This document shows positions 1-64,000 of a DNA stretch of 64,000 nucleotides, in pieces. The notes beneath the pieces were generated by a model. That model saw only the letters and a list, made by a program, of their open reading frames with translations, ran no database searches and was not told the DNA's origin. Where the stretch lies: NCBI RefSeq assembly GCF_900699785.1, contig NZ_LR535679.1, forward strand, positions 310,001-374,000, read 5' to 3'. The translations under genes were made by a program, and so were the position numbers. Source of the DNA: Campylobacter showae (GTDB lineage Bacteria; Campylobacterota; Campylobacteria; Campylobacterales; Campylobacteraceae). Position 1 is the stretch's first letter. Each line of letters begins with the position of its first letter.

Positions 1-249
1 CGCCCGCACGCCTTTTAGCTCAAATTTGCCTCCGCTTGGGATGAGCGCGTAAATTTTACCCTGCGGCGTCGCGTAAAATTCGCTGCTACCTATCTGAGTA
101 AATTCGTTCTCCTCCTCGTAGCTAGCGACGTAAACCATAAAAAATACCGTAAAAAGCACGGAAAAAAGCGCAAATAAGCAAAGTAATATAAATTTTTTAT
201 CTTTCAAAGTGCCGCCTATTTTTAAAAGCTCTTTTTTTACCGAGCTCAA
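1..249 (-). CDS. Single-pass membrane protein, partial (N-terminus only)
   Basis: Reading the minus strand from a TTG at 249 gives an open frame that runs off the left edge of the window. About 15 mostly basic residues precede a hydrophobic segment (roughly residues 20-40, rich in Leu and Phe), then a Glu-rich stretch and a polar domain that would lie outside the membrane. An in-frame stop (253-255, which ends the upstream gene) sits just before the TTG, so the start must be this TTG or a later codon. The three-base gap suggests one transcript with the upstream gene. I do not recognise the family; the function is unknown. The start codon is the least certain part. Confidence 0.5.
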   Translation of the reverse strand, partial: MSSVKKELLKIGGTLKDKKFILLCLFALFSVLFTVFFMVYVASYEEENEFTQIGSSEFYATPQGKIYALIPSGGKFELKGVRA

Positions 250-252
250 ATT

Positions 253-699
253 TTATGCAAAATGCCTCAAAATTTTAAATTTAGACACGGTTGCTCTCAC
301 CGCGAGATAGCACGCCATGCAAAGTATAGCAAGCGTCGTAATATCGCCAAAGCCAAACTCTCCGCCGCTCGTAACAAGCGAGGTCGCTATCCCGCTAAAT
401 AGCAGCAAACTAATGCAAACAAAGCAAATAAAGGCAAAAATGTTTAAAAATTTCACGCTTTTGCTCGCGTTTTCGTTGTTTTTAGCAAGCGTCTCAAAGG
501 TGAGAATTTTGTTCAAAAAGCCGTCTTTTTCATACTCTACTTTGACTAGATCGCCCGTTTCTAGATCAAATTTTTGCGGCGAAAACGTCGCGCTAAATCT
601 CTGGCCGCCAACCTCAAAGCTAACGGCGACGGCCTCGTTTAGCTTGATCGTCCTCACATATAGCCCGCTAACCCTGCCGATTTTGGTAAATTTTTTCAA
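253..699 (-). CDS. Two-TM membrane protein of unknown function
   Basis: This encodes 148 residues. Residues 1-75 form a polar, strand-rich domain (SFEVGGQRFSATF, then FDLETGDLVKVEYEKDG) that resembles the small beta domain of DUF3592 or NfeD-like proteins. Two hydrophobic helices follow at about 83-106 and 115-137. The start is a TTG at 699 that overlaps the TGA of the upstream ABC-F gene (shared TTGA); a GGAG five bases before the TTG supports it. Translation is probably coupled to the ABC-F gene. The function cannot be named from sequence; a role in coping with membrane or translation stress beside an ABC-F protein would be speculation. Confidence 0.65.
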   Translation of the reverse strand: MKKFTKIGRVSGLYVRTIKLNEAVAVSFEVGGQRFSATFSPQKFDLETGDLVKVEYEKDGFLNKILTFETLAKNNENASKSVKFLNIFAFICFVCISLLLFSGIATSLVTSGGEFGFGDITTLAILCMACYLAVRATVSKFKILRHFA

Positions 700-2636
700 A
701 TTTGCTCCAAATTTTCGGCGATTTCCAAGACTTCAAAGTATTCGTTCTCTAGCGTTTCAAGCTCGTTTTTAGCCGCTTCTAGGTCGCTATAAAGCGCGGT
801 TAGGCCGATTTGCTGATAGATTTTAGGATCGCTAAGGCCCGCATTTAGCTCTTTTATCTTAGCTTCCAGTGCGGCGATTTTTTCGGGGTGTAAGGATAAA
901 ATTTGCGTTTGTTTGTAGCTTAGCTTCGCGCTTGTTTTGCTCTTTTGCTTTTGCGCTTGCTCTGCCTCACTTGCTAGGCTTTCTTCAAATTTACCAAGCT
1001 CGGCTAATTCGTCTTCTAGCTCAAGATAGACGCTGTACTCTTGATGCAGCACCTCTATTTGAGTGCCCTCAAAGGCCCAGAGCTTGTGCGCGATCTTATC
1101 GACGAAGTAGCGGTCGTGACTCACGATGATGATAGCGCCTTCAAAGCTTTGCAGATAGTCCTCAAGGATGTTAATAGTGGCGATATCAAGGTCGTTTGTG
1201 GGCTCATCTAGCACGAGCACATCGTACTCTTTGCTAAAAAGCAGCGCGAGCGCCACGCGGTTTTTCTCACCGCCGCTTAGCACGCCGATGGGTTTATCGA
1301 GGAATTCTTTAGGAAATAGGAAATTTTTAAGGTAGCCGTAGACGTGCATATTTCGCCCGCGCACCATGACGTGATCGCCGCCGTTTGGGCAAAATGTCTC
1401 GATGAGGCTCTTATCGTCATCCAGCGCGCTTCGCGACTGATCAAAGTACCCCACGCGCACCTCGCCGCGCTTGATCTCGCCGCTGCTAGGCTTTTCAAAC
1501 CCGAGTAAAATTTTAATAAGAGTGCTTTTGCCGCTGCCGTTTCGTCCAACTATCGCGATGCGCTCGCCTTGCAAAACGCGCGCGTTAAAATCCTTAAAAA
1601 GCTGTTTGCCGCCGATGTTTTTGCTTAGTTGCTTGATCTCAAATAGCATCTTTTTGCGGTTTACGCTTTGCGTCTGGTTAAAATTTTTGCTCGCCCGCTC
1701 AAGCTCCAGCCTGACGCGGCGTATCACGCCCGGATTTTTCTTCGCCTCTTCGCGCATGGCTAGCACTCGCTCTTTGCGACCTTCATTGCGCTTTAGACGC
1801 GCTTTGACGCCGCGGCGCAGCCACTCTTCTTCAGCCTTTAGCTGTTTTAACAGCGTTTCGTGAGATTTGGCTAGGCTGGCTAGGATTTCCTCTTTTTTAG
1901 CTAGATAGTTCGCATAACCGCCCTCAAACGACGCCAGCGCGCCCTCCTCGATCTCGGCGCTTCTAGTTGCTAGCGCGTCGATAAAGTAGCGATCATGCGA
2001 GATAAAAACTATCGTCTGACGCGAGCTTTTTAGCATATCTTCAAGAAACCTAACCATATAAACGTCAAGGTGATTGGTAGGCTCGTCAAGCAGCAAAACA
2101 TCTGGCTTTTTAAGTATCAGCGCGCCCAGAGCTACGCGGCGTATCTCGCCTCCGCTAAGGCTAGAAACAGCGCGGTTTTCGTACTCTTTTAGCTTAAACT
2201 CCTCCAACACGCGCTCGATCTTGCGCTCGATTTGCCAGCCGTCTTTTGCCTCGATAAATTTGATTAGCTCGTCTTGCCTAGCGTTTAGTTCTTTGTTTTG
2301 CGCATCGCGTCCGAGCGCTTCTAGCACCGCGGCATACTCGTCCCTAGCGTCAAATATCTCTTTTAGCTCCAAATTTAGCGCGTCTTTTACGGTAGCCGCA
2401 TCGTCAAATTTAGGATTTTGCGCGAGCATTTCTACTTTTATGCCGCCTTGCACGATACGCCTGCCGCTATCAGGCTCTAGCGCGCCCGCGACTAGCTTCA
2501 TGAGCGTGCTTTTGCCGCTGCCGTTTTTACCGATGATAGCGATGCGCTCGCGTTCGTTTACGCTGAGGCTTACTTTGTTTAAAATTTCATTAGGGCCGAA
2601 TTTTTTACTAACTTCGATTAGATCTATGAGTGCCAC
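696..2636 (-). CDS. ABC-F family ATPase, Uup-like
   Basis: This 646-residue protein has two ABC ATPase domains and no membrane segment, as expected of the ABC-F family, whose members bind ribosomes rather than transport solutes. Domain 1 has Walker A GKNGSGKS near residue 36, signature LSGGE near 160 and Walker B LLLDEPTNHLD near 182. A charged linker (about 230-320, rich in Lys, Arg and Glu) matches the P-site tRNA-interaction motif region. Domain 2 has GRNGSGKS, LSGGEKNRVAL and LVLDEPTNDLD. The last 100 residues form a Lys/Glu-rich coiled coil like that of Uup, which binds DNA in E. coli. The family assignment is firm; the choice of Uup over other ABC-F types rests on that C-terminal coil. 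It appears to head a short minus-strand transcript. Confidence 0.9.
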   Translation of the reverse strand: MALIDLIEVSKKFGPNEILNKVSLSVNERERIAIIGKNGSGKSTLMKLVAGALEPDSGRRIVQGGIKVEMLAQNPKFDDAATVKDALNLELKEIFDARDEYAAVLEALGRDAQNKELNARQDELIKFIEAKDGWQIERKIERVLEEFKLKEYENRAVSSLSGGEIRRVALGALILKKPDVLLLDEPTNHLDVYMVRFLEDMLKSSRQTIVFISHDRYFIDALATRSAEIEEGALASFEGGYANYLAKKEEILASLAKSHETLLKQLKAEEEWLRRGVKARLKRNEGRKERVLAMREEAKKNPGVIRRVRLELERASKNFNQTQSVNRKKMLFEIKQLSKNIGGKQLFKDFNARVLQGERIAIVGRNGSGKSTLIKILLGFEKPSSGEIKRGEVRVGYFDQSRSALDDDKSLIETFCPNGGDHVMVRGRNMHVYGYLKNFLFPKEFLDKPIGVLSGGEKNRVALALLFSKEYDVLVLDEPTNDLDIATINILEDYLQSFEGAIIIVSHDRYFVDKIAHKLWAFEGTQIEVLHQEYSVYLELEDELAELGKFEESLASEAEQAQKQKSKTSAKLSYKQTQILSLHPEKIAALEAKIKELNAGLSDPKIYQQIGLTALYSDLEAAKNELETLENEYFEVLEIAENLEQI

Positions 2637-2645
2637 GCGCGCGCC

Positions 2646-3956
2646 CTAAAACGAGATATGCATGCTAAGCGCGATGATACAAAGCGTAAGCGCCATCGGC
2701 ACGTAGATATATCTGCCGGCAAAATACCACAACGCGCCTTGCTTTTTTGCCGCGCCGGTATTTATCTCGTCCATGATCTCTTCTTTTTTGATGACCCAAA
2801 ACCAAGAAACCGCGCCGATCACCGCGCCGATAGGGATGATGTAGATAGACACGAAGTCCATCCACGGCCCCCAGCTGGTTATGGCCTCCATATTTACGCC
2901 GATACCAAAGCATATTATGCAAAGCGCGATTAGTACGACGCCGCGCTTTAGGCTAGGAAATTTGTGCATTATCGACTCGGCGACGACTTCAAACATATTT
3001 TGTAGCGACGTCACGCCGCCAAAAATCACCGCCGTAAATAAAATAATCGCAAAAATTTGGCCTCCGACCATGTCTTGTAAAATTTTAGGCAGCGTTACGA
3101 AAAGTAACCCGGGCCCTGCCGCGGGATCCATGCCGTAGGCAAAGACCGCAGGCAGCATCACAAGCGCCGCCGTCATCGCTGCGATCGTATCAAAGATCGC
3201 CGTTTTTTGCGCGCTATCGACGATATCTTCGTCTTTATGCAAATACGCGCCGTAAACTATCATACCAGAACCCGTGATAGATAGCGAGAAAAATGCTTGC
3301 CCCATCGCCGATACCCAAACCATAGGATCGGCTAGCTTACCCCAGTCGCTGTGAAAGATAAATTTATACCCGCCAAACGCCCCGTCTAAAAACGCCACCC
3401 TAATCGCTAAAATAAAAAATAGAATAAAAAAAAGCGGCATCATGATTTTGCCCGTTTTTTCTATACTATGCGCGCCGAAAAATAGCGTAAATAGCGTGCC
3501 GGCAACGACGATAAAATGAAACGGCACGACCGAATAGGACGAAAACGCAAAGGAGTCAAACCAAGTGTTCGTATCCACGGTCATCAGCGAGCCCGTGATT
3601 GCCTGAAACAGCGCCTTTAAGACATACGCGATGATGACCGCGTAGCCGGTAGCTATACACATCGAGCCCGCTAACGGTATCCAGCCTAAAATTTTACCGA
3701 AAGTACCCCAGTTTCGGCTCTTCCAGGCGTATTCATAGGAGCCTAGCGTACCGGTTTTAGCGCGTCTACCGATAGCATACTCCGCAGATAGCCCGACGTA
3801 GGAAAATATCGCGATAAAAAGCACGTAAATAAGCAAAAATGCGCCGCCGCCGTTTGAGCCGACTTTATACGGGAAGCCCCAGACGTTTGCCATGCCCACG
3901 GCAGAGCCAACGCAGGCGATGATAAAGGCCCATCTAGAGGTAAAAGTTTTATGCAT
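2646..3956 (-). CDS. Sodium-dependent transporter, NSS (SNF) family
   Basis: This 436-residue polytopic membrane protein has about 11-12 hydrophobic segments. Near the N-terminus it carries the family hallmark SAVGMANVWGFPYKVGSNGGGAF, split here as SAVGMANVWGFPYK and VGSNGGGAF, the unwound TM1 that binds sodium and the amino-acid substrate in LeuT. Bacterial members import amino acids, often tryptophan or branched-chain, with sodium. The open frame extends upstream, but the TM1 hallmark is placed normally only if translation starts at the ATG at 3956 (MHKTFTSRW), so I use that; the extra 30 residues look like translated leader. The Shine-Dalgarno site is weak. The gene ends just before the ABC-F gene. 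Substrate unknown. Confidence 0.88.
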   Translation of the reverse strand: MHKTFTSRWAFIIACVGSAVGMANVWGFPYKVGSNGGGAFLLIYVLFIAIFSYVGLSAEYAIGRRAKTGTLGSYEYAWKSRNWGTFGKILGWIPLAGSMCIATGYAVIIAYVLKALFQAITGSLMTVDTNTWFDSFAFSSYSVVPFHFIVVAGTLFTLFFGAHSIEKTGKIMMPLFFILFFILAIRVAFLDGAFGGYKFIFHSDWGKLADPMVWVSAMGQAFFSLSITGSGMIVYGAYLHKDEDIVDSAQKTAIFDTIAAMTAALVMLPAVFAYGMDPAAGPGLLFVTLPKILQDMVGGQIFAIILFTAVIFGGVTSLQNMFEVVAESIMHKFPSLKRGVVLIALCIICFGIGVNMEAITSWGPWMDFVSIYIIPIGAVIGAVSWFWVIKKEEIMDEINTGAAKKQGALWYFAGRYIYVPMALTLCIIALSMHISF

Positions 3957-4077
3957 TTTGACGTCCGTTCGTAGTAGATTTTTTAAATTATACTTGATTA
4001 ATCTAATAAAAAGATTATGCCCGCCGACCGAGCAAGCCCGCCGCACCGCCTTAAAACGCTTTAAATTTATATTTGGA

Positions 4078-4083
4078 TATAAT
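4078..4083 (+). promoter_or_regulatory. Sigma-70 -10 box for the MATE gene
   Basis: A perfect TATAAT lies 39 bases before the MATE start codon, with T-rich sequence upstream, the usual Campylobacter promoter form without a clear -35 box. Confidence 0.55.
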
Positions 4084-4121
4084 CGCGCGTTATTTAAAAT
4101 CCACGTTACAAAAGAGAATTT

Positions 4122-5441
4122 ATGAATTTATCGCTCAAAAAACTCACTATCCCGATATTTTTAGATATGTTTTTGCACTTCGTGACGCTCATCATAAACA
4201 CATATATGGTGACTAAGGTTAGCGTCCATCTAGTCGGCGCCATGGGCGCGGGCAACCAGATAATGGATCTATTTATGACTATTTTTAGCTTCCTTAGCGT
4301 TGGCTGCTCGGTCGTGGTCGCGCAGGCTCTAGGCGCGCGAAATCACAACCTAGCTAAACGCGTCGTGCACGCTAGCATCACGTTTAACACGATCATTGGC
4401 CTTGGCAGCGCGGTTTTTATTTACTTTTTCGGATTTGAAATTTTAGAGCTTTTAAACGTCCCCGAGCAGCTTCGCGCACAGAGTTTTGGCTACCTGCATA
4501 TGCTCGGTATCGCGCTAGCCTTTGACGGTATCGGCATGGTGCTAGCCGCCGTGCTTCGCGTTTATAACTTCGCCACCGCCGTCATGCTAGTATCCTTACT
4601 CATGAACGTCATCACCCTTTGTGGTAACGCCATCGCGCTTTTTGGCTGGCTGGGACTGCCAAACTACGGCCTCTACGGCGTCGCGGTATCGACGGTCGTG
4701 GGGCGCTTAGTGGGCGTTATCGTGCTATTTTTGATCCTGACCCGCTACGCGAAAGTTAATATTTTCTTTAAGCGTCTATTTAGCCTGCCGTTTGCGATCT
4801 TGCGTAAAATTTTATCCGTCGGGCTTCCAAGTGCCGGCGAAAATTTGCTCTGGATGGCGCAGTATATGGTGGCTTTCGGCTTTGTGGCAAGTATGGGCGA
4901 GGCTAGTCTAAACGTGCAGACCATTTACTTTCAGATCACGCTTTTAATCCTACTTTGCGGAGCCAGCATCAGCGTGGCAAACGAGGTCATCGTCGGCCAC
5001 CTAGTCGGTGCGATGAGATTTGACGAGGCCTACTCGCGCACTTTCCGCGCGCTTCGCATCGGCTTTATCGCGACTCTAGCGGTCGTTTTGGCGGCGTATT
5101 TCGGCAAATTTGAGATCATGGAGCGATTAAATTTGACCGAGGAGCTAAAGGCCGTCATGCTGCCGCTTTTTACCCTTTCTATCGCGCTTGAGACGGGACG
5201 AACGTTTAACATCGTCATCGTAAACGCCCTGCGCGCAAGCGGCGATGCTAAATTTCCGCTAATGACGGGCGCTATTTTTATGTGGGGCGTGAGCCTGCCG
5301 CTGGGATACTATCTGGGCATCGTGCAGGGCATGGGGATCATCGGCGTTTGGATCGGATTTACCGCCGATGAGTGGCTACGCGGACTCGTAAACACCTGGC
5401 GCTGGAGAAGCAGAAAATGGCAGTCAAAACGCCTCGTGTAA
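4122..5441 (+). CDS. MATE family efflux transporter
   Basis: This 439-residue membrane protein has about 12 hydrophobic segments in two similar halves, the layout of MATE (NorM/DinF) antiporters, which export cationic drugs or metabolites using sodium or proton gradients. N-terminal features match the family: a PIFLDMFLHFVTLIINTYMV-type first helix and VGAMGAGNQIMDL in the loop and second helix. The start ATG follows AAGAGAAT at a suitable spacing, and TATAAT lies upstream. It overlaps the next gene by 25 bases, so the two are probably cotranscribed. Family assignment is strong; substrate unknown. Confidence 0.9.
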   Translation: MNLSLKKLTIPIFLDMFLHFVTLIINTYMVTKVSVHLVGAMGAGNQIMDLFMTIFSFLSVGCSVVVAQALGARNHNLAKRVVHASITFNTIIGLGSAVFIYFFGFEILELLNVPEQLRAQSFGYLHMLGIALAFDGIGMVLAAVLRVYNFATAVMLVSLLMNVITLCGNAIALFGWLGLPNYGLYGVAVSTVVGRLVGVIVLFLILTRYAKVNIFFKRLFSLPFAILRKILSVGLPSAGENLLWMAQYMVAFGFVASMGEASLNVQTIYFQITLLILLCGASISVANEVIVGHLVGAMRFDEAYSRTFRALRIGFIATLAVVLAAYFGKFEIMERLNLTEELKAVMLPLFTLSIALETGRTFNIVIVNALRASGDAKFPLMTGAIFMWGVSLPLGYYLGIVQGMGIIGVWIGFTADEWLRGLVNTWRWRSRKWQSKRLV

Positions 5442-6238
5442 AAACCGTTAGCGTAAAATGCGGCGAATTCGACGTCGCGCTAAATTTTAAAAAAGGCGTC
5501 AAAACAACCCGCCTAAAAGTCGCCAAATCAGGCGAAATCTCGGTCTCGCTGCCCTTTTACGCCGCGCAAAAATATGCGCTAGAGTTCGTGCAAAAACACT
5601 ACGACTGGCTAAAATCGGCTCACGAAAAAACGCTAGCAAATTTACCGCGCGAGGACGAGTTTAGGCTACTAGGCGAGGTTTACCGCATCAAATTCGAACC
5701 GAATTTAAAGGGCGTAAATTTGATAAGGTTTGCAAGCGGCTCGGGAGTTTTTGACGGCTTAAATTTTAGCTCGGACGGGCTAGACCCGCACCTTTACGGC
5801 GCTAAATTTGACGATAAATTTGACTCTATCAAATTTGATCCATACCTTGATGAGGCTAAATTTACTAACGCGGACGGACGTAAATTTGACGGCGAAATTT
5901 ACGCTGCGAGTTTAGCTGCGCTAGAAAATTACAAAAAAGCTTTTGCGAGGCGTATTTATGGGCATTTTATAGCTAAATTCGCTCCTACCGTAAACCGCAA
6001 AATAAACCGCGTCGTCGTGCGCAAAATAACCACGCGCTGGGGTAGCTGCAACTCGCGCAAAGGCTATATAAATTTAAGCCTAAATTTGATCGAAAAAGCT
6101 CCCGAACTAGTCGAATACGTCGTGCTTCACGAGCTTACCCACCTGATCTACCCCCACCATCAAAAAAGCTTCTATGACTTCATCGCTAAGCTCATGCCTG
6201 ATTTCAAAACTCGGGAACAACGGCTAAACAAAAAATAA
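5417..6238 (+). CDS. YgjP-like metallopeptidase (DUF45 / M48-type)
   Basis: This 273-residue protein has the zinc-peptidase motif HELTH at residues 238-242, with HHQKSF at 247-252 as the likely third ligand region, and TTRWGSCNSRKGYINLSL upstream of it, all typical of the YgjP/DUF45 family. The start is the ATG at 5417, inside the end of the MATE gene, because GGAG lies just upstream and the residues before it are not conserved family sequence. Between the N-terminal beta domain and the catalytic domain, residues 112-160 contain repeated Lys-Phe-Asp units encoded by AAATTTGA words, so the protein is longer than family members usually are. No signal peptide is seen. The substrate of this family is not settled; E. 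coli YgjP has been linked to nucleotide hydrolysis. Confidence 0.82.
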   Translation: MAVKTPRVKTVSVKCGEFDVALNFKKGVKTTRLKVAKSGEISVSLPFYAAQKYALEFVQKHYDWLKSAHEKTLANLPREDEFRLLGEVYRIKFEPNLKGVNLIRFASGSGVFDGLNFSSDGLDPHLYGAKFDDKFDSIKFDPYLDEAKFTNADGRKFDGEIYAASLAALENYKKAFARRIYGHFIAKFAPTVNRKINRVVVRKITTRWGSCNSRKGYINLSLNLIEKAPELVEYVVLHELTHLIYPHHQKSFYDFIAKLMPDFKTREQRLNKK

Positions 6239-6247
6239 TTTTAAATA

Positions 6248-6256
6248 TGCTAAAAT
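6248..6256 (+). promoter_or_regulatory. Extended -10 promoter for the Sel1 gene
   Basis: TGCTAAAAT, an extended -10 element, lies 28 bases before the start of the Sel1-repeat gene, after an A/T-rich stretch. AAAGGGAG precedes the ATG as ribosome-binding site. Confidence 0.55.
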
Positions 6257-6283
6257 AGAATATTTTTAATTTAAAGGGAGATA

Positions 6284-6766
6284 ATGAAAAAACTTCTAAT
6301 GCTAGTTGCCGCGGTTTTTGCTTTGGGCGGCGATTTTGAGGACGGCGTCAAAGCCTACGAGAGCTCTAATTTCGTAACGGCTCGCGAAAAATTTGCGGCC
6401 GCCTGCGACGCTAACAACGGCCTAGCCTGCGCAAAACTAGGCGCGCTTTATCAGCTGGGCAAGGACATTTTGCCGGACGGTAAAAAGGCGCTTGAGCTAT
6501 ACGAAAAAGGCTGCGAACTAGGCTCAAAAGAGGCTTGCTCGGGTGCCGGCGGGATATACGTATCTAGCGACAAAGAAAAGGCGCGCGCGCTGCTAAATAA
6601 AGGCTGCGAGCTTGGCGACGGCTTTTCGTGCGCGACTGCGGGATCGTATCTGCTAGAGGAGAAAAAATTTAAAGAGGCTTACGCTCTTTTTGAAAAAGCG
6701 TGCAAGATAGGCGATAGCCTCGGATGCCAATTTGCAAGCGATCTAAAACGCTCAAAAAGACTTTGA
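6284..6766 (+). CDS. Cys-rich Sel1-repeat protein (Hcp-like), exported
   Basis: This 160-residue protein starts with a signal peptide (MKKLLMLVAAVFALGG) and continues as four tandem Sel1-like helical repeats. Each repeat carries a pair of cysteines spaced by seven residues, for example CDANNGLAC, CELGSKEAC, CELGDGFSC and CKIGDSLGC. Paired cysteines of this kind form disulfides in the Helicobacter cysteine-rich Hcp proteins, which are secreted or periplasmic; some bind penicillin weakly and some act on host immune cells. It has its own extended -10 promoter and ends in a perfect hairpin terminator, so it is probably a single-gene unit. The exact function is unknown. Confidence 0.85.
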   Translation: MKKLLMLVAAVFALGGDFEDGVKAYESSNFVTAREKFAAACDANNGLACAKLGALYQLGKDILPDGKKALELYEKGCELGSKEACSGAGGIYVSSDKEKARALLNKGCELGDGFSCATAGSYLLEEKKFKEAYALFEKACKIGDSLGCQFASDLKRSKRL

Positions 6767-6777
6767 TTTTTCTTACT

Positions 6778-6819
6778 CGGGTTAAATTTAGCAATCAAAT
6801 TTAACCCGATTTTATCTTT
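6778..6819 (+). terminator. Rho-independent terminator made of AAATTT arms
   Basis: A perfect 12-bp stem, CGGGTTAAATTT (6778-6789) with AAATTTAACCCG (6797-6808), encloses a 7-base loop and is followed by ATTTTATCTTTCTTTC. It lies 12 bases after the Sel1 gene. The arms are built from the AAATTT word that recurs throughout the window. Confidence 0.8.
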
Positions 6820-6921
6820 CTTTCCCACTACAACGCCAACTTAAATTTACAAAAAGCAAAACAAAAAACTAGGCTAAATTTTAAGAGATAGTAACGGTCG
6901 CAGAATAAAAAAGCGCAGGCT

Positions 6922-9021
6922 TTAAGCGCCTACGCCAACTCTCTTTTCCGCTTTATTTTGTATCCATTGAAATGCAAACAGCGCCGAGTAAAGCGAGACT
7001 CCGATCGCGTAAGAAACGTATTCGTTCGCGATAAAAGGGATATATTTAGCGCACATATTAGGCACCAAAGTTAGCGGCACTACGCATAAAAGCAGCGCGC
7101 GCTCGAGCATGCTTACGCGTTTAACGAAATACCCCTGAAGCGCCGAAGAAAAGGCAAACATGCCTACTAGCGCCGTGCCGAAAATCAGCGCCATCTCGAG
7201 CGGATTTGTTATCCACACTATGCCTTTGGCGTCGTTTGGATTGGCGGCGTTTACGCTCTCTATCAAAAGCAGCTTATTGTTAAACACGAACGAAAAAGGC
7301 AAAATCGTCGTGCGCAGGTCGTAGAAAAAGCCTTGCACGCCCACAGTTACCGGGTTTGCCTTGGCGATACCGGCCGCAGCGTATGCCGCGATACCCACAG
7401 GCGGCGTATCGTCTGCTAGGATACCAAAGTAAAAGACGAAAAGATGCACGGCGATAGCTGGAATAAGAAAGCCGTTTTTGTGCGCCAAAAACAAAATCAC
7501 AGGCGCGACTAGCGAGCTAACGACGATGTAGTTTGCCGTCGTCGGCAAGCCCATGCCTAGTATGAGCGACATTATCGCAGTGAGAAAGAGGATGAGCACG
7601 ATATTGTTGCCGGCTAAATTTTCCACAACTTCAGATAGCACCTGACCGACGCCAGTTAGCGAGATAGATCCCACGATAATGCCCGCTAGACCCGTAGCTA
7701 TCGCGATCGTTGTCATGCTTTTAGCCGCCGTTACCATCGCCCAAAATATATCCGCAAAGCCGATAATGAAGTCCTCTTTACCGACGTCCTCGCCGTGAGC
7801 TATTTTTTTAACGGGTTCCTGAAAAAGGATAATCAAAAACAGCACGCAAATAGCGTTAAAAGCTGCTGAGATTGGTGATTCGTTTGCGATCAACAATGTA
7901 TAAAGCAAAACCAAAATCGGGATAAGATAGTGCAGACCGCTCACGAAAATTTTAAGCTTAGATATGCCTGCGCCCTGCTCCATGCCTTTTAGCCCTAGCT
8001 TACAACTCTCAAGGTGCACGATGAAAAACAGCGACATATAGCACACAAATGCCGGAATCACGGCCGCGATCATGACATTTGTATAGCTAAGGCCCAAAAA
8101 CTCGGCGATGATAAAGGCTGCTGCGCCCATGATAGGCGGCATCAGCTGACCGTTTACGCCTGCGGCCACCTCGATCGCGCCAGCTTTGGTGCTAGTTAGC
8201 CCCGCCTTTTTCATCAACGGGATCGTAAATGTACCCACCGTCACGACGTTTGCCGTGGAGCTGCCGCTCACCATGCCAGTAAGTCCGCTAGCTATAACAG
8301 AGGCCTTCGCCGGTCCACCGCGAAATTTGCCAAGCAGCGCAAAGGCTAAATTTATAAAGTACTGCCCCGCTCCCGCGCGCTCTAGTAGCGAACCAAATAA
8401 GACAAAAAGATAAATGAAACTCACGCTAACGCCAAGCGGCACGCCAAAAACGCCCTCGGTCGTAAGATACATGTGGCCGGCTAGCTTGTTTAGGCTAGCG
8501 CCCTGGTGCGCGATGATGTCGGGCATATACTGACCGAAATAATCATACACCAAAAATATCGCTGCGATGATAGGAAGTGCCGGACCGATGATCCTGCGAC
8601 CCGCCTCAAACAGCACGACAACGGCGACACAGGATACGGCTATATCAAAGCTCGTGTAGTCTCCGGGACGCTGCGCTAGCGCGTAAAACTCTGTGAGCGG
8701 GTAGAGCGCGGCTAGCGTACCAACAACACAGAGCGCGATGTCGTAAAACGGCAGGCTGGAGTGGGCTTTTTTGTGAATTTTAAGCGGATAGAGCAAAAAC
8801 AGCAGACAAATAGCAAACGCAAGGTGCGCCGAGCGCGACATCGTCGTGTTCATCGGAAAATACGCGATGTAAAGCTGAAAAACTGACCATGCAAAGCAGA
8901 TGATGCTCGTAAAATATATATAAAAGTTCGAATTTATCTCGCGCGTCTTTACCTCGACGAACTCCTCCTTTTCCTGCGCCGGCTCGGTATTTGTTCGTGT
9001 TTCGTTTAAATTTGTATCCAT
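6922..9021 (-). CDS. TRAP transporter permease, fused 4TM/12TM, TAXI type
   Basis: This 699-residue polytopic membrane protein combines the small and large TRAP permease subunits, as is usual for TAXI-type systems. Conserved stretches include GRRIIGPALPIIAAIFLVYDYFG, GLTGMVSGSSTANVVTVGTFTIP and LGMGLPTTANYIVVSS, typical of the DctM-like large domain. The N-terminus is a 40-residue acidic cytoplasmic tail. TRAP systems import organic acids with a sodium gradient and a periplasmic binding protein, here the TAXI gene at 9362-10300. AGAGG precedes the ATG. The 340-base gap from the binding-protein gene includes a strong terminator. Substrate unknown; characterised TAXI systems take up glutamate, alpha-ketoglutarate or similar acids. 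Confidence 0.9.
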   Translation of the reverse strand: MDTNLNETRTNTEPAQEKEEFVEVKTREINSNFYIYFTSIICFAWSVFQLYIAYFPMNTTMSRSAHLAFAICLLFLLYPLKIHKKAHSSLPFYDIALCVVGTLAALYPLTEFYALAQRPGDYTSFDIAVSCVAVVVLFEAGRRIIGPALPIIAAIFLVYDYFGQYMPDIIAHQGASLNKLAGHMYLTTEGVFGVPLGVSVSFIYLFVLFGSLLERAGAGQYFINLAFALLGKFRGGPAKASVIASGLTGMVSGSSTANVVTVGTFTIPLMKKAGLTSTKAGAIEVAAGVNGQLMPPIMGAAAFIIAEFLGLSYTNVMIAAVIPAFVCYMSLFFIVHLESCKLGLKGMEQGAGISKLKIFVSGLHYLIPILVLLYTLLIANESPISAAFNAICVLFLIILFQEPVKKIAHGEDVGKEDFIIGFADIFWAMVTAAKSMTTIAIATGLAGIIVGSISLTGVGQVLSEVVENLAGNNIVLILFLTAIMSLILGMGLPTTANYIVVSSLVAPVILFLAHKNGFLIPAIAVHLFVFYFGILADDTPPVGIAAYAAAGIAKANPVTVGVQGFFYDLRTTILPFSFVFNNKLLLIESVNAANPNDAKGIVWITNPLEMALIFGTALVGMFAFSSALQGYFVKRVSMLERALLLCVVPLTLVPNMCAKYIPFIANEYVSYAIGVSLYSALFAFQWIQNKAEKRVGVGA

Positions 9022-9311
9022 ATTTGCTCTTAACCTCTTAAATTTTCTTTTTATAAAATTTGGCGATTTCGCCCGTAAAATCGGGCTTTATTTTTAAATT
9101 TGACCTGTTTTTATGCTTTTTATTATCAGCAAATTTAACCTAGCACCATAAAGATACGGGTTTTGCAAACGGCAAGCAAAATCAGCCGTAAATTCGCGCA
9201 TGAGCCAAATCTAAAATTTGACGCCTACAAGCGACTTAAAAACCGCCGCCAAAAAGCTAGCAAAGCGTCAAATTTTAAATCCTCAAAAAACTAAAACCAA
9301 GTCTAAATTTA
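9022..9311. other. Spacer between TAXI binding-protein and permease genes
   Basis: No convincing gene. The stretch holds several AAATTT words and a short hairpin GCCCG/CGGGC at 9071-9086, about 50 bases upstream of the permease start. Any separate permease promoter would lie here, but I see no clear -10 box. Confidence 0.5.
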
Positions 9312-9354
9312 ACAAAAAACAAGCCGCACAGGTCAAATTTAACCCGCACGGCTT
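9311..9354 (-). terminator. Intrinsic terminator directly after the TAXI binding-protein gene
   Basis: On the minus strand, AAGCCGTGCGGGT (plus 9354-9342) pairs with ACCTGTGCGGCTT (plus 9333-9321), a 13-bp stem with three G-U pairs, followed by GTTTTTTGTT. It begins 8 bases after the end of the binding-protein gene. Partial termination here would make more binding protein than permease. Confidence 0.75.
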
Positions 9355-9361
9355 AGCTAGT

Positions 9362-10300
9362 TTATTTTATTATGCCGGCTTTTTTAAACTCAGCCTCGGC
9401 AGCAGGGTGCAAAGGCGCAGAAAGCCCCTCTACTAGGCTCTCTTTAGTAACAGCCGCGAGTGCGGGGTGCAGGCTCTTGTACTCGTCAAAGTTATCCAAA
9501 ATAGCCTTCACGACCGCAGCCACGGCAGTATCGCTCATGCTTTTATCCGTGACTAGGACGGCTTTGACGCCGATGCTGTTTACGTCGTGATCCACACCCT
9601 CATAGGTGCCTTTTGGTATCGTGCCTTTAGCAAAATACGGCATCGCAGCCAGCATCTTATCTACTTGCTCGCCCTCGATGTTTACGATGTCGATAGGTAG
9701 CGAGTTTGCCGCGTCGGTGATGTTGGCCGTCGGGTGACCGACCATGTAGAAGTAGCCGTCGATTTTCTTATCTTTTAGCGCGTGCGGGCATTCGCCGGCA
9801 GTGAGCACGCCGTGATGTTTTAGCTTTTTCTCGTCGAAACCAAACGCCTTAAACACGCCAAGCGCGGTCATTTCGTTACCGCTACCGGGATTGCCGACGT
9901 TGATCGCTTTGCCTTCTAGGTCGTTTATAGAGCCGATACCGCTTGATTTTGATACGACGAACGCGAGAAGCTCAGGGTAGATCGATACGACGGCGCGCAG
10001 ATTTTGATCGCCGTTGCCTTCAAATTTGCCCACGCCGTTAAATTTATCATAAACCACGTCGCTTTGGACGAAACCGAAATTTAGCTCTTTTTTTAGCACG
10101 TTATTTACGTTGTAGACCGAGCCGCCGGTTGATTGCACCGAGCATTTCATCTGCGGGTCTTTATTTACGAGGCGACATATCGCTCCGCCCACCGGATAAT
10201 ACGTACCAGTCATCGCTCCCGTACCGATAGATACGAACTCCTTTGCGCCCAGCGCAGACGCGAAAAGCAAGCCGGCTAATGCCAAAGATGTAGTTTTCAT
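9362..10300 (-). CDS. TAXI-family TRAP solute-binding protein
   Basis: This 312-residue protein has a signal peptide (MKTTSLALAGLLFASALGA) and then family sequence: FVSIGTGAMTGTYYPVGGAI, and later INVGNPGSGNEMTALGVFKAFG, which match the TRAP-associated extracytoplasmic immunogenic (TAXI) proteins. It captures a small acidic solute in the periplasm and passes it to the fused permease encoded downstream. AAGGAAG lies before the ATG. The length is normal and the frame intact. A terminator separates it from the permease gene, so it may be the more strongly expressed of the two. Ligand not predictable from sequence. Confidence 0.92.
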   Translation of the reverse strand: MKTTSLALAGLLFASALGAKEFVSIGTGAMTGTYYPVGGAICRLVNKDPQMKCSVQSTGGSVYNVNNVLKKELNFGFVQSDVVYDKFNGVGKFEGNGDQNLRAVVSIYPELLAFVVSKSSGIGSINDLEGKAINVGNPGSGNEMTALGVFKAFGFDEKKLKHHGVLTAGECPHALKDKKIDGYFYMVGHPTANITDAANSLPIDIVNIEGEQVDKMLAAMPYFAKGTIPKGTYEGVDHDVNSIGVKAVLVTDKSMSDTAVAAVVKAILDNFDEYKSLHPALAAVTKESLVEGLSAPLHPAAEAEFKKAGIIK

Positions 10301-10815
10301 TTAACTTCCTTTCAAAGAATTTTTCTGATTTTACTCTCAAAATCCGCATTTTGCGTATAAATTTCACTCTTTTTGCGAGCTTTTTCAAAAATTTGCGACT
10401 ATTTTACACACTTTAGCCTTAGAAAAATATTTCTTAAGGTAAAATTTATATATTTTTTACAAGCGAAGCGAAAATCATATTTTTACGTGGAGGTTTTTAA
10501 AATTTACGCACCGAGACCTGCATCTTTAAGACACTGAATTTGGATTAGTTAAATTTGATATTGCCGTTTGGGTTTCTTTGTACAGAGGCCTTAAATTTTA
10601 GCATTTTCGGGGTGTGGGTCTCGGCGGCTCAAATTTGAAGCCGGAATTTGTAAATTTGACTGCAAATTTGAGCGTAAAACGATAAGGCGAAGTATCGTGA
10701 GATGATTTTTTGGGGTTGTGCGGTAAATTTTTGGCGAAGATAGAACGCGTAGTTCATCGAGCCAAAATTTTACAAACTCCACAAAAAGCACTCGCGAGGC
10801 AAGCCGTTAAATTTC
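10301..10815. other. Intergenic region upstream of the TAXI gene
   Basis: About 515 bases without a supportable gene. The part nearest the TAXI gene (10380-10470) is A/T-rich and probably holds its promoter. The part from 10590 on has several AAATTT words. A 66-codon minus-strand frame at 10591-10791 has no ribosome-binding site and no recognisable sequence, and I do not call it a gene. Confidence 0.5.
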
Positions 10816-11520
10816 TTACTTAAACGCGACAAACGTCGCAAAATTCGCCCATCTAAACATACACTCCACGTTTCTAAACCCCACATTAAGCGCCAAATTT
10901 CTATTTTCCGCTTCAGTGTATGGTATAAGCACGTTTTCTAGCGCCTCGCGTTTTTGCGAGATCTCGTAGCGCGAGTAGCCTTGTTCGAGCTTGTATTTTT
11001 CGTAGATTTCGATCATATTTTTGCTTAGCATCTTGTCCTCAAAAATGAGCTTCTCGCTAAAAACAAACACGCCGCCGTCATTTATCGCGCGGTAAATTTT
11101 AGCTACGAAATCCTGACGCTTAGGCGGGCGGATAAACTGCAGCGTATAGTTCATCAAAACGGCGCCCTGCGCGTCAAATCCGCACTCTAAAATGTCCGCT
11201 AGCTCAAGCTCGATCCTAGCGCCGTAGGCCTCTATCTTGGCGCGCGCGTTTTGCAGCATGGCAGGCGCGTTATCCACGCCTTTTAGCGCGAGATCGCTTC
11301 TTTTGCTCCAAAGGGCTAGCAGCGTCGAGGCCGTCGAGCAGCCAAGGTCTATCGCGCTTGCTCCTTGCGGTAAAATTTGCGCTAAAAAATCGGCGATCAG
11401 CTTTTGCGAAGCCTCGTAATACGGCACCGAGCGCCCGATCATATCGTCAAACACCGACGCCACGCTCGCGTCAAATTCAAACTGCTTTTTTATCGGCTCT
11501 TTAAAGATTTCATCCTTCAC
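10816..11520 (-). CDS. cmoA: Carboxy-S-adenosyl-L-methionine synthase CmoA
   Basis: CmoA converts S-adenosylmethionine and prephenate to carboxy-SAM, which CmoB uses to make 5-oxyacetyl-uridine at tRNA position 34. The 234-residue protein shows the family N-terminus (FDASVASVFDDMIGRSVPYY), the SAM-binding loop AIDLGCSTASTLLAL, and MNYTLQFI. It starts at GTG 11520, which overlaps the ribF stop (GTGA), with AAGGAG six bases upstream. It is the last gene of the nine-gene minus-strand operon, the same position I recall for it in C. jejuni. No clear terminator is visible after it. Confidence 0.92.
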   Translation of the reverse strand: MKDEIFKEPIKKQFEFDASVASVFDDMIGRSVPYYEASQKLIADFLAQILPQGASAIDLGCSTASTLLALWSKRSDLALKGVDNAPAMLQNARAKIEAYGARIELELADILECGFDAQGAVLMNYTLQFIRPPKRQDFVAKIYRAINDGGVFVFSEKLIFEDKMLSKNMIEIYEKYKLEQGYSRYEISQKREALENVLIPYTEAENRNLALNVGFRNVECMFRWANFATFVAFK

Positions 11521-12363
11521 GCTTTACTCCTTTGAGGCGTAGCGTCGCCCACGACGTAGAGATCGCACACGCCGACGAACTCCATCGCCTGCTTGATGTC
11601 GATACCAATTTGCTCTTTTAGCTCCTCTAGGCTTTCAAATTTTCGGTTATCGCGCAGCCGTTTGATAAAGCAAACCGCGACGTCGCGGGCACCCTCGATA
11701 TTTTCGTTTAGCACGTGCGTCTCGACGCTAAAGTTGCCGTCCGTGCTCACGCGGTTGCCGATAAAGGTAACCGAGCCGTAGGTCTTGTATCCGATGCGGG
11801 TCCTCGTCGCATATACGCCCTCGCGCGGCAAAAGGTAGTTTTTGATATCCAAATTTAGCGTCGGTACGAGCTCGCGCGACCCGATGCCCTGCCCCTTTAT
11901 CACGCAACCTTCGATAGAGTATTCGCGGCCTAGCAGGCGGTTTGCCTTGTAGATCTCGCCCTGCTTGATATACTCGCGTATAGCCGAGCTATGCACGCCC
12001 ATACCGTCAAAGCAAACCTCGTCTACTACGACCACCTCGCCGTCAAAAATGCGCCGCAAATCATGCTTGTCCCACGCCCTGTTTCGCCCGAAACGAAAAT
12101 CAAATCCCACGACGATTTTTTGCAGATTTTTAAAATCCCGCTTCAAAAGCGCGATAAACTCGTCGCCGCCAAGCCCCTTTATACTTTCAAAATCATACAA
12201 AAAACACGGATAGCTCGAGTACTCGGCGCGCTTTAGCTTTGGCGTGATGTTGGCCTTGTTTTTGTCGATCACGACTAGTCCGCCGTACTCGCCCAGCTGC
12301 TTTAAAAGCTGCTTGTGGCCGCGATGCACGCCGTCAAAGTGCCCGATCGCGACGGAAGTGATA

Positions 12364-15472
<3,109 letters not shown>

Positions 15473-15487
15473 TTAAATTTGCTTTAC

Positions 15488-16624
15488 TTACCACGCCGCG
15501 AGCTTTCTCATCGCGTTTTCCAGCCTAAACATCTGCGCATGCTCGGCCACATCGTGAGTGCGGATGATCTGTGCGCCGTTTCTAAAGGCCTCAAGATGCA
15601 GATAGAGGCTGCCCGGCAAGCGGTCTTTTATCTCGCTGGGGCTATAAAAATTTATGACCGATTTTCTGCTAGCGCCCGCTAAGATCGGTAAACCGAAGCG
15701 TAAAAAGTGCTCCAAATTTTTTATCAAAACCATATTTTGCTCCGCCGTCTTGCCAAAGCCGATTCCCACGTCTAGCACGATATCGCGGCATCCAAGATCC
15801 TGCGCCGCGGCGATCTTAGCCTCAAAAAACGCGTCTATCTCGCCTAACAAATCATCATAATGCGGGTTATCTTGCATATTTTCTGGGCTATTTTGCATGT
15901 GCATGAGACAGTAGCTCGCGCCGTACCGCGCAGCTAGAGAGCAGAGGCTAACGTCGCCCGTGATATCGTTTATCATCTTAAAGCCGTGATTTAGCGCGTA
16001 CTCTAGGCAATACGCATCAAAGCTATCCAGGCTAAATATCGCCTTTTCATGCAAATTTAGGCGGTAAATTTCGGCTACTATCTTTTCAAGCCTGGCAAAT
16101 TCGACCTCGCGTCCGACGTATTTGCTGCCGGGACGCGAGCTAACTGCGCCCACGTCGATATACTCGGCGCCCTGCTCGATCATCGCTTCGATCTTTTCGA
16201 TACCGCTTTTTTCGTTCACGCGGCTTGCGGTGTTAAAGCTATCCTCATTTACGTTTACGACGCCCATTATCTGCGCGCGCTGCGGTTTTTTAAACGGAGA
16301 TTTTAAAAATTTGGCCAAATTTTTTAGACCAAAATCCTGCGCGGACTCTTTTTTGGCAAGTGCATGCACTTGCGCATCGGTAGCCATCAAAAGCGCGACC
16401 GAGTTTGCACCGTTTAAAATCACGTCGCGGTTAGTCACGAGTTCCGCGCCTACACTTAGTGCGTCTTGTTTTAGTATATTTGCGGCAGGCGAGCGCAAAT
16501 CTTTAATCAAAAAAAAGTTGATCGCCGACTTTTTTTTCATCAAATTTCGCCCCTCGTCGCTAGGACGGATAATCTCGCAAATCTCGTTAAAGTCGGTCTG
16601 CGGATTGATTTTAAAAATTTTCAT
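15488..16624 (-). CDS. folP: Dihydropteroate synthase FolP with N-terminal extension
   Basis: FolP joins pterin pyrophosphate to p-aminobenzoate in folate synthesis and is the sulfonamide target. The TIM-barrel motifs are IMGVVNVNEDSFN (about residue 119 on), GAEYIDVGAVSSRPGS, INDITGD, and near the C-terminus ILAGASRKSVINFY. The protein has 378 residues, about 100 more than E. coli FolP; the extra N-terminal region is usual in Campylobacterota. The ATG overlaps the holB stop (ATGA), so it is translationally coupled to holB. Confidence 0.92.
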   Translation of the reverse strand: MKIFKINPQTDFNEICEIIRPSDEGRNLMKKKSAINFFLIKDLRSPAANILKQDALSVGAELVTNRDVILNGANSVALLMATDAQVHALAKKESAQDFGLKNLAKFLKSPFKKPQRAQIMGVVNVNEDSFNTASRVNEKSGIEKIEAMIEQGAEYIDVGAVSSRPGSKYVGREVEFARLEKIVAEIYRLNLHEKAIFSLDSFDAYCLEYALNHGFKMINDITGDVSLCSLAARYGASYCLMHMQNSPENMQDNPHYDDLLGEIDAFFEAKIAAAQDLGCRDIVLDVGIGFGKTAEQNMVLIKNLEHFLRFGLPILAGASRKSVINFYSPSEIKDRLPGSLYLHLEAFRNGAQIIRTHDVAEHAQMFRLENAMRKLAAW

Positions 16625-17241
16625 CTAAGCCCTTTTTCGTAAATCATAAGAAGTATCGGCGTAAGAAGCGCGTGGGTCTTGGTGTTTAGCTCAGCTAGGC
16701 GCACAGCTTTGAAAAAATACTCAAGCTCTTCGGCGCTAAATTTGACCCCCTGCGCCGTAGCCTCGAGAGCTATGGCGGCGATTAGCTCTTTTAGATCGTT
16801 TTTGCCGAGCTTTTCGGAGCGCTCGAGTGCTGATTTTTCATCGATAAACGCGCAAATTTCTTTTAGCTCGAGACGTTTGTAATCTAACCCCGTTTTTTCG
16901 CGCTGCTTTTTTTCGAGCCTGTTTTCGGTGACTAGGCGCGAGCGAACGGTCGGCAGGAGCATATTTTTCGACTCGCAGGCTATGATAAAAAAGATATTTT
17001 TAGGCGGTTCCTCGATGATTTTTAGTAGAGAGTTTTGAGCCTCGACGCGGAAATTTTTAGCGCCTAAAACTAGTAGCTTAGGCTCGCTCTCCGCGATGTA
17101 GGCCTCGGCGACGACCTCTTTTGCGTTTTCTAGCAAAAAGTCCTCGGCGAAAAAAAATCTAACCGAATTTACGCCGTAAAGCCCTAAAATTTCCTCTTTT
17201 AAGGCTTCAAAATCGCTCGTGATTACGATTTTGCTTCGCAT
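16621..17241 (-). CDS. holB: DNA polymerase III delta' subunit, short Campylobacterota form
   Basis: Delta' is part of the clamp loader. This 206-residue protein keeps the part of the AAA+ core with GAKNFRVEAQNSLLKIIEEPPKNIFFII and LPTVRSRL, the sensor-1 and SRC-like region, but lacks a Walker A loop and zinc finger, as usual for the short delta' proteins of this class. It lies three bases after hobA and overlaps folP by four. The order hobA-holB-folP-ligA is the one I recall from C. jejuni. The call is by motif plus context. Confidence 0.85.
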   Translation of the reverse strand: MRSKIVITSDFEALKEEILGLYGVNSVRFFFAEDFLLENAKEVVAEAYIAESEPKLLVLGAKNFRVEAQNSLLKIIEEPPKNIFFIIACESKNMLLPTVRSRLVTENRLEKKQREKTGLDYKRLELKEICAFIDEKSALERSEKLGKNDLKELIAAIALEATAQGVKFSAEELEYFFKAVRLAELNTKTHALLTPILLMIYEKGLR

Positions 17242-17244
17242 AGA

Positions 17245-17787
17245 CTAAAGCGTTACTTTCGCAAATAATGCAGCGTCTATGCTCTTATCAAAGAGCCTAA
17301 ACAGCGACAAAAGCTTAATATCTAGCGCGCCGTCGGAGGAGCTTAGATAAAAGCTATTTTGCGCCTGCTCGTCAAAAAGCCACATGTAGCTATCGTCCTT
17401 GCCTTTGGCGATCTGCGAGCTTTTTTCCGCGCTTTTGCCGACGTAAAAAAACACGTAACCGTTTGGAAAAGCAAGGCTAAGCATGTCTAAAAGCAGCGAG
17501 ACTTCCTCTTTTGAGCCGATATTTTCAAAAGACGGATAAAGCGCCTTTAGCGAGAAAAAAGGCAGCACCGGGCGAGCGTTCGTAGGTTTGTTTATATTTT
17601 TTAAAAAATACTCCTCGAACCAGCCGCGCTCGCTATCGGTTATCAAGATAAACGCGCGCCCTTCGAGTAAAAATTTAAGCTTCGAGGCGAGCAAGGGCGT
17701 CCACTCGGTGCGCCTCTCCTCCATCCAGCTCATCAGCGAACCCTCCTCGCGGATGGCTTCTAGCGTCCATTTTATAAAATCGCTCAT
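17245..17787 (-). CDS. hobA: DnaA-associating initiator protein HobA
   Basis: HobA is found in Helicobacter and Campylobacter relatives; it forms a tetramer that binds DnaA domain I and promotes its assembly at oriC, a structural analogue of DiaA. The 180-residue sequence begins MSDFIKWTLEAIREEGSLMS and continues with WMEERRTEWTPLLASKL and AFILITDSERGWFEEYFL, which match the family. The ATG overlaps the lysC stop (ATGA). It sits directly upstream of holB, so DnaA control and clamp loading share a transcript. Confidence 0.9.
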   Translation of the reverse strand: MSDFIKWTLEAIREEGSLMSWMEERRTEWTPLLASKLKFLLEGRAFILITDSERGWFEEYFLKNINKPTNARPVLPFFSLKALYPSFENIGSKEEVSLLLDMLSLAFPNGYVFFYVGKSAEKSSQIAKGKDDSYMWLFDEQAQNSFYLSSSDGALDIKLLSLFRLFDKSIDAALFAKVTL

Positions 17788-18983
17788 TTATCGAGTTTAT
17801 AAGCTTCGTGTAGTGCGCGAACGGCTAGCTCGCCGTATTTTTGATCGACGATCATCGAGATTTTTATCTCGCTGGTCGAGATCATTTGGATATTTATACC
17901 TTCGTTTGCTAGCGTTTGAAAGGCTAGAGACGCCACTCCGGTGTGGCTTTTCATACCTACGCCCACGACCGAGACCTTAACTATCTCGTCGTTGTATAAA
18001 ATTTCCCTCGACGCGCTTAATTTATCCATGCACTCTTTTGCGACGTGAAGTTCGTTTTGCGGTACGGTAAAGCCGAGATTCGTCGTGCCGTCCTGGCCTA
18101 CGTTTTGGATTATCATATCCACGTTTATGTTTTTTTCTGCAAGCGCGGTGAAAATTTCAGCCGCGATGCCCGGCTTATCGACCACGCCTCTTAAAGTTAC
18201 TCTAGCTTGGTTTTTATCTAGCGCGATACCGCTTACTAGCACTGCTTCCATACTCTCTTCCTTTGTTATTAGTGTTCCTTCGTTGTGATTAAAGCTGCTT
18301 CTGGTGACTAAATTTACGTTTAGCTTTTTAGCTAGCTCGACTGAGCGGTTTTGCAGCACCTTTGCGCCTAGGCTCGCAAGCTCTAGCATCTCGTCGTAGC
18401 TGATTTTATCTAGCTTTTTGGCCTTTGGCTCGATGCGAGGATCGGTTGTATAAACTCCGTCTACGTCGGTGTAAATCTCACAAAGATCCGCATTTAGCGC
18501 GCCTGCGATCGCCACTGCGCTAAGGTCGCTACCGCCTCGTCCCAGAGTTGTCGCGTCGCCCTTTTCGTCTATACCCTGAAAGCCCGCTACGACGACGATC
18601 TTGCCTGCCTTTAGCTCCTCTTTCATACGCTTAGTATCTATCGCCTCGATCCTAGCCTTGGTATGCACGCTATCTGTTATGATGCCCGCTAGCCTACCGC
18701 TTAGACCTACCGCCGGGTAGCCTAAATTTATCAGCGCTATCGTTAAAAGCGCGCAGGTAACGCGCTCGCCAGAGCTAAGCAGCATATCCATCGCCACGCC
18801 GTCGGGAGCCTTCGTATAATGCTCGGCGTACTCCACCAGCTGATTAGTCACGCCGCTCATAGCCGAGACCACGACTACGACGTCCGCGCCGCTTTTTTTA
18901 GTCTCTATGACTCTCGCGGCGACGTTTTCTATCCTCTCAAGCGTCCCAACGCTCGTGCCGCCGTATTTTTGGACGATTAACAT
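17784..18983 (-). CDS. lysC: Aspartate kinase
   Basis: This enzyme makes aspartyl phosphate, the first step to lysine (and diaminopimelate for peptidoglycan), threonine and methionine. The 399-residue protein begins with the kinase motif VQKYGGTSVGTLERIENVA, contains TTLGRGGSDLSAVA and EIYTDVDGVYTTDPR, and ends in two ACT domains (from about residue 262), the feedback-control part. The ATG lies one base into the rppH stop (TAATG), so the two are coupled. Full length and intact. Whether lysine, threonine or both inhibit it cannot be told from sequence alone. Confidence 0.94.
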   Translation of the reverse strand: MLIVQKYGGTSVGTLERIENVAARVIETKKSGADVVVVVSAMSGVTNQLVEYAEHYTKAPDGVAMDMLLSSGERVTCALLTIALINLGYPAVGLSGRLAGIITDSVHTKARIEAIDTKRMKEELKAGKIVVVAGFQGIDEKGDATTLGRGGSDLSAVAIAGALNADLCEIYTDVDGVYTTDPRIEPKAKKLDKISYDEMLELASLGAKVLQNRSVELAKKLNVNLVTRSSFNHNEGTLITKEESMEAVLVSGIALDKNQARVTLRGVVDKPGIAAEIFTALAEKNINVDMIIQNVGQDGTTNLGFTVPQNELHVAKECMDKLSASREILYNDEIVKVSVVGVGMKSHTGVASLAFQTLANEGINIQMISTSEIKISMIVDQKYGELAVRALHEAYKLDK

Positions 18984-19450
18984 TAAATAAATCCTTTCTC
19001 TTTAAAGTAGCCGATAACCTTACCGTAGATCGGCTTTTTGAAGTGGTTTACGTCGCTCAAAACCTCGCTTGAGTTTATAAATCTATATTCGTCAAATTCG
19101 GGCTTTTTAGTGTTTATATTTATTTTCGCGCTAGGCCTTAGCCGCACCAAAAAATACTTTTGCGTCTGCCCGTCAAAGTTATAAAATTTCCTACTCGTCG
19201 TACCCTCAGGGAAGTCGTAGCTAAGCCACTGCGGATACTCGCTAAGCACGTCCACGTCGTCCGTGCCTATCTCCTCTTTAAGCTCCCTTTTTAGAGCCTC
19301 GCGCGGCGTCTCTCCCTCGTCTATGCCGCCCTGCGGGAACTGCCAGATACCCGTCATATCGCACCTTTGCGCGATAAATATCCTGCAATCAAACGGATAA
19401 GAGGGCGCAAGTATGACCGCCGCGACGTTTGGTCTATATTTCTTTTCCAT
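18983..19450 (-). CDS. rppH: RNA pyrophosphohydrolase RppH (Nudix)
   Basis: RppH removes pyrophosphate from the 5' end of mRNA and so triggers decay; related Nudix enzymes also cleave diadenosine polyphosphates. The 155-residue protein carries the Nudix box GGIDEGETPREALKRELKEEIG starting near residue 40 (reported here in two halves: GGIDEGETP and REALKRELKEEIG) and the RppH-type N-terminus YRPNVAAVILAP with WQFPQGG. It is the first gene of the nine-gene operon. Upstream, TTAAAAT in an A/T-rich setting is a possible -10 box. Confidence 0.92.
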   Translation of the reverse strand: MEKKYRPNVAAVILAPSYPFDCRIFIAQRCDMTGIWQFPQGGIDEGETPREALKRELKEEIGTDDVDVLSEYPQWLSYDFPEGTTSRKFYNFDGQTQKYFLVRLRPSAKININTKKPEFDEYRFINSSEVLSDVNHFKKPIYGKVIGYFKEKGFI

Positions 19451-19596
19451 CTTTTTTTCCGAGAATTTTTAATTGTGGATTTTAACGAAAAATAGTTAAG
19501 ATATAGCTAAATATCGCGAGGTTAGCGGAAAAATTTGACGCTTAGGCTTAAAATTTTTATTTAAATTTTTAAACTACGAATTTTACTTTTTGCGGC

Positions 19597-19644
19597 GCGG
19601 TAAAATTTGCGCGTTTTGCTTGGTTATCCATCAAATTTTACCGC
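19597..19644 (-). terminator. Long AAATTT dyad downstream of the 19.7 kb gene
   Basis: A perfect 13-bp inverted repeat, CAAATTTTACCGC at 19632-19644 and GCGGTAAAATTTG at 19597-19609, starts 23 bases after the minus-strand gene at 19668. The loop is 22 bases and no T-run follows, so termination is likely but not proven. Confidence 0.5.
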
Positions 19645-19667
19645 CTTGATAGCTAAATTTAAGCCGC

Positions 19668-20429
19668 CTATTTTAGCTCCAGTATCGCCCGCACCTCTTC
19701 GTCGGTAAACAGACTCGCGCTTTCGTGCTTTTTGCGCTCAAGCGCGGCTTTGGGCTCGGCGCGCGATGTCAAATTTTGCCCAGACTCGTTAAAATCAAAC
19801 AACGCAGCCTGCGCAGAATCATCCGAAACCGCCGTTTTTGCGGCTTGGTTTGAGGTAGCCGTTTTGCCAAACGAAGCCGTTTGAGTAGCTCCGCCAAAGA
19901 TAGAAACTTCTTGCGCAGCGGTAGTTTGCGTGCTCTCAGTTAGAATCGTGGTTTTAGGCGCTTCGCTCAAAGAGCCGGTTTGCAAGATAACCTTTTCCTT
20001 GCGGCTGCCGTCTTGATACGGCGTAGCGTTCTGCATTTCTTGCAAATTTTGCTCCTGCGCAAAAGCGATTTTTCGCTCGCTCTTAGGCATTAAATTTTGC
20101 TCAAATTCGGCGCCGTCAATCGCCTGGCGCGCATTTTCAAATTTAACGTTTTCATCAAATTTAACCGCCGTAGCCTCGCCGCTCTCGTCAAATTTCTCAT
20201 CCTGCAAAAACAAAGATTCGTCCGATAAAAGCTCGTCCCGCTCGTCTTGCCGCGCAAAAAGTTCGCTTACGTTGATAGCGTCCTTGTTATCCGCGTCTTC
20301 GCCCGGCGCCTCCTTGACGTTTTGACCGAGCTCCTCGATGCCCATTATACGCAGGCTCGGCATCACGGCCTTAAAGCTTTGCAAAATCGGCAAAAAAGAG
20401 CCGTCAAATCCATCTAAAATCACTCGCAT
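19668..20429 (-). CDS. Hypothetical protein with long low-complexity middle
   Basis: This 253-residue protein has a plausible short ordered N-terminus (MRVILDGFDGSFLPILQSF) and a short ordered C-terminus (SLFTDEEVRAILELK), joined by some 190 residues rich in Glu, Gln, Thr and Ala. The middle has repeated KFD, KFE and NLT units encoded by AAATTTGA words. No signal peptide or membrane helix is seen. It lies between the rppH operon and the PepSY gene, on the same strand as both. I do not recognise the family. The ends suggest a real protein, perhaps an adaptor, whose linker has been swollen by the repeated word. Confidence 0.6.
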   Translation of the reverse strand: MRVILDGFDGSFLPILQSFKAVMPSLRIMGIEELGQNVKEAPGEDADNKDAINVSELFARQDERDELLSDESLFLQDEKFDESGEATAVKFDENVKFENARQAIDGAEFEQNLMPKSERKIAFAQEQNLQEMQNATPYQDGSRKEKVILQTGSLSEAPKTTILTESTQTTAAQEVSIFGGATQTASFGKTATSNQAAKTAVSDDSAQAALFDFNESGQNLTSRAEPKAALERKKHESASLFTDEEVRAILELK

Positions 20430-20469
20430 ATTTAGCCTTTTTCAGTTTTTTCGAGCGATTTTATCAAAT

Positions 20470-21606
20470 TTATCTTTTGAGCCGTTTTAAGCTCATCCAA
20501 AAGCCGCTTATAACGAAAAACAAAACCGATGCCGAAGCTAAACAAAATATAAATTTACCAACCTCGCCCAAAAAATATCCCGAATGCAAGCTTAAAACCG
20601 CTTTATGAATCGCAAAAGGCCTTGGCATCGAGCTTTTAGCGTCGTCAAACCTCGCATGCCTAGCAATTTGCCCCTTGGCGGCGTTTATCGTCATCGTATT
20701 TACCTTATCGTCCTCTTCCAGCCCTTTGTCAAAGTAAAATATCATAAAATTTTCGCCGTCTTCTTGCGTGATGACATTAAAAAGCTCGTAATCACCTCTA
20801 TCTCGTTTAAAAATATTTATCGCGGCCTCTAAATTTGCTATCTTAGCCTCGTCCTCCAGCGAAAATCCCCTCACTTGCGTAAAGCTCTTTTTTCTAAAAA
20901 TTTCTTTTTCGCCAAGCGCGTTATTTACGAGCTTTGCCGCCCAGTCGTACGACCAGTAAAGCCCCGTAACGCTCATAAAGGCTAAAAATAAACAAAGATA
21001 AACGCCGGCAAATCCGTGCAGGCTGTACAAAAACGCATAGCCTCTGGCCTTGATTTTTAGAGCAAACGCGCGCATAAATTTAGTTTTAAAACTAGGATAA
21101 TAGATTATCAATCCAGATATAACCAGAACAACTAGAACAATACTGCAAACTGCAACGATATGCTTACCGATAAGCCGTAGCGTCTCGTTTTCGCTAAGCC
21201 CAAGGCCTAAGTTAGTATGAAAATTTAACATTAGTCCGATAAATTTATCGCCGAAATTTTCACCCGTTATCTCGCCCGTGTATTGGTTTATAAAATACGA
21301 CTTAAACTCGCCTTTAGCATTCGTGCCAGATACGCCTATAGCGTGATTTGCGTCCGAGTTAATCTTGTAGTAGCTAAGCGTAAAATTTGGTTCCCTAGCT
21401 TTAAAAATATCTAAAATTTCTCTCGCGCTAAGCTCTTTTTCGCCTCGCTCGACGAAGGTTTTTTGCGAGTTTGCAAGGTCTATAATCTCGTCGTGATAGG
21501 ATATGACCGCGCCGCTAAGAGCGACGATAAGCAGCGGCAAAACACAGGCTAGGCTTAAAATCAAATGGACGTTAAACCAAAATTTCTTTTTCTTTAAAAA
21601 CGGCAT
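20470..21606 (-). CDS. PepSY-associated transmembrane protein (PiuB/FegC-like)
   Basis: This 378-residue inner-membrane protein has four hydrophobic helices (near residues 15-37, 145-168, 190-212 and 345-368) and two periplasmic PepSY-like segments, the layout of PepSY_TM proteins found beside siderophore receptors and thought to reduce ferric siderophores or help iron uptake. His residues in the helices (FNVHLILSLACVLPLL; LYSLHGFAGVYLCLF) could bind heme. The start is the ATG at 21606 because AAGGAGA lies directly before it; the open frame reaches back to a TTG that has no such site. It lies 88 bases after the TonB-dependent receptor gene and is probably cotranscribed with it under iron control. 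Confidence 0.85.
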   Translation of the reverse strand: MPFLKKKKFWFNVHLILSLACVLPLLIVALSGAVISYHDEIIDLANSQKTFVERGEKELSAREILDIFKAREPNFTLSYYKINSDANHAIGVSGTNAKGEFKSYFINQYTGEITGENFGDKFIGLMLNFHTNLGLGLSENETLRLIGKHIVAVCSIVLVVLVISGLIIYYPSFKTKFMRAFALKIKARGYAFLYSLHGFAGVYLCLFLAFMSVTGLYWSYDWAAKLVNNALGEKEIFRKKSFTQVRGFSLEDEAKIANLEAAINIFKRDRGDYELFNVITQEDGENFMIFYFDKGLEEDDKVNTMTINAAKGQIARHARFDDAKSSMPRPFAIHKAVLSLHSGYFLGEVGKFIFCLASASVLFFVISGFWMSLKRLKR

Positions 21607-21694
21607 CTTTCTCCTTAAATTTAAGCTCAAATTTTAAAAACCGGTAGCAGGGCGGCGATCGCTACGCACCGCCCCCGCTTAAATACGGCTAAAT

Positions 21695-23656
21695 TTAAAA
21701 ATTTACGTTAAATCCGAGTCTATATTTGATCCCGTCGGCGATTAAAATTTCGTAGCGTCCGGATTTTGTCGTTACGTATTCGTTAAAGATATTATAAACG
21801 CTAAAATTTACGCTCGCGTTTTTAGTTAGCTTGTAGCTTGCGCCCGCGTCAAATAGCGTATAATCCTTTATCTCCTCGTCACCCGGTAGGCCGTAAACGG
21901 CTCTGGTTTTGCCCAGATAGTTCATCTGCGTCCAAAAATTTAGATCGGGCGTCGCGTCGTAATCAAGCCCTATTTTTACGGTATGAACGGGTAGATTGTT
22001 TAGAGATTTGCCCTCGTACGCGCCCGATTTTTGCTTTGATCTAGTGTAAACGTAGCTTGAGTGCAGGGCTAAATTTGATAAAATCTGCCAGTCTGAGGCG
22101 AGTTCGACACCCTTTACTTCGGCTTTGCCGATATTTACGCTCTCCCAGATACCGCGCCTATAGGTCTTGCCGTTATGCACGCAAGGAACGCCCGGGCGTG
22201 CGACGCAAACCGGCTTAGTGCCTAGACCGTCTTTTATCCGCGTATAAAACGCCATCGCCGAGACGTTAAGGCTCTCGTCCCCATATGCGACGCCGGCCTC
22301 GTAGTTTAGGCTGGATTCGGGCTTTAGGTCGCTTTTACCCAGCTGTGCTCCCATACCGCCGGCAAAAGGCAGAGCAAGCCCGTCGGTTCGCATCTTGATA
22401 TCAGGCGTCGAGTAGCCTGCCGATACGCCGCCTTTTAACGATAAATTTTCGCTTAGATGATATACGGCATAGCCGCGCGGAGATACGTGTCCGCCGTAGT
22501 CTTTATCGTGATTATACCTTAGACCCGCAGTTAGCGTGAGCGCGTCGGTCACGTCAAAATCGTCCTCGCCGTAGAGCGAAAAATCATACCTTTTTACGTT
22601 TGCGGCGTCGGCCGTCGTTGCTTTTTCGTTTAGCCTTTCTCTTCTGTATTCAGCCCCAAGGCTCAGCGTGTTGTTATCAAAAAAATACGTTCCCTTGGTA
22701 TTTAGCGTCGTCGTTTTTAGCTTGAGATCTTGTTGTCCGCTTTCTTTCATATGATCGTGGGTTAAAAAGCTTTCAAGCAGCAGTTTGTCGTATTTGCCCG
22801 TATGCGAGAGCGAGGCGGTATATCCGCTCATCTTTTCAAACGCAACGCTCGTATTATCGCCGGTAGCTCTTCTTAGCGTCTTGCCCTCGGTGCGCTCGTA
22901 TTTATTTACTACGCGGCGTAGATCCAGAGCTATTTCGTCGTTTTCGGTGGCGTTATACATGATTTTCGCGCCGAAATTTACATCCTCGTTTTTGCGGTTC
23001 GTAAAGACTCGCTCGTCTTCGAATTTATGAAAGTACCGCCCGTAAAGCGCGATGCCTAACACGTCCGGGATCACTGCGCCGTTTACGTAAAAGCCGGTTT
23101 GGTAGTCATCGTTTATCCCGCTTTTTCCCGCAAGCGTGTAGTAGCCGTTTACGTTTCCGCTAAATTCGTTTGAAAAGCCCTTGGTGATGATGTTTATGAC
23201 ACCTCCCATTGCGTCCGAGCCGTATAGCGAGCTCATCGGGCCTCGCACGATTTCGATACGCTCGATCGTGTTTGCCGGCGGGAGGAAATTTTGAGCGCTA
23301 CCGACCGCGCGAAGCCCTCTATATGCACTATCGCTGGTCGCAGGACGGCCGTCTATTAAAATTTTAGTGTATTTTTGACCAAGTCCTCTCATCGTGATAC
23401 CGCGTCTGCTAGCAGCTCCCAGCGTCGCTCCAAACACGCCCGGAGCGTCTTTTACGACGCTTTCTATATCTTGATGGTTGCGCCTAGCTATCTCTTTTTG
23501 CGAGATTACCGAAACGGAAGCAGGCGCGTCTTTGATATTTTGCTCAAAACCCGTCGCGCTAGTTACGGTAACTTCGTTTAGTTTTACTTCATCGGCCGCC
23601 TGCGCGCAAGATAGTGCTAGGCAAGCTAGCATAGAAATTTTAGGCATACTTTTCAT
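21695..23656 (-). CDS. TonB-dependent outer-membrane siderophore receptor
   Basis: This 653-residue protein has a signal peptide (ending AQA), a TonB-box-like EVTVTSATGF segment, a plug domain (IERIEIVRGPMSSLYGSDAMGGVINIITKG) and a 22-strand barrel ending in the aromatic strand YRLGFNVNF. An extracellular loop near residue 480 holds two cysteines (CVARPGVPC). The sequence style fits the CfrA/FepA/CirA group that imports ferric catecholates such as enterobactin. AAGGAG precedes the ATG. A Fur-box-like site lies in the shared upstream region with the AraC gene. The exact ligand is inferred, not shown. Confidence 0.9.
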   Translation of the reverse strand: MKSMPKISMLACLALSCAQAADEVKLNEVTVTSATGFEQNIKDAPASVSVISQKEIARRNHQDIESVVKDAPGVFGATLGAASRRGITMRGLGQKYTKILIDGRPATSDSAYRGLRAVGSAQNFLPPANTIERIEIVRGPMSSLYGSDAMGGVINIITKGFSNEFSGNVNGYYTLAGKSGINDDYQTGFYVNGAVIPDVLGIALYGRYFHKFEDERVFTNRKNEDVNFGAKIMYNATENDEIALDLRRVVNKYERTEGKTLRRATGDNTSVAFEKMSGYTASLSHTGKYDKLLLESFLTHDHMKESGQQDLKLKTTTLNTKGTYFFDNNTLSLGAEYRRERLNEKATTADAANVKRYDFSLYGEDDFDVTDALTLTAGLRYNHDKDYGGHVSPRGYAVYHLSENLSLKGGVSAGYSTPDIKMRTDGLALPFAGGMGAQLGKSDLKPESSLNYEAGVAYGDESLNVSAMAFYTRIKDGLGTKPVCVARPGVPCVHNGKTYRRGIWESVNIGKAEVKGVELASDWQILSNLALHSSYVYTRSKQKSGAYEGKSLNNLPVHTVKIGLDYDATPDLNFWTQMNYLGKTRAVYGLPGDEEIKDYTLFDAGASYKLTKNASVNFSVYNIFNEYVTTKSGRYEILIADGIKYRLGFNVNF

Positions 23657-23701
23657 CTTTAAACTCCTTATTTAAATTTAAACCCTATTTTACTATAATC
23701 A

Positions 23702-23718
23702 GATAATTATTATCAATA
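23702..23718. promoter_or_regulatory. Fur-box-like operator between receptor and AraC gene
   Basis: GATAATTATTATCAATA resembles the Fur consensus made of GATAAT-type hexamers, with another TGATAA just after. It lies between the divergent receptor and regulator starts, overlapping a TATAAT at 23694-23699. Repression of both genes by iron-loaded Fur is the simplest reading. Confidence 0.6.
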
Positions 23719-23770
23719 CTCTGATAAACGGTAGAAGGATTTTTTGTTAACGCTAAAAGGATAAAAGCAA

Positions 23771-24721
23771 ATGAAAGTCGAATTTAAAGATATTTTACGC
23801 GCAAACGAGCAAGAAATCGCGCAAAATTCGGCGCGCTACGGACAAAGCGCGTGGCAAGAGCAAGATAGAAAATGCAAGGTCGAGTTTTTTAAAGGCACAA
23901 GCGGCGCAAGCTACTGCAAGAGCGAAATAATCTGCAATAAAAGCGTAAAAAGACGGCTTGAAAGGAGCACTGGATACTGCTTTTTGCTCTTTAACGACGC
24001 AAGAAAGGACGCCGGGCTTAAGGCGGGTAAAAAAACTTTTTGCCTAAAGGCCGGAGAGTTTTGGACGGGGCGCGTGGATAGCGGATTTGAGGGCATTTGC
24101 GAGTATCAAAGCAGCAGCTACGCCGGGCGATGCATCGTGCTAAAAAATGAGTTAGCCAGCGAGTTAGCGGCTTTTAAAAATCTAGGCGAAGAAAACGAAA
24201 TCTGTATCCAAACGGCTAAGATAAATTTAGCCCAAAGCCTGATTTTACGAGAGCTTTTAGCCGTGAGCGAGTTTGAGGGTAAGATGCGCGAAATCTTTAT
24301 GGAAGCTAAAATTTTAGAACTAATCTATAAAAGCCTAGGCGCGCCCAAAACGCCCGAAGCCGATGAAAAAAAGCGCGATTTTAGCGACGAATACGTAAAA
24401 ATTTTAAATAAAGCGAGGCAAATTTTACTAAGCGACGTCCAAAATCCGCCCAGCATAAAAGAGCTAGCTAGAGCGTGCGCGACGAATGAATTTAAGCTAA
24501 AAACGGGCTTTAAAAGCTACTTTGGCGATACGATCTACGGGCTGCTAGCAAGCGAGCGGCTAAACGCGGCGAAAAAACTTTTAGAGCGCGGAGACGTCTG
24601 CGTGAGCGAAGCCGCAAAAATCGTAGGATACGCCAGCGCTCCGCACTTTGCAAAGATTTTTAGAGAAAAATTCGGCGTTTTGCCGACGCAAATTTTAAAA
24701 CAAAAGAAATTTTATACGTAA
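23771..24721 (+). CDS. AraC-family transcriptional regulator (PchR-like)
   Basis: This 316-residue protein has a C-terminal pair of helix-turn-helix motifs (PSIKELARACATNEFKLKTGF and VSEAAKIVGYASAPHFAKIFREKFG) typical of AraC/XylS. The N-terminal domain, with LERSTGYCFLLFND, resembles the ligand-sensing half of PchR-type regulators, which activate siderophore-receptor genes when the ferric siderophore is present. It is divergent from the receptor gene and shares its control region, which supports that role. AAGGA lies about ten bases before the ATG. Family firm, effector inferred. Confidence 0.88.
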   Translation: MKVEFKDILRANEQEIAQNSARYGQSAWQEQDRKCKVEFFKGTSGASYCKSEIICNKSVKRRLERSTGYCFLLFNDARKDAGLKAGKKTFCLKAGEFWTGRVDSGFEGICEYQSSSYAGRCIVLKNELASELAAFKNLGEENEICIQTAKINLAQSLILRELLAVSEFEGKMREIFMEAKILELIYKSLGAPKTPEADEKKRDFSDEYVKILNKARQILLSDVQNPPSIKELARACATNEFKLKTGFKSYFGDTIYGLLASERLNAAKKLLERGDVCVSEAAKIVGYASAPHFAKIFREKFGVLPTQILKQKKFYT

Positions 24722-24758
24722 ATTTAACGCTCTTGTAAGGCTTTGCGGGCGTTAAATT
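24721..24758 (+). terminator. Inverted repeat after the AraC gene
   Basis: AATTTAACGC (24721-24730) pairs with GCGTTAAATT (24749-24758) around an 18-base loop, directly after the stop codon. There is no T-run, so its activity as a terminator is uncertain. The remaining spacer to hemW (to 24989) holds several AAATTT words and no gene. Confidence 0.45.
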
Positions 24759-24959
24759 AAAATCAAAATTAAACGTATCGGCGCGACTTTTTAAATTTAA
24801 CGGGCGGCAAAAACGGCGGTAAATTTTAAAATTTAAAAGCTTCAAATAGCTTACCGGAGTCGGTTTTGCGCCTAAATTCGGCCTAATTTTACCGTAAACC
24901 GGCACGCAAGCTTGCACAAAAGCAAAATATCAAACGTCGCGCAATAAAGCCGTAAAATC

Positions 24960-24968
24960 TGCTAAAAT
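24960..24968 (+). promoter_or_regulatory. Extended -10 promoter for hemW
   Basis: TGCTAAAAT lies 22 bases before the hemW start, close enough that the leader would be short. Confidence 0.5.
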
Positions 24969-24989
24969 ACGGCAAAAACAAAGGTCAAA

Positions 24990-26042
24990 ATGCTTCTTTA
25001 CGTCCACATCCCTTTTTGCGAGAGCAAATGCCCATACTGCGCCTTTGGCTCGGTGGTGGGCAAACGAAATTTAACGAGCGCGTATTTTGACGCGATGGTT
25101 GCGGATTTTAGGGAGCAAATTTTAAAATTTGACGTAAAAAAGGGCGAGATCGAGACGGTTTTTATCGGAGGAGGGACGCCAAGCGCCGTGGATGGGGGCT
25201 ACTATGAGCGGCTATTTGAAGCAGTCGCGCCATATCTTGCGGCAAACGCCGAGATCACGACGGAGGCAAATCCAAACTCGGCAAGCCTAGCGTGGCTATC
25301 GCAGATGAAATCATACGGCGTAAATCGCGTAAGCTTCGGTGCTCAAAGCTTTTTTGAAGATAAGCTGAAATTTCTCGGGCGTATCCACGACGCGAGGCAG
25401 ATCTACGAAGCGGTCTCAAATGCCAAAACCGCGGGGCTAGAAAACATAAACGTCGACCTCATCTACAGCACGAAGCTAGACACCAAAAAACGCCTCGAGC
25501 AAGAGGCGCAAAATATCCGAAATTTGGGCGTTTCGCACGTGTCGGCGTACTCGCTAACGCTTGAGGAAAATACACCCTTTGCCGGCAAGATAAACTACGC
25601 AAAAGATAGTCCGAGGCTAGCTAAATTTATGATAGATCGCATCGAAGAAACCGGACTAAAACAGTACGAAATCTCAAATTTCGGTCAAATTTGCAGGCAT
25701 AATCTTGGCTACTGGCAGGGCAAATTCTACCTTGCCATCGGCGCTTACGCAGTCGGATTTTGGCGCGATCATCGCTTTTATAACGCTTCAAATTTAAACG
25801 CCTACGTCAAAAATCCGCACGCTAAAAAAATAGAAAATTTAAGCGCGGACGAGCTAAATTTAGAGCGTATATTTTTAGGCGCTAGAAGCATCGTGGGCAT
25901 CGATCAAAATAGCCTAAACGCCGAGCAAGAGCAAAGAGCGCGGCTGCTAAAAAATAGCGGAAAATTAAAATTTAAAAACGGGCGATATTACGCCAAAAAA
26001 TTCCTTACTGCGGATGAAATTTCTTTATTTATCGCAGGCTGA
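24990..26042 (+). CDS. hemW: HemW-like radical SAM protein
   Basis: This 350-residue protein begins LLYVHIPFCESKCPYCAFGS, with the radical-SAM cysteines in CxxxCxxC form, preceded by the HIPFC signature of HemW/HemN-like proteins. Further family sequence: ETVFIGGGTPSAV, INVDLIYSTKLDTKKRLEQE, YEISNFGQICRHNLGYW. HemW proteins are thought to carry or insert heme rather than oxidise coproporphyrinogen, although many are annotated as HemN. The Cys triad and the absence of the fourth spaced cysteine pattern of HemN fit HemW. The gene begins a plus-strand run with tatB, tatC and queA, an order I recall from C. jejuni. Confidence 0.88.
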   Translation: MLLYVHIPFCESKCPYCAFGSVVGKRNLTSAYFDAMVADFREQILKFDVKKGEIETVFIGGGTPSAVDGGYYERLFEAVAPYLAANAEITTEANPNSASLAWLSQMKSYGVNRVSFGAQSFFEDKLKFLGRIHDARQIYEAVSNAKTAGLENINVDLIYSTKLDTKKRLEQEAQNIRNLGVSHVSAYSLTLEENTPFAGKINYAKDSPRLAKFMIDRIEETGLKQYEISNFGQICRHNLGYWQGKFYLAIGAYAVGFWRDHRFYNASNLNAYVKNPHAKKIENLSADELNLERIFLGARSIVGIDQNSLNAEQEQRARLLKNSGKLKFKNGRYYAKKFLTADEISLFIAG

Positions 26043-26106
26043 TTTATGCAAATTTGAGATAAAAAACGCTAAAATGAGCGCTTTAAATAAAAATTTAGGA
26101 TAAAAA

Positions 26107-26511
26107 ATGTTTGGCATGAGCTTACCCGAGATCATCGTCATAGCCGTCATTGCGGTGCTATTTTTGGGCCCTGATAAGCTTCCTAGCGCGATGGTCGAGA
26201 TAGCGAAATTTTTTAAAACCGTTAAAAAAACGGTCAATGACGCAAAAAGCAGCTTCGATCAAGAGATAAAAATCCAAGAACTCAAAGAGGACGCGAAAAA
26301 ATACAAAGAAAGCATCGCAAAAACAACTGAAACGGTGCGAAAAAAACTCACCTTTGAGGAGCTAGACGAGCTCAAAAAGGGCGTAAACGACGTCACTAGC
26401 GGCATCACAGACGGCATAAACGACGTAAAAAAGAGCGTCGAAGCGGTCAAAAACCCGGGCGAAGCCGTCAAAAACGCCGTACTGGGCGATAACGAGAAAA
26501 AAGAGGCGTAA
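26107..26511 (+). CDS. tatB: Sec-independent translocase subunit TatB
   Basis: TatB binds twin-arginine signal peptides with TatC and hands them to TatA. The 134-residue protein has one N-terminal membrane helix (MSLPEIIVIAVIAVLFLGPDKLP), with the FLGPDKLP hinge of TatA/B, then an amphipathic helix and a Lys/Glu-rich cytoplasmic tail. The tail length fits TatB rather than TatA. Its stop overlaps the tatC ATG. A TAAAAT at 26070-26075 could give it a promoter of its own. Confidence 0.92.
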   Translation: MFGMSLPEIIVIAVIAVLFLGPDKLPSAMVEIAKFFKTVKKTVNDAKSSFDQEIKIQELKEDAKKYKESIAKTTETVRKKLTFEELDELKKGVNDVTSGITDGINDVKKSVEAVKNPGEAVKNAVLGDNEKKEA

Positions 26512-27266
26512 TGTTTGAAGAGCTAAAACCGCATTTAGTAGAACTTAGAAAAAGGCTTTTCATCAGCGTCATGACCGTGATCGTGATGTTTGTAGTGTGC
26601 TTTAGCTTTTGGAATCAAATTTTAGACTTTATCATCGCGCCACTGCAAAACACTCTGCCCGATAACCAAAAAATGGTCTTTCTCGAGGTGCAAGAGCCCT
26701 TTTTCGTAGCGATGAAGGTGGCGTTTTTCACCGGTTTTTTGTTTTCGTTGCCGATTATTTTTTGGCAGTTTTGGCTGTTTGTAGCACCCGGGCTTTACGA
26801 AAACGAGAAAAAATACGTCATACCGTTCGTGATCTCGGCGACCTTTATGTTTCTCGTTGGCGCGGCGTTTTGCTACTACGTCGTCGTTCCTATCGGTTTT
26901 GCTTTCCTTATAAATTTCGGCCAACAGCTCTTTTCTGCGATGCTAAATATCGGCGGCTACGTCGGCTTTTTTACGAAACTAGTCATTGCATTCGGTATCG
27001 CGTTTGAGCTTCCCGTTATCACCTTTTTCCTCGCCAAACTCGGCCTAGTCGATGACAAGATGCTTAAAAACTCTTTCCGCTACGCTATCGTCGTGATTTT
27101 TATATTTGCCGCGATCATGACGCCTCCGGATATCCTCAGCCAGTTTTTGATGGCTGTGCCTCTTATCGGTCTTTACGGGCTTTCTATCTTTATAGCCGCC
27201 CGCGTAAATCCGGCTAAAAACGAAGAGCCAGAGCAGGAAACCGGCGAAGAAAAAGAGGACGAATAA
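26511..27266 (+). CDS. tatC: Sec-independent translocase subunit TatC
   Basis: TatC is the polytopic receptor for twin-arginine signal peptides. The 251-residue protein begins with ELKPHLVELRKRLFIS, the conserved cytoplasmic head, has six membrane helices, and contains FLEVQEPFFVAMKVAFFTGF and FVAPGLYENEKK, both family hallmarks. The C-terminus is an acidic tail. It shares one base with tatB and sits 25 bases before queA. In Campylobacter the Tat system exports cofactor-bearing respiratory enzymes. Confidence 0.95.
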   Translation: MFEELKPHLVELRKRLFISVMTVIVMFVVCFSFWNQILDFIIAPLQNTLPDNQKMVFLEVQEPFFVAMKVAFFTGFLFSLPIIFWQFWLFVAPGLYENEKKYVIPFVISATFMFLVGAAFCYYVVVPIGFAFLINFGQQLFSAMLNIGGYVGFFTKLVIAFGIAFELPVITFFLAKLGLVDDKMLKNSFRYAIVVIFIFAAIMTPPDILSQFLMAVPLIGLYGLSIFIAARVNPAKNEEPEQETGEEKEDE

Positions 27267-27291
27267 TCATGAAATCAAGTAGGCTAGCCAA

Positions 27292-28320
27292 ATGAGTCAA
27301 ATTTTAAATCCAAACTCGCTTGACGCCTACGACTACGAGCTACCGCTGGAGCTAATAGCAAATTTCCCGACCTTTCCCAAAGAGGACGCGAGACTACTAG
27401 TTTACGAGCGGGCTAGCAAAAAAATCTCTCATCTAAAATTCGGCGACTTGCCTGAAATTTTACCTCCTTGCGATATTATTTTTAACGACACTAAAGTCGT
27501 AAAGGCTAGAATTTTCGGTAAAAAACAAAGCGGCGGCGAAACGGAGCTTTTACTAAACTCTCCGCTTGCGGACGGTAAATTTAGCGTCTATATAAAAGGC
27601 AAGGTTCGCGCAGGCAGCGTTTTAAATTTTGGCGAAAATTTGACCGCCGAGGTCTGCGAGCTCTTTGGCGACGGCTCGCGCACGGTCAAATTTAGCCAAA
27701 ATGACCAGCTTTTGGACACGGCCGCGCTTTATAAAATCCTATCTCACATCGGCCACGTGCCTCTGCCGCCATATATCAAGCGAAGTGACACCAAAGACGA
27801 TGAGAGCTGGTACCAAAGCGTGTTTGCTAAAAACGAGGGCGCAGTGGCGGCTCCGACGGCGAGCTTGCACTTTAGTGACGAGATGATTGCGCGCCTAGCC
27901 AAAGGCCGCGAGATAGCCTACCTCACGCTGCATGTGGGCGCTGGGACGTTTAAGGGCGTGGAGAGCGAGGATATCACGCAGCACAAGATGCACGCGGAGT
28001 TTTACGATATCCCGCAAGATACGCAAAATTTAATCAACTCAAACAGACCGATCCTAGGCGTAGGCACGACAGTAACGCGCTGTGTGGAGGAGTTTGCTAG
28101 AAGCGGCAGATCTAGCGGCGAGTGCAGACTGTTTTTAAATTTAAACAACAAACCCATCCGCCAAAACTACCTTCTTACAAATTTTCACCTGCCAAAATCA
28201 ACGCTAATCATGCTAGTAACCAGCTTTATCGGACTTGAGCAGACTATGCGGATTTACAAAACCGCCGTGGAGCAAAAATACAAATTTTACTCCTACGGCG
28301 ACGCGATGCTGGTTGTATAG
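27292..28320 (+). CDS. queA: tRNA preQ1-34 S-adenosylmethionine ribosyltransferase-isomerase
   Basis: QueA transfers the ribosyl part of SAM to preQ1 in tRNA to make epoxyqueuosine. The 342-residue protein carries the family motifs DYELPLELIA, IIFNDTKVVKARIFG, VPLPPYIKRSDTKDDESWYQSVFAK, GAVAAPTASLHFS and THLHVGAGTFKGV-type sequence (here YLTLHVGAGTFKGV). The length is normal. It follows tatC closely and is followed within three bases by the gene at 28323, so all are probably on one transcript. Confidence 0.95.
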   Translation: MSQILNPNSLDAYDYELPLELIANFPTFPKEDARLLVYERASKKISHLKFGDLPEILPPCDIIFNDTKVVKARIFGKKQSGGETELLLNSPLADGKFSVYIKGKVRAGSVLNFGENLTAEVCELFGDGSRTVKFSQNDQLLDTAALYKILSHIGHVPLPPYIKRSDTKDDESWYQSVFAKNEGAVAAPTASLHFSDEMIARLAKGREIAYLTLHVGAGTFKGVESEDITQHKMHAEFYDIPQDTQNLINSNRPILGVGTTVTRCVEEFARSGRSSGECRLFLNLNNKPIRQNYLLTNFHLPKSTLIMLVTSFIGLEQTMRIYKTAVEQKYKFYSYGDAMLVV

Positions 28321-28322
28321 CC

Positions 28323-29345
28323 GTGAGTTTCGCGTATATTTTTCTGATTTTTGCCGCATTTTATCTAGCGGTTTTGGGCGGTTGCTATTTTATGGATAAA
28401 TTTAGAAGGTCAAACGGAGTGATAAAAAAAGAAACGACGCAAAAAAACGGTACGAGCGAGACCAGCAAATCTAGCGAGGCAGACACGCTACCCAAAGTCG
28501 ATATTGCAGGCGGTTTGCTGTTTTTAGCCTCCTCACTCAACGAGGATGCGCAAAAAAACACGAACTACGTGCTGCTAGACTACGACATCGCCTATCCTAG
28601 GCTATTTTACGCAGATATTGCAGCCCTTGCAAAGCTCATAGATGCGATGGCGCAAACTTTCCTTTTAAACGTCTCAAACTCGACCGTTACGATCAAATTT
28701 TTGCTCTCAAACTACTACAAAAATAACATCAAATTTACCCTTAGCGTCCACTGCGATCACGACTTTTTTACGGTCAAAAGCGCGCCTCGAGTAAACATGA
28801 ACGCTCAAAGCCGCAAATACTATGAAACAGCGATGGCGCTAGCCGAGCAAAACGGCTCAAGCATTAGATTTGAGTTTGATCACGGCGTGCGCATTAGCAC
28901 CGAGATTTCGCTGCGTCTTTGCGACGATAAGCTCGATCTCATGCAAAGCTTTAAAATAAAAAATCCAAAAAATTTTAGCGCCCTCGTCGCCGAGCCAAAC
29001 CCGCACTCGTTTAATATCATCAAAAAAGATCTCGAGTTTATCGGCATCGACGTGAAGCCGAGCAACGAGTGGAGTATCGTAAAACGCCACATAGAGGATA
29101 TGATATTTCGCCCAAACGTCGTCTTTATCGAGGAGAGCCTGCTACGCGAGATAGATGGCGCTCTATCTACGCTTTTGATAGAAAAAAAGATCGCGCTAGT
29201 CGTGCTAAAAACCACGAACGCAGCGGTAAATTTAAACCCGAAAATCCGCGCCTGGACGCTAGTTCAGCCCTATCTATCCGACACTCTCGTGCGTATCTTA
29301 AATGAAGCTTACGAATTTGAGATGCAAAACGGGGATAAAATTTAG
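28323..29345 (+). CDS. Membrane-anchored degenerate HATPase-receiver fusion
   Basis: This 340-residue protein starts at GTG, two bases after queA. One membrane helix (residues 3-23) precedes a short polar linker. Residues about 65-200 look like a histidine-kinase ATPase fold: ALAKLIDAMAQTFLLNVSNS in the N-box position, FTLSVHCDHDFFTV where the D-box strand belongs, YYETAMALAEQNGSSIRFEF in place of the G-box helix, and ISTEISLRL as the final strand; the Asn and Gly signatures are missing. Residues about 216-335 have the rhythm of a receiver: SALVAEPNPHSFNIIKKDL, NVVFIEESLL with Glu where the phospho-Asp should be, IALVVLKTT, and LVQPYLSDTLVRIL lacking the Lys. No HisKA domain. I infer a catalytically dead signalling protein; its partner is unknown. 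Confidence 0.6.
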   Translation: MSFAYIFLIFAAFYLAVLGGCYFMDKFRRSNGVIKKETTQKNGTSETSKSSEADTLPKVDIAGGLLFLASSLNEDAQKNTNYVLLDYDIAYPRLFYADIAALAKLIDAMAQTFLLNVSNSTVTIKFLLSNYYKNNIKFTLSVHCDHDFFTVKSAPRVNMNAQSRKYYETAMALAEQNGSSIRFEFDHGVRISTEISLRLCDDKLDLMQSFKIKNPKNFSALVAEPNPHSFNIIKKDLEFIGIDVKPSNEWSIVKRHIEDMIFRPNVVFIEESLLREIDGALSTLLIEKKIALVVLKTTNAAVNLNPKIRAWTLVQPYLSDTLVRILNEAYEFEMQNGDKI

Positions 29346-29442
29346 CTTTTTGAAATTTTACTCGCATTTTTTAAAGCCCGCACAACCGCCGATTTTGTTT
29401 ATTAACGTCAAATTTGATCCAAAACCTCTAGCTCCAAAATGA

Positions 29443-29448
29443 TATAAT
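29443..29448 (+). promoter_or_regulatory. -10 box upstream of the broken VOC gene
   Basis: TATAAT 24 bases before the start codon, with CGGAGG as ribosome-binding site at 29461. The control region looks functional although the gene is damaged. Confidence 0.55.
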
Positions 29449-29471
29449 AAACCAAAATATCGGAGGCGCAA

Positions 29472-29834
29472 ATGAATAAAATAACCTGCATCTGCCTGGG
29501 CGTGCGAAGCATGCAAAGGGCGCTCAAATTTTACCACGACGGCCTGGGATTTCAGACGGATCGCAAAGACGACGACCCGCCCAGAGGCAGCGGATTTGGC
29601 GGCATCACGCTAGCCTACAACGCAAAAAACAAAGAGGACGTAGCTAGCGTCATAGAGCTAGTAAAAAAGGCGGGCGGCACCATCGTCAAGGAGCCCCAAG
29701 ATACGTTTTGGGGCGGATATCACGCGTATTTTGCCGATCCAGAGGGATACTACTGGGGGGGCCCGGTTTTAAATTTGACGAGGACGGGCTGCTCAAATTT
29801 AACTAGTTGCGGCGTCAAAGCGCTTTTATTTTAG
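29472..29834 (+). pseudogene. VOC (glyoxalase-like) gene, damaged by deletions and a frameshift
   Basis: The start (MNKITCICLGVRSMQRALKF) and core (GFGGITLAYNAKNKEDVA, DTFWGGYHAYFADPEGYYW) belong to the vicinal-oxygen-chelate family. Two lesions are visible. About 25-30 residues that relatives have between the segment ending DDDPP and GSGFGG are missing, which removes a strand and part of the fold. After YYW the usual EVAW is gone and a G7 tract throws the frame off: the reading frame continues to a foreign end at 29834, whereas another frame reads PGFKFDEDGLLKFN, the normal family C-terminus, and stops at 29806. A tract of five or eight Gs would restore that end. The gene is probably a pseudogene, possibly one that can switch. 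Confidence 0.65.
29755..29761 (+). repeat. G7 homopolymer at the VOC frameshift
   Basis: Seven consecutive Gs followed by CCC, exactly where the VOC frame departs from its normal C-terminus. Poly-G tracts of this sort mutate by slippage in Campylobacter. Confidence 0.75.
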
Positions 29835-29863
29835 CTGCTTGCCCGCCGCAAAAAGGCAAAATC

Positions 29864-30466
29864 ATGAAAGATATAGTCGTATACATACACGGAAAAAATG
29901 GAAGCGCGGCAGAAGCAGCCCGCTACCGACGGCTTTTTGCAGATAGCGACGTGCTTGGATTTGATTACGAAGCGCGCACGCCATGGGAGGCGAAAGAGGA
30001 ATTTGCGCCGTATTTTGAGTCCATCCTTAAAAGCCGCAAATCCGTGACGATCGTAGCAAACAGTATCGGCGCGTTTTTTGCCATGCACGCCTTGCGGGAC
30101 ATGCGTATAAAAAAGGCGTATTTTATCTCCCCTATCGTAAATATGGAAAATTTGATCCTAAACATGATGTCGCAGGCAAACGCGAGCGAGGAGGAGCTGC
30201 GAGATAAGGGCGAACTGAGCACAAAATTCGGAGAAAAACTTTCGTGGAGATATCTTTGCTACGCTAGAGAACATCCTACCCTCTGGACTGTGCCGACGCA
30301 TATTTTATACGGCGAAAACGACGATCTAACATCTTTTGAAACGATTTGCGAGTTTGCAAACCAAGTCGGCGCAACGCTTACCGTCATGAAAAACGGCGAG
30401 CATAGATTTAGTACGGCGGAGCAAATGCGGTTTCTGGATGATTGGATACGGCACTATAGCCGGTAG
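29864..30466 (+). CDS. Small alpha/beta hydrolase
   Basis: This 200-residue protein has the alpha/beta hydrolase layout: an N-terminal strand with the oxyanion-type loop VVYIHGKNGSAAEAARYRRLF, a nucleophile elbow ANSIGAFFAMHAL with serine in place, an acid in LYGENDDLTSF, and the catalytic His in KNGEHRFST. Length and style resemble small YqiA/RBBP9-like esterases. The ATG at 29864 is used because the strand sequence begins there; an upstream TTG or ATG in the same frame adds only the VOC tail region. It follows the broken VOC gene by 30-58 bases. Substrate unknown. Confidence 0.8.
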   Translation: MKDIVVYIHGKNGSAAEAARYRRLFADSDVLGFDYEARTPWEAKEEFAPYFESILKSRKSVTIVANSIGAFFAMHALRDMRIKKAYFISPIVNMENLILNMMSQANASEEELRDKGELSTKFGEKLSWRYLCYAREHPTLWTVPTHILYGENDDLTSFETICEFANQVGATLTVMKNGEHRFSTAEQMRFLDDWIRHYSR

Positions 30467-30512
30467 CGGCGCCTAACTGGGCTTGGAGGAGCTTTTATGC
30501 CGAGTCCATACG

Positions 30513-30524
30513 GTCAAATTTGAC
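30513..30524. repeat. GTCAAATTTGAC palindrome, copy 2
   Basis: Perfect 12-bp palindrome in the convergent spacer after the hydrolase gene. Confidence 0.85.
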
Positions 30525-30646
30525 TCAATATCCGCCGCTCAAGCCGCTCTTAAATTTTACGCAAAAGCCTCAATTAAATTTACCGCGGAGGCGAAAATTT
30601 AGCTCAAATTTTACTCGACCTCCGCGCTAGCAACGACCGGCCAAGA

Positions 30647-30654
30647 CCCCCCCC
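30647..30654. repeat. C8 homopolymer in the spacer before ruvX's 3' end
   Basis: Eight consecutive Cs (G8 on the minus strand), not inside any gene I can support. It is the longest G/C homopolymer I see in the window. Confidence 0.8.
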
Positions 30655-30711
30655 GACATAGCCTAGCATAAAACTCAAATTTACCGCCGTTTTACCGCGC
30701 GTCAAATTTGC

Positions 30712-31086
30712 TCAAAGCCCCAAATACCGCTTTAAAATAATCATCGCCGCGATACTATCCAGCCGTCCGTCGCGTCTGTCCTCGACGTAAATTTCGCTCG
30801 CCTCAAAGCTACTCATCGCCTCGTCCTGATAGACCACTTCGCCGTCAAATTCCAGTAGCGACACGAAGTGTGCGATCCGCCGTCGCATCTCATCCTCGCT
30901 GGATCCCCCAAGCGGCACGCCCACGACCAGCTTTTTTGCTCCGTATTCGCGCAAAACGGCGCTAACGTCGCGCGCGGCTTGATTGCGATTTTTACGCAGT
31001 ACGGGCGTTTGCGGCATCACGGTTTGCCCGACGGCTAGCGCCACGCCGATACGTTTTAGCCCCACGTCGATGGCCATTATGCTCAT
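30712..31086 (-). CDS. ruvX: Holliday-junction resolvase-like RuvX (YqgF)
   Basis: RuvX is an RNase H-fold nuclease linked to pre-16S rRNA 5' maturation and to Holliday-junction cleavage. The 124-residue protein has MAIDVGLKRIGVAL with the first catalytic Asp, LVVGVPLGGSSEDE, VVYQDEAMSSFEA with the second acidic residue, and RLDSIAAMIILKRYL with the third. It lies on the same strand as dprA, the deacetylase and ilvC, but 465 bases separate it from dprA. Short but of normal family size (about 125-140 residues). Confidence 0.9.
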   Translation of the reverse strand: MSIMAIDVGLKRIGVALAVGQTVMPQTPVLRKNRNQAARDVSAVLREYGAKKLVVGVPLGGSSEDEMRRRIAHFVSLLEFDGEVVYQDEAMSSFEASEIYVEDRRDGRLDSIAAMIILKRYLGL

Positions 31087-31551
31087 TTTCGTCCTTTAGA
31101 TTTTGATTTTTGCGCCTGATTTTGGTTATTTGCAGGCAAATTTATATCAAAAAATCGCTGCCGTTTGCCGATTTTTGCGAGACATTAAATTTATATTACA
31201 ACAAATCCGCGCAAAGTGAAATTACCGAAACAATTAAACCCGCCGCAAACAAATTTGCCGTAAAATTTATCGCGAAAATTTGCCTAATCTTAGCAAACAT
31301 AGTCCGCTAGAAATGTTACTCCAAGCAAGCTCGAGCAAATTTAAAAAACCGCAAAAACGAGCGAGCGAATTTCACTCTCGCATGCCAAAAAATTTACGTA
31401 ATCCTAAAATTTAAAAATCGCCTGCAAACCGCACGAATTTAAACTAAAAACTGCTTAAATTTGCCGCCGTTTAGCTTGGTCTTTTAAAATTTAAACCACT
31501 CGTCTGGCGCAAAATTTAAATCTACGTCCTTGCAAAACAGATAGAGCAAAT
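31087..31551. other. Spacer between dprA and ruvX, rich in AAATTT
   Basis: About 465 bases with many AAATTT words and no gene. A 66-codon plus-strand frame at 31110-31310 has no ribosome-binding site and is made mostly of the repeated word; I reject it. I see no clear promoter for ruvX here. Confidence 0.5.
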
Positions 31552-32319
31552 TTACTCCGCAAATACCGTAAGCCCAGATATTCGCACTTTGCCTTCCAGT
31601 TCGTATTCGTAAATTTTATCGCCGAATTTCGCCAAGGCCGTATCGAGACTCGCGCCGTTTTTGCAAAATTTTATCACCTCGTCGTCTTGCGCAGACGCAG
31701 GTTTGCCGCCGAAACGAAGCGCAAATTCGTCAAAATCGTTTATCAAATTTGCCGCGCCGCTAGCGACCAGCTCGTTCGTCCCGTCGCTCTCGCCTAGGCG
31801 CTGAGGCAGCGTAAATATCGGCACGCCAAGCTCCTTTGCCATGCGCGCGCTTTGCATTGAGCCACTTCTGGTATCGGCCTGCGCCACGACCAGGGCCTGC
31901 GAGAGCGCGACCACGATGCGGTTTCGCTCCAAAAATCTATATGCAAGCGGCGGTTCGCCTGGTTCATACTCGCTAAGAGCCAGCGCATTTTGGTAGATTT
32001 CTTTGATGATTTTGGCGTTGCTTTGCGGGTAGATTTTATTTAGTCCGTTGCCAAAAACGGCGACCGTATGCGGATACGCGCCCTTGTGCGCGGCGATATC
32101 CACGCCGATAGCCGCACCGCTAACTACGCAAACGCCGCTGTTTGCCAGCGTCCTAGCCAGCGCCTCTACGCACTGCCTGGTGTAGGCGCTTGCCTTTCTT
32201 GAACCCACGATCGAGACCATCGGGCGCTCAAGCAGAGCCAAATTTCCCTCGAAATAGAGCTTTTTCGGCGGCTTTTTAAGACGCAAAAGACCGCTAGGAA
32301 GCTCGGCTAAGACGTTCAA
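31552..32319 (-). CDS. dprA: DNA-processing protein DprA
   Basis: DprA binds incoming single-stranded DNA during natural transformation and loads RecA. The 255-residue protein carries the extended Rossmann fold: MVSIVGSRKASAYTRQCVE, CVVSGAAIGVDIAAHKGA, VAVFGNGLNKIYP, and the region EYEPGEPPLAYRFLERNRIVVALS, which includes the DNA-binding arginines. No N-terminal SAM domain is present, and the C-terminal winged helix is short, as in other Campylobacter DprA. It starts with TTG at 32319, overlapping the deacetylase stop (TTGA). Its presence fits a naturally competent organism. Confidence 0.93.
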   Translation of the reverse strand: MNVLAELPSGLLRLKKPPKKLYFEGNLALLERPMVSIVGSRKASAYTRQCVEALARTLANSGVCVVSGAAIGVDIAAHKGAYPHTVAVFGNGLNKIYPQSNAKIIKEIYQNALALSEYEPGEPPLAYRFLERNRIVVALSQALVVAQADTRSGSMQSARMAKELGVPIFTLPQRLGESDGTNELVASGAANLINDFDEFALRFGGKPASAQDDEVIKFCKNGASLDTALAKFGDKIYEYELEGKVRISGLTVFAE

Positions 32320-33941
32320 AAAAGATCCTTTAGATAGACGACCTCGACCTCTTGCAGGAGTTTGGCGCTTTCTTGCAGGACCTCGATCGTGTTTTTGTGC
32401 GGATGGCCGATCGCGATGGCGTATGAGCGCTTTTTAGCTAGCTCGACGGCGTATTTTAGCTGCTTTCGCACCGCTGCTTTTGAGCCGTCGTGATCCAAAA
32501 ATACGTCGCGCGCGATGTAGGGCATAGAGTATTTTTTCGCCGCGCCGTAAACCTTGGTCGGCGAGGTCGTCTTACTATCGACGAAGATCAAATTTTCGTC
32601 CCGCATCGCTCGCATCAGCCTATCCATCGCGGCCGCATCGCTAGTAAAGCGACTGCCTGTGTGGTTGTTGATGTATTTTAGATCCGGAAAATCTCGCTTG
32701 ATGCTTTGCAGTTTTTTAGCGATCTTTTCGTAGTCGTCGTTTACCGTCAGAGTGCCGATCTCAGCGCCATTAAAGCCGCCTAGAGCCTGCATAGGCAGGT
32801 GGATCATATAAAAGCTAAAACGCCGCGCCAAAACAGGCGTCTCCGGGTGGGCGGAGGTTGCCGGGAAAAAGGACGGCGTGAGCTTTAGATTTACCGATTT
32901 TATCGCGTCTGTTTGGTGCTTATACGCCACGTCGTCGATGATGATGACTAGACGCGGTTTGTAGCCCGCTTTTACGGCGGCCTTTACCTCGTTTGGCTCG
33001 GGCGCGGTTTTTTTATCCGTTTTTTGCGAGTTTGTGAATTTGGCTTTTTCGTCCTTTTTAGGCTTTTCTTTTTCGATCTTTTCTTGCTCGTTTTGCTCGG
33101 AGTTTTGCGGCGCGTTTTCTGCGTCAAATTTCGCCTCGACCTGCCCCCCCTGATCGTTTGCGTCGCTAAATTCGATATGGATTTTTTCTTTTTTTAGCGC
33201 TTGCTCGAGGGAGTTATTTTGCGCCTGCGGCATAGGCGTATCGTCAAAGATTACGGCTTCGGAATTTGCAAAAATATGCGTTCTTTGAGGCGCTCGAGAG
33301 CCATCAAATTTAACGGTATCGCCGTTACTTTGAGCGGATTTAGGGGGTTCGCTTTTAGAGCTTAAATTTGTCAAATTTAATTCGCCGACTTTTTTAGCGC
33401 TCGCCCCGTCAAGCTCGGATGTATCGCGGGAGGCTAAATTTCCGCCCTCAGGCGAGATTTTATCCTTTATCCTCTGCGCGTTCTGTCCGTCTTTATCAAA
33501 TTTAGCTTGCTCGTTTGGCGAATTTAAACCGCTTGTTCCCTCTGCCTTAGCTTTTTCGTCGCCGATTTTTGCTTTACCTTTAGCTTCTGCTTCGTCAAAA
33601 AGCGCCTTTATATCGGTCAAATTTGCTCTCGAGTGCACGCCCGATGCGGCTTGCGCGTCTTTTATGGTGACTTTTTCGGAGCCGTTTGAGGCCGAAAGGC
33701 TTGGCTTGTGGCTTAAATTTTGCTTTTGATCAGGCTCGCTTTTATCGCCGAAATACCGCTCGATTTTAGCGATCAGCGCATTATCGCTTTTAACTTTTAC
33801 CCTGACGTCCAGCAAATAAAACGCCCCGACAAGCAAGATACAGGCGATGAGAAAAGCGAAAAGTAGTAGCTTTAGGCCGCCGCGCGAGCGCCCCTTTTTG
33901 GAGCGCCTTTTCGCGGCCTTTTTTCTAGGTTTCGAGTTCAA
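32316..33941 (-). CDS. Divergent polysaccharide deacetylase family protein (YibQ-like) with long linker
   Basis: This 541-residue protein has a basic N-terminus, one membrane helix (about 23-47), a disordered region of about 280 residues, and a C-terminal DUF610/YibQ domain: RLVIIIDDVAYKHQTDAI, FYMIHLPMQALGGFNGAEIGTLTV, INNHTGSRFTSDAAAMDRLMRAM, LIFVDSKTTSPTKVYG and YAIAIGHPHKNTIEVL. The Asp pair and His residues fit a metal site like that of polysaccharide deacetylases, acting in the periplasm. The linker holds repeated KFD, VKFDG and NLTNL units encoded by AAATTT words, plus a G7 tract (C7 at 33144-33150 on the plus strand). Slippage there would truncate it before the catalytic domain. It starts with TTG directly after the ilvC stop. 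Confidence 0.82.
   Translation of the reverse strand: MNSKPRKKAAKRRSKKGRSRGGLKLLLFAFLIACILLVGAFYLLDVRVKVKSDNALIAKIERYFGDKSEPDQKQNLSHKPSLSASNGSEKVTIKDAQAASGVHSRANLTDIKALFDEAEAKGKAKIGDEKAKAEGTSGLNSPNEQAKFDKDGQNAQRIKDKISPEGGNLASRDTSELDGASAKKVGELNLTNLSSKSEPPKSAQSNGDTVKFDGSRAPQRTHIFANSEAVIFDDTPMPQAQNNSLEQALKKEKIHIEFSDANDQGGQVEAKFDAENAPQNSEQNEQEKIEKEKPKKDEKAKFTNSQKTDKKTAPEPNEVKAAVKAGYKPRLVIIIDDVAYKHQTDAIKSVNLKLTPSFFPATSAHPETPVLARRFSFYMIHLPMQALGGFNGAEIGTLTVNDDYEKIAKKLQSIKRDFPDLKYINNHTGSRFTSDAAAMDRLMRAMRDENLIFVDSKTTSPTKVYGAAKKYSMPYIARDVFLDHDGSKAAVRKQLKYAVELAKKRSYAIAIGHPHKNTIEVLQESAKLLQEVEVVYLKDLF
33144..33150. repeat. C7 tract inside the deacetylase linker
   Basis: Seven Cs on the plus strand, G7 in the coding strand, within the disordered linker. 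Gain or loss of one base would frameshift ahead of the catalytic domain. Confidence 0.75.
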
Positions 33942-34997
<1,056 letters not shown>

Positions 34998-35050
34998 CTA
35001 CCTAAACACTGAAACAAACTTGACTTTAAGTTTTTTAAAAAGCCTTTTAG

Positions 35051-35058
35051 TGTAGAAT
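35051..35058 (+). promoter_or_regulatory. Extended -10 for the HDOD gene
   Basis: TGTAGAAT preceded by a T-rich stretch, 36 bases before the HDOD start. Confidence 0.4.
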
Positions 35059-35093
35059 TAGCGATTATAAAATCTCGATATGAAGTGGGAAAA

Positions 35094-35912
35094 ATGAACG
35101 AATCAATCTATAAACATATAAAAGCTCTTCCGCCGCTTGACGACACGGTCGTAAAAATTCAAGCCATTTGCAGAAACGAAAATAGCTCAATGAACGATCT
35201 ATCCCAAGTCGTCGAAAAAGACCCGATGCTAACGGCAAACGTCTTACGCTCCGCAAACTCTCCGCTTTACGGATTTAGTAGGGAGATAACGACCGTTTCT
35301 AGAGCGGTGGCGCTGTTTGGCATGGCGACGGTTCGCGGTTTCGCCCTATCAAGCGCGGTCAAAAAAAGCTTTAAGATAAATTTGGATCCTTACGGCATCA
35401 CAAACCAAGATTTCTTAAATATATCCATGATACAAAACGCATTGATGTACAACTGGTACTCGAAAATAAACGCTAGCGATCTTGCGATTTTAAGCCCCGC
35501 TTCGTTTATGCTCGAAGTCGGTAAAATCGTCATCTCTAACGAGCTAAATGAATCCGGCAAAGCGGCCGAATTTAAGGCAAATTTGAAAAACATTTCAAAT
35601 CCTTTCGACCTATCTGAGCTTGAAAACAAAATCGTCGAGATTTCAAACGAAACCGTAACGGCTAAAATTTTCGAGCAGTGGAATCTAGAGTCTGAGCTAG
35701 TCGATGCGATTTTGTATTCAAACAACCCAGACGACGCGCCGGAGCACATAAAAAGCTATTCAAAAGCGCTTAAAGTCGTAAAAAGCGCGGTAAATATATT
35801 CAACCAGCTAAACGACGATAATCTACAAAACACGCTAATGCATCTCGACGAATACGGCTTTGCGCAAGATAAATTCCTAGAAGCCGTCGCAAAAGTCAAA
35901 GCGAATTTGTGA
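35094..35912 (+). CDS. HDOD domain protein
   Basis: This 272-residue protein begins MNESIYKHIKALPPLDDTVV and continues with an HDOD domain: DLSQVVEKDPMLTANVLRSANSPLYG and VSRAVALFGMATVRGFALSSAV. HDOD domains look like HD phosphohydrolases without the metal ligands and act in signalling, often with chemotaxis or flagellar control. A C. jejuni homologue I recall (Cj0248) has been tied to motility and colonisation. I start at ATG 35094, with AAGTGGGA just upstream, rather than at the GTG nine bases before. The stop overlaps the GTG of RNase R (GTGA), so the two are translationally coupled. Confidence 0.88.
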   Translation: MNESIYKHIKALPPLDDTVVKIQAICRNENSSMNDLSQVVEKDPMLTANVLRSANSPLYGFSREITTVSRAVALFGMATVRGFALSSAVKKSFKINLDPYGITNQDFLNISMIQNALMYNWYSKINASDLAILSPASFMLEVGKIVISNELNESGKAAEFKANLKNISNPFDLSELENKIVEISNETVTAKIFEQWNLESELVDAILYSNNPDDAPEHIKSYSKALKVVKSAVNIFNQLNDDNLQNTLMHLDEYGFAQDKFLEAVAKVKANL

Positions 35913-37828
35913 AAGAATTTTTAACCAAACTACTTGACGGAGTGAGCGAAAAGGAAGTCGCCTCCTCCGATAAAGAAATCCTACGAAATTTACTAAATTT
36001 AAACGCCGTAAGCCAGCACAAAGATCGCTACTATCTAAATAACGGCTTTGTCTGCGGCAAACTCGATATAAGCGCGAACGGCACGGGCTTTTTGGCGCCT
36101 TACGACAAACGCTTCAAGCAAGATATAATAATAGAAAATAAAAATTTAAACGCCTCGCACTACGGCGACATCGTACTGGCAAAGCTCCTGCCGCTAAAGA
36201 AAAAACGCCAAAGCGCCAAAGTCGTAATGACGCTAAAACTCGCCAACGAAACGAGCGTAGTCTATACCAAACAAATAGGCTCGGTAATCCTTGGCGTAAA
36301 CGTAAAAACCGCGCTTAGCTCGCCACTAAAAGCGTCGCAAAAATCTCTAAAAATGTTGCCGCCAGGCACGCTACTAAAAATCGGCAATCTAAATAACGAA
36401 ATAGTCGAAGTCATCGGCAATATAAACGACCCACTTAGCGACGAGAAAATCTCGCTCGCCGTATTTAACAAAAACGACGAATTTAACGAGGAGTGCGAAG
36501 CCGAAGCGCTCGCGTGGGGCGATGAGGTCGATGCCGCGATGTATCCGCAAAGGGTAGATTTAAGGGAACTGCCTTTTTGTACGATCGATCCCGTCGATGC
36601 CAAAGACTTTGACGACGCGATATATTTTGACGAGAAAAAGCGAGAAATTTACGTCGCGATCGCAGACGTTAGCGAATACGTCACTCCCTACTCTCCGATA
36701 GATGCAGAGGCCAAAACGCGCGGATTTTCGATATATTTTCCGCATAAAGCCGTGCCGATGCTGCCACGAAATTTGAGCGAAAATATCTGCTCGCTTAAGC
36801 CAAATACCGCGCGCCTTGCGTTTTGTTTCAAAATCACGCTAGATGAAAACTGCGAAGTTGTAAAAGAAGAGCTCTTAGAAGCCGTTATCGTCTCACAAAG
36901 ACGCTTTAACTACGACGAGGTCGATCAAATCTTACGCGGCGAACGCGAGGACGAGACCGGCTGGATCAAGCCTCTTTTCGCGCTCACTTCGAGTCTGCGC
37001 AAAAAACGCCTGAAAAACGCGTTTGACTTTAGAACCCAGGAGCTTCGTATGAGCCTTGACGCAGACGGCGGGCTTGCCTCTACAAGATTTGAGACCGACA
37101 CCGACTCGCACAGACTCGTCGAGGACTGCATGCTGCTAGCCAACGTCGCTGCGGCAAAACGCATCGGTAAAGGCATTTTTAGAAATCACGGCTCGCCGGA
37201 TCTGCGAAAAATCCAAATTTTGCTCGAAGACCTCAGCGCTCTGGGCTTTGACTTCGTTTATGAGAGCGATATCGCAAATTTGGTTCGCAAAATCCAAGCG
37301 CAGGCCGACGCCGTAGGCAACCGCGAGGAGATCGACAAACTCATCATCAAATCGCAAAAAAAGGCCGAATACGGCGCGCAAAATTTAGGCCACTTCGGAC
37401 TGGGATTTGAGCGCTACACGCACTTTACGAGCCCGATCCGCCGCTACTCCGACCTTACGTTGCACCGCCTTTTAAAGGCCAAACTGCGCAACGACGAGAA
37501 ATTTTTCAACTACCTGCTTTTAAATATCGAAGCGACTTGCTCAAATTTAAGCGAACTCGAGCGCGAAGCCGACAGGGTCGCGTTTGACTTTATGGATAGA
37601 AAATTCGCGCGCTGGGCAAAAGAGCGCATCGGACAGCGATTTAACGCCTATATCAGCGAAAATCAAAACGTCGCGATCGCCAGGCTTGACGACGAGATAA
37701 AAGGCGCTAGGATATTTTTGGGCGCGTACGGCGCAAATTTACTACAAAAAGTCATCGTCGAAATCACGGACGCAAATATCGCAACAGCCGAAATTTTCGG
37801 CAAGGTCGTAAAGAAAATCGATGTATAG
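35909..37828 (+). CDS. rnr: Ribonuclease R (RNB family)
   Basis: RNase R degrades structured RNA processively from the 3' end. The 639-residue protein has a cold-shock-type beginning, the RNB catalytic signature TIDPVDAKDFDDAIYF from residue 225 with its metal-binding Asp residues, SIYFPHKAVPMLPRNLSE, FTSPIRRYSDLTLHRLL, and a short C-terminal S1-like part. The length fits the short RNase R of Campylobacterota. It starts with GTG 35909, inside the HDOD stop, and overlaps holA by eight bases. The HDOD-rnr coupling could link RNA decay to signalling, but that is inference. Confidence 0.93.
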   Translation: MKEFLTKLLDGVSEKEVASSDKEILRNLLNLNAVSQHKDRYYLNNGFVCGKLDISANGTGFLAPYDKRFKQDIIIENKNLNASHYGDIVLAKLLPLKKKRQSAKVVMTLKLANETSVVYTKQIGSVILGVNVKTALSSPLKASQKSLKMLPPGTLLKIGNLNNEIVEVIGNINDPLSDEKISLAVFNKNDEFNEECEAEALAWGDEVDAAMYPQRVDLRELPFCTIDPVDAKDFDDAIYFDEKKREIYVAIADVSEYVTPYSPIDAEAKTRGFSIYFPHKAVPMLPRNLSENICSLKPNTARLAFCFKITLDENCEVVKEELLEAVIVSQRRFNYDEVDQILRGEREDETGWIKPLFALTSSLRKKRLKNAFDFRTQELRMSLDADGGLASTRFETDTDSHRLVEDCMLLANVAAAKRIGKGIFRNHGSPDLRKIQILLEDLSALGFDFVYESDIANLVRKIQAQADAVGNREEIDKLIIKSQKKAEYGAQNLGHFGLGFERYTHFTSPIRRYSDLTLHRLLKAKLRNDEKFFNYLLLNIEATCSNLSELEREADRVAFDFMDRKFARWAKERIGQRFNAYISENQNVAIARLDDEIKGARIFLGAYGANLLQKVIVEITDANIATAEIFGKVVKKIDV

Positions 37829-38807
37829 AAAAGAGCTTGAGGCCGCGCTAAATTCGGCTAAATTTCCAAATTATTTTTTGCTTTACGGTGCGGACGAATA
37901 CCAAATCGAGCTTTTTGCGAAGGAAATTTTAGCCAAATTTAAAGATTTTGAAATTTTGAGCCTTTACTACGACGAGTACGATTTTGACGTAGCGCGCGCG
38001 CACCTTTGCGAACCTTCGCTATTTGGCGGCAGCCCGCTTTTGCACGTAAAAAGCGATAAAAAAATCCCCGCAAAAGAGCTAAAAATCCTGATAGACGGTT
38101 GCAAAAACGGCGGCGCATTCGTTTTTGAGCTTTTTGAATCCGACGCCAAAGCCGTTTTTGATACACAAAAGGCTTTCGGGGTAAATTTTGCGAGATTTTT
38201 TAAACCGGGCTCGCCCGAAGAAGCCGTAAATTTACTCGGCAGACAAGCCGCAAAAATGAACCTAAATATTACAAAAAACGCGCTTTTTGAACTCTACCGC
38301 ATACATAACGAAAATTTATATTTAGCTGCAAGCGAGCTAAATAAACTAGCCTCTCTAAACGAGCCAATAAACGAAAATATCGTAAGAAGCTTGGTCTTTT
38401 CGCTATCAAGCGTGAGTTTTGACGATTTTTTCGATAAATTTATCGCGCTAAAAGATATCAGGGCCGATTTTTTCTCCTACGCGGACGATGGAAATTTTAA
38501 TGAAATTTTATTTATAAACTCGCTTTACCGCGCGTTTTTTAGGCTCTTTAAACTACATGCCGGCATCAAGATAACAGGAAAATTCGACATCAAAGAAACG
38601 CTCGGCTATGCGCCGCCGCCAAACGTCGCAAACGAACTAAAAAGGCAGTGTCTGGCAGTAAATTTAAAAGCGTATAAAGAAATATTTACCGAGTTAAATT
38701 TGGCGGAATTTGAACTAAAGGCAAACTCTGCGCTCGATAAAAAAACTTTTTTACTCTCCTGCGTACTCGGCCTACAAAATCTTATCGGTAAAAACAGCAA
38801 ATATTAA
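37821..38807 (+). CDS. holA: DNA polymerase III delta subunit
   Basis: Delta opens the beta clamp in the clamp loader. This 328-residue protein has the delta pattern: FPNYFLLYGADEYQIELFA at the N-terminus, where the degenerate nucleotide loop lies, FGGSPLLHVKSDKKI, and the helical C-terminal region with AASELNKLASL and SVSFDDFFDKFIAL. Overall similarity is low, as usual for delta, so the call also leans on the rnr-holA order I recall from C. jejuni (Cj0630c-Cj0631c). It overlaps rnr by eight bases. A promoter for rpsF lies 10 bases after it. Confidence 0.87.
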   Translation: MYRKELEAALNSAKFPNYFLLYGADEYQIELFAKEILAKFKDFEILSLYYDEYDFDVARAHLCEPSLFGGSPLLHVKSDKKIPAKELKILIDGCKNGGAFVFELFESDAKAVFDTQKAFGVNFARFFKPGSPEEAVNLLGRQAAKMNLNITKNALFELYRIHNENLYLAASELNKLASLNEPINENIVRSLVFSLSSVSFDDFFDKFIALKDIRADFFSYADDGNFNEILFINSLYRAFFRLFKLHAGIKITGKFDIKETLGYAPPPNVANELKRQCLAVNLKAYKEIFTELNLAEFELKANSALDKKTFLLSCVLGLQNLIGKNSKY

Positions 38808-38816
38808 GTAAAAAAA

Positions 38817-38824
38817 AGATAAAA
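38817..38824 (+). promoter_or_regulatory. -10 region of the rpsF-ssb-rpsR operon
   Basis: GATAAAAT directly after holA, 74 bases ahead of rpsF, followed by a leader of about 65 bases. The leader may carry the S6:S18 binding structure that controls this operon in other bacteria; I cannot confirm its fold by eye. Confidence 0.45.
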
Positions 38825-38897
38825 TCAGCTCTTGTCGAAAGACTTCCTTGCCCGTTTGCAACCGCGCAAACGAGCTTAATACCCACAAGGAGAATCA

Positions 38898-39284
38898 ATG
38901 AAGCACTACGAGCTTTTATTTATTTTGAAGCCTACTTTGACGGAAGAAGAAGTAAGCGCAAAAGTTGATTTCGTTAAAGAAATCCTAACCAAAAACAGCG
39001 CAAATATCGCGTCTGTGCAGTCTATGGGCACTAGAAAACTAGCCTATACCGTAAAAAAATACGAGCGCGGAACGTATTTCGTCGTGTATTTCGAGGCTCC
39101 GACCCAAGCTATCGCCGAAGTCGAGCGTATCATCAGAATCACCGAAGAGATCATCAAATTCTTAACAGTCAAATTTGAAAACAAAAAAGAGATCGCCGCT
39201 TGGGAAAAGATGAGCAAGGGCATCAAACTAAACAAAAAAGAACCGAAAGTCAAAGCAGAAGAAGCTCCAGCAGCGCAAGAATAA
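38898..39284 (+). CDS. rpsF: 30S ribosomal protein S6
   Basis: bS6 binds the central domain of 16S rRNA together with bS18. The 128-residue protein begins [19 protein letters not shown] and contains [25 protein letters not shown], which are standard S6 sequences, with a Lys/Ala/Glu-rich tail. AAGGAG precedes the ATG. It is the first gene of a three-gene unit with ssb and rpsR. Confidence 0.95.
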
Positions 39285-39293
39285 GGACGAAAA

Positions 39294-39875
39294 ATGTTTA
39301 ATAGAGTCGTTTTAGTAGGAAATTTAACACGAGATATCGAGCTTAGATATACGACTGCGGGCGCAGCCATAGGCAACAGCGCCATCGCCGTAACGAGAAA
39401 ATTTAACGTAAACGGCGAAAAACGCGAAGAAACGTGCTTTATTGATATAACATTTTTCGGAAAACAAGCGGAAATAGCAAATCAATATCTTTCCAAAGGC
39501 TCAAAGCTTCTAGTAGAAGGCCGCTTAAAATTCGACCAGTGGACGGACAATAACGGACAAAATAGAAGCAAACACACGATCAGCGTGGAAAATATGGAGA
39601 TGCTAGGCGGAGGACAACAGCAAGGCGGATATAATCAAAATAGTAATCAAGGCTATCAGCAAGGCGGTTACCAAAATAACGGCTACGGCGGCGGCTATCA
39701 AGGCGGACAAAATCAGCAAAATAGCTATGCTCAAAGCAGCGCACAAAGGCAAAATTTTAATAAACCGCAGCAACAAAAGCAACAGCCAAAAGACGAATAC
39801 TACGGCGATAACGTCCGAGAAATAGATATAGATGCCGACAAATACGATGACGGCGACGAAACCATACCATTTTAA
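39294..39875 (+). CDS. ssb: Single-stranded DNA-binding protein
   Basis: SSB protects single-stranded DNA and recruits repair and replication proteins. The 193-residue protein has the OB fold ([20 protein letters not shown], then [18 protein letters not shown]), a Gly/Gln/Asn-rich linker (about 113-170) and the acidic tip DDGDETIPF, a variant of the usual DDDIPF. The position between rpsF and rpsR is widely conserved. Confidence 0.96.
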
Positions 39876-39889
39876 TTAAGGAAAAAACG

Positions 39890-40150
39890 ATGGCTGAAAA
39901 AAGAAAATATTCACGCAAATACTGCAAATTTACAGAGGCAAAGATAGATTTTATCGACTACAAGGACACTTCGCTTTTGAAGTACTGCTTGTCAGAGAGA
40001 TTTAAAATCATGCCAAGACGCCTAACCGGCACTTCTAAAAAGTACCAAGAGATGGTAGAAAAGGCTATCAAGCGTGCTCGCCAAGCAGCTTTGATACCTT
40101 ACGTAGTCGATCGCGACGACGTAGTAACTAATCCTTTTGAAGGACTATAA
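39890..40150 (+). CDS. rpsR: 30S ribosomal protein S18
   Basis: bS18 is the partner of bS6. The 86-residue protein has [20 protein letters not shown] and [19 protein letters not shown], typical of S18. No cysteine set of the CxxC kind remains, so it is the non-zinc form. It ends the operon, followed by a terminator. Confidence 0.96.
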
Positions 40151-40155
40151 TTTTT

Positions 40156-40186
40156 AAGCCCTTTTTAGGGCTTATCTTTTCTTTTC
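40156..40186 (+). terminator. Terminator of the rpsF-ssb-rpsR operon
   Basis: AAGCCC (40156-40161) pairs with GGGCTT (40168-40173), followed by ATCTTTTCTTTT. Confidence 0.8.
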
Positions 40187-40604
40187 AAATTTTCTAAATT
40201 TTACACTCTTCGCTTTTCTCAGGCTCAATTCCAATACAAATATTTTTACTTAAAATAAGTATAGTGGTATTGGCACTAACGAGATTAAATTTTATAACTT
40301 AGCATCATAAACCCACACAGAAAACATCATATGCTAAATTTTAGATCGATTGATGGCACATATTTTATAAATTCATACCAAAGTAGCATATGTTGCAAGA
40401 TTATGCATACGGAATGCAAGAATGTTGTTTGCAAATTTGAAGTATCGAGATCCAAGCTAATTTATATAAATAAATCAGTGCTCAAATTTTATGGGTAACC
40501 AAAAATTTATACACCCTATCCAGCCGATTTTAGATACTTATCATATTAAAAAAGAATTTCAAAACATAAAATTTATTCAAATAAATTTAAGGATATTAAA
40601 GTAG
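40187..40604. other. A/T-rich spacer with dyads, no gene
   Basis: Between rpsR and lon lies A/T-rich sequence poorer in G and C than its neighbours. It holds CCAATAC (40231) pairing with GTATTGG (40267-40273) around an inner ACTTAAAATAAGT palindrome, and two similar AGCATATG-type words near 40330 and 40385. No open frame is supportable. It could be a small RNA or the remains of a gene. Confidence 0.45.
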
Positions 40605-40634
40605 AAATTTAGCCCCGTGATCGAGGCCAAATTT
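40595..40634 (-). terminator. Hairpin after lon
   Basis: On the minus strand AAATTTGGCCTC (plus 40634-40623) pairs with GGGGCTAAATTT (plus 40616-40605), 12 pairs including two G-U, around a 6-base loop, then TCTACTTTAAT. It lies 15 bases past the lon stop. Again the outer arms are AAATTT. Confidence 0.6.
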
Positions 40635-40649
40635 AATCAAATTTTGTAG

Positions 40650-43076
40650 TTATTTTGCGACGAACGCATTTTTTAGAACATCTTCGATGACGTCCACAGG
40701 GATGATTTGCATATCGTTTTTGACGTCTTGCGGGATGTCGCCCAGATCTCGTTCATAGTTTTTGCGCGGTATCAGAGCGGTTTTGATGCCGGCCTTATGC
40801 GCGGCAATGAGCTTTTCTTTTAGCCCGCCGATAGGTAGCACGCGGCCGCTGAGCGTAATCTCGCCCGTCATCGCCACGTCGCTTCGCACTTTTGTATCCG
40901 TTAGGATCGAAGCAATCGCCGTCACCATCGTGATACCGGCACTCGGACCGTCTTTTGGCGTAGCACCCTCAGGTACGTGGATGTGCAGATCGTAGCGACG
41001 ATACACTTCGCTAGGGCTCGGCTCTTTTTTTACGCCGTCTTTGACGTCATCAGGCAAGCCCGGGATGATTTTGGCCGGTACTTTTATCTTTTTTGCATCG
41101 ATCAGTACTTTAACGAGACTAAATGCTATATACGCGCTCTCCTTCATCACGTCGCCCAAAGACCCGGTTATCTGCAGGCCGCCCTTGCCCTGTATGCGTA
41201 TGGCTTCGATCTTTAGCACGTCGCCGCCCACGCTCGTCCACGCCAGCCCGTTTACTTGACCGATCTGCGGCTTTTTATCGGCGTGCTCGATCTCAAAGAC
41301 CTTTTTTTCTAAAAATTCGTTCAAATTTTTAGTCGTCACGGTTATCTTTTGTGCTTCGCCCCCCAGCAGCCTTTTTGCCGCCTTTCTAAAGATATCGGCC
41401 AGTCGGCGGCGCAGGTTTCGCACCCCGCTTTCTCGTGTGTAGTCTGAGATGATGAGGCTTAGCACGTCTTTGCCTAGGGTCACTTCGCCGGGCTTTAGGC
41501 CGTGCTTTTTGAGCTCTTGGGGGATTAGATATTTTTTAGCGATCTCAAATTTTTCCTGCGGGGTGTATGAGCTAAGCTCGATAAACTCCATCCTATCGCG
41601 AAGCGCGGGCGGTATGGCGCTCACGTCGTTTGCCGTCGCGACGAAAACTACCTTACTCAGATCGATATTAAAATTTAAATAATAATCCCTAAATTTGTTA
41701 TTTTGCTCAGGATCCAGGATCTCCAGCAGTACCGCCGTCGGATCGCCGCGAAAGCTCCTGCCGACCTTGTCGATCTCGTCTAGCACCACGACGGGATTCA
41801 TCTGCCTTGCTTCGATTAGCCCCTGCACGATACGGCCCGGCATCGCGCCTATGTAGGTGCGGCGATGTCCGCGCAGCTCGTTTACGTCCTCAAGACCACC
41901 CAAAGCCACGCGCACTAGCTCGCGCTTTAGCGCCTTTGCGATGGAGTTTGCCAGACTCGTTTTACCAACGCCCGGAGGCCCCGCAAAGCACAAGATCGCA
42001 CCGTTGTTTACCTTGCCCGCTACGCCTCGCAGTTGCAAAAGCTCGCGCAGAGCAAAATACTCCTCTATCCTATCCTTTGGCCTCTCAAGCCCGTAGTGAT
42101 CGGCATTTAACTGCTTTGCAACCTCTTGCACGCTTAGTTTTTTGTTGGCCAGGTTTTCAAACGGCACCTCCACGACCCAGTCGAGGTAGCTTTGCGTCGT
42201 GTTGGCGTCGGCGGAGTCCGGATGCATGCGCGATAGTTTGTCGATTTGCTTTTTTATCTCCTTATACGCGTCCTCGCCCATAAATTTTTTCTTAGCTTCC
42301 AGCTTCTTGCGGTACTCCTCGATCTCCTCTTCGCGGCTCGTATCGGAGCCGAGCTCTTGCTGGATCTGCTTTAGCTGCTCTTTTAGAAAATACTCCTTAT
42401 TTACCTTATCGATCCTTGAGTGGACTTTGTTTTTTATCTCGCGCTGAAGCTTGTTCGCCTCGATTTCCTCGATGACGTAGTCGATGAGTTTTAGTAGCTT
42501 TTGCTCCAAATTTTCCTCGATAAAAAACTCGTACGCCGTCTTTTTCTTTAGCCTTAGTGAGCTTAAAATCAGATCGCAAACGCGGCTAGGTTCGGCGCTC
42601 TCCTCTATAGTTTTTAAAAGATCGGGCGGGAAAAAGTGGCTAAGCGCGGCCAGATCTCGCACCTTTTCGCGAAGTACGGTTAGTAGCGCGTCACTTTTGG
42701 TGTTTTCGGGTCTTTTTTCATGTAGTACGTCTACGATGGCTTGCAGCGGCTTTGAGGATACTTTTGAGACTATGCGTCCCTTGCTCGTTCCTTGAAATAA
42801 AATTTTTACTCTACCGTCCGGTAGCGGTACTCGCCTCATCACGGTGCCGATGACGCCTGCGTCGTAGATAGAGTCAAATTCTCGTGCGCCTTCGTTTTGC
42901 GCTTTCGTCGGTACGACTAGGATGGGACTCTGCGACTCGAGAGCCAAATTTAGCGCTTCGATATTTTCCTCGTCGCTCAAAAAAAGCGGCGTGATCATAA
43001 AAGGATATAAAAATAGCTCGTCCTCCACGATGACGGGTAGCTGCGCCGGGAACATTTTTGATTCGTAAATTTGCAA
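40650..43076 (-). CDS. lon: ATP-dependent protease Lon
   Basis: Lon degrades misfolded and regulatory proteins. The 808-residue protein has the N-terminal substrate domain, the AAA+ core with Walker A GPPGVGKT (about 363-370) and [10 protein letters not shown], and the protease domain with the catalytic pair Ser712 (DGPSAGIT) and Lys755 ([10 protein letters not shown]), spaced 43 residues as in E. coli Lon. Translation starts with TTG at 43076: AGGAG lies six bases upstream, whereas the first ATG, seven codons later, has no such site. bamD lies nine bases upstream on the same strand, so lon may be cotranscribed with it. Confidence 0.95.
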
Positions 43077-43085
43077 ATTTAGCTC

Positions 43086-43733
43086 CTATTCAAACATTTT
43101 TCTATACCAAGGAAGCTGCGGAAGCACGATATTTGCGTCGTTTAGCGGCGATGCTTGCACCTTTTCTTTATAAATTTGCGCCGACTCATCCCTGCCAGTG
43201 CGCTCATACAGATCGGCTATCTGCACGTCTAGGTTGTAGATTGCGAGCTTAAATTTAACCAGCATAGTTTCTATCAGCGGGCGATACTGGGTGTTTGGAT
43301 AGATGTAGAGAAATTTTTCTATCTCGGCGATGCTGTCTTGCATTAGCTTTTGGTTTCGATTGGGCTGCGAGAATGAATCAAAATTCGCCTTTATCTTTAG
43401 ATACTGCGCAAATTCGCTCCTAGGGCCGCTATCGCCGTATCTTTTAAGGTATTCGTCTAGGTAAAAATTCGCCATCAAGTACTCTTCGTCGTTGGCGTGA
43501 GCTTGGGCTAGGATTAGTAGCATTTGCTCCAAAAGCGGACTAGCTACGTGCTCGCTAGACATCGCCGTGTAGTGTTTGTCGGCGCTTTCTAGGTCGCGAT
43601 TTTTGATATCGCCGATGATCTCGGAATACCACTGATCCGGCGTTAGATTATAAAGTTCCGTGTATTTGTCGGCACAACCGCCGATTAAACAAACAAAAAA
43701 TACCGCAGATAAAAATTTGATCAAATTTTTCAT
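43086..43733 (-). CDS. bamD: Outer-membrane assembly lipoprotein BamD
   Basis: BamD is a TPR lipoprotein of the machine that inserts beta-barrel proteins into the outer membrane. The 215-residue protein has a lipoprotein signal (FVCLIGGC, lipidated Cys at about residue 20), then TPR helices: DLESADKHYTAMSSEHVASP, ANDEEYLMANFYLDEYLKRYGDSG, IEKFLYIYPNTQYRPLIETM. The order lon-bamD-fliW is the one I recall in C. jejuni (Cj1073c-Cj1075). The length is normal for the group. Confidence 0.92.
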   Translation of the reverse strand: MKNLIKFLSAVFFVCLIGGCADKYTELYNLTPDQWYSEIIGDIKNRDLESADKHYTAMSSEHVASPLLEQMLLILAQAHANDEEYLMANFYLDEYLKRYGDSGPRSEFAQYLKIKANFDSFSQPNRNQKLMQDSIAEIEKFLYIYPNTQYRPLIETMLVKFKLAIYNLDVQIADLYERTGRDESAQIYKEKVQASPLNDANIVLPQLPWYRKMFE

Positions 43734-43839
43734 ACGTTCCCTTAAATTTAAATTTTTTAAATGGGTTATTTTACCATTGTTTTTGTTGCTTTTTGGTAAA
43801 TTTTTGTTTTATTTATGCTTAAAAATAGAAAAATTTGGG

Positions 43840-43845
43840 TACAAT
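43840..43845 (+). promoter_or_regulatory. -10 box of fliW
   Basis: TACAAT after a run of T-rich periodic sequence (43770-43820), 38 bases before the fliW start. This is a typical Campylobacter sigma-70 promoter, divergent from bamD. Confidence 0.55.
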
Positions 43846-43882
43846 TCGCGTAAAAGGTAAATGTATAATTAAGGAGATGTAT

Positions 43883-44266
43883 ATGGTTTTTCAAGTCAAA
43901 AGTCCGATTTTAGGCTTTGAGCATATCAAAAGTTACGAACTAAAAGAGCTAGATCAATTTTTCGTAAAGCTTCAAAGCAAGGACGATGAGACGTCTTTTA
44001 CCGCGATAAACCCGTACGCCTTGAGAAATTACGAATTTGATATACCGACGTACTACCAGGAGCTGATGGACATAAACGACAAAAGCGAGCTAAGGATCTA
44101 CAACATCATGGTCGTAAGCACCCCAATCGAGACCTCGACGGTAAATTTCATCGCTCCTATCGTTTGCAATATGACAAACATGACACTCTCTCAAATAGTG
44201 CTTGACGCGTGGGCATATCCGATGTATAAACAGGCCGAAAAAATTTCGGATTTTATAGAAAAATAA
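43883..44266 (+). CDS. fliW: Flagellar assembly factor FliW
   Basis: FliW binds flagellin and the regulator CsrA; free FliW sequesters CsrA and so relieves repression of flaA mRNA. The 127-residue protein begins [20 protein letters not shown] and contains [24 protein letters not shown] and [22 protein letters not shown], both characteristic. The start is ATG 43883, seven bases after AAGGAG (43871-43876); an ATG six bases earlier overlaps that site and is unlikely. It is followed by 29 bases and then the large exported-protein gene. Confidence 0.92.
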
Positions 44267-44295
44267 ATTGCTTCTCAGCAAGAGGAAAAATTGAA

Positions 44296-47200
44296 ATGAA
44301 AAACATTAAATTTGCGCTAATTGCGCTTGTGACTTTATCTAGCGGACTTTTTGCCTTTGAGCATGACGGACTGGAACACCCAATAGTATGGAAACAAACC
44401 GGCGCCACTAACGATATCGGAGTATATACAGACATAAAAGAGGGTATGGTAAGAAGGTCTATAGTAGGCAAAGACGGCAAAGAAATGAAACGCATATACG
44501 GCGATATGGATATCATAGGCGCAACCATATCCGTACCGACAAACGGCGGATACAATTATGTGCCGGTAACTGGTACATTATGGAAGGGAACGCTTACTAA
44601 TATTAAGGGTATTGACGATGCAAACTATAGATCGCAATGCACGCAATGGGACAGAAATAATGGTAAATGTACTTTAGACTATTTTAACTCGTCCTATTCT
44701 ACCTTTGATTTTTCAAACAAGCCTACCGAACTAGAAAGAAATCACATAGATGGCAGTAAAGTTATATATGCTAGGCTTTACTGGGCGGGCGGTCTCTCAA
44801 ATCCATGGAATGACCATCCGGCAAGTAACGTTGCAGGACTCAGAAATAAATATCTAAATGGAATTAGCGGCTTTAAATATGTAAGATTTGGTACGCCAGA
44901 CGGAAAAATGCACCGCCTTACCGCAAATCCGGGAGATGTTTATTGGTGGGGAGCTTATGCATGGTACAATACTGCTTATCAAGGCGGAATGTATTTCATG
45001 TACCAAGCTAGCGTCGATGTAACTGATCTTGTTAAAGCAAGCCTAACAAAAGACAAAAGAACCTTTAGCGCCGGAGGCATAAGAACGTCATCCAGCTTAG
45101 ATGACAACAACTGGATGTCGATGTACAGAGACGGCGACTTCAAATCAAGTAGATACTATTTGCCTCCACATTATGGAGGTTGGGCGCTTTTAATAGTTTA
45201 TGATTTTGGTGAAGACGAAAGTGAAAACATAAAACCAAAAAGCGTTAATATTTATGATGGACTTAGAGTTTTAGATCCGTCGGTTAGAACCAATCCAGGC
45301 TCCGTAAGCAAAAATTTGGAATTAAAATTTGAGGGATTCTATACCCCACCTAGTGGCAATGTGAATTCAACTCTTGCCGTTATGAGCTTTGGCGGTAAAT
45401 ACGAAACCGGAAGCGAAGATATACAAGTTTGGGACAAGAATAATAGGAGATATGAATCCGTCACCTCCGGTCAAAATGGAAGCGGAAAACAGTTTAACAG
45501 CACTATAACAAAATTTGGATCAAATATTAACTCTGGAAAAACATACAATAACCAAATGGATTTGGATGTTTTTGACATCAGCGGAAAAATAGGAAACGCA
45601 CAAACTGACGCCTGGATAAACTTAATAGCAAAATCTGAGTGGAACAGCGGCATATTGTACTCCGAAAGAGCAAACGTCGGCTTGGTGGCTTTTTCTACTG
45701 AGCTTTATTCTCCAGAGGTATGCTATGAAGAAACTTTGTTTACAAAAGGCAAAGATGCTCCAGATAGCGAATTTAGAGAAGTAAGTACAAACAAAAACTC
45801 GTATACCAAGGTGGAAAAAGACAGTATACTAAGAGCACAAATTGCAATAAAAAACAAAGGAAACGAGTCGGCCCAGAAACTAACGCTCACCTCAAGCCTA
45901 GAGCAAAAAGGCTCCGAGTATAAGCCAAATACCACATATATAGTAACAAGCGAGCCTATAACTACGACAAAATTTAAAGTAGGCCCACACAATCCAGACA
46001 ACACAGCCTTTCAAACATCGTCTAAAAACCTACTTACTTTTGCTCTCGGAAGCGGGGCGGGTCATATAGGCAGCGCAAATCAAGGCGGTACGATAGATCA
46101 AACAAATCAAGCCTTTATACAATACGATGCAACCTTAAAACAAATAGAAAAATTTCAAGCAAACATATACAGAGCATCCTTTACTAACACAGCTTTAAAT
46201 TTAAGCTTTGAAGGAAAAATAAAAAGATGCGACAATAAAGAATACTATCTTAGCGTCATAGACGTACCTGACGTTAACAACTTTAGAGCTGTAAATAAGA
46301 ACTTTACCAAGGACGGAGATTCGCAAAATCTTTATACTCAAATAGCCAACCGCAAATTTGACATAAAAATAGCCCATTTTGGTAAAGAGACGGCATCTGG
46401 CAATCAGCTATCTAAAACAAATATCGATACAACGGTAGGAGTAGATATAGTAACCACTTGCGCTGCAGGCGGCGTTTCGGTAACACAGCCAATGCAAGTA
46501 GAATTTAAAAAAGGAGAAAACGGTAAGTCTATAGTGGAACTCAAAGACGTACTAATAGAAAAGGCTTATTCAAATTTATACGTACGACTATCTTTTAAAG
46601 ACCCGATATCCAACCAAATCAAAACTAGTTGCGCCTCCGATACGTTTACCGTTAGGCCTAAAGAGTTTAAAATTTATGATACTTCATCAAAAAATATAGT
46701 AAATAACCTTAATTTAATCGGGGGAAGAAAATATCCTAATTTTAGCGCCTTGGCTACAAATGATACAGGCAAACAAGCCGGCGGCTATACAACCATGCTT
46801 CCGGACAGCACAGGCACAAGCTATGCCAGATTTGAACCGACGATACCGCCGACTTGCACTGCCGTTACAAGCCTGCCGATTACTTGGTTTATGACTAAAT
46901 TTACAGATGGTGTAGCTAAGCTTGAAAGATATCATGAGGGTGCAACCGCTATCAAAGATAATAGGGACTTCGTATATAATGAAGTAGGCAATGCGAAGCT
47001 AGTAATACTTGATAACAAATGGACTACGGCAAGCAACGACCAAGCAAATAGCGACTGCATAGCAAATAGCCATAGCAATACCGAATCCAACGGAAAAGTC
47101 GGTTGTAATATCAGATCAGAATTCGACTTTACATTTGACCCACAAGATATCCATATCGACAGCCTCAGGATAAGCGGCTTTAACGGCGGTCCTATGAGCT

Positions 47201-48210
47201 ATATGTCAAATGACATAGCAATGCCCGCAATAGCTACATTTAATGTACAAGCCAGGCTAGGAGATGCCTCGCGCACTATAGCAAGGATGTATACGGCGGG
47301 TTGTTATTCTAAAGATACGCAGTTTACAATGGGAGTAGATACGGGCATAGCTGACCTAAACGATCGAAATAACGTCAAAACTCCGCTACCTGCCGCCGCA
47401 AGTGCTCGGATTTTATTTTTTAACGATGGCGACAATCCGCAAGTAGTAAAAAGAGATGGCGCAAATAATAACTCGGGAGTCTATAACGTACCTAGTAATG
47501 CATTTACAAATGGTCAATTGATAGGCGGGCAAGTTAAATTTAATTTCGCTAGAGTAGTAACGGATCCGATAAATCCATTTACCGTAAATAGCAATATATT
47601 TACCTTCACAAATGTAAGGGAGCAAGTAAATACCGCTGCCGTGCCTAATACCTATGTCAAACCGCTAGCAGCCAATGAGACGGCTACTCAGTTCTACTAC
47701 GGAATGGTATATGCGCCGTACTATGAAGGCCCTAGACGAGGCTTTAATGCCAATGTATATTTTGGCGTGTATTGCAATGCGTGCGATAAAACTATCTACA
47801 CATTAGCAAACGGTCAGACATTGCCATCCGTCACAAACTGGTTTACAAACGAATCCCATATCGATAACACGTATGGACAAGTAAACGCATATGTTCAGAG
47901 TTCAGGTGCCGGCACTGTTACCATAACGCCTCAAACCATAGCAAATGGCGTTCAGATTTTAACCCTATCTGATACCCAAGCCGAGCTTGTGGATATAGAT
48001 ATGCAGGCGTCAAGTTGGCTCATCTACAACAAAACAAATGCAGCTGCGACGGTTAATAGATTTCAAGTAAATTTCTTCGATAGGCCTAGATGGGGCGGTC
48101 AAGCCCTGGGACAAAAAGGAGATAATCTTAATGGCCCCGGCAATGTACTAGATACTGAAGACGGTTCGTTAAATTACTCCATAAAGACCAATAAAAGGTC
48201 GGATTGGTAA
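44296..48210 (+). CDS. Large exported protein, MshQ/PilY1-like candidate pilus-associated adhesin
   Basis: This 1304-residue protein has a signal peptide (MKNIKFALIALVTLSSGLFA) and no later membrane helix. The first third resembles DUF11/DUF3344-type surface domains: ARLYWAGGLSNPW near residue 159, a VDVTDLVKA segment near 240, HYGGWALLIVYDFGEDES near 291-306 and NIYDGLRVL near 318. A strand-rich middle follows (KVEKDSILRAQIAIKNKGNES). The last third, including FYYGMVYAPYYEGPRRG and NANVYFGVYCNACD near 1135-1165, has the look of the C-terminal region of MSHA protein MshQ (DUF6701), though similarity by eye is weak. Cys residues occur in separated pairs. Three prepilin genes follow at once, so a role at a pilus or pseudopilus tip is the best inference. 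It is A/T-richer than its neighbours. Confidence 0.6.
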   Translation: MKNIKFALIALVTLSSGLFAFEHDGLEHPIVWKQTGATNDIGVYTDIKEGMVRRSIVGKDGKEMKRIYGDMDIIGATISVPTNGGYNYVPVTGTLWKGTLTNIKGIDDANYRSQCTQWDRNNGKCTLDYFNSSYSTFDFSNKPTELERNHIDGSKVIYARLYWAGGLSNPWNDHPASNVAGLRNKYLNGISGFKYVRFGTPDGKMHRLTANPGDVYWWGAYAWYNTAYQGGMYFMYQASVDVTDLVKASLTKDKRTFSAGGIRTSSSLDDNNWMSMYRDGDFKSSRYYLPPHYGGWALLIVYDFGEDESENIKPKSVNIYDGLRVLDPSVRTNPGSVSKNLELKFEGFYTPPSGNVNSTLAVMSFGGKYETGSEDIQVWDKNNRRYESVTSGQNGSGKQFNSTITKFGSNINSGKTYNNQMDLDVFDISGKIGNAQTDAWINLIAKSEWNSGILYSERANVGLVAFSTELYSPEVCYEETLFTKGKDAPDSEFREVSTNKNSYTKVEKDSILRAQIAIKNKGNESAQKLTLTSSLEQKGSEYKPNTTYIVTSEPITTTKFKVGPHNPDNTAFQTSSKNLLTFALGSGAGHIGSANQGGTIDQTNQAFIQYDATLKQIEKFQANIYRASFTNTALNLSFEGKIKRCDNKEYYLSVIDVPDVNNFRAVNKNFTKDGDSQNLYTQIANRKFDIKIAHFGKETASGNQLSKTNIDTTVGVDIVTTCAAGGVSVTQPMQVEFKKGENGKSIVELKDVLIEKAYSNLYVRLSFKDPISNQIKTSCASDTFTVRPKEFKIYDTSSKNIVNNLNLIGGRKYPNFSALATNDTGKQAGGYTTMLPDSTGTSYARFEPTIPPTCTAVTSLPITWFMTKFTDGVAKLERYHEGATAIKDNRDFVYNEVGNAKLVILDNKWTTASNDQANSDCIANSHSNTESNGKVGCNIRSEFDFTFDPQDIHIDSLRISGFNGGPMSYMSNDIAMPAIATFNVQARLGDASRTIARMYTAGCYSKDTQFTMGVDTGIADLNDRNNVKTPLPAAASARILFFNDGDNPQVVKRDGANNNSGVYNVPSNAFTNGQLIGGQVKFNFARVVTDPINPFTVNSNIFTFTNVREQVNTAAVPNTYVKPLAANETATQFYYGMVYAPYYEGPRRGFNANVYFGVYCNACDKTIYTLANGQTLPSVTNWFTNESHIDNTYGQVNAYVQSSGAGTVTITPQTIANGVQILTLSDTQAELVDIDMQASSWLIYNKTNAAATVNRFQVNFFDRPRWGGQALGQKGDNLNGPGNVLDTEDGSLNYSIKTNKRSDW

Positions 48211-48213
48211 AAC

Positions 48214-48852
48214 ATGAGAAGAGGCTTTTCGCTAATAGAATTAATTTTATCTATAGTCGTAGTTGGGATATCTGTAATAGCTATCCCAAAAGTTTTATCG
48301 CAGACGACAAGCAATAATCAACGCGGATTAATGCAGCAAAGCGTAATGGATACCAAAACAAGAATGGCGCTAGTATTAAAATCACCCTATGCTTGCGTAG
48401 GCAACTTATTGTCTATTACTAGTGACAAAACTCCTATTTTTGGCAATACGGTCGGGATACCGGGCAATAATTTTTATACCATAAACGGCATCGTAGCAGA
48501 TGTAGGCACTAGACGCCAATTTGGAAACTACAAAACAAACGCAGCTATAGCCCCTCAACCATGCACTGATCCAAATGATGTAAGCGTAAATTCATTTAAT
48601 ACCAATGTAGACGGCGTAGAACCGATCAAAATACAAACATCTCAGCTATACGGTAGCCGAGATAACATAATTAGCTCAACCATCAACACGACAACACAAC
48701 AAAGAGACATGCAAGGTGCGGCAGATAGTGATATAACCGAGATAATTATGACTACCACGACGGCTATGGGCAACGATATTCAAAATATAATCTTAAGAGC
48801 ATATGCTGCAAATATAGGCGATAGTCCCAACATACTATCAAGGTCTTGGTGA
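48214..48852 (+). CDS. Prepilin-like protein 1 (MshD/PilV/GspI-type candidate)
   Basis: This 212-residue protein starts MRRGFSLIELILSIVVVGIS, a type III signal: basic leader, Gly before the cleavage site, Phe+1 and Glu+5, then a hydrophobic helix. The body has two cysteines (AC in YACVGNLL and in QPCTDPND) and an open polar C-terminus. It starts three bases after the stop of the large exported protein and ends six bases before the next prepilin gene. Minor-pilin type cannot be fixed by eye; the place in the cluster suggests a PilV/MshD-like role. Confidence 0.8.
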   Translation: MRRGFSLIELILSIVVVGISVIAIPKVLSQTTSNNQRGLMQQSVMDTKTRMALVLKSPYACVGNLLSITSDKTPIFGNTVGIPGNNFYTINGIVADVGTRRQFGNYKTNAAIAPQPCTDPNDVSVNSFNTNVDGVEPIKIQTSQLYGSRDNIISSTINTTTQQRDMQGAADSDITEIIMTTTTAMGNDIQNIILRAYAANIGDSPNILSRSW

Positions 48853-48858
48853 TATGAT

Positions 48859-49779
48859 ATGAAAAAAGCCTTTACATTGATAGAGCTTATTCTTGTAATA
48901 GTTATATTGGGAATATTGTCTTTTGCGGGTATTAATATAATAAAAAATTTGTATGAAAACTATCTACAAGCAAGATCCGTAAACACTCTAGAAACGCAAA
49001 CAGAACTTGTTTTAGAACAAATTTCAAAAAGACTTGCAGTTAGAGTAAAAGGCTCAACAATAGGAAGACAAGCATCTACTGGTAATTTCGTATCGACAAG
49101 AGATCCTGCCCTTAATGTCCAATATAACATATTAGAGTGGATAACATATAGCTACGAGAGCTTTCAAAACGGAGGTTGGAGCGGCTTTGTGGATTTAGAC
49201 GATCCCGCCACAGTAGCCAATGCCGCAAGAAATGGCGGAAATTTGGCAACTCATGGAAGCACGCTAAATAGTGCAAATTTAGATATATCTGATTTAACAA
49301 ACGGACGTGCTACGCTCAATAACAACCAAGTTGGATTATTTTTCAAAGGTCGACCAACTAACATAAATACCGACTTTGGATTTAATACTGCTACAAACCA
49401 AGCAAATGCGATAGCTATAGCTACGCAAAACGGAAATGATGTATTAACTATCGCCAACTATGCATCCACGGATATTTTTGAACAATATTATTTATTACAT
49501 ACCGCCTACGCAGTTGTTCCGACCGTTAGCCTTAATCCGGGCGGCACAAGCGGTACGGATCTTGATCTATGGCTACACTATAACTACAGACCGTGGGCCG
49601 GTCAGGACTACAATGACAATGGCACAAGCAGGGATTTGCTTGCCAGAAACGTGACTAGGTTTAACTTCACGGAAGACAATGGCGTCATAGTTATAAAACT
49701 ATGCATAAGAGACGCCGGAAGATCGTTGGGGCCGACTAGAGCCGAAACAACGGTGTGTAAAACAAAGGCGGTGTATTAA
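48859..49779 (+). CDS. Prepilin-like protein 2 (PilW/MshO/GspJ-type candidate)
   Basis: This 306-residue protein begins MKKAFTLIELILVIVILGIL, with Ala before the cleavage site, Phe+1 and Glu+5. The larger size and the fold rhythm (LETQTELVLEQISKRLAVRV after the helix, a long polar body, FTEDNGVIVIKLCIRDAG near the C-terminus) fit the GspJ/PilW/MshO class, the largest minor pilins. Two Cys lie near the end (KLCIRDAG, TTVCKTKA) and probably pair. It overlaps the next gene by one base (TAATG). Confidence 0.82.
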   Translation: MKKAFTLIELILVIVILGILSFAGINIIKNLYENYLQARSVNTLETQTELVLEQISKRLAVRVKGSTIGRQASTGNFVSTRDPALNVQYNILEWITYSYESFQNGGWSGFVDLDDPATVANAARNGGNLATHGSTLNSANLDISDLTNGRATLNNNQVGLFFKGRPTNINTDFGFNTATNQANAIAIATQNGNDVLTIANYASTDIFEQYYLLHTAYAVVPTVSLNPGGTSGTDLDLWLHYNYRPWAGQDYNDNGTSRDLLARNVTRFNFTEDNGVIVIKLCIRDAGRSLGPTRAETTVCKTKAVY

Positions 49780-50234
49780 TGAGAAAAGGTTTTAGTTTAA
49801 TCACGGCGATAATTTTTATGGTTTTGATAGCAACTTTATCTATGTTTGCGCTAAATATCTCCTCTCTGACCTCAAAACAAACAACCGACGTATTTTTAAG
49901 AGAGCAGGCAGAGCTTTTAGCTCAAAGCGCCACAGAGGTAGCTATCCTCAATCTTTTAAGGATGAATTTTAGCACAAATTGCCCGTTAAATTTACCCAAT
50001 AGAAATATAGTAAATACCTCATTTCCAAACAACGCTACGCCGATGTTTCGAGTTACGGTAACACTAGAAAGGTTATTTGGTACCTTTGGAGCTTGCAATC
50101 AACCAAATGCCGCAAACCCGGCCCTTAACCATGCTGCATCTGCAGGAACGGTAATATTAGACGTAGTAGTTACTCAAGCAAACGCAAATATGCCGCCGAT
50201 AAGAATTCACAGACGCACGATTCAAAAACTCTAA
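49779..50234 (+). CDS. Prepilin-like protein 3 lacking Glu+5 (PilX/MshP/GspK-type candidate)
   Basis: This 151-residue protein begins MRKGFSLITAIIFMVLIATL. It has the Gly/Phe cleavage site, but position +5 is Thr instead of Glu. Loss of Glu+5 is common in PilX, MshP and GspK proteins, which cap the pilus tip and cannot take the regular Glu contact with the next subunit. Further on, QAELLAQSATEVAILNLLRM matches the helix that follows in this class. Cys residues at about 69 and 108 may pair. It is the last gene of the cluster; about 50 bases later the hpf promoter begins. Confidence 0.78.
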   Translation: MRKGFSLITAIIFMVLIATLSMFALNISSLTSKQTTDVFLREQAELLAQSATEVAILNLLRMNFSTNCPLNLPNRNIVNTSFPNNATPMFRVTVTLERLFGTFGACNQPNAANPALNHAASAGTVILDVVVTQANANMPPIRIHRRTIQKL

Positions 50235-50251
50235 AATAATACTTTATATGC

Positions 50252-50257
50252 TATAAT
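50252..50257 (+). promoter_or_regulatory. -10 box of hpf
   Basis: TATAAT in a TGCTATAATG setting, 26-31 bases before the hpf start; AAAGGAG lies at 50274-50280. Confidence 0.65.
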
Positions 50258-50282
50258 GTTAGCACTTTAACGCAAAGGAGAG

Positions 50283-50822
50283 ATGATGAATCTAAGCATC
50301 GTAGGTAAACAATTCAACCTAACGGACCCAATCAAACAGCACATAGAAAACGCATTTGATGCGCTTAACAAATACGGACTGGATATAATTTCAGGTCGCT
50401 GCGTAGTTTCAGCGGACGAAAAAAACGGTAAAAAGGGTTTTAGCGTAGAGTTTGCGCTAAATTTAGCAAAAAAAGACACGATCGTAATCCACCACAAAGA
50501 TAAAGATCTGTACGCTGCGGTAGATCTTGCGCTTGAGCGCGCATCAAAGGTGCTTCGCCGCGAGCACGACAAAAACACAACCATGAAAAATAAAGACGAC
50601 GGCAAAGCTGTTAGAGCTGCGATCGCCGACGAACACCACATAAACGACGGCGAAGTAGATGAGATAATCCCTATGGAGCTTGAGCTATACAAGCCGCTAG
50701 AGATCGAGGAGGCTATGCAAAAGCTAAAAGATAGCGATGCGCAGTTTTATGTATTTAACGATATGGATGCCAAAATGCGCGTAATCTATAAACGCTCTGA
50801 CGGTAAATTCGGACTTTATTAA
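50283..50822 (+). CDS. hpf: Ribosome hibernation-promoting factor, long form
   Basis: HPF binds the 30S decoding site in stationary phase and drives 100S dimer formation. The 179-residue protein has the N-terminal beta-alpha domain (MNLSIVGKQFNLTDPIKQHI, with KDLYAAVDLALERASKVLRR) and the C-terminal dimerising domain (KPLEIEEAMQKLKDSDAQFYVFNDMDAK), so it is the long type. Two ATGs stand side by side at 50283 and 50286; either could be used. It has its own promoter and a good terminator. Confidence 0.93.
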   Translation: MMNLSIVGKQFNLTDPIKQHIENAFDALNKYGLDIISGRCVVSADEKNGKKGFSVEFALNLAKKDTIVIHHKDKDLYAAVDLALERASKVLRREHDKNTTMKNKDDGKAVRAAIADEHHINDGEVDEIIPMELELYKPLEIEEAMQKLKDSDAQFYVFNDMDAKMRVIYKRSDGKFGLY

Positions 50823-50830
50823 TTAAATTT

Positions 50831-50862
50831 AGGCGAGATAAATTCTCGCCTTCTTACTTTTT
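50831..50862 (+). terminator. Terminator of hpf
   Basis: AGGCGAGA (50831-50838) pairs with TCTCGCCT (50844-50851) around a 5-base loop, then TCTTACTTTTT. Confidence 0.8.
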
Positions 50863-51246
50863 AATCTACAAAACTATCAATCAAAATCCAATCGTTCTTG
50901 TTACCGACTTCATCTTAAATTGCTTAAATTTTATGAAATAAATCTCAAATTTCAAAAACTACTAACGATAAAGAAATTTATATAATGCAGGTAAACCGTT
51001 CATAATGGAAAAGTTTTAAGTAAGATCGAAATTTGAAAGATATTTTTAGATTTAATAATTCGCAATAAAACAATTTTTTACTACTTTGTTTTTGAAGGCT
51101 AGTTTGTAAAATTATCTAAAAATTTACTTTAAATCATACAAGTTTTAATATATTGCCGATTTAGTCTCGGCGAGATTTTAAGGCTTTGATTGTTGATTAA
51201 ATTCAAATTTCATGCCGACTCGCCGCGACTTAAAACTACGCCAAAT
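50863..51246. other. A/T-rich spacer without a gene
   Basis: About 380 bases of A/T-rich sequence between convergent hpf and the gene at 51247, with no supportable gene and no clear signal. Confidence 0.5.
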
Positions 51247-51702
51247 TTATACGATACCTAAAACCGTGCCCAGCATTGACGGATTTTTATTTTGTAAGGC
51301 TTGCTGCTTTTCTAGCAAGGAGTTGCTTTGCAAGCTAGCTCGAAGCTCTTTTTCATATTTGGTCAAAAGATCGTCCAGTACGGCTTCAAGCTCATCTCTT
51401 AGGCTTTTTTTCATATCGGTATTTAGTCCTAGAGCCTCCATCAGCTCCTCTTTTTTGACCCTTAGTTTTTCCTGTATTTTTTGTTCGTTCATCTGCGATA
51501 AAAATCCAGCCGCGCCAAGCTCGGTAAGGGTTCTTTTAAACCCCTCTACGTCAGGCTCTTTGGAGGTTTTTACCTGCACGGTAGCTTTTTTGAGCTCCTG
51601 TTCAAAGTCGCTCTCTTTTGCCCCTTTTGCGCTCTTTTCTGCAGCTTTTTGCGCAAGCTCGGCCAAAATCTTTTGGATAAATTTTTGCTCTTCGATCGTC
51701 AT
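51247..51702 (-). CDS. Helical protein of unknown function
   Basis: This 151-residue protein is predicted almost wholly helical and charged, with Ala/Lys/Glu-rich stretches (LAELAQKAAEKSAKGAKES; KIQEKLRVKKEELMEALG; LRDELEAVLDDLLTKYEKEL) that could form coiled coils. No signal peptide or membrane helix is seen; it should be cytoplasmic. GGATG lies near the ATG. It precedes hemH in transcription only as a neighbour 40 bases downstream of it, on the same strand. I do not recognise the family. Confidence 0.7.
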   Translation of the reverse strand: MTIEEQKFIQKILAELAQKAAEKSAKGAKESDFEQELKKATVQVKTSKEPDVEGFKRTLTELGAAGFLSQMNEQKIQEKLRVKKEELMEALGLNTDMKKSLRDELEAVLDDLLTKYEKELRASLQSNSLLEKQQALQNKNPSMLGTVLGIV

Positions 51703-51742
51703 TTCGCATCCTTTATAAAAGATACACTATCGCAAGCAAATT

Positions 51743-52675
51743 TTATTCCTTAGCTCTATCTGCGATAAATTTAGCAAATTTATCATCGTCGTTTGGGCAG
51801 GCTACGACGTCGTAAAAATTAAATTTTAGCTCGTCCGCGATATGGCGAAACTCCTTTGATAGCTCAAAAACGGTTTCGGAGTTATCGATACAAAACGAGA
51901 TCGGATAAACGAGCGCTTTTTTATCTTTTATCTCGGCTAGCGCTTGATTTAGCGAGGGTTCGAGCCATTTTACAGGCCCTAACTTCGACTGGTATGCGAG
52001 CAAAATCTGCTTAAATTTAACCCCTCGCTTCTCCAAAATTTCGGTTAAAATTTGAACGTGCCGCTTGACGTGCTCCTCGTAGATATCGCCCGCATCGATC
52101 ATTTTTTGCGGCAAAGAGTGCGCCGAAAACACCAGCGTTATCTCATCTGCATTTAGATCGCGCGCGCTTTTTTCGATGCCGTCCACTATGATCTCGTTAT
52201 ATCTCTCATCCTCGAAAAACGGCTCGACGATTTTTACTTTCGCCTTTAAATTTAGCTCGGCACGTGCCTTTTCAAAGTCGCTTATACTAGACGATACGGT
52301 CGTAAACGAGTGATGCGGGTATAGCGGGAAAACGACGATCTCCGAGACCTCCGTAAACTCGGCCAAAACGTCTTTCGCAAAAGGCGGCGTATAGTTCATC
52401 GCAAAGGCTACCGCCGTATCATCGTCTAAAAAATGCGAAATTTTACCGCACAGTCTTGCCGTAAGCTCGCAGATAGGCGACTTGCCGCCGATTTGGCGGT
52501 AGTTATTTTGCGCGGTTTTTAGGCGCGAGCTAGTTATCATAAACGCCACGAATTTACGCAAAATCGGGCTTTTTATCCCCAAGATATATGGGTCGTTAAA
52601 CATATTTTTTAAAAAAACTCCAACCTCGCTAAGGTCGTTCGGTCCGCCCATATTTAGTAGTAAAATAAGTCTCAT
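51743..52675 (-). CDS. hemH: Ferrochelatase HemH
   Basis: HemH inserts ferrous iron into protoporphyrin IX. The 310-residue protein has LILLLNMGGPNDLSEVGVFL at the start, FNDPYILG, FAMNYTPPFAKD, VVFPLYPHHSFTTVSSSI with the conserved His, and VFSAHSLPQKMI, the ferrochelatase signature. I start at ATG 52675: the AGGAG upstream is eight bases away, whereas from the TTG two codons earlier it would be only two bases away. The ATG overlaps the stop of the oxidoreductase gene (ATGA). Confidence 0.94.
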   Translation of the reverse strand: MRLILLLNMGGPNDLSEVGVFLKNMFNDPYILGIKSPILRKFVAFMITSSRLKTAQNNYRQIGGKSPICELTARLCGKISHFLDDDTAVAFAMNYTPPFAKDVLAEFTEVSEIVVFPLYPHHSFTTVSSSISDFEKARAELNLKAKVKIVEPFFEDERYNEIIVDGIEKSARDLNADEITLVFSAHSLPQKMIDAGDIYEEHVKRHVQILTEILEKRGVKFKQILLAYQSKLGPVKWLEPSLNQALAEIKDKKALVYPISFCIDNSETVFELSKEFRHIADELKFNFYDVVACPNDDDKFAKFIADRAKE

Positions 52676-53532
52676 TCGCAAATCTCCTGAGCCTTTAGGG
52701 CATCTTCGAGCGTGCTTAGATCGCTTTTTGCGCCGCAGCAGGCTTGATAAAACTCGTCAAGCATCGCTTTAACCGGCGAAACATCGCTATAAACTTTCAA
52801 ATTTTGCTGCCCGTCAAGCGTGTATTTGTTTAGCTTAAGACCCAGCATATCTCCGAAATAAACTCCACCGCTCGTGGCAAATTCGATCGTAAATCGCTCC
52901 GCTTTAAAACGCTTTGAGTTATGGATACTAGCTAGAGTCTGGTTTTTAAATTTAAGCTGAAAAAGCGAGTCGGTTTCGCTTCTTTTATCGTCGTTTTGGA
53001 TTGAAATTTTATTGCTAAAGATTATTTCGCTACCCGTTATAAACCTTGCGACATCAATGTTTTGTAAAATTTCAAGCTGCAAATTTACGCCTTTATTAAA
53101 GCCGCGAGCGATATTTATCGAAAAAGTTTCCTTCTCTTTGACAAGCTCTTTTTTTACCGAGGCGATTACGGGATTAAACCTATCGATAAAAGCCATATAA
53201 GCGCTGATATTTTGGGATTTAAAGCAGTATTTTAGCTCCCTTATCTCGCCTGATTTGCAAAGCCAAGGATCAAGCAAGATAAATTTTATAAAATTTAAGC
53301 ACTTAGGTATCAAATTTAGATATTTATGCGTGTCGGTGACGATAAGGGCGTCGATACGCACCGACTCCAAAAGGTCGTTTATATTATCGTAAAAAGGAAT
53401 CCGTCCGCAAATTTCGCTATTTTTAACTCCGTCAAAAATCGCCGCCAGCTCGAAGTGCTCTGAGCGGCGAAGCTCGTTATAGTAGTGTTTGGCGTCGTTT
53501 CCAAAACCTATTATCGCAACTCTTTTTTTCAT
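52672..53532 (-). CDS. Gfo/Idh/MocA-family oxidoreductase
   Basis: This 286-residue protein begins MKKRVAIIGFGNDAKHYYNEL, a Rossmann NAD(P)-binding loop, then IDALIVTDTHKYLNLIPKCL, where the family has the EKP motif; here the Lys and Pro positions read LLDPWLCKSGE, a looser match. The C-terminal half has the mixed sheet that binds sugar-like substrates. The start at ATG 53532, preceded by GGAAAAAG, is used because the Rossmann loop follows at once. It is coupled to hemH, an order I recall from C. jejuni (Cj0503c-Cj0504c). Substrate unknown; a tie to heme is not implied by family. Confidence 0.82.
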   Translation of the reverse strand: MKKRVAIIGFGNDAKHYYNELRRSEHFELAAIFDGVKNSEICGRIPFYDNINDLLESVRIDALIVTDTHKYLNLIPKCLNFIKFILLDPWLCKSGEIRELKYCFKSQNISAYMAFIDRFNPVIASVKKELVKEKETFSINIARGFNKGVNLQLEILQNIDVARFITGSEIIFSNKISIQNDDKRSETDSLFQLKFKNQTLASIHNSKRFKAERFTIEFATSGGVYFGDMLGLKLNKYTLDGQQNLKVYSDVSPVKAMLDEFYQACCGAKSDLSTLEDALKAQEICE

Positions 53533-53667
53533 AATCTTTTTCCAAAATTTTAATGTTTTTAAGGCAATTATAGTCAAAAATAGTAATTAAACGGCTAATG
53601 CGAGCGATTTTTTAAAATTTAGCCGATGCCTTTTATAGCGGGCCTCAAACAAGTTTTATCAAATTTA

Positions 53668-53676
53668 TGCTAAAAT
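53668..53676 (+). promoter_or_regulatory. Extended -10 promoter of alaS
   Basis: TGCTAAAAT 36 bases before the alaS start. Confidence 0.55.
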
Positions 53677-53711
53677 CAGCCCTATTTTAAAACTTTAATC
53701 AGGAAAAAACG

Positions 53712-56261
53712 ATGGATATTAGAGAGGCTTATTTAAATTTTTTTGCAAGCAAAGGTCATGAGATCATCCCGTCCGCGCCGCTAGTGCCAAACGACGCTAC
53801 GCTGCTTTTTACAAATGCGGGCATGGTGCCGTTTAAAAGCATTTTCACCGGCGAAGTACCGCGCCCTACCCCGCCGATCCGCACGAGCTGTCAGACATGC
53901 ATCCGCGCAGGCGGCAAGCACAACGACCTAGACAACGTCGGCTACACCGCGCGCCACCACACGTTTTTTGAGATGCTGGGAAATTTTAGCTTCGGCGAGT
54001 ACTTCAAAAAAGACGCGATCGCGTATGCGTGGGAGTTTGTAACGCAGGTGCTAAAACTACCAAAAGACCGCCTCTACGTCACCGTTCACGAGAGCGACGA
54101 CGAGGCGTTTGCGCTATGGGAGCAGCACATCGCAAAGGAGCGCATTTATAGATTCGGCGATCACGACAACTTCTGGCAGATGGGCGATACGGGACCGTGC
54201 GGACCATGCTCGGAGATCTTTTACGACCAAGGCGGCGAACACTTTAACACACCTGAGGACTACATGGGCGGCGACGGCGATAGATTTCTTGAAATTTGGA
54301 ACCTAGTCTTCATGCAGTACGAACGCAGCAGCGACGGCAAACTAACTCCGCTGCCAAAACCGAGCATCGACACGGGCATGGGTCTTGAGCGCGTCACGGC
54401 GATAATGGAAGGCAAATTTAGCAACTACGATAGCTCGCTTTTTATGCCTCTTATCGAGGAAGTCGCAAAGCTTTGCGGCAAGCCTTACACTTACGAGAGC
54501 GGCGCTAGCTATCGCGTCATCAGCGATCACATCCGCTCGGTAACTTTCCTGCTAGCCCAGGGCACTACATTTGACAAAGAGGGTCGCGGCTACGTGCTTC
54601 GCCGCATCCTTCGCCGCGCGATACGCCACGGATATCTACTAGGCATAAAAGAGCCCTTCATGTACCGTCTCGTCGATAAAGTCTGCGAGCTAATGGGCGG
54701 CCACTACGCCTACCTAAACGAGAAAAAAGCGGCGGTAAAAGAGCAAATCAGGCTGGAAGAAGAGAGATTTTTGGCCACGATAGCAAGCGGACTCGAGCTT
54801 TTTGAGAGCGAGCTAGCGCGCACGAAAGATATTTTTAGCGGCGAGGCTGCGTTTAAGCTTTACGATACGTTCGGATTTCCGCTTGATCTCACGGCCGACA
54901 TGCTACGCGAAAAGGGACTCAAAGTAGACGAAGCAAAATTTGACGAGCTGATGAGCGAGCAAAAAGCGCGCGCTAAAGCCGCTTGGAAAGGCAGCGGCGA
55001 CAAGAGCGCAAAGGGCGACTTTAAGGCGCTTTTAGAGAAATTCGGCGAAAATAAATTTAGCGGCTACGAGGAGCTTGAGCGCACGAGCAAGATTTTAGCG
55101 CTGCTTGACGAGGACTTTAAAGAAACTCAAATTTTAAAAGCGGGCGAGCAAGGCTGGGCGATGTTTGACGTGACGCCTTTTTACGCACAAAGCGGCGGCC
55201 AGGCAGGCGATAGCGGCGAGATCGTAGGCGCGGCAGACGTACTAGATACGCAGAAATTTTTCGGACTAAATTTATCAAACGTCGCGGTTAAAAAAGAGCT
55301 TAAAATCGGCGATACCGTAAAGCTAAAAGTAAGCGAGCAAAGAGCCGAGATCGCGCGCCATCACAGCGCTACGCACCTGCTCCACTCTGCGCTTAGAAGC
55401 GTTCTAGGAACGCATATCGCGCAGGCCGGATCTAGCGTCGAGGCAAACAGACTCAGGTTTGACTTCTCGCATCCAAAGGCAGTGACGGCGGAAGAGCTAA
55501 CGAAGATCGAAAATTTCGTCAATGCCGCGATTAGCAAAAATATAGAAGCAAAAACGGAGATAATGGACGTCGAGGACGCCAAAAATAGCGGCGCGATCGC
55601 GCTATTTGGCGAGAAATACGCCGACAAGGTGCGCGTGCTAAGCTTCGGCGAGGTTAGCAAGGAGCTTTGCGGCGGTACGCACGTGGCAAATTTAAGCCAA
55701 ATTGGTGCATTTTTCATCACTAAAGAAGGCGGCGTGAGCGCGGGCGTCCGCAGGATCGAGGCTGTGTGCTCTAAGGCTGCGCTAAATCTAGCAAAAGCCT
55801 GGCGCGGCGAGATCGAAGAGCTAAAAACCGAGCTAAAAAGCGCCGAGCCGATGAATGCTGTAAAAAAACTAAAAGCCGAGATAAAAAGCCTAAAAGATAA
55901 AACCAAGCAGGCAAAAGACGCGCACGCGCTGGCGGTAGTGAACGTAAACGAGACAAAGCTTTGCGTCGCTGTGCTTGACAGCGGCGACATAAAAGCCACG
56001 ATAGACGAGTTTAAAAACGAGAACGAAAAGGCAGCGATCCTGCTCGTGCAAGTAAACGAAGATGGCAAAATCGCTCTGGCCGCCGGCGTGAAAAATGCGG
56101 CTTTGAAAGCTGGCGAATGGGTCAAATTTACGGCGCAAATTTTAGGCGGAAACGGCGGCGGCAAGGACGACTTCGCAACCGCAGGCGGTAAAAACGTACT
56201 AGCGATCGAGGATGCGGTTAGGCAGGCGTTAGAGTTTGCTAAAACGAGGCTTGAAAAATAA
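53712..56261 (+). CDS. alaS: Alanyl-tRNA synthetase
   Basis: AlaS charges tRNA-Ala and edits mischarged Ser. The 849-residue protein has the class II catalytic core ([46 protein letters not shown]), the editing domain with His551/His555 (HSATH) and Cys653/His657 (CGGTH) as the metal ligands, and the C-terminal C-Ala oligomer domain with a coiled coil (about 695-745, [15 protein letters not shown]). The length is normal for the group. A perfect AAATTT-based hairpin follows 8 bases after the stop. Confidence 0.96.
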
Positions 56262-56269
56262 TCTCGCGT

Positions 56270-56304
56270 CGGTCAAATTTAAGAAAACGGCTTAAATTTG
56301 ACCG
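56270..56304 (+). terminator. 14-bp AAATTT hairpin after alaS
   Basis: CGGTCAAATTTAAG (56270-56283) pairs perfectly with CTTAAATTTGACCG (56291-56304) around a 7-base loop. There is no T-run. The spacer up to the next gene holds further AAATTT words and nothing else I can name. Confidence 0.6.
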
Positions 56305-56524
56305 CGGTTTTGCGGCGTGAAATTTAAAAGCGAATTTGAGCCGGTTGCGGCAAGATCAAATTTGACGCCGTAAAGTAAATTTAGAAATTTGTTTTTGCGA
56401 GCCGAGATAAAATTTAAAGGAAAATATAAGTTTATGAGTTTATTTTATTCGCGCATTTTGGCGTCAAATTTTGTCGCCGTCCAAGTAACTTTAGCGCGAG
56501 AAAATTTTAGATCAAAGGGGACAA

Positions 56525-57019
56525 ATGCCCGAATTTAACATAGCTTTTGCAAAGATTAGCAACGCCCTACCCTTTATCCACATCCTCTCCGTGGTCGTTT
56601 TTATCGGATTTCAAGCAAATTTTTTACTCATCGCTAAATTTTTTATGAAAAATATCGAAGGCGACACGCAAAAATACCAAACGATAATCTCCATGCTAAA
56701 GCGCCTGGGCTACGCGATCTACGGCTCGATCGCCGTAATAGGCGTAACCGGCGCGATACTAGCCAAGCAAAACGCGATCAAAAACGCCGATCCGATGTTA
56801 AATACGATTTTGACAACCAAATGGGCGATCTGGGGGTTTTTGTTCCTAAACGTCATTTACGTCACCTACCGCCTAAACAAAGCCGCAAAATCCCTGCAAA
56901 ATAGCGAATACGTCGAGCTTCACGAAAACCTCATAGTTACGATTTATTATTTCATCCCGCTAAACGTCGCGTTTGCGCTGCTGGCTGCGTATCTGGGCGT
57001 ATCTTACAGGGAGTTTTGA
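56525..57019 (+). CDS. Four-TM integral membrane protein (CopD/DUF2269-like)
   Basis: This 164-residue protein has four hydrophobic helices, near residues 15-37, 62-80, 94-113 and 138-157. The His in helix 1 (LPFIHILSVVVFIGF) and another at about 128 (YVELHENLIVTIYYF) are placed as in small heme- or copper-related DUF2269/CopD-like membrane proteins. The match is only by general layout. The ATG follows AAAGGGG. Its TGA overlaps the maf ATG (TGATG), so it is the first gene of a unit with maf and pbpA. Confidence 0.72.
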   Translation: MPEFNIAFAKISNALPFIHILSVVVFIGFQANFLLIAKFFMKNIEGDTQKYQTIISMLKRLGYAIYGSIAVIGVTGAILAKQNAIKNADPMLNTILTTKWAIWGFLFLNVIYVTYRLNKAAKSLQNSEYVELHENLIVTIYYFIPLNVAFALLAAYLGVSYREF

Positions 57020-57564
57020 TGATTATTTTGGCTTCGAGCTCGGTTACTAGAGCTAAGGTTTTGCAAGATCACGGCGTTAAATTTGAGCAGGTTTTCTTCG
57101 ACTACGACGAGAGCGGCGTAGATAAAAATTTACCGCCACACGTTTACGTTCAAAAGATCGTAGCGGCAAAAAAAGAGCAGTTTTTAAAGGCAAGCGACGG
57201 CGTAAAAAACGTCGTTTTCGCAGATAGCGTCGTAGTGTGCAACGGCAAAATTTTAGGCAAAGCAAAAGACGAAAAAGAAGCGCTAAAAATGCTAAAAATG
57301 CAAAGCGGCAACACAGCCAGGATCGTAACCGCGATGATATTTTTAGGCGAGAAATTCGAGCTTTTTAACGTCAGCTTTGCCGAGTATAAATTTGCTAAAT
57401 TTGACGAAGCCGACCTGCAAAACTACCTATCGGGCGATCTTTGGCAAGGCAAAGCAGGAGCCATGACGATAGAAAATTTCAACAAAAAATACATCCTAAG
57501 CCAAAACGGCGAAACTAGCACCGCAATGGGGCTAAACGTGAAAATTTTAAAGGCCTTTTTATGA
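57019..57564 (+). CDS. maf: Maf family nucleotide pyrophosphatase
   Basis: Maf proteins hydrolyse nucleoside triphosphates, often modified or pyrimidine ones, and are linked to cell-division arrest. The 181-residue protein begins MIILASSSVTRAKVLQDHGV, the nucleotide-binding start of the family, and contains NVVFADSVVVCNGKILGKAKDEKEA and YLSGDLWQGKAGAMTIENF. The start is ATG 57019, with AGGGAG upstream, rather than the TTG one codon before. It overlaps pbpA by four bases. The order maf-pbpA is as I recall in C. jejuni. Confidence 0.92.
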   Translation: MIILASSSVTRAKVLQDHGVKFEQVFFDYDESGVDKNLPPHVYVQKIVAAKKEQFLKASDGVKNVVFADSVVVCNGKILGKAKDEKEALKMLKMQSGNTARIVTAMIFLGEKFELFNVSFAEYKFAKFDEADLQNYLSGDLWQGKAGAMTIENFNKKYILSQNGETSTAMGLNVKILKAFL

Positions 57565-59486
57565 GAATTTTAGCTTCGATTTTGTTTATTATCTTTGTTT
57601 CGCTGAGTGCGGCGTTTGTTTATCTTTATTCGCAAGTCACCTTTGACGCGTCAAACATCATCGATTTTAAGCCAAAGCTCACGACTCAAATTTATGATAG
57701 AAACGGCGAGCTCATCGCAAATATCTTTGACGAAAACAGGATCTACGTCAAGTACGAAGATATCCCGCCGCGCGTCATCGAGGCGCTGGTAGCCATCGAG
57801 GATACGAGCTTTTTCGAGCACGGCGGCGTAAACCCCGAGGCCATCACGCGAGCTATCGTTAAGGACATAAAGGCCGGCAAACTAGTCGAGGGCGCAAGTA
57901 CGCTCACGCAGCAGCTCGTTAAAAACATGGTGCTAACTAGGGAAAAAAAGCTAACTCGCAAGGTCAAAGAGATGATCATCTCGATGAAACTGGAAAACGA
58001 GCTAACCAAAGAGCAAATTTTAGAGCGCTATCTAAATCACGTCTATCTAGGACACGGTTATCATGGCATAAAAACCGCGGCGAAGGGATACTTTAGAAAG
58101 GAGCTTGACGAACTCACGCTAAAAGAGATCGCTATCCTAGTGGGCTTACCAAAAGCGCCTAGCACCTACGATCCGACCCGCCACCTAGATCTATCGCTTA
58201 GCCGCGCAAACAACGTCATAGCAAGGATGAACGCGCTAGGTTGGATCAGCGACGCAGAGTACAAAGCCGCGCTAGTCGAGCAGCCCGTAGTTTTTGACGA
58301 TACTCTCACGCAAAACAAAGCCCCGTATATCGTAGACGAGGTGCTAAAAGAGGCCTCAAAGCGCTTTGAGGATATAAAAACCGGCGGCTATGTCATCGAA
58401 ACCAGCGTCGATTTAAAGGTGCAAGATATGGCGTCCGAGGCGCTAAAATACGGCTACAACGAGATACTAAAACGCAACAAAGACGCAAACGCCAGTATCC
58501 TAAACGGCGCTATCGTCGTTACGCTACCCAAAACGGGCGAGATCCTCGCTCTAGTAGGCGGCGTAGACTACGCCAAAAGCAGCTACAACCGCGCTACGCA
58601 GAGTATGCGCCAACCGGGATCTAGCTTTAAGCCCTTTATCTATCAAATAGCCCTAGACATGGGCTACTCGCCGATGAGCAAGGCTGCTGATATATCAAGG
58701 GTTTTTAACGAAGGCAGCCAGTACGAGTGGCGTCCGAAAAACTACAGCGGCGGCTTCCAGGGCTATATCACGCTGAGAGAGGCTCTGCGTCAGTCGCGCA
58801 ACCTCGCCACGATAAATTTACTCGACGAGATCGGGCTTGATACGGCTTACAAAAAGCTAACCGAAATGGGCTTTAAAAACATCCCTAAAAACCTCTCCAT
58901 CGCGCTTGGTAGCTTCGGTATCTCGCCGTTAGAGTTTGCCAAATTTTACTCGATGTTTCCAAACGGCGGCGAGATCGTGGAGCCAAGCCTCATCAAACGC
59001 ATCATAAACTATCAAAATTTAGAAGCGGTTTTCGAGCCTGAGCGGACGTTCGTCACCGAGCCAGAGCAGGCCTATCTGATGACCGATATGATGAAAACGG
59101 TCGTGGAGCGCGGCACCGGACAAAGCGCCAGGCTAAACGGCGTGCAAGTCGCGGGCAAGACGGGCACGACGAACAATAACATCGACGCGTGGTTTTGCGG
59201 ATTTACGCCTGAGGTCGAGGTGGTCGTGTGGTACGGCAACGACGACAACACGCCGATGAGAAAGGTTGAGGGCGGCGGACGCACGGCGGCTCCGGTGTTT
59301 AAGAAATTTATGGAAAGCTATATGAAGGATTATCCGCTAAAACAAAAAACCTTCATCGAGCCAGAAGGCGTCTTTCACACCGCGTACGAGGGCTTGATCG
59401 AAGTCTATACGAAGATCTCGCCGGTACCTAAGCAGGACGCGCAAGATACTCTAATCAAACAAGACGACGAGGGACTGATTTTTTAA
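57561..59486 (+). CDS. pbpA: Penicillin-binding protein 1A, bifunctional
   Basis: This class A PBP polymerises glycan strands and cross-links peptides. The 641-residue protein has an N-terminal membrane helix (about 5-23), the glycosyltransferase domain with the catalytic Glu80 in EDTSFFEHGG and STLTQQLVKN, and the transpeptidase domain with the active Ser354 and Lys357 (PGSSFKPF), SRN at 412-414 and KTGTT at 533-537. All motifs are intact. The ATG overlaps the maf stop (ATGA). A hairpin with AAATTT arms follows the gene. Confidence 0.95.
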   Translation: MRILASILFIIFVSLSAAFVYLYSQVTFDASNIIDFKPKLTTQIYDRNGELIANIFDENRIYVKYEDIPPRVIEALVAIEDTSFFEHGGVNPEAITRAIVKDIKAGKLVEGASTLTQQLVKNMVLTREKKLTRKVKEMIISMKLENELTKEQILERYLNHVYLGHGYHGIKTAAKGYFRKELDELTLKEIAILVGLPKAPSTYDPTRHLDLSLSRANNVIARMNALGWISDAEYKAALVEQPVVFDDTLTQNKAPYIVDEVLKEASKRFEDIKTGGYVIETSVDLKVQDMASEALKYGYNEILKRNKDANASILNGAIVVTLPKTGEILALVGGVDYAKSSYNRATQSMRQPGSSFKPFIYQIALDMGYSPMSKAADISRVFNEGSQYEWRPKNYSGGFQGYITLREALRQSRNLATINLLDEIGLDTAYKKLTEMGFKNIPKNLSIALGSFGISPLEFAKFYSMFPNGGEIVEPSLIKRIINYQNLEAVFEPERTFVTEPEQAYLMTDMMKTVVERGTGQSARLNGVQVAGKTGTTNNNIDAWFCGFTPEVEVVVWYGNDDNTPMRKVEGGGRTAAPVFKKFMESYMKDYPLKQKTFIEPEGVFHTAYEGLIEVYTKISPVPKQDAQDTLIKQDDEGLIF

Positions 59487-59985
59487 TTTGCTCAAAATAT
59501 CGGCCAAATTTAAGCTTTTACTGTTTAAATTTGGCCGCCACTTCGTCAAATTTGCCCCCGCTTGCCAAAAAGCTACGACAGCCTAAATCTTGCCTCAAAT
59601 TTAGGCCCTGTTTTGTTGGTCTAATTTCATTTTTCTCGTGGATGTAAGGCAAATTTGAGCTCGCTTTATGGTTTAGTCGCGTTAAATTTAACGGTTATTT
59701 TTACATCTCCAGGATAAAACTTAAGAAACAAAAACAGCAACGTTTTAAAATTTAAATACTACGTTTTACCGCCGCTTGGCAAATTTAATCAGACAAAAAG
59801 TAAATTTAACGTCAAACAGCTTTAAATTTAACCCGTTTGCCGTAAAATATCTGCAGATAAAAAGATAGCGCCGCATCCTGCACTAGCCTAGGCCCGGCAC
59901 AAAGCCAAAAGTACGGCGATCAAACCCAAATTTAACCCGAGCTTCCCGGCTAAATTTGAGCGGGTTTCAAAAGTAAGAGAATAAG
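59487..59985. other. 500-base spacer packed with AAATTT
   Basis: Between convergent pbpA and pflA I count 12 AAATTT words, most with flanks such as TTAAATTTAAC, CAAATTTGAG and CCAAATTTAA. Chance would give well under one in that length. No gene is supportable. Confidence 0.7.
59501..59537 (+). terminator. Hairpin after pbpA
   Basis: CGGCCAAATTT (59501-59511) pairs perfectly with AAATTTGGCCG (59527-59537) around a 15-base loop. No T-run follows. Confidence 0.5.
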
Positions 59986-62358
59986 TTACTCCACGAGCTT
60001 TATCTGCTCGGCGCAGATAGCCTTCCACGAGCTTTGCGGATTTGAGCCGACGCACTCTTGCAGATACGGCTTTGCTTCGCTTTCGCGTTTTAGCTTGATG
60101 TAGATTTCCGAGATCTGAGCTAGCGCGCGTAGTCTGTTTTCGGGATCTAGGCGCGTATCTACGAGCTCCTGCGCGGCCTGCAACGCCTCGTCCAGCCTAT
60201 CTAGCTTACTTAGCGAGCCGATGTATTCAAAGTCGATTTTCGGGCTAAAGGTGGCGATATGCAGGCGTTTTTGTAGGTCGATCGCCTTTTTGGCGTAAAC
60301 CGACGCGTTTAAAAAGTCGTTCGCGCCGTATGTCGCCTCGGCCATGCGGTCGTAGAGTTCGATGACCTTAAAGTCGTTTTTGCGTAGTGTCTCGACGGCC
60401 GTTATCGTCGCGGCGGCGTCGGTGAGCCTGCCTAGCCCCATCAGCGCCTCAAATCTATAAAAAAGCACGGGCGAGACGTCGGCATACTCCTGCCTAGACG
60501 CGATAGCCAGAGCCTCGTCGGCCACGCGCAAGGCGTCGTTATACTTCTCCGTCTTTATCAACACGGAGGCTAGTTTGATGAGCCACTCCACGCGGTCGAG
60601 CATATCGGGCGTCGAGATATTTTGCGAGGCGAGCTCGTGCGCGGCGGCAAAACGAGAGAGGCGCATATAGCAGTCAAAGAGCTTAAATTTAGCCCCGATT
60701 TTCTCGCTTACGCCGTAGTTTTCGGTCAAATTTACAGCCGTAACGCAGTCGTTTTGACGGATGGCTTCACTCGCTAAATTTAGCGCCGCCTGATCCAAGA
60801 CGGCGCTAGCGTCCGTATCGTTTAGATCGCGCACAGCCTGGGTATAGCGCAGGACGGAGTCAAATTTACGCTCTTTTAGATAGAGCGCGACCTGCTCTTT
60901 TAGCGCCTTAGCACCGACATCCGTTTTGCCGTACTTGTCGATGAGCGCGTCGTAGTGATCGTGTAGCTTGGTCGCATTACTCTCGTCGTTTCTAGCGAAA
61001 AATAGCTTATCTAGCGCATTTTGCACGATGGCGGCATACTGTCCGTCCGCAAACTCGCTTTGGTATCTTTTTAGGTATTCGTAGGCCTTTTGCGTGTCCG
61101 GCGTGCCTGTTAGCGCGATGCCTAGATTTTTTAGCACGGTTTCGTACTCGTCGTCGTTTTTATTTAAGCGGGCGAGCAGGATTTCATATATCCTCGCAGC
61201 GATATCGTCCATATTTTTTTCGTTAAATATCCCGGCCAGCGTCGTTAGCTTAGACGCGTCGTTTAGCAGGTACTCTTGATTTCTGTTTAAAATTTTGAGC
61301 ATAAAGTCCTTGGCGCGGTCGAATTTCGCCTTGTCGATACTGCCCTGCACGAGACTCAGGGCCGCGCGGCTAGCGACGTCTAGCGTCTGCGCCGAGTACA
61401 GCACGTCCTCGTACATCCTCACGGCCTCGTCCTGCCTGCCCGTGACATAGAGTCTGTCAGCAAACTCAAGTACGGCTAGCTTGGTAAAATTTGAGTTTGG
61501 ATGCTCGTTCATAAGGATATCTAGCGTATAGTTCGCGTCGCTAACTAGCTCCTGTCTGAGGTAGGCTTTGGTCACGAGATAGAGCACCTCTGGGTAGTTT
61601 TCGTCCGACACGAACCGCCTCATCCACGCGCGCCCCTCACTTGCTACATCCGCCGCGCCAAGACCTTCGAAGCTATTTTGCGAGTCTAAAATTTTATCCA
61701 AAGCGCGTAGTCTATAGAGCAAAAACTCGCTGGCAAAGATGCTATTTGGATAACGCCTTAGCGCCGTCTGGATCGTGGCTATCGTGTCGTCGTAGCGTTT
61801 GGCGTCGTAGCTTTTTTTCACATCCAGGTACATGTTTATGTCGTTGCTATCGCCGCTTTCTATCGGGGCCTTGTTTAAATCGAGCGGTCCGACGCTAGGC
61901 GCAGTCATCTGTTCAAATATCGGGGCGAAATTTATCCCCGCGTTTGTTTGTTTTTTAAATTCGCTTAAATTTTGATCTATCACGATAGCGTGGCGTTTGG
62001 CTGCGCCGCCGTTTTTACTAAACGGCACTGCGGACGCGCCGTAAAGAGGCTCGCTAGACGAGATCAAACGCGAGCTCGCGCGCGGTACGACGTAGATACG
62101 CATACCGCCCTTTTCCTCGCGAAATCTCACCTCCGCAAGAGCCAAAATTTTATCCTCGACCTTCGGCAGCGCACCACTAGCGACGTCGCAAAAATAAAGC
62201 TTACGGTCGTAGGCGAGGATTTCCTCTTTGCAGACGAATTCCTTCTCGTCGCTGATGTTTATCACGGTGTAGGGCCTGCCGTCCTCTGCGCCCGAATTTA
62301 CGCTCAGGCTAAAAGAAAACGCCAAAATCGGTAAAAAAAGTAAAAAATATTTTCTCAT
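59986..62358 (-). CDS. pflA: Paralysed-flagellum protein PflA
   Basis: PflA forms, with PflB, part of the periplasmic disc of the Campylobacter flagellar motor, which widens the stator ring and gives high torque; mutants have paralysed flagella. The 790-residue length is that of C. jejuni PflA. A signal peptide (MRKYFLLFLPILAFSFS) precedes a beta-rich N-terminal domain with the conserved Cys pair (FVCKEE, YFCDVA), a linker, and then TPR-like helices from about 180 to the end, for example MNEHPNSNFTKLAVLEFADRL, CYMRLSRFAAAHELA. In C. jejuni I recall pflA beside the nuo operon; here its neighbours differ. Confidence 0.88.
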   Translation of the reverse strand: MRKYFLLFLPILAFSFSLSVNSGAEDGRPYTVINISDEKEFVCKEEILAYDRKLYFCDVASGALPKVEDKILALAEVRFREEKGGMRIYVVPRASSRLISSSEPLYGASAVPFSKNGGAAKRHAIVIDQNLSEFKKQTNAGINFAPIFEQMTAPSVGPLDLNKAPIESGDSNDINMYLDVKKSYDAKRYDDTIATIQTALRRYPNSIFASEFLLYRLRALDKILDSQNSFEGLGAADVASEGRAWMRRFVSDENYPEVLYLVTKAYLRQELVSDANYTLDILMNEHPNSNFTKLAVLEFADRLYVTGRQDEAVRMYEDVLYSAQTLDVASRAALSLVQGSIDKAKFDRAKDFMLKILNRNQEYLLNDASKLTTLAGIFNEKNMDDIAARIYEILLARLNKNDDEYETVLKNLGIALTGTPDTQKAYEYLKRYQSEFADGQYAAIVQNALDKLFFARNDESNATKLHDHYDALIDKYGKTDVGAKALKEQVALYLKERKFDSVLRYTQAVRDLNDTDASAVLDQAALNLASEAIRQNDCVTAVNLTENYGVSEKIGAKFKLFDCYMRLSRFAAAHELASQNISTPDMLDRVEWLIKLASVLIKTEKYNDALRVADEALAIASRQEYADVSPVLFYRFEALMGLGRLTDAAATITAVETLRKNDFKVIELYDRMAEATYGANDFLNASVYAKKAIDLQKRLHIATFSPKIDFEYIGSLSKLDRLDEALQAAQELVDTRLDPENRLRALAQISEIYIKLKRESEAKPYLQECVGSNPQSSWKAICAEQIKLVE

Positions 62359-62567
62359 GCGGCCATTATACCCTTTTTCGTTTAAAAAGCGCTATAAAAG
62401 CGAATATAACGCGCTTTTGAAGCGATTTTTTTACTAAATTTCGCGCATTTGGATAAAATTTTATTTAGCCTAAATTTAACTTTGGCATAGAGGAGAAATT
62501 TGGGTTTTGAAGTAGCGAGGTTGCGGGTAAATTTACTCGCCTCACGCCAAAAAGCTCCGCCCGCTCC

Positions 62568-62579
62568 GTCAAATTTGAC
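62568..62579. repeat. GTCAAATTTGAC palindrome, copy 3
   Basis: Perfect 12-bp palindrome in the spacer upstream of pflA. Confidence 0.85.
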
Positions 62580-62644
62580 GTAACAAGCCCGGCTTATGGG
62601 ATTAAATTTATAAAATTTGGCCGCCTCGGCAGATAAATCTATGT

Positions 62645-62656
62645 GTCAAATTTGAC
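62645..62656. repeat. GTCAAATTTGAC palindrome, copy 4
   Basis: Perfect 12-bp palindrome 66 bases from copy 3, ten bases beyond the end of the unknown gene at 62666. Confidence 0.85.
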
Positions 62657-62665
62657 CGATTGCCG

Positions 62666-63421
62666 CTACGCCTCTTTTGAGATCTTAACGAGCTTAAACG
62701 CGTATCCGCTAAATTTAGCCCTGCAAAGCGCGACCGTACCCTTCATCTGCGGTTCTAGCTTAAATTTGGCCTTTGCCTCTACGCCCTTAGCCTGCACGCT
62801 CACCATATCGCCGTCTTTTACCTTTGCGGCCGCGGCAAACGACGCCGAGCCGATTAGCTCCTTTACCTCGCCGCTCAAATTTGACCCGTCCGCTTCCTCC
62901 ATAAAAAACACGACGCTACCGTCAAAGTTCTCGGGCTCTTTTAGCGGCGTTAGCTTGCCGTCCGCTTTAAACTCGCCCTGCGCGCCGTCAGCTAAAACGA
63001 CGTTTTTGCCGAGCATTTGCAAAAACTCGAATATATTTTTCGCGTCCGCATGCGCCAAAAATGAGCTGTCGATCACGATATTTTCGCACCCACTCAAAAA
63101 CTCCGCGATCTGCTCGAACTCCTCCTCGCCGACGTTGCACTCGCCGCTTAGGTATCCTTCGTCAAGCCCTTCAAAATATTCGCGCGTTTGCTCGTCAAAT
63201 TTAGCCGCGTCAAGCGAGTATTTACAAAGCAAAGCCAGCACGTAGCTAGCCGATCCGATCTCGCAGCGAACGAGATTTTCAGTGCCTAAAATTTTATCCT
63301 CAAAGCAAGAAATATATAAAAATTCATTTTGCTTTATCTGCTCCGCTAGCTGCGGATTTTGCTCGCAGAGCAGGCTTGCCAGGCTCAAAGTTTTTGCATT
63401 TTTAAATTCGCCAAATTTCAT
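62666..63421 (-). CDS. Hypothetical protein, acidic, cytoplasmic
   Basis: This 251-residue acidic protein has no signal peptide or membrane helix. It has an N-terminal helical part (AKTLSLASLLCEQNPQLAEQI), a middle IVIDSSFLAHADAKNIFEFLQMLGKNVVLAD that reads as an alpha/beta unit, and a C-terminal beta part (KVKDGDMVSVQAKGVEAKAKF; KGTVALCRAKFSGYAFK) like the small beta domains at the end of molybdopterin or NuoG-like proteins. That hint would fit a subunit of a complex I variant, but no nuo gene is visible in the window and I do not claim it. The frame is intact. Confidence 0.65.
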   Translation of the reverse strand: MKFGEFKNAKTLSLASLLCEQNPQLAEQIKQNEFLYISCFEDKILGTENLVRCEIGSASYVLALLCKYSLDAAKFDEQTREYFEGLDEGYLSGECNVGEEEFEQIAEFLSGCENIVIDSSFLAHADAKNIFEFLQMLGKNVVLADGAQGEFKADGKLTPLKEPENFDGSVVFFMEEADGSNLSGEVKELIGSASFAAAAKVKDGDMVSVQAKGVEAKAKFKLEPQMKGTVALCRAKFSGYAFKLVKISKEA

Positions 63422-63506
63422 CGTTTTATCCTTTAAATTTAGCTTGGATTTTATAAAAATTTGTTTTAAGAGGGGGTAAATTTGCGCCGATTAGACGCAA
63501 ATTTGA

Positions 63507-64000
63507 TTATTTTTCTAGGCCAAATTTAACGGCTGCTTTAGCAAGCTCGAGGGTAGCGTCTACGAATTTATCTTTTTTCATCGCGTACGGCAAAAATAGC
63601 GGTATCTCCGTGCAAGCCGCGATATACGCATCAGCCTCGATGGCTGCGATCGTATCGTTAAAGAGACCCACGTACTCCTTTAGTTTGTTTGCCTTTGCGC
63701 CCTTGTAGATGCAGTCCATGATGTTTGTCATCAAATTTTCCGGGATTTTTACGCACTCTAGGCCTGCGGCGATCAGCTCGTTTTCGTAAATTTTAGCCGC
63801 GGTCGTGCCGGTAGTGGCGATGACGGCGATCTTTTTAGCGTGTGGGAAATTCGACTTTATCGACGAAGTCGCGATTTTAGCGATGTGCAGGATATTTACG
63901 CCGCACTCATCCGTTAGTCGCTTGGCAAAATAGTGAGCCGTGTTGCAAGCTATGCAGATAGCCTCGCAGCCGGCGTTTTTTAGCCTAGTTGCAGACTCTT
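63507..64000 (-). CDS. Aspartate/glutamate racemase family protein, partial
   Basis: The frame runs from a stop at 63507 through to the right edge of the window without a stop; its N-terminus lies beyond 64000. The visible part contains CIACNTAHYF, with the catalytic Cys of the second half of the active site, KIAVIATTGTTAAKIYENEL, and a C-terminal half with ECVKIPENLMTNIMDCIY. This fits the amino-acid racemase family (aspartate racemase or broad-specificity RacX-like). A second cysteine, in CTEIPLFLP (the pair of family Cys residues), is present near the C-terminus. Probably intact; specificity unknown. The internal ATG at 63734 is not the start, because conserved family sequence continues upstream of it. 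Confidence 0.85.
   Translation of the reverse strand, partial: ESATRLKNAGCEAICIACNTAHYFAKRLTDECGVNILHIAKIATSSIKSNFPHAKKIAVIATTGTTAAKIYENELIAAGLECVKIPENLMTNIMDCIYKGAKANKLKEYVGLFNDTIAAIEADAYIAACTEIPLFLPYAMKKDKFVDATLELAKAAVKFGLEK

What the first reader, a model, noticed from the sequence alone, without database searches (positions are those of the whole stretch)
44296..50234. Four-gene cluster: giant exported protein plus three prepilins, an MSHA-like tip complex candidate
Seen: a 1304-residue protein with a signal peptide, then three genes with prepilin signals (Phe+1, hydrophobic helix) packed with gaps of 3, 6 and -1 bases. Their sizes and order fit PilV/MshD-, PilW/MshO- and PilX/MshP-type minor pilins. 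Known: in type IV pili and MSHA loci such minor pilins form the tip complex with a large partner (PilY1 or MshQ). Inference: this is a tip adhesin or pseudopilus module in a Campylobacter, inserted between fliW and hpf where C. jejuni, as I recall, carries proC and the competence gene ctsT nearby. C. jejuni itself is not known to make type IV pili, so the module could be a novel adhesin-presenting or DNA-uptake device.
Basis: partly seen in the sequence, partly recalled or inferred. Interest (0 to 1): 0.78.

Follow-up and report, generated by a model that had tools for sequence, protein, structure and literature searches.

The report
Swappable giant pilus tip in Campylobacter
Four packed genes appear to build the tip of a retractable hair-like fibre (a type IV pilus) in a Campylobacter; its giant outer protein differs greatly between close relatives, and the Campylobacter jejuni group appears to have lost it while keeping a stripped version used for DNA uptake.

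Summary
Confirmed: a 1304-aa exported protein (BIG) and three prepilin-like genes, gaps 3, 6 and -1 bases. It is no local insertion: 24 of 26 module loci fetched from other genomes show BIG-PP1-PP2-PP3. The one secretin found in the nearest genome held is MSHA-type (MshL, over cut-off). In 397 Campylobacterota genomes BIG was never found without the retraction ATPase PilT (0 of 182); the 100 PilT-less MshL genomes have none. A genome that lost the assembly operon also has broken BIG and PP2. BIG is modelled as a chain of beta/Ig-like domains with a low-confidence C-terminal tail; 138 of 146 sequences end in Trp. In 30 of 32 close pairs BIG is at most 66% identical though lon is 96-100%; one relative is a chimera. 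Jejuni-like genomes keep proC and three reduced prepilins, no BIG. Best reading: initiation/tip complex of a retractile MSHA-type pilus with an exchangeable adhesin-like head. Sequence membership in MshQ (DUF6701) or PilY1 was not met; adhesion is inferred. New variant of a known kind.

The parts
43883..44266 (+). fliW, upstream neighbour, 29 bases before BIG
   Evidence: PF02623 E 2.9e-26; start by alignment
44296..48210 (+). BIG: 1304-aa exported protein modelled as Ig-like domains, proposed pilus tip protein (MshQ-like role)
   Evidence: no Pfam/NCBIfam family
44296..44355 (+). putative signal peptide of BIG (read by eye)
   Evidence: sequence; similar starts
44608..45720 (+). N-terminal conserved region of BIG (about residues 105-475); the crossover of the chimera P0013 lies near its end
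47308..48207 (+). conserved C-terminal 300 residues of BIG, Ig-like last domain
   Evidence: A2 profile; model
48091..48207 (+). low-confidence (perhaps disordered) C-terminal tail of BIG ending KRSDW; conserved last Trp, proposed docking tail
48214..48852 (+). PP1: prepilin-like, Glu+5; position of the CtsT-like gene in jejuni-like loci
48859..49779 (+). PP2: prepilin-like, Glu+5, largest of the three minor pilin candidates
49779..50234 (+). PP3: prepilin-like without Glu+5 (GspK-like trait), conserved C-terminal [KR]R..QK
50283..50822 (+). hpf, downstream neighbour
   Evidence: PF02482 and PF16321

Best explanation
The four genes encode the initiation and tip complex of a retractile MSHA-type (MSH) type IV pilus. 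PP1-PP3 are minor pilins that prime the filament in the inner membrane, PP3 (no Glu+5) at the very end; BIG is exported by Sec, docks on them through its conserved C-terminal region and tail, and is carried out as a rod of Ig-like domains. The filament is assembled by the MshL/MshE/MshG-type machine whose counterpart in C. jejuni is called Cts, and pulled back by PilT. BIG is the exchangeable, adhesin-like part: alleles are swapped and shuffled by recombination, sometimes with the minor pilins, sometimes alone. The jejuni-like group lost BIG and PilT and kept shrunken minor pilins (one at the place of ctsT) for DNA uptake. Shown: gene order, distribution, co-occurrence with PilT, joint decay in G035, allele replacement, predicted fold class. 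Inferred: complex formation, docking, surface display, binding function, direction of the loss.
Confidence: 0.72

Rival explanations
1. A DNA-uptake pseudopilus: BIG is a DNA-binding tip and the module serves natural transformation only.
For: The machine is the counterpart of the C. jejuni Cts DNA uptake system (PMC10893306, PMC8308473, passages); jejuni-like loci keep three prepilins, whose second and third match PP2 and PP3 over 203 and 119 columns.
Against: g23 genomes listed keep MshL but show no BIG, so BIG is not needed for uptake there if g23 is the jejuni group; strict tie of BIG to PilT; Ig-type model resembling surface adhesins.
Confidence: 0.14
2. A type II secretion-like pseudopilus that exports BIG as a large secreted substrate.
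For: BIG has a Sec-type start; Cts is described as similar to type II secretion (PMC10893306, passages); GspE and GspF models rank first for two components, below their cut-offs.
Against: The secretin passes the MshL cut-off and not the GspD one; PilT co-occurrence; BIG is encoded in fixed order with the minor pilins and often diverges with them.
Confidence: 0.1
3. BIG is an independent surface protein that happens to sit beside pilin genes.
For: Orphan BIG genes without pilins exist (L045; L185, L186).
Against: Order kept in 24 of 26 loci over several families, spacing of a few bases; no BIG without PilT in 397 genomes; joint decay in G035.
Confidence: 0.04

Closest known systems
MSHA (MSH) pilus of Vibrio cholerae: MshD/MshO/MshP minor pilins with MshQ
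   Same: MshL-type secretin and MSH-like operon in the nearest genome; three prepilins plus one very large exported protein; PilT-driven retraction is known for MSHA (PMC7096442, passages); MSH systems were reported in Epsilonproteobacteria (PMC6668835, passages)
   Different: BIG has no DUF6701 hit; the BIG gene comes first (mshQ last, recalled); tip genes, pilins and machine lie apart, while MSH is almost exclusively one locus (PMC6668835, passages); tip alleles are exchanged
Type IVa pilus tip: PilY1 with PilV/W/X
   Same: large exported partner plus minor pilins (recalled; priming by minor pilins in PMC9815625, passages)
   Different: no PilC/PilY1 domain found in BIG
Campylobacter jejuni Cts DNA uptake system
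   Same: MshL-type secretin also in g23; same chromosomal place lon-bamD-fliW; prepilins at the position of ctsT; second and third prepilins match PP2 and PP3 by profile
   Different: no BIG and no PilT in the g23 genomes listed; first prepilin only 97-104 aa and matched only in the helix
Type II secretion pseudopilus tip GspI/J/K
   Same: three minor prepilins, the last without Glu+5 (GspK trait, recalled)
   Different: no GspK match over cut-off, no GspI/GspJ match; no large partner there (recalled)

Membership tests
MSH (MSHA-type) pilus system | MshL secretin | tested here: met
   G001 secretin TIGR02519 281.2 bits, cut-off 250.2; 314 of 397 genomes at E<=1e-60, 282 over cut-off. Tested in relatives, not in the window's genome
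MSH (MSHA-type) pilus system | MshE-type ATPase (MshEN + T2SSE), MshG (T2SSF) and MshM (AAA) in one operon | tested here: met
   L042 domains MshEN, T2SSE, T2SSF and AAA_22 in neighbouring genes; by domain content only: best NCBIfam names GspE/GspF fall below cut-off
MSH (MSHA-type) pilus system | MshA-type major pilin | tested here: inconclusive
   three consecutive prepilins at L075; the one scanned has GspG best, 44.5 against cut-off 88.85
MSH (MSHA-type) pilus system | no prepilin peptidase inside the locus | tested here: met
   G001 peptidase about 28 kb from the secretin
MSH (MSHA-type) pilus system | genes in a single locus (usual, not obligatory) | tested here: not met
   tip genes, pilins and machine lie at separate places of G001
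MshQ | DUF6701 domain (PF20419, accession recalled) | tested here: not met
   no such hit in the window protein at E<=1 nor in any of the 17 members of A1 at E<=10
MshQ | large exported protein encoded beside three minor pilins | tested here: met
PilY1/PilC | C-terminal PilC/PilY1 domain | tested here: not met
   no such Pfam hit
Minor pilins MshD/MshO/MshP or PilV/PilW/PilX | sequence match beyond the N-terminal helix | tested here: inconclusive
   matches to Pfam, NCBIfam and PDB sequences cover mainly the helix region
GspK-type tip prepilin | no Glu at +5 | tested here: met
   15 of 15 PP3 sequences
GspK-type tip prepilin | GspK model over cut-off | tested here: not met
   19.4 bits against 130
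Retractile pilus | PilT-family ATPase in the genome | tested here: met
   L074 444.8 bits, cut-off 319.1; in all 182 BIG genomes
C. jejuni Cts | ctsT-like prepilin downstream of proC | tested here: met
   five of five g23 loci, proC by P5CR_dimer; g23 = jejuni group is inference. The window itself has BIG there and no proC
Surface adhesin | binds a surface or ligand | not testable with these tools
   needs experiment

The most novel reading that the evidence does not exclude
A type IV pilus with plug-in heads: one conserved minor-pilin base accepts many alternative giant tip proteins by a common C-terminal docking tag ([KR]-x-(x)-W at the very end). Heads are replaced by recombination as whole modules or alone, shuffled domain by domain, doubled in tandem, or kept as orphans elsewhere in the genome, giving antigenic, phage-receptor or ligand variation in Campylobacterota. 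The C. jejuni competence machine is the headless, retraction-less derivative of this pilus.
Probability: 0.38. Interest if true: 0.82.

Novelty: new variant of a known kind. Interest (0 to 1): 0.66.

Why it matters
It gives a concrete locus for the open question whether Campylobacter species other than C. jejuni make type IV pili, and it offers an origin for the C. jejuni Cts DNA uptake system: a retractile MSHA-type pilus that lost its head and its retraction motor. It also defines a large family of exported proteins, without a Pfam or NCBIfam name here, with an exchangeable front and a fixed end.

Tried and rejected
Insertion idea: rejected, because the module is in the same place in the genus loci seen and in other families. 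BIG and its profile against PDB sequences: nothing credible. Pfam and NCBIfam on BIG: nothing; of six more distant or divergent relatives scanned, four carry Calx-beta, cadherin-like, Big_9 or DUF11 domains, mostly in the N-terminal part. PDB sequences with the PP3 profile: nothing; PP1 and PP2 mainly the pilin helix. CtsT as PP1 by sequence: not shown; A9 matches A5 over 39 columns and A3 over 45, only the helix region. PilY1, MshQ or GspJ structures were not among the fold rows shown for BIG; this is no evidence of absence, and MshQ may have no solved structure. Promoter scan: 19 sites against 20.2 expected. Long homopolymers in the module (6 or more G/C, 8 or more A/T): none. MshQ sequences could not be obtained, so no profile comparison with MshQ was made. 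No structure of a prepilin was predicted (both jobs went to BIG). One protein search, one Foldseek job and two second looks were left unused.

Against the tidy picture: 32 PP2 genomes have no BIG hit, two BIG genomes (G162, G356) no PP2 hit at E<=1e-15, and 14 PilT genomes no PP2. G070 has PP2-like and PilT-like genes of weak score and no BIG. Weak BIG C-terminal hits exist in G076, G155 and G089 although no BIG lies beside their pilins; their places were not looked at.

Literature: ten searches, seen as listings; none of the listed papers announced this module, but most subscription papers are not held and Wiesner 2003 was not. Passages were seen of PMC3758288, PMC8308473, PMC10893306, PMC12419602, PMC6668835, PMC7096442, PMC9815625 and PMC6567213. 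The C. ureolyticus and C. showae genome papers name pilus genes in general; the latter calls them remarkable for C. showae.
Full report
WHAT IS THERE. Between fliW and hpf the window carries four same-strand genes: BIG (44296-48210, 1304 aa), PP1 (48214-48852), PP2 (48859-49779) and PP3 (49779-50234), with gaps of 3, 6 and -1 bases. PP1 and PP2 pass the prepilin models. PP3 starts MRKG/FSLIT: Phe+1 but no Glu+5. In the representative loci PP3 lacks Glu+5 in 15 of 15, and PP1 and PP2 have it in 16 of 16, the pattern of tip prepilins such as GspK (recalled). BIG has no Pfam or NCBIfam family.

WHERE ELSE. The window's assembly is not held; the nearest genome held is G001. A protein identical to BIG is in the collection as a hypothetical protein of uncultured Campylobacter (P0001). 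BIG as a single query matches in 42 of 60 relatives. A PP2 profile matches 48 of 48 genomes of the genus at E<=0.001, 46 of them at E<=1e-60; G070 is weak and G017, whose locus runs into a contig end, has only a helix match. In 397 genomes of the phylum PP2 is found in 212 at E<=1e-15 and the BIG C-terminal profile in 182 at E<=1e-6. Of 26 module loci fetched from other genomes (chosen from the BIG hits), 24 show BIG-PP1-PP2-PP3 in order; L045 has BIG alone and the contig of L048 ends in PP2. In the genus loci the flanks are lon-bamD-fliW and hpf. BIG ranges from 798 aa to a frame of 4079 aa. G013 and G014 have two BIG genes in tandem. Some handles can be named by equal contig length: G007 is C. 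majalis, G023 and G025 are C. concisus, G031 is C. showae CC57C (inference).

THE MACHINE. In G001 I found one secretin, one A24_N prepilin peptidase and an operon whose products carry PilO/T2SSM domains, none (140 aa), Secretin with Secretin_N_2, AAA_22, a weak TPR-type hit below cut-off (ANAPC3), MshEN+T2SSE, and T2SSF. The secretin passes the MshL model (281.2 bits, cut-off 250.2) and not GspD (169.1, cut-off 351.35) or PilQ (137.4, cut-off 284.35). A PilT-family ATPase scores 444.8 (cut-off 319.1). The order resembles mshJ-K-L-M-N-E-G (recalled). Denise et al. 2019 set mshA, E, G, L and M as mandatory for the MSH system and report MSH in Epsilonproteobacteria (PMC6668835, passages). So the system type in this phylum is known; the tip module is what is added here. 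In the window a search with 13 G001 machine and pilin proteins matched only the helix of PP2.

CO-OCCURRENCE. Among 397 genomes: MshL 314 (E<=1e-60), PilT 226 (E<=1e-90, 225 over cut-off), PP2 212, BIG 182. BIG without PilT: 0 of 182. PP2 without PilT: 0 of 212. Of 314 MshL genomes, 173 have PilT and BIG, 41 PilT only, none BIG only, 100 neither. By genus majority the counts are 34, 10, 0 and 9 of 53 (Fisher p 2e-5), but the PilT-less MshL genomes belong to genus g23 and genera of family f13, so the number of independent losses is small. Nine BIG genomes have no MshL hit at this threshold, among them G035.

A NATURAL EXPERIMENT. In G035 the assembly operon is gone from its place: flanking genes are 96-99% identical to those of G010, and only the first 65 residues of the first gene and the last 92 of the last remain (80 kb searched); the whole genome gives no MshL hit at E<=1e-60. 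In the same genome the BIG frame is cut off from its first 125 residues, which hold the signal peptide, and PP2 carries an in-frame stop, while the same genes of G003, whose BIG and PP1 are 97 and 99% identical, are open. One case, but it ties the module to the machine. PilT is still present there.

THE JEJUNI-LIKE FORM. Five of five g23 loci examined read lon-bamD-fliW-proC (242-245 aa)-prepilin of 97-104 aa-prepilin of 208-242 aa-prepilin of 144-166 aa, without BIG; proC is confirmed by P5CR_dimer in all five and in G354. This fits C. jejuni proC (cj1076, 243 aa) and ctsT (cj1077, 100 aa) as listed in PMC8308473 (passages); that g23 is the jejuni group is inference. G354 bridges the two forms: fliW-proC-BIG-PP1-PP2-PP3-hpf. 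Profiles of the second and third g23 prepilins match PP2 (203 columns, E 5e-16) and PP3 (119 columns, E 1.5e-14); four cross pairs with PP1-PP3 profiles reach only 22 to 59 columns. The 100-aa prepilin matches PP1 and PP2 alike only in the helix region, so CtsT = PP1 rests on position. No BIG lies beside the pilins in G070, in two g24 loci and in one g26 locus; in g24 genome G291 a BIG ending NRRIDW stands alone. cts genes, with ctsT among those assessed, belong to the DNA uptake system (PMC10893306, passages).

VARIATION. Window against G001: eight flanking genes (lon, bamD, fliW, hpf, hemH, alaS and two more; a ninth, rpsR, was outside the fetched stretch) have dS 0.07-0.44 and 92.5-100% protein identity; BIG, PP1, PP2 and PP3 have dS 1.18-2.10, dN 0.25-0.39 and 56-67% identity. 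Such synonymous distances beside conserved flanks point to replacement by a distant allele, not only to selection. GC3 of the module is 0.34-0.37, of six flanking genes 0.47-0.60. Of the pairs among 17 loci, 32 have lon at least 95.5% identical; BIG is 39-66% identical in 30 of them, the exceptions being G003/G035 (97%) and G025/G023 (82%) (where a locus has two BIG genes, the better match was used). Some pairs differ in the whole module (G014/G018: lon 100%, BIG 42%, PP1 43%), some mainly in BIG (G018/G023: BIG 40%, PP1 81%, PP2 86%, PP3 94%). P0013 is a chimera: 88-98% identical to the window in 100-residue windows up to residue 450 and 30-55% from residue 501, where it is 87-97% identical to P0021; before residue 451 it is 33-52% identical to P0021.

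MECHANISM AND LIMITS. Most likely the three prepilins start the filament and BIG rides on its end, as proposed for PilY1 and MshQ; V. cholerae MshQ is a putative adhesin whose loss lowers surface MSHA but not retraction (PMC7096442, passages), and minor pilins prime T4aP (PMC9815625, passages). Shown here: anatomy, distribution, co-occurrence, decay, allele exchange, predicted fold class. Not shown: complex, export, filament, binding. BIG is MshQ-like in role and place but not a member of the MshQ (DUF6701) or PilY1 families by the tests run.

Noticed in passing
L185:7243-9948 and L186:4179-8084: Orphan BIG genes without minor pilins beside them, both keeping the C-terminal Trp motif (G291, G338).
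   Followed up: partly
L185:416-4211: Several short frames repeat a VSNPTRINLH-like peptide, so an interspersed DNA repeat seems to lie beside the orphan BIG of G291.
   Followed up: no
L030, L033: Two BIG genes in tandem before one set of minor pilins (G014, G013).
   Followed up: partly
L042:2879-4654: A PAS-domain gene and a chemoreceptor-like gene directly follow the MSH/Cts operon in G001 (CetB/CetA-like, recalled).
   Followed up: no
L075:6447-7890: Three consecutive major-pilin-like prepilins in G001, a candidate major pilin locus.
   Followed up: partly
L046:1185-1856 and 10876-15744: In G057 a fourth prepilin follows PP3, and a 1622-aa protein without Pfam match lies upstream of the 2299-aa BIG.
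   Followed up: no
G101, G249, G397 and others: Some genomes outside the genus have two to four BIG C-terminal matches.
   Followed up: no
Many PilT-bearing genomes have two PilT-family genes; the second was not studied.
   Followed up: no
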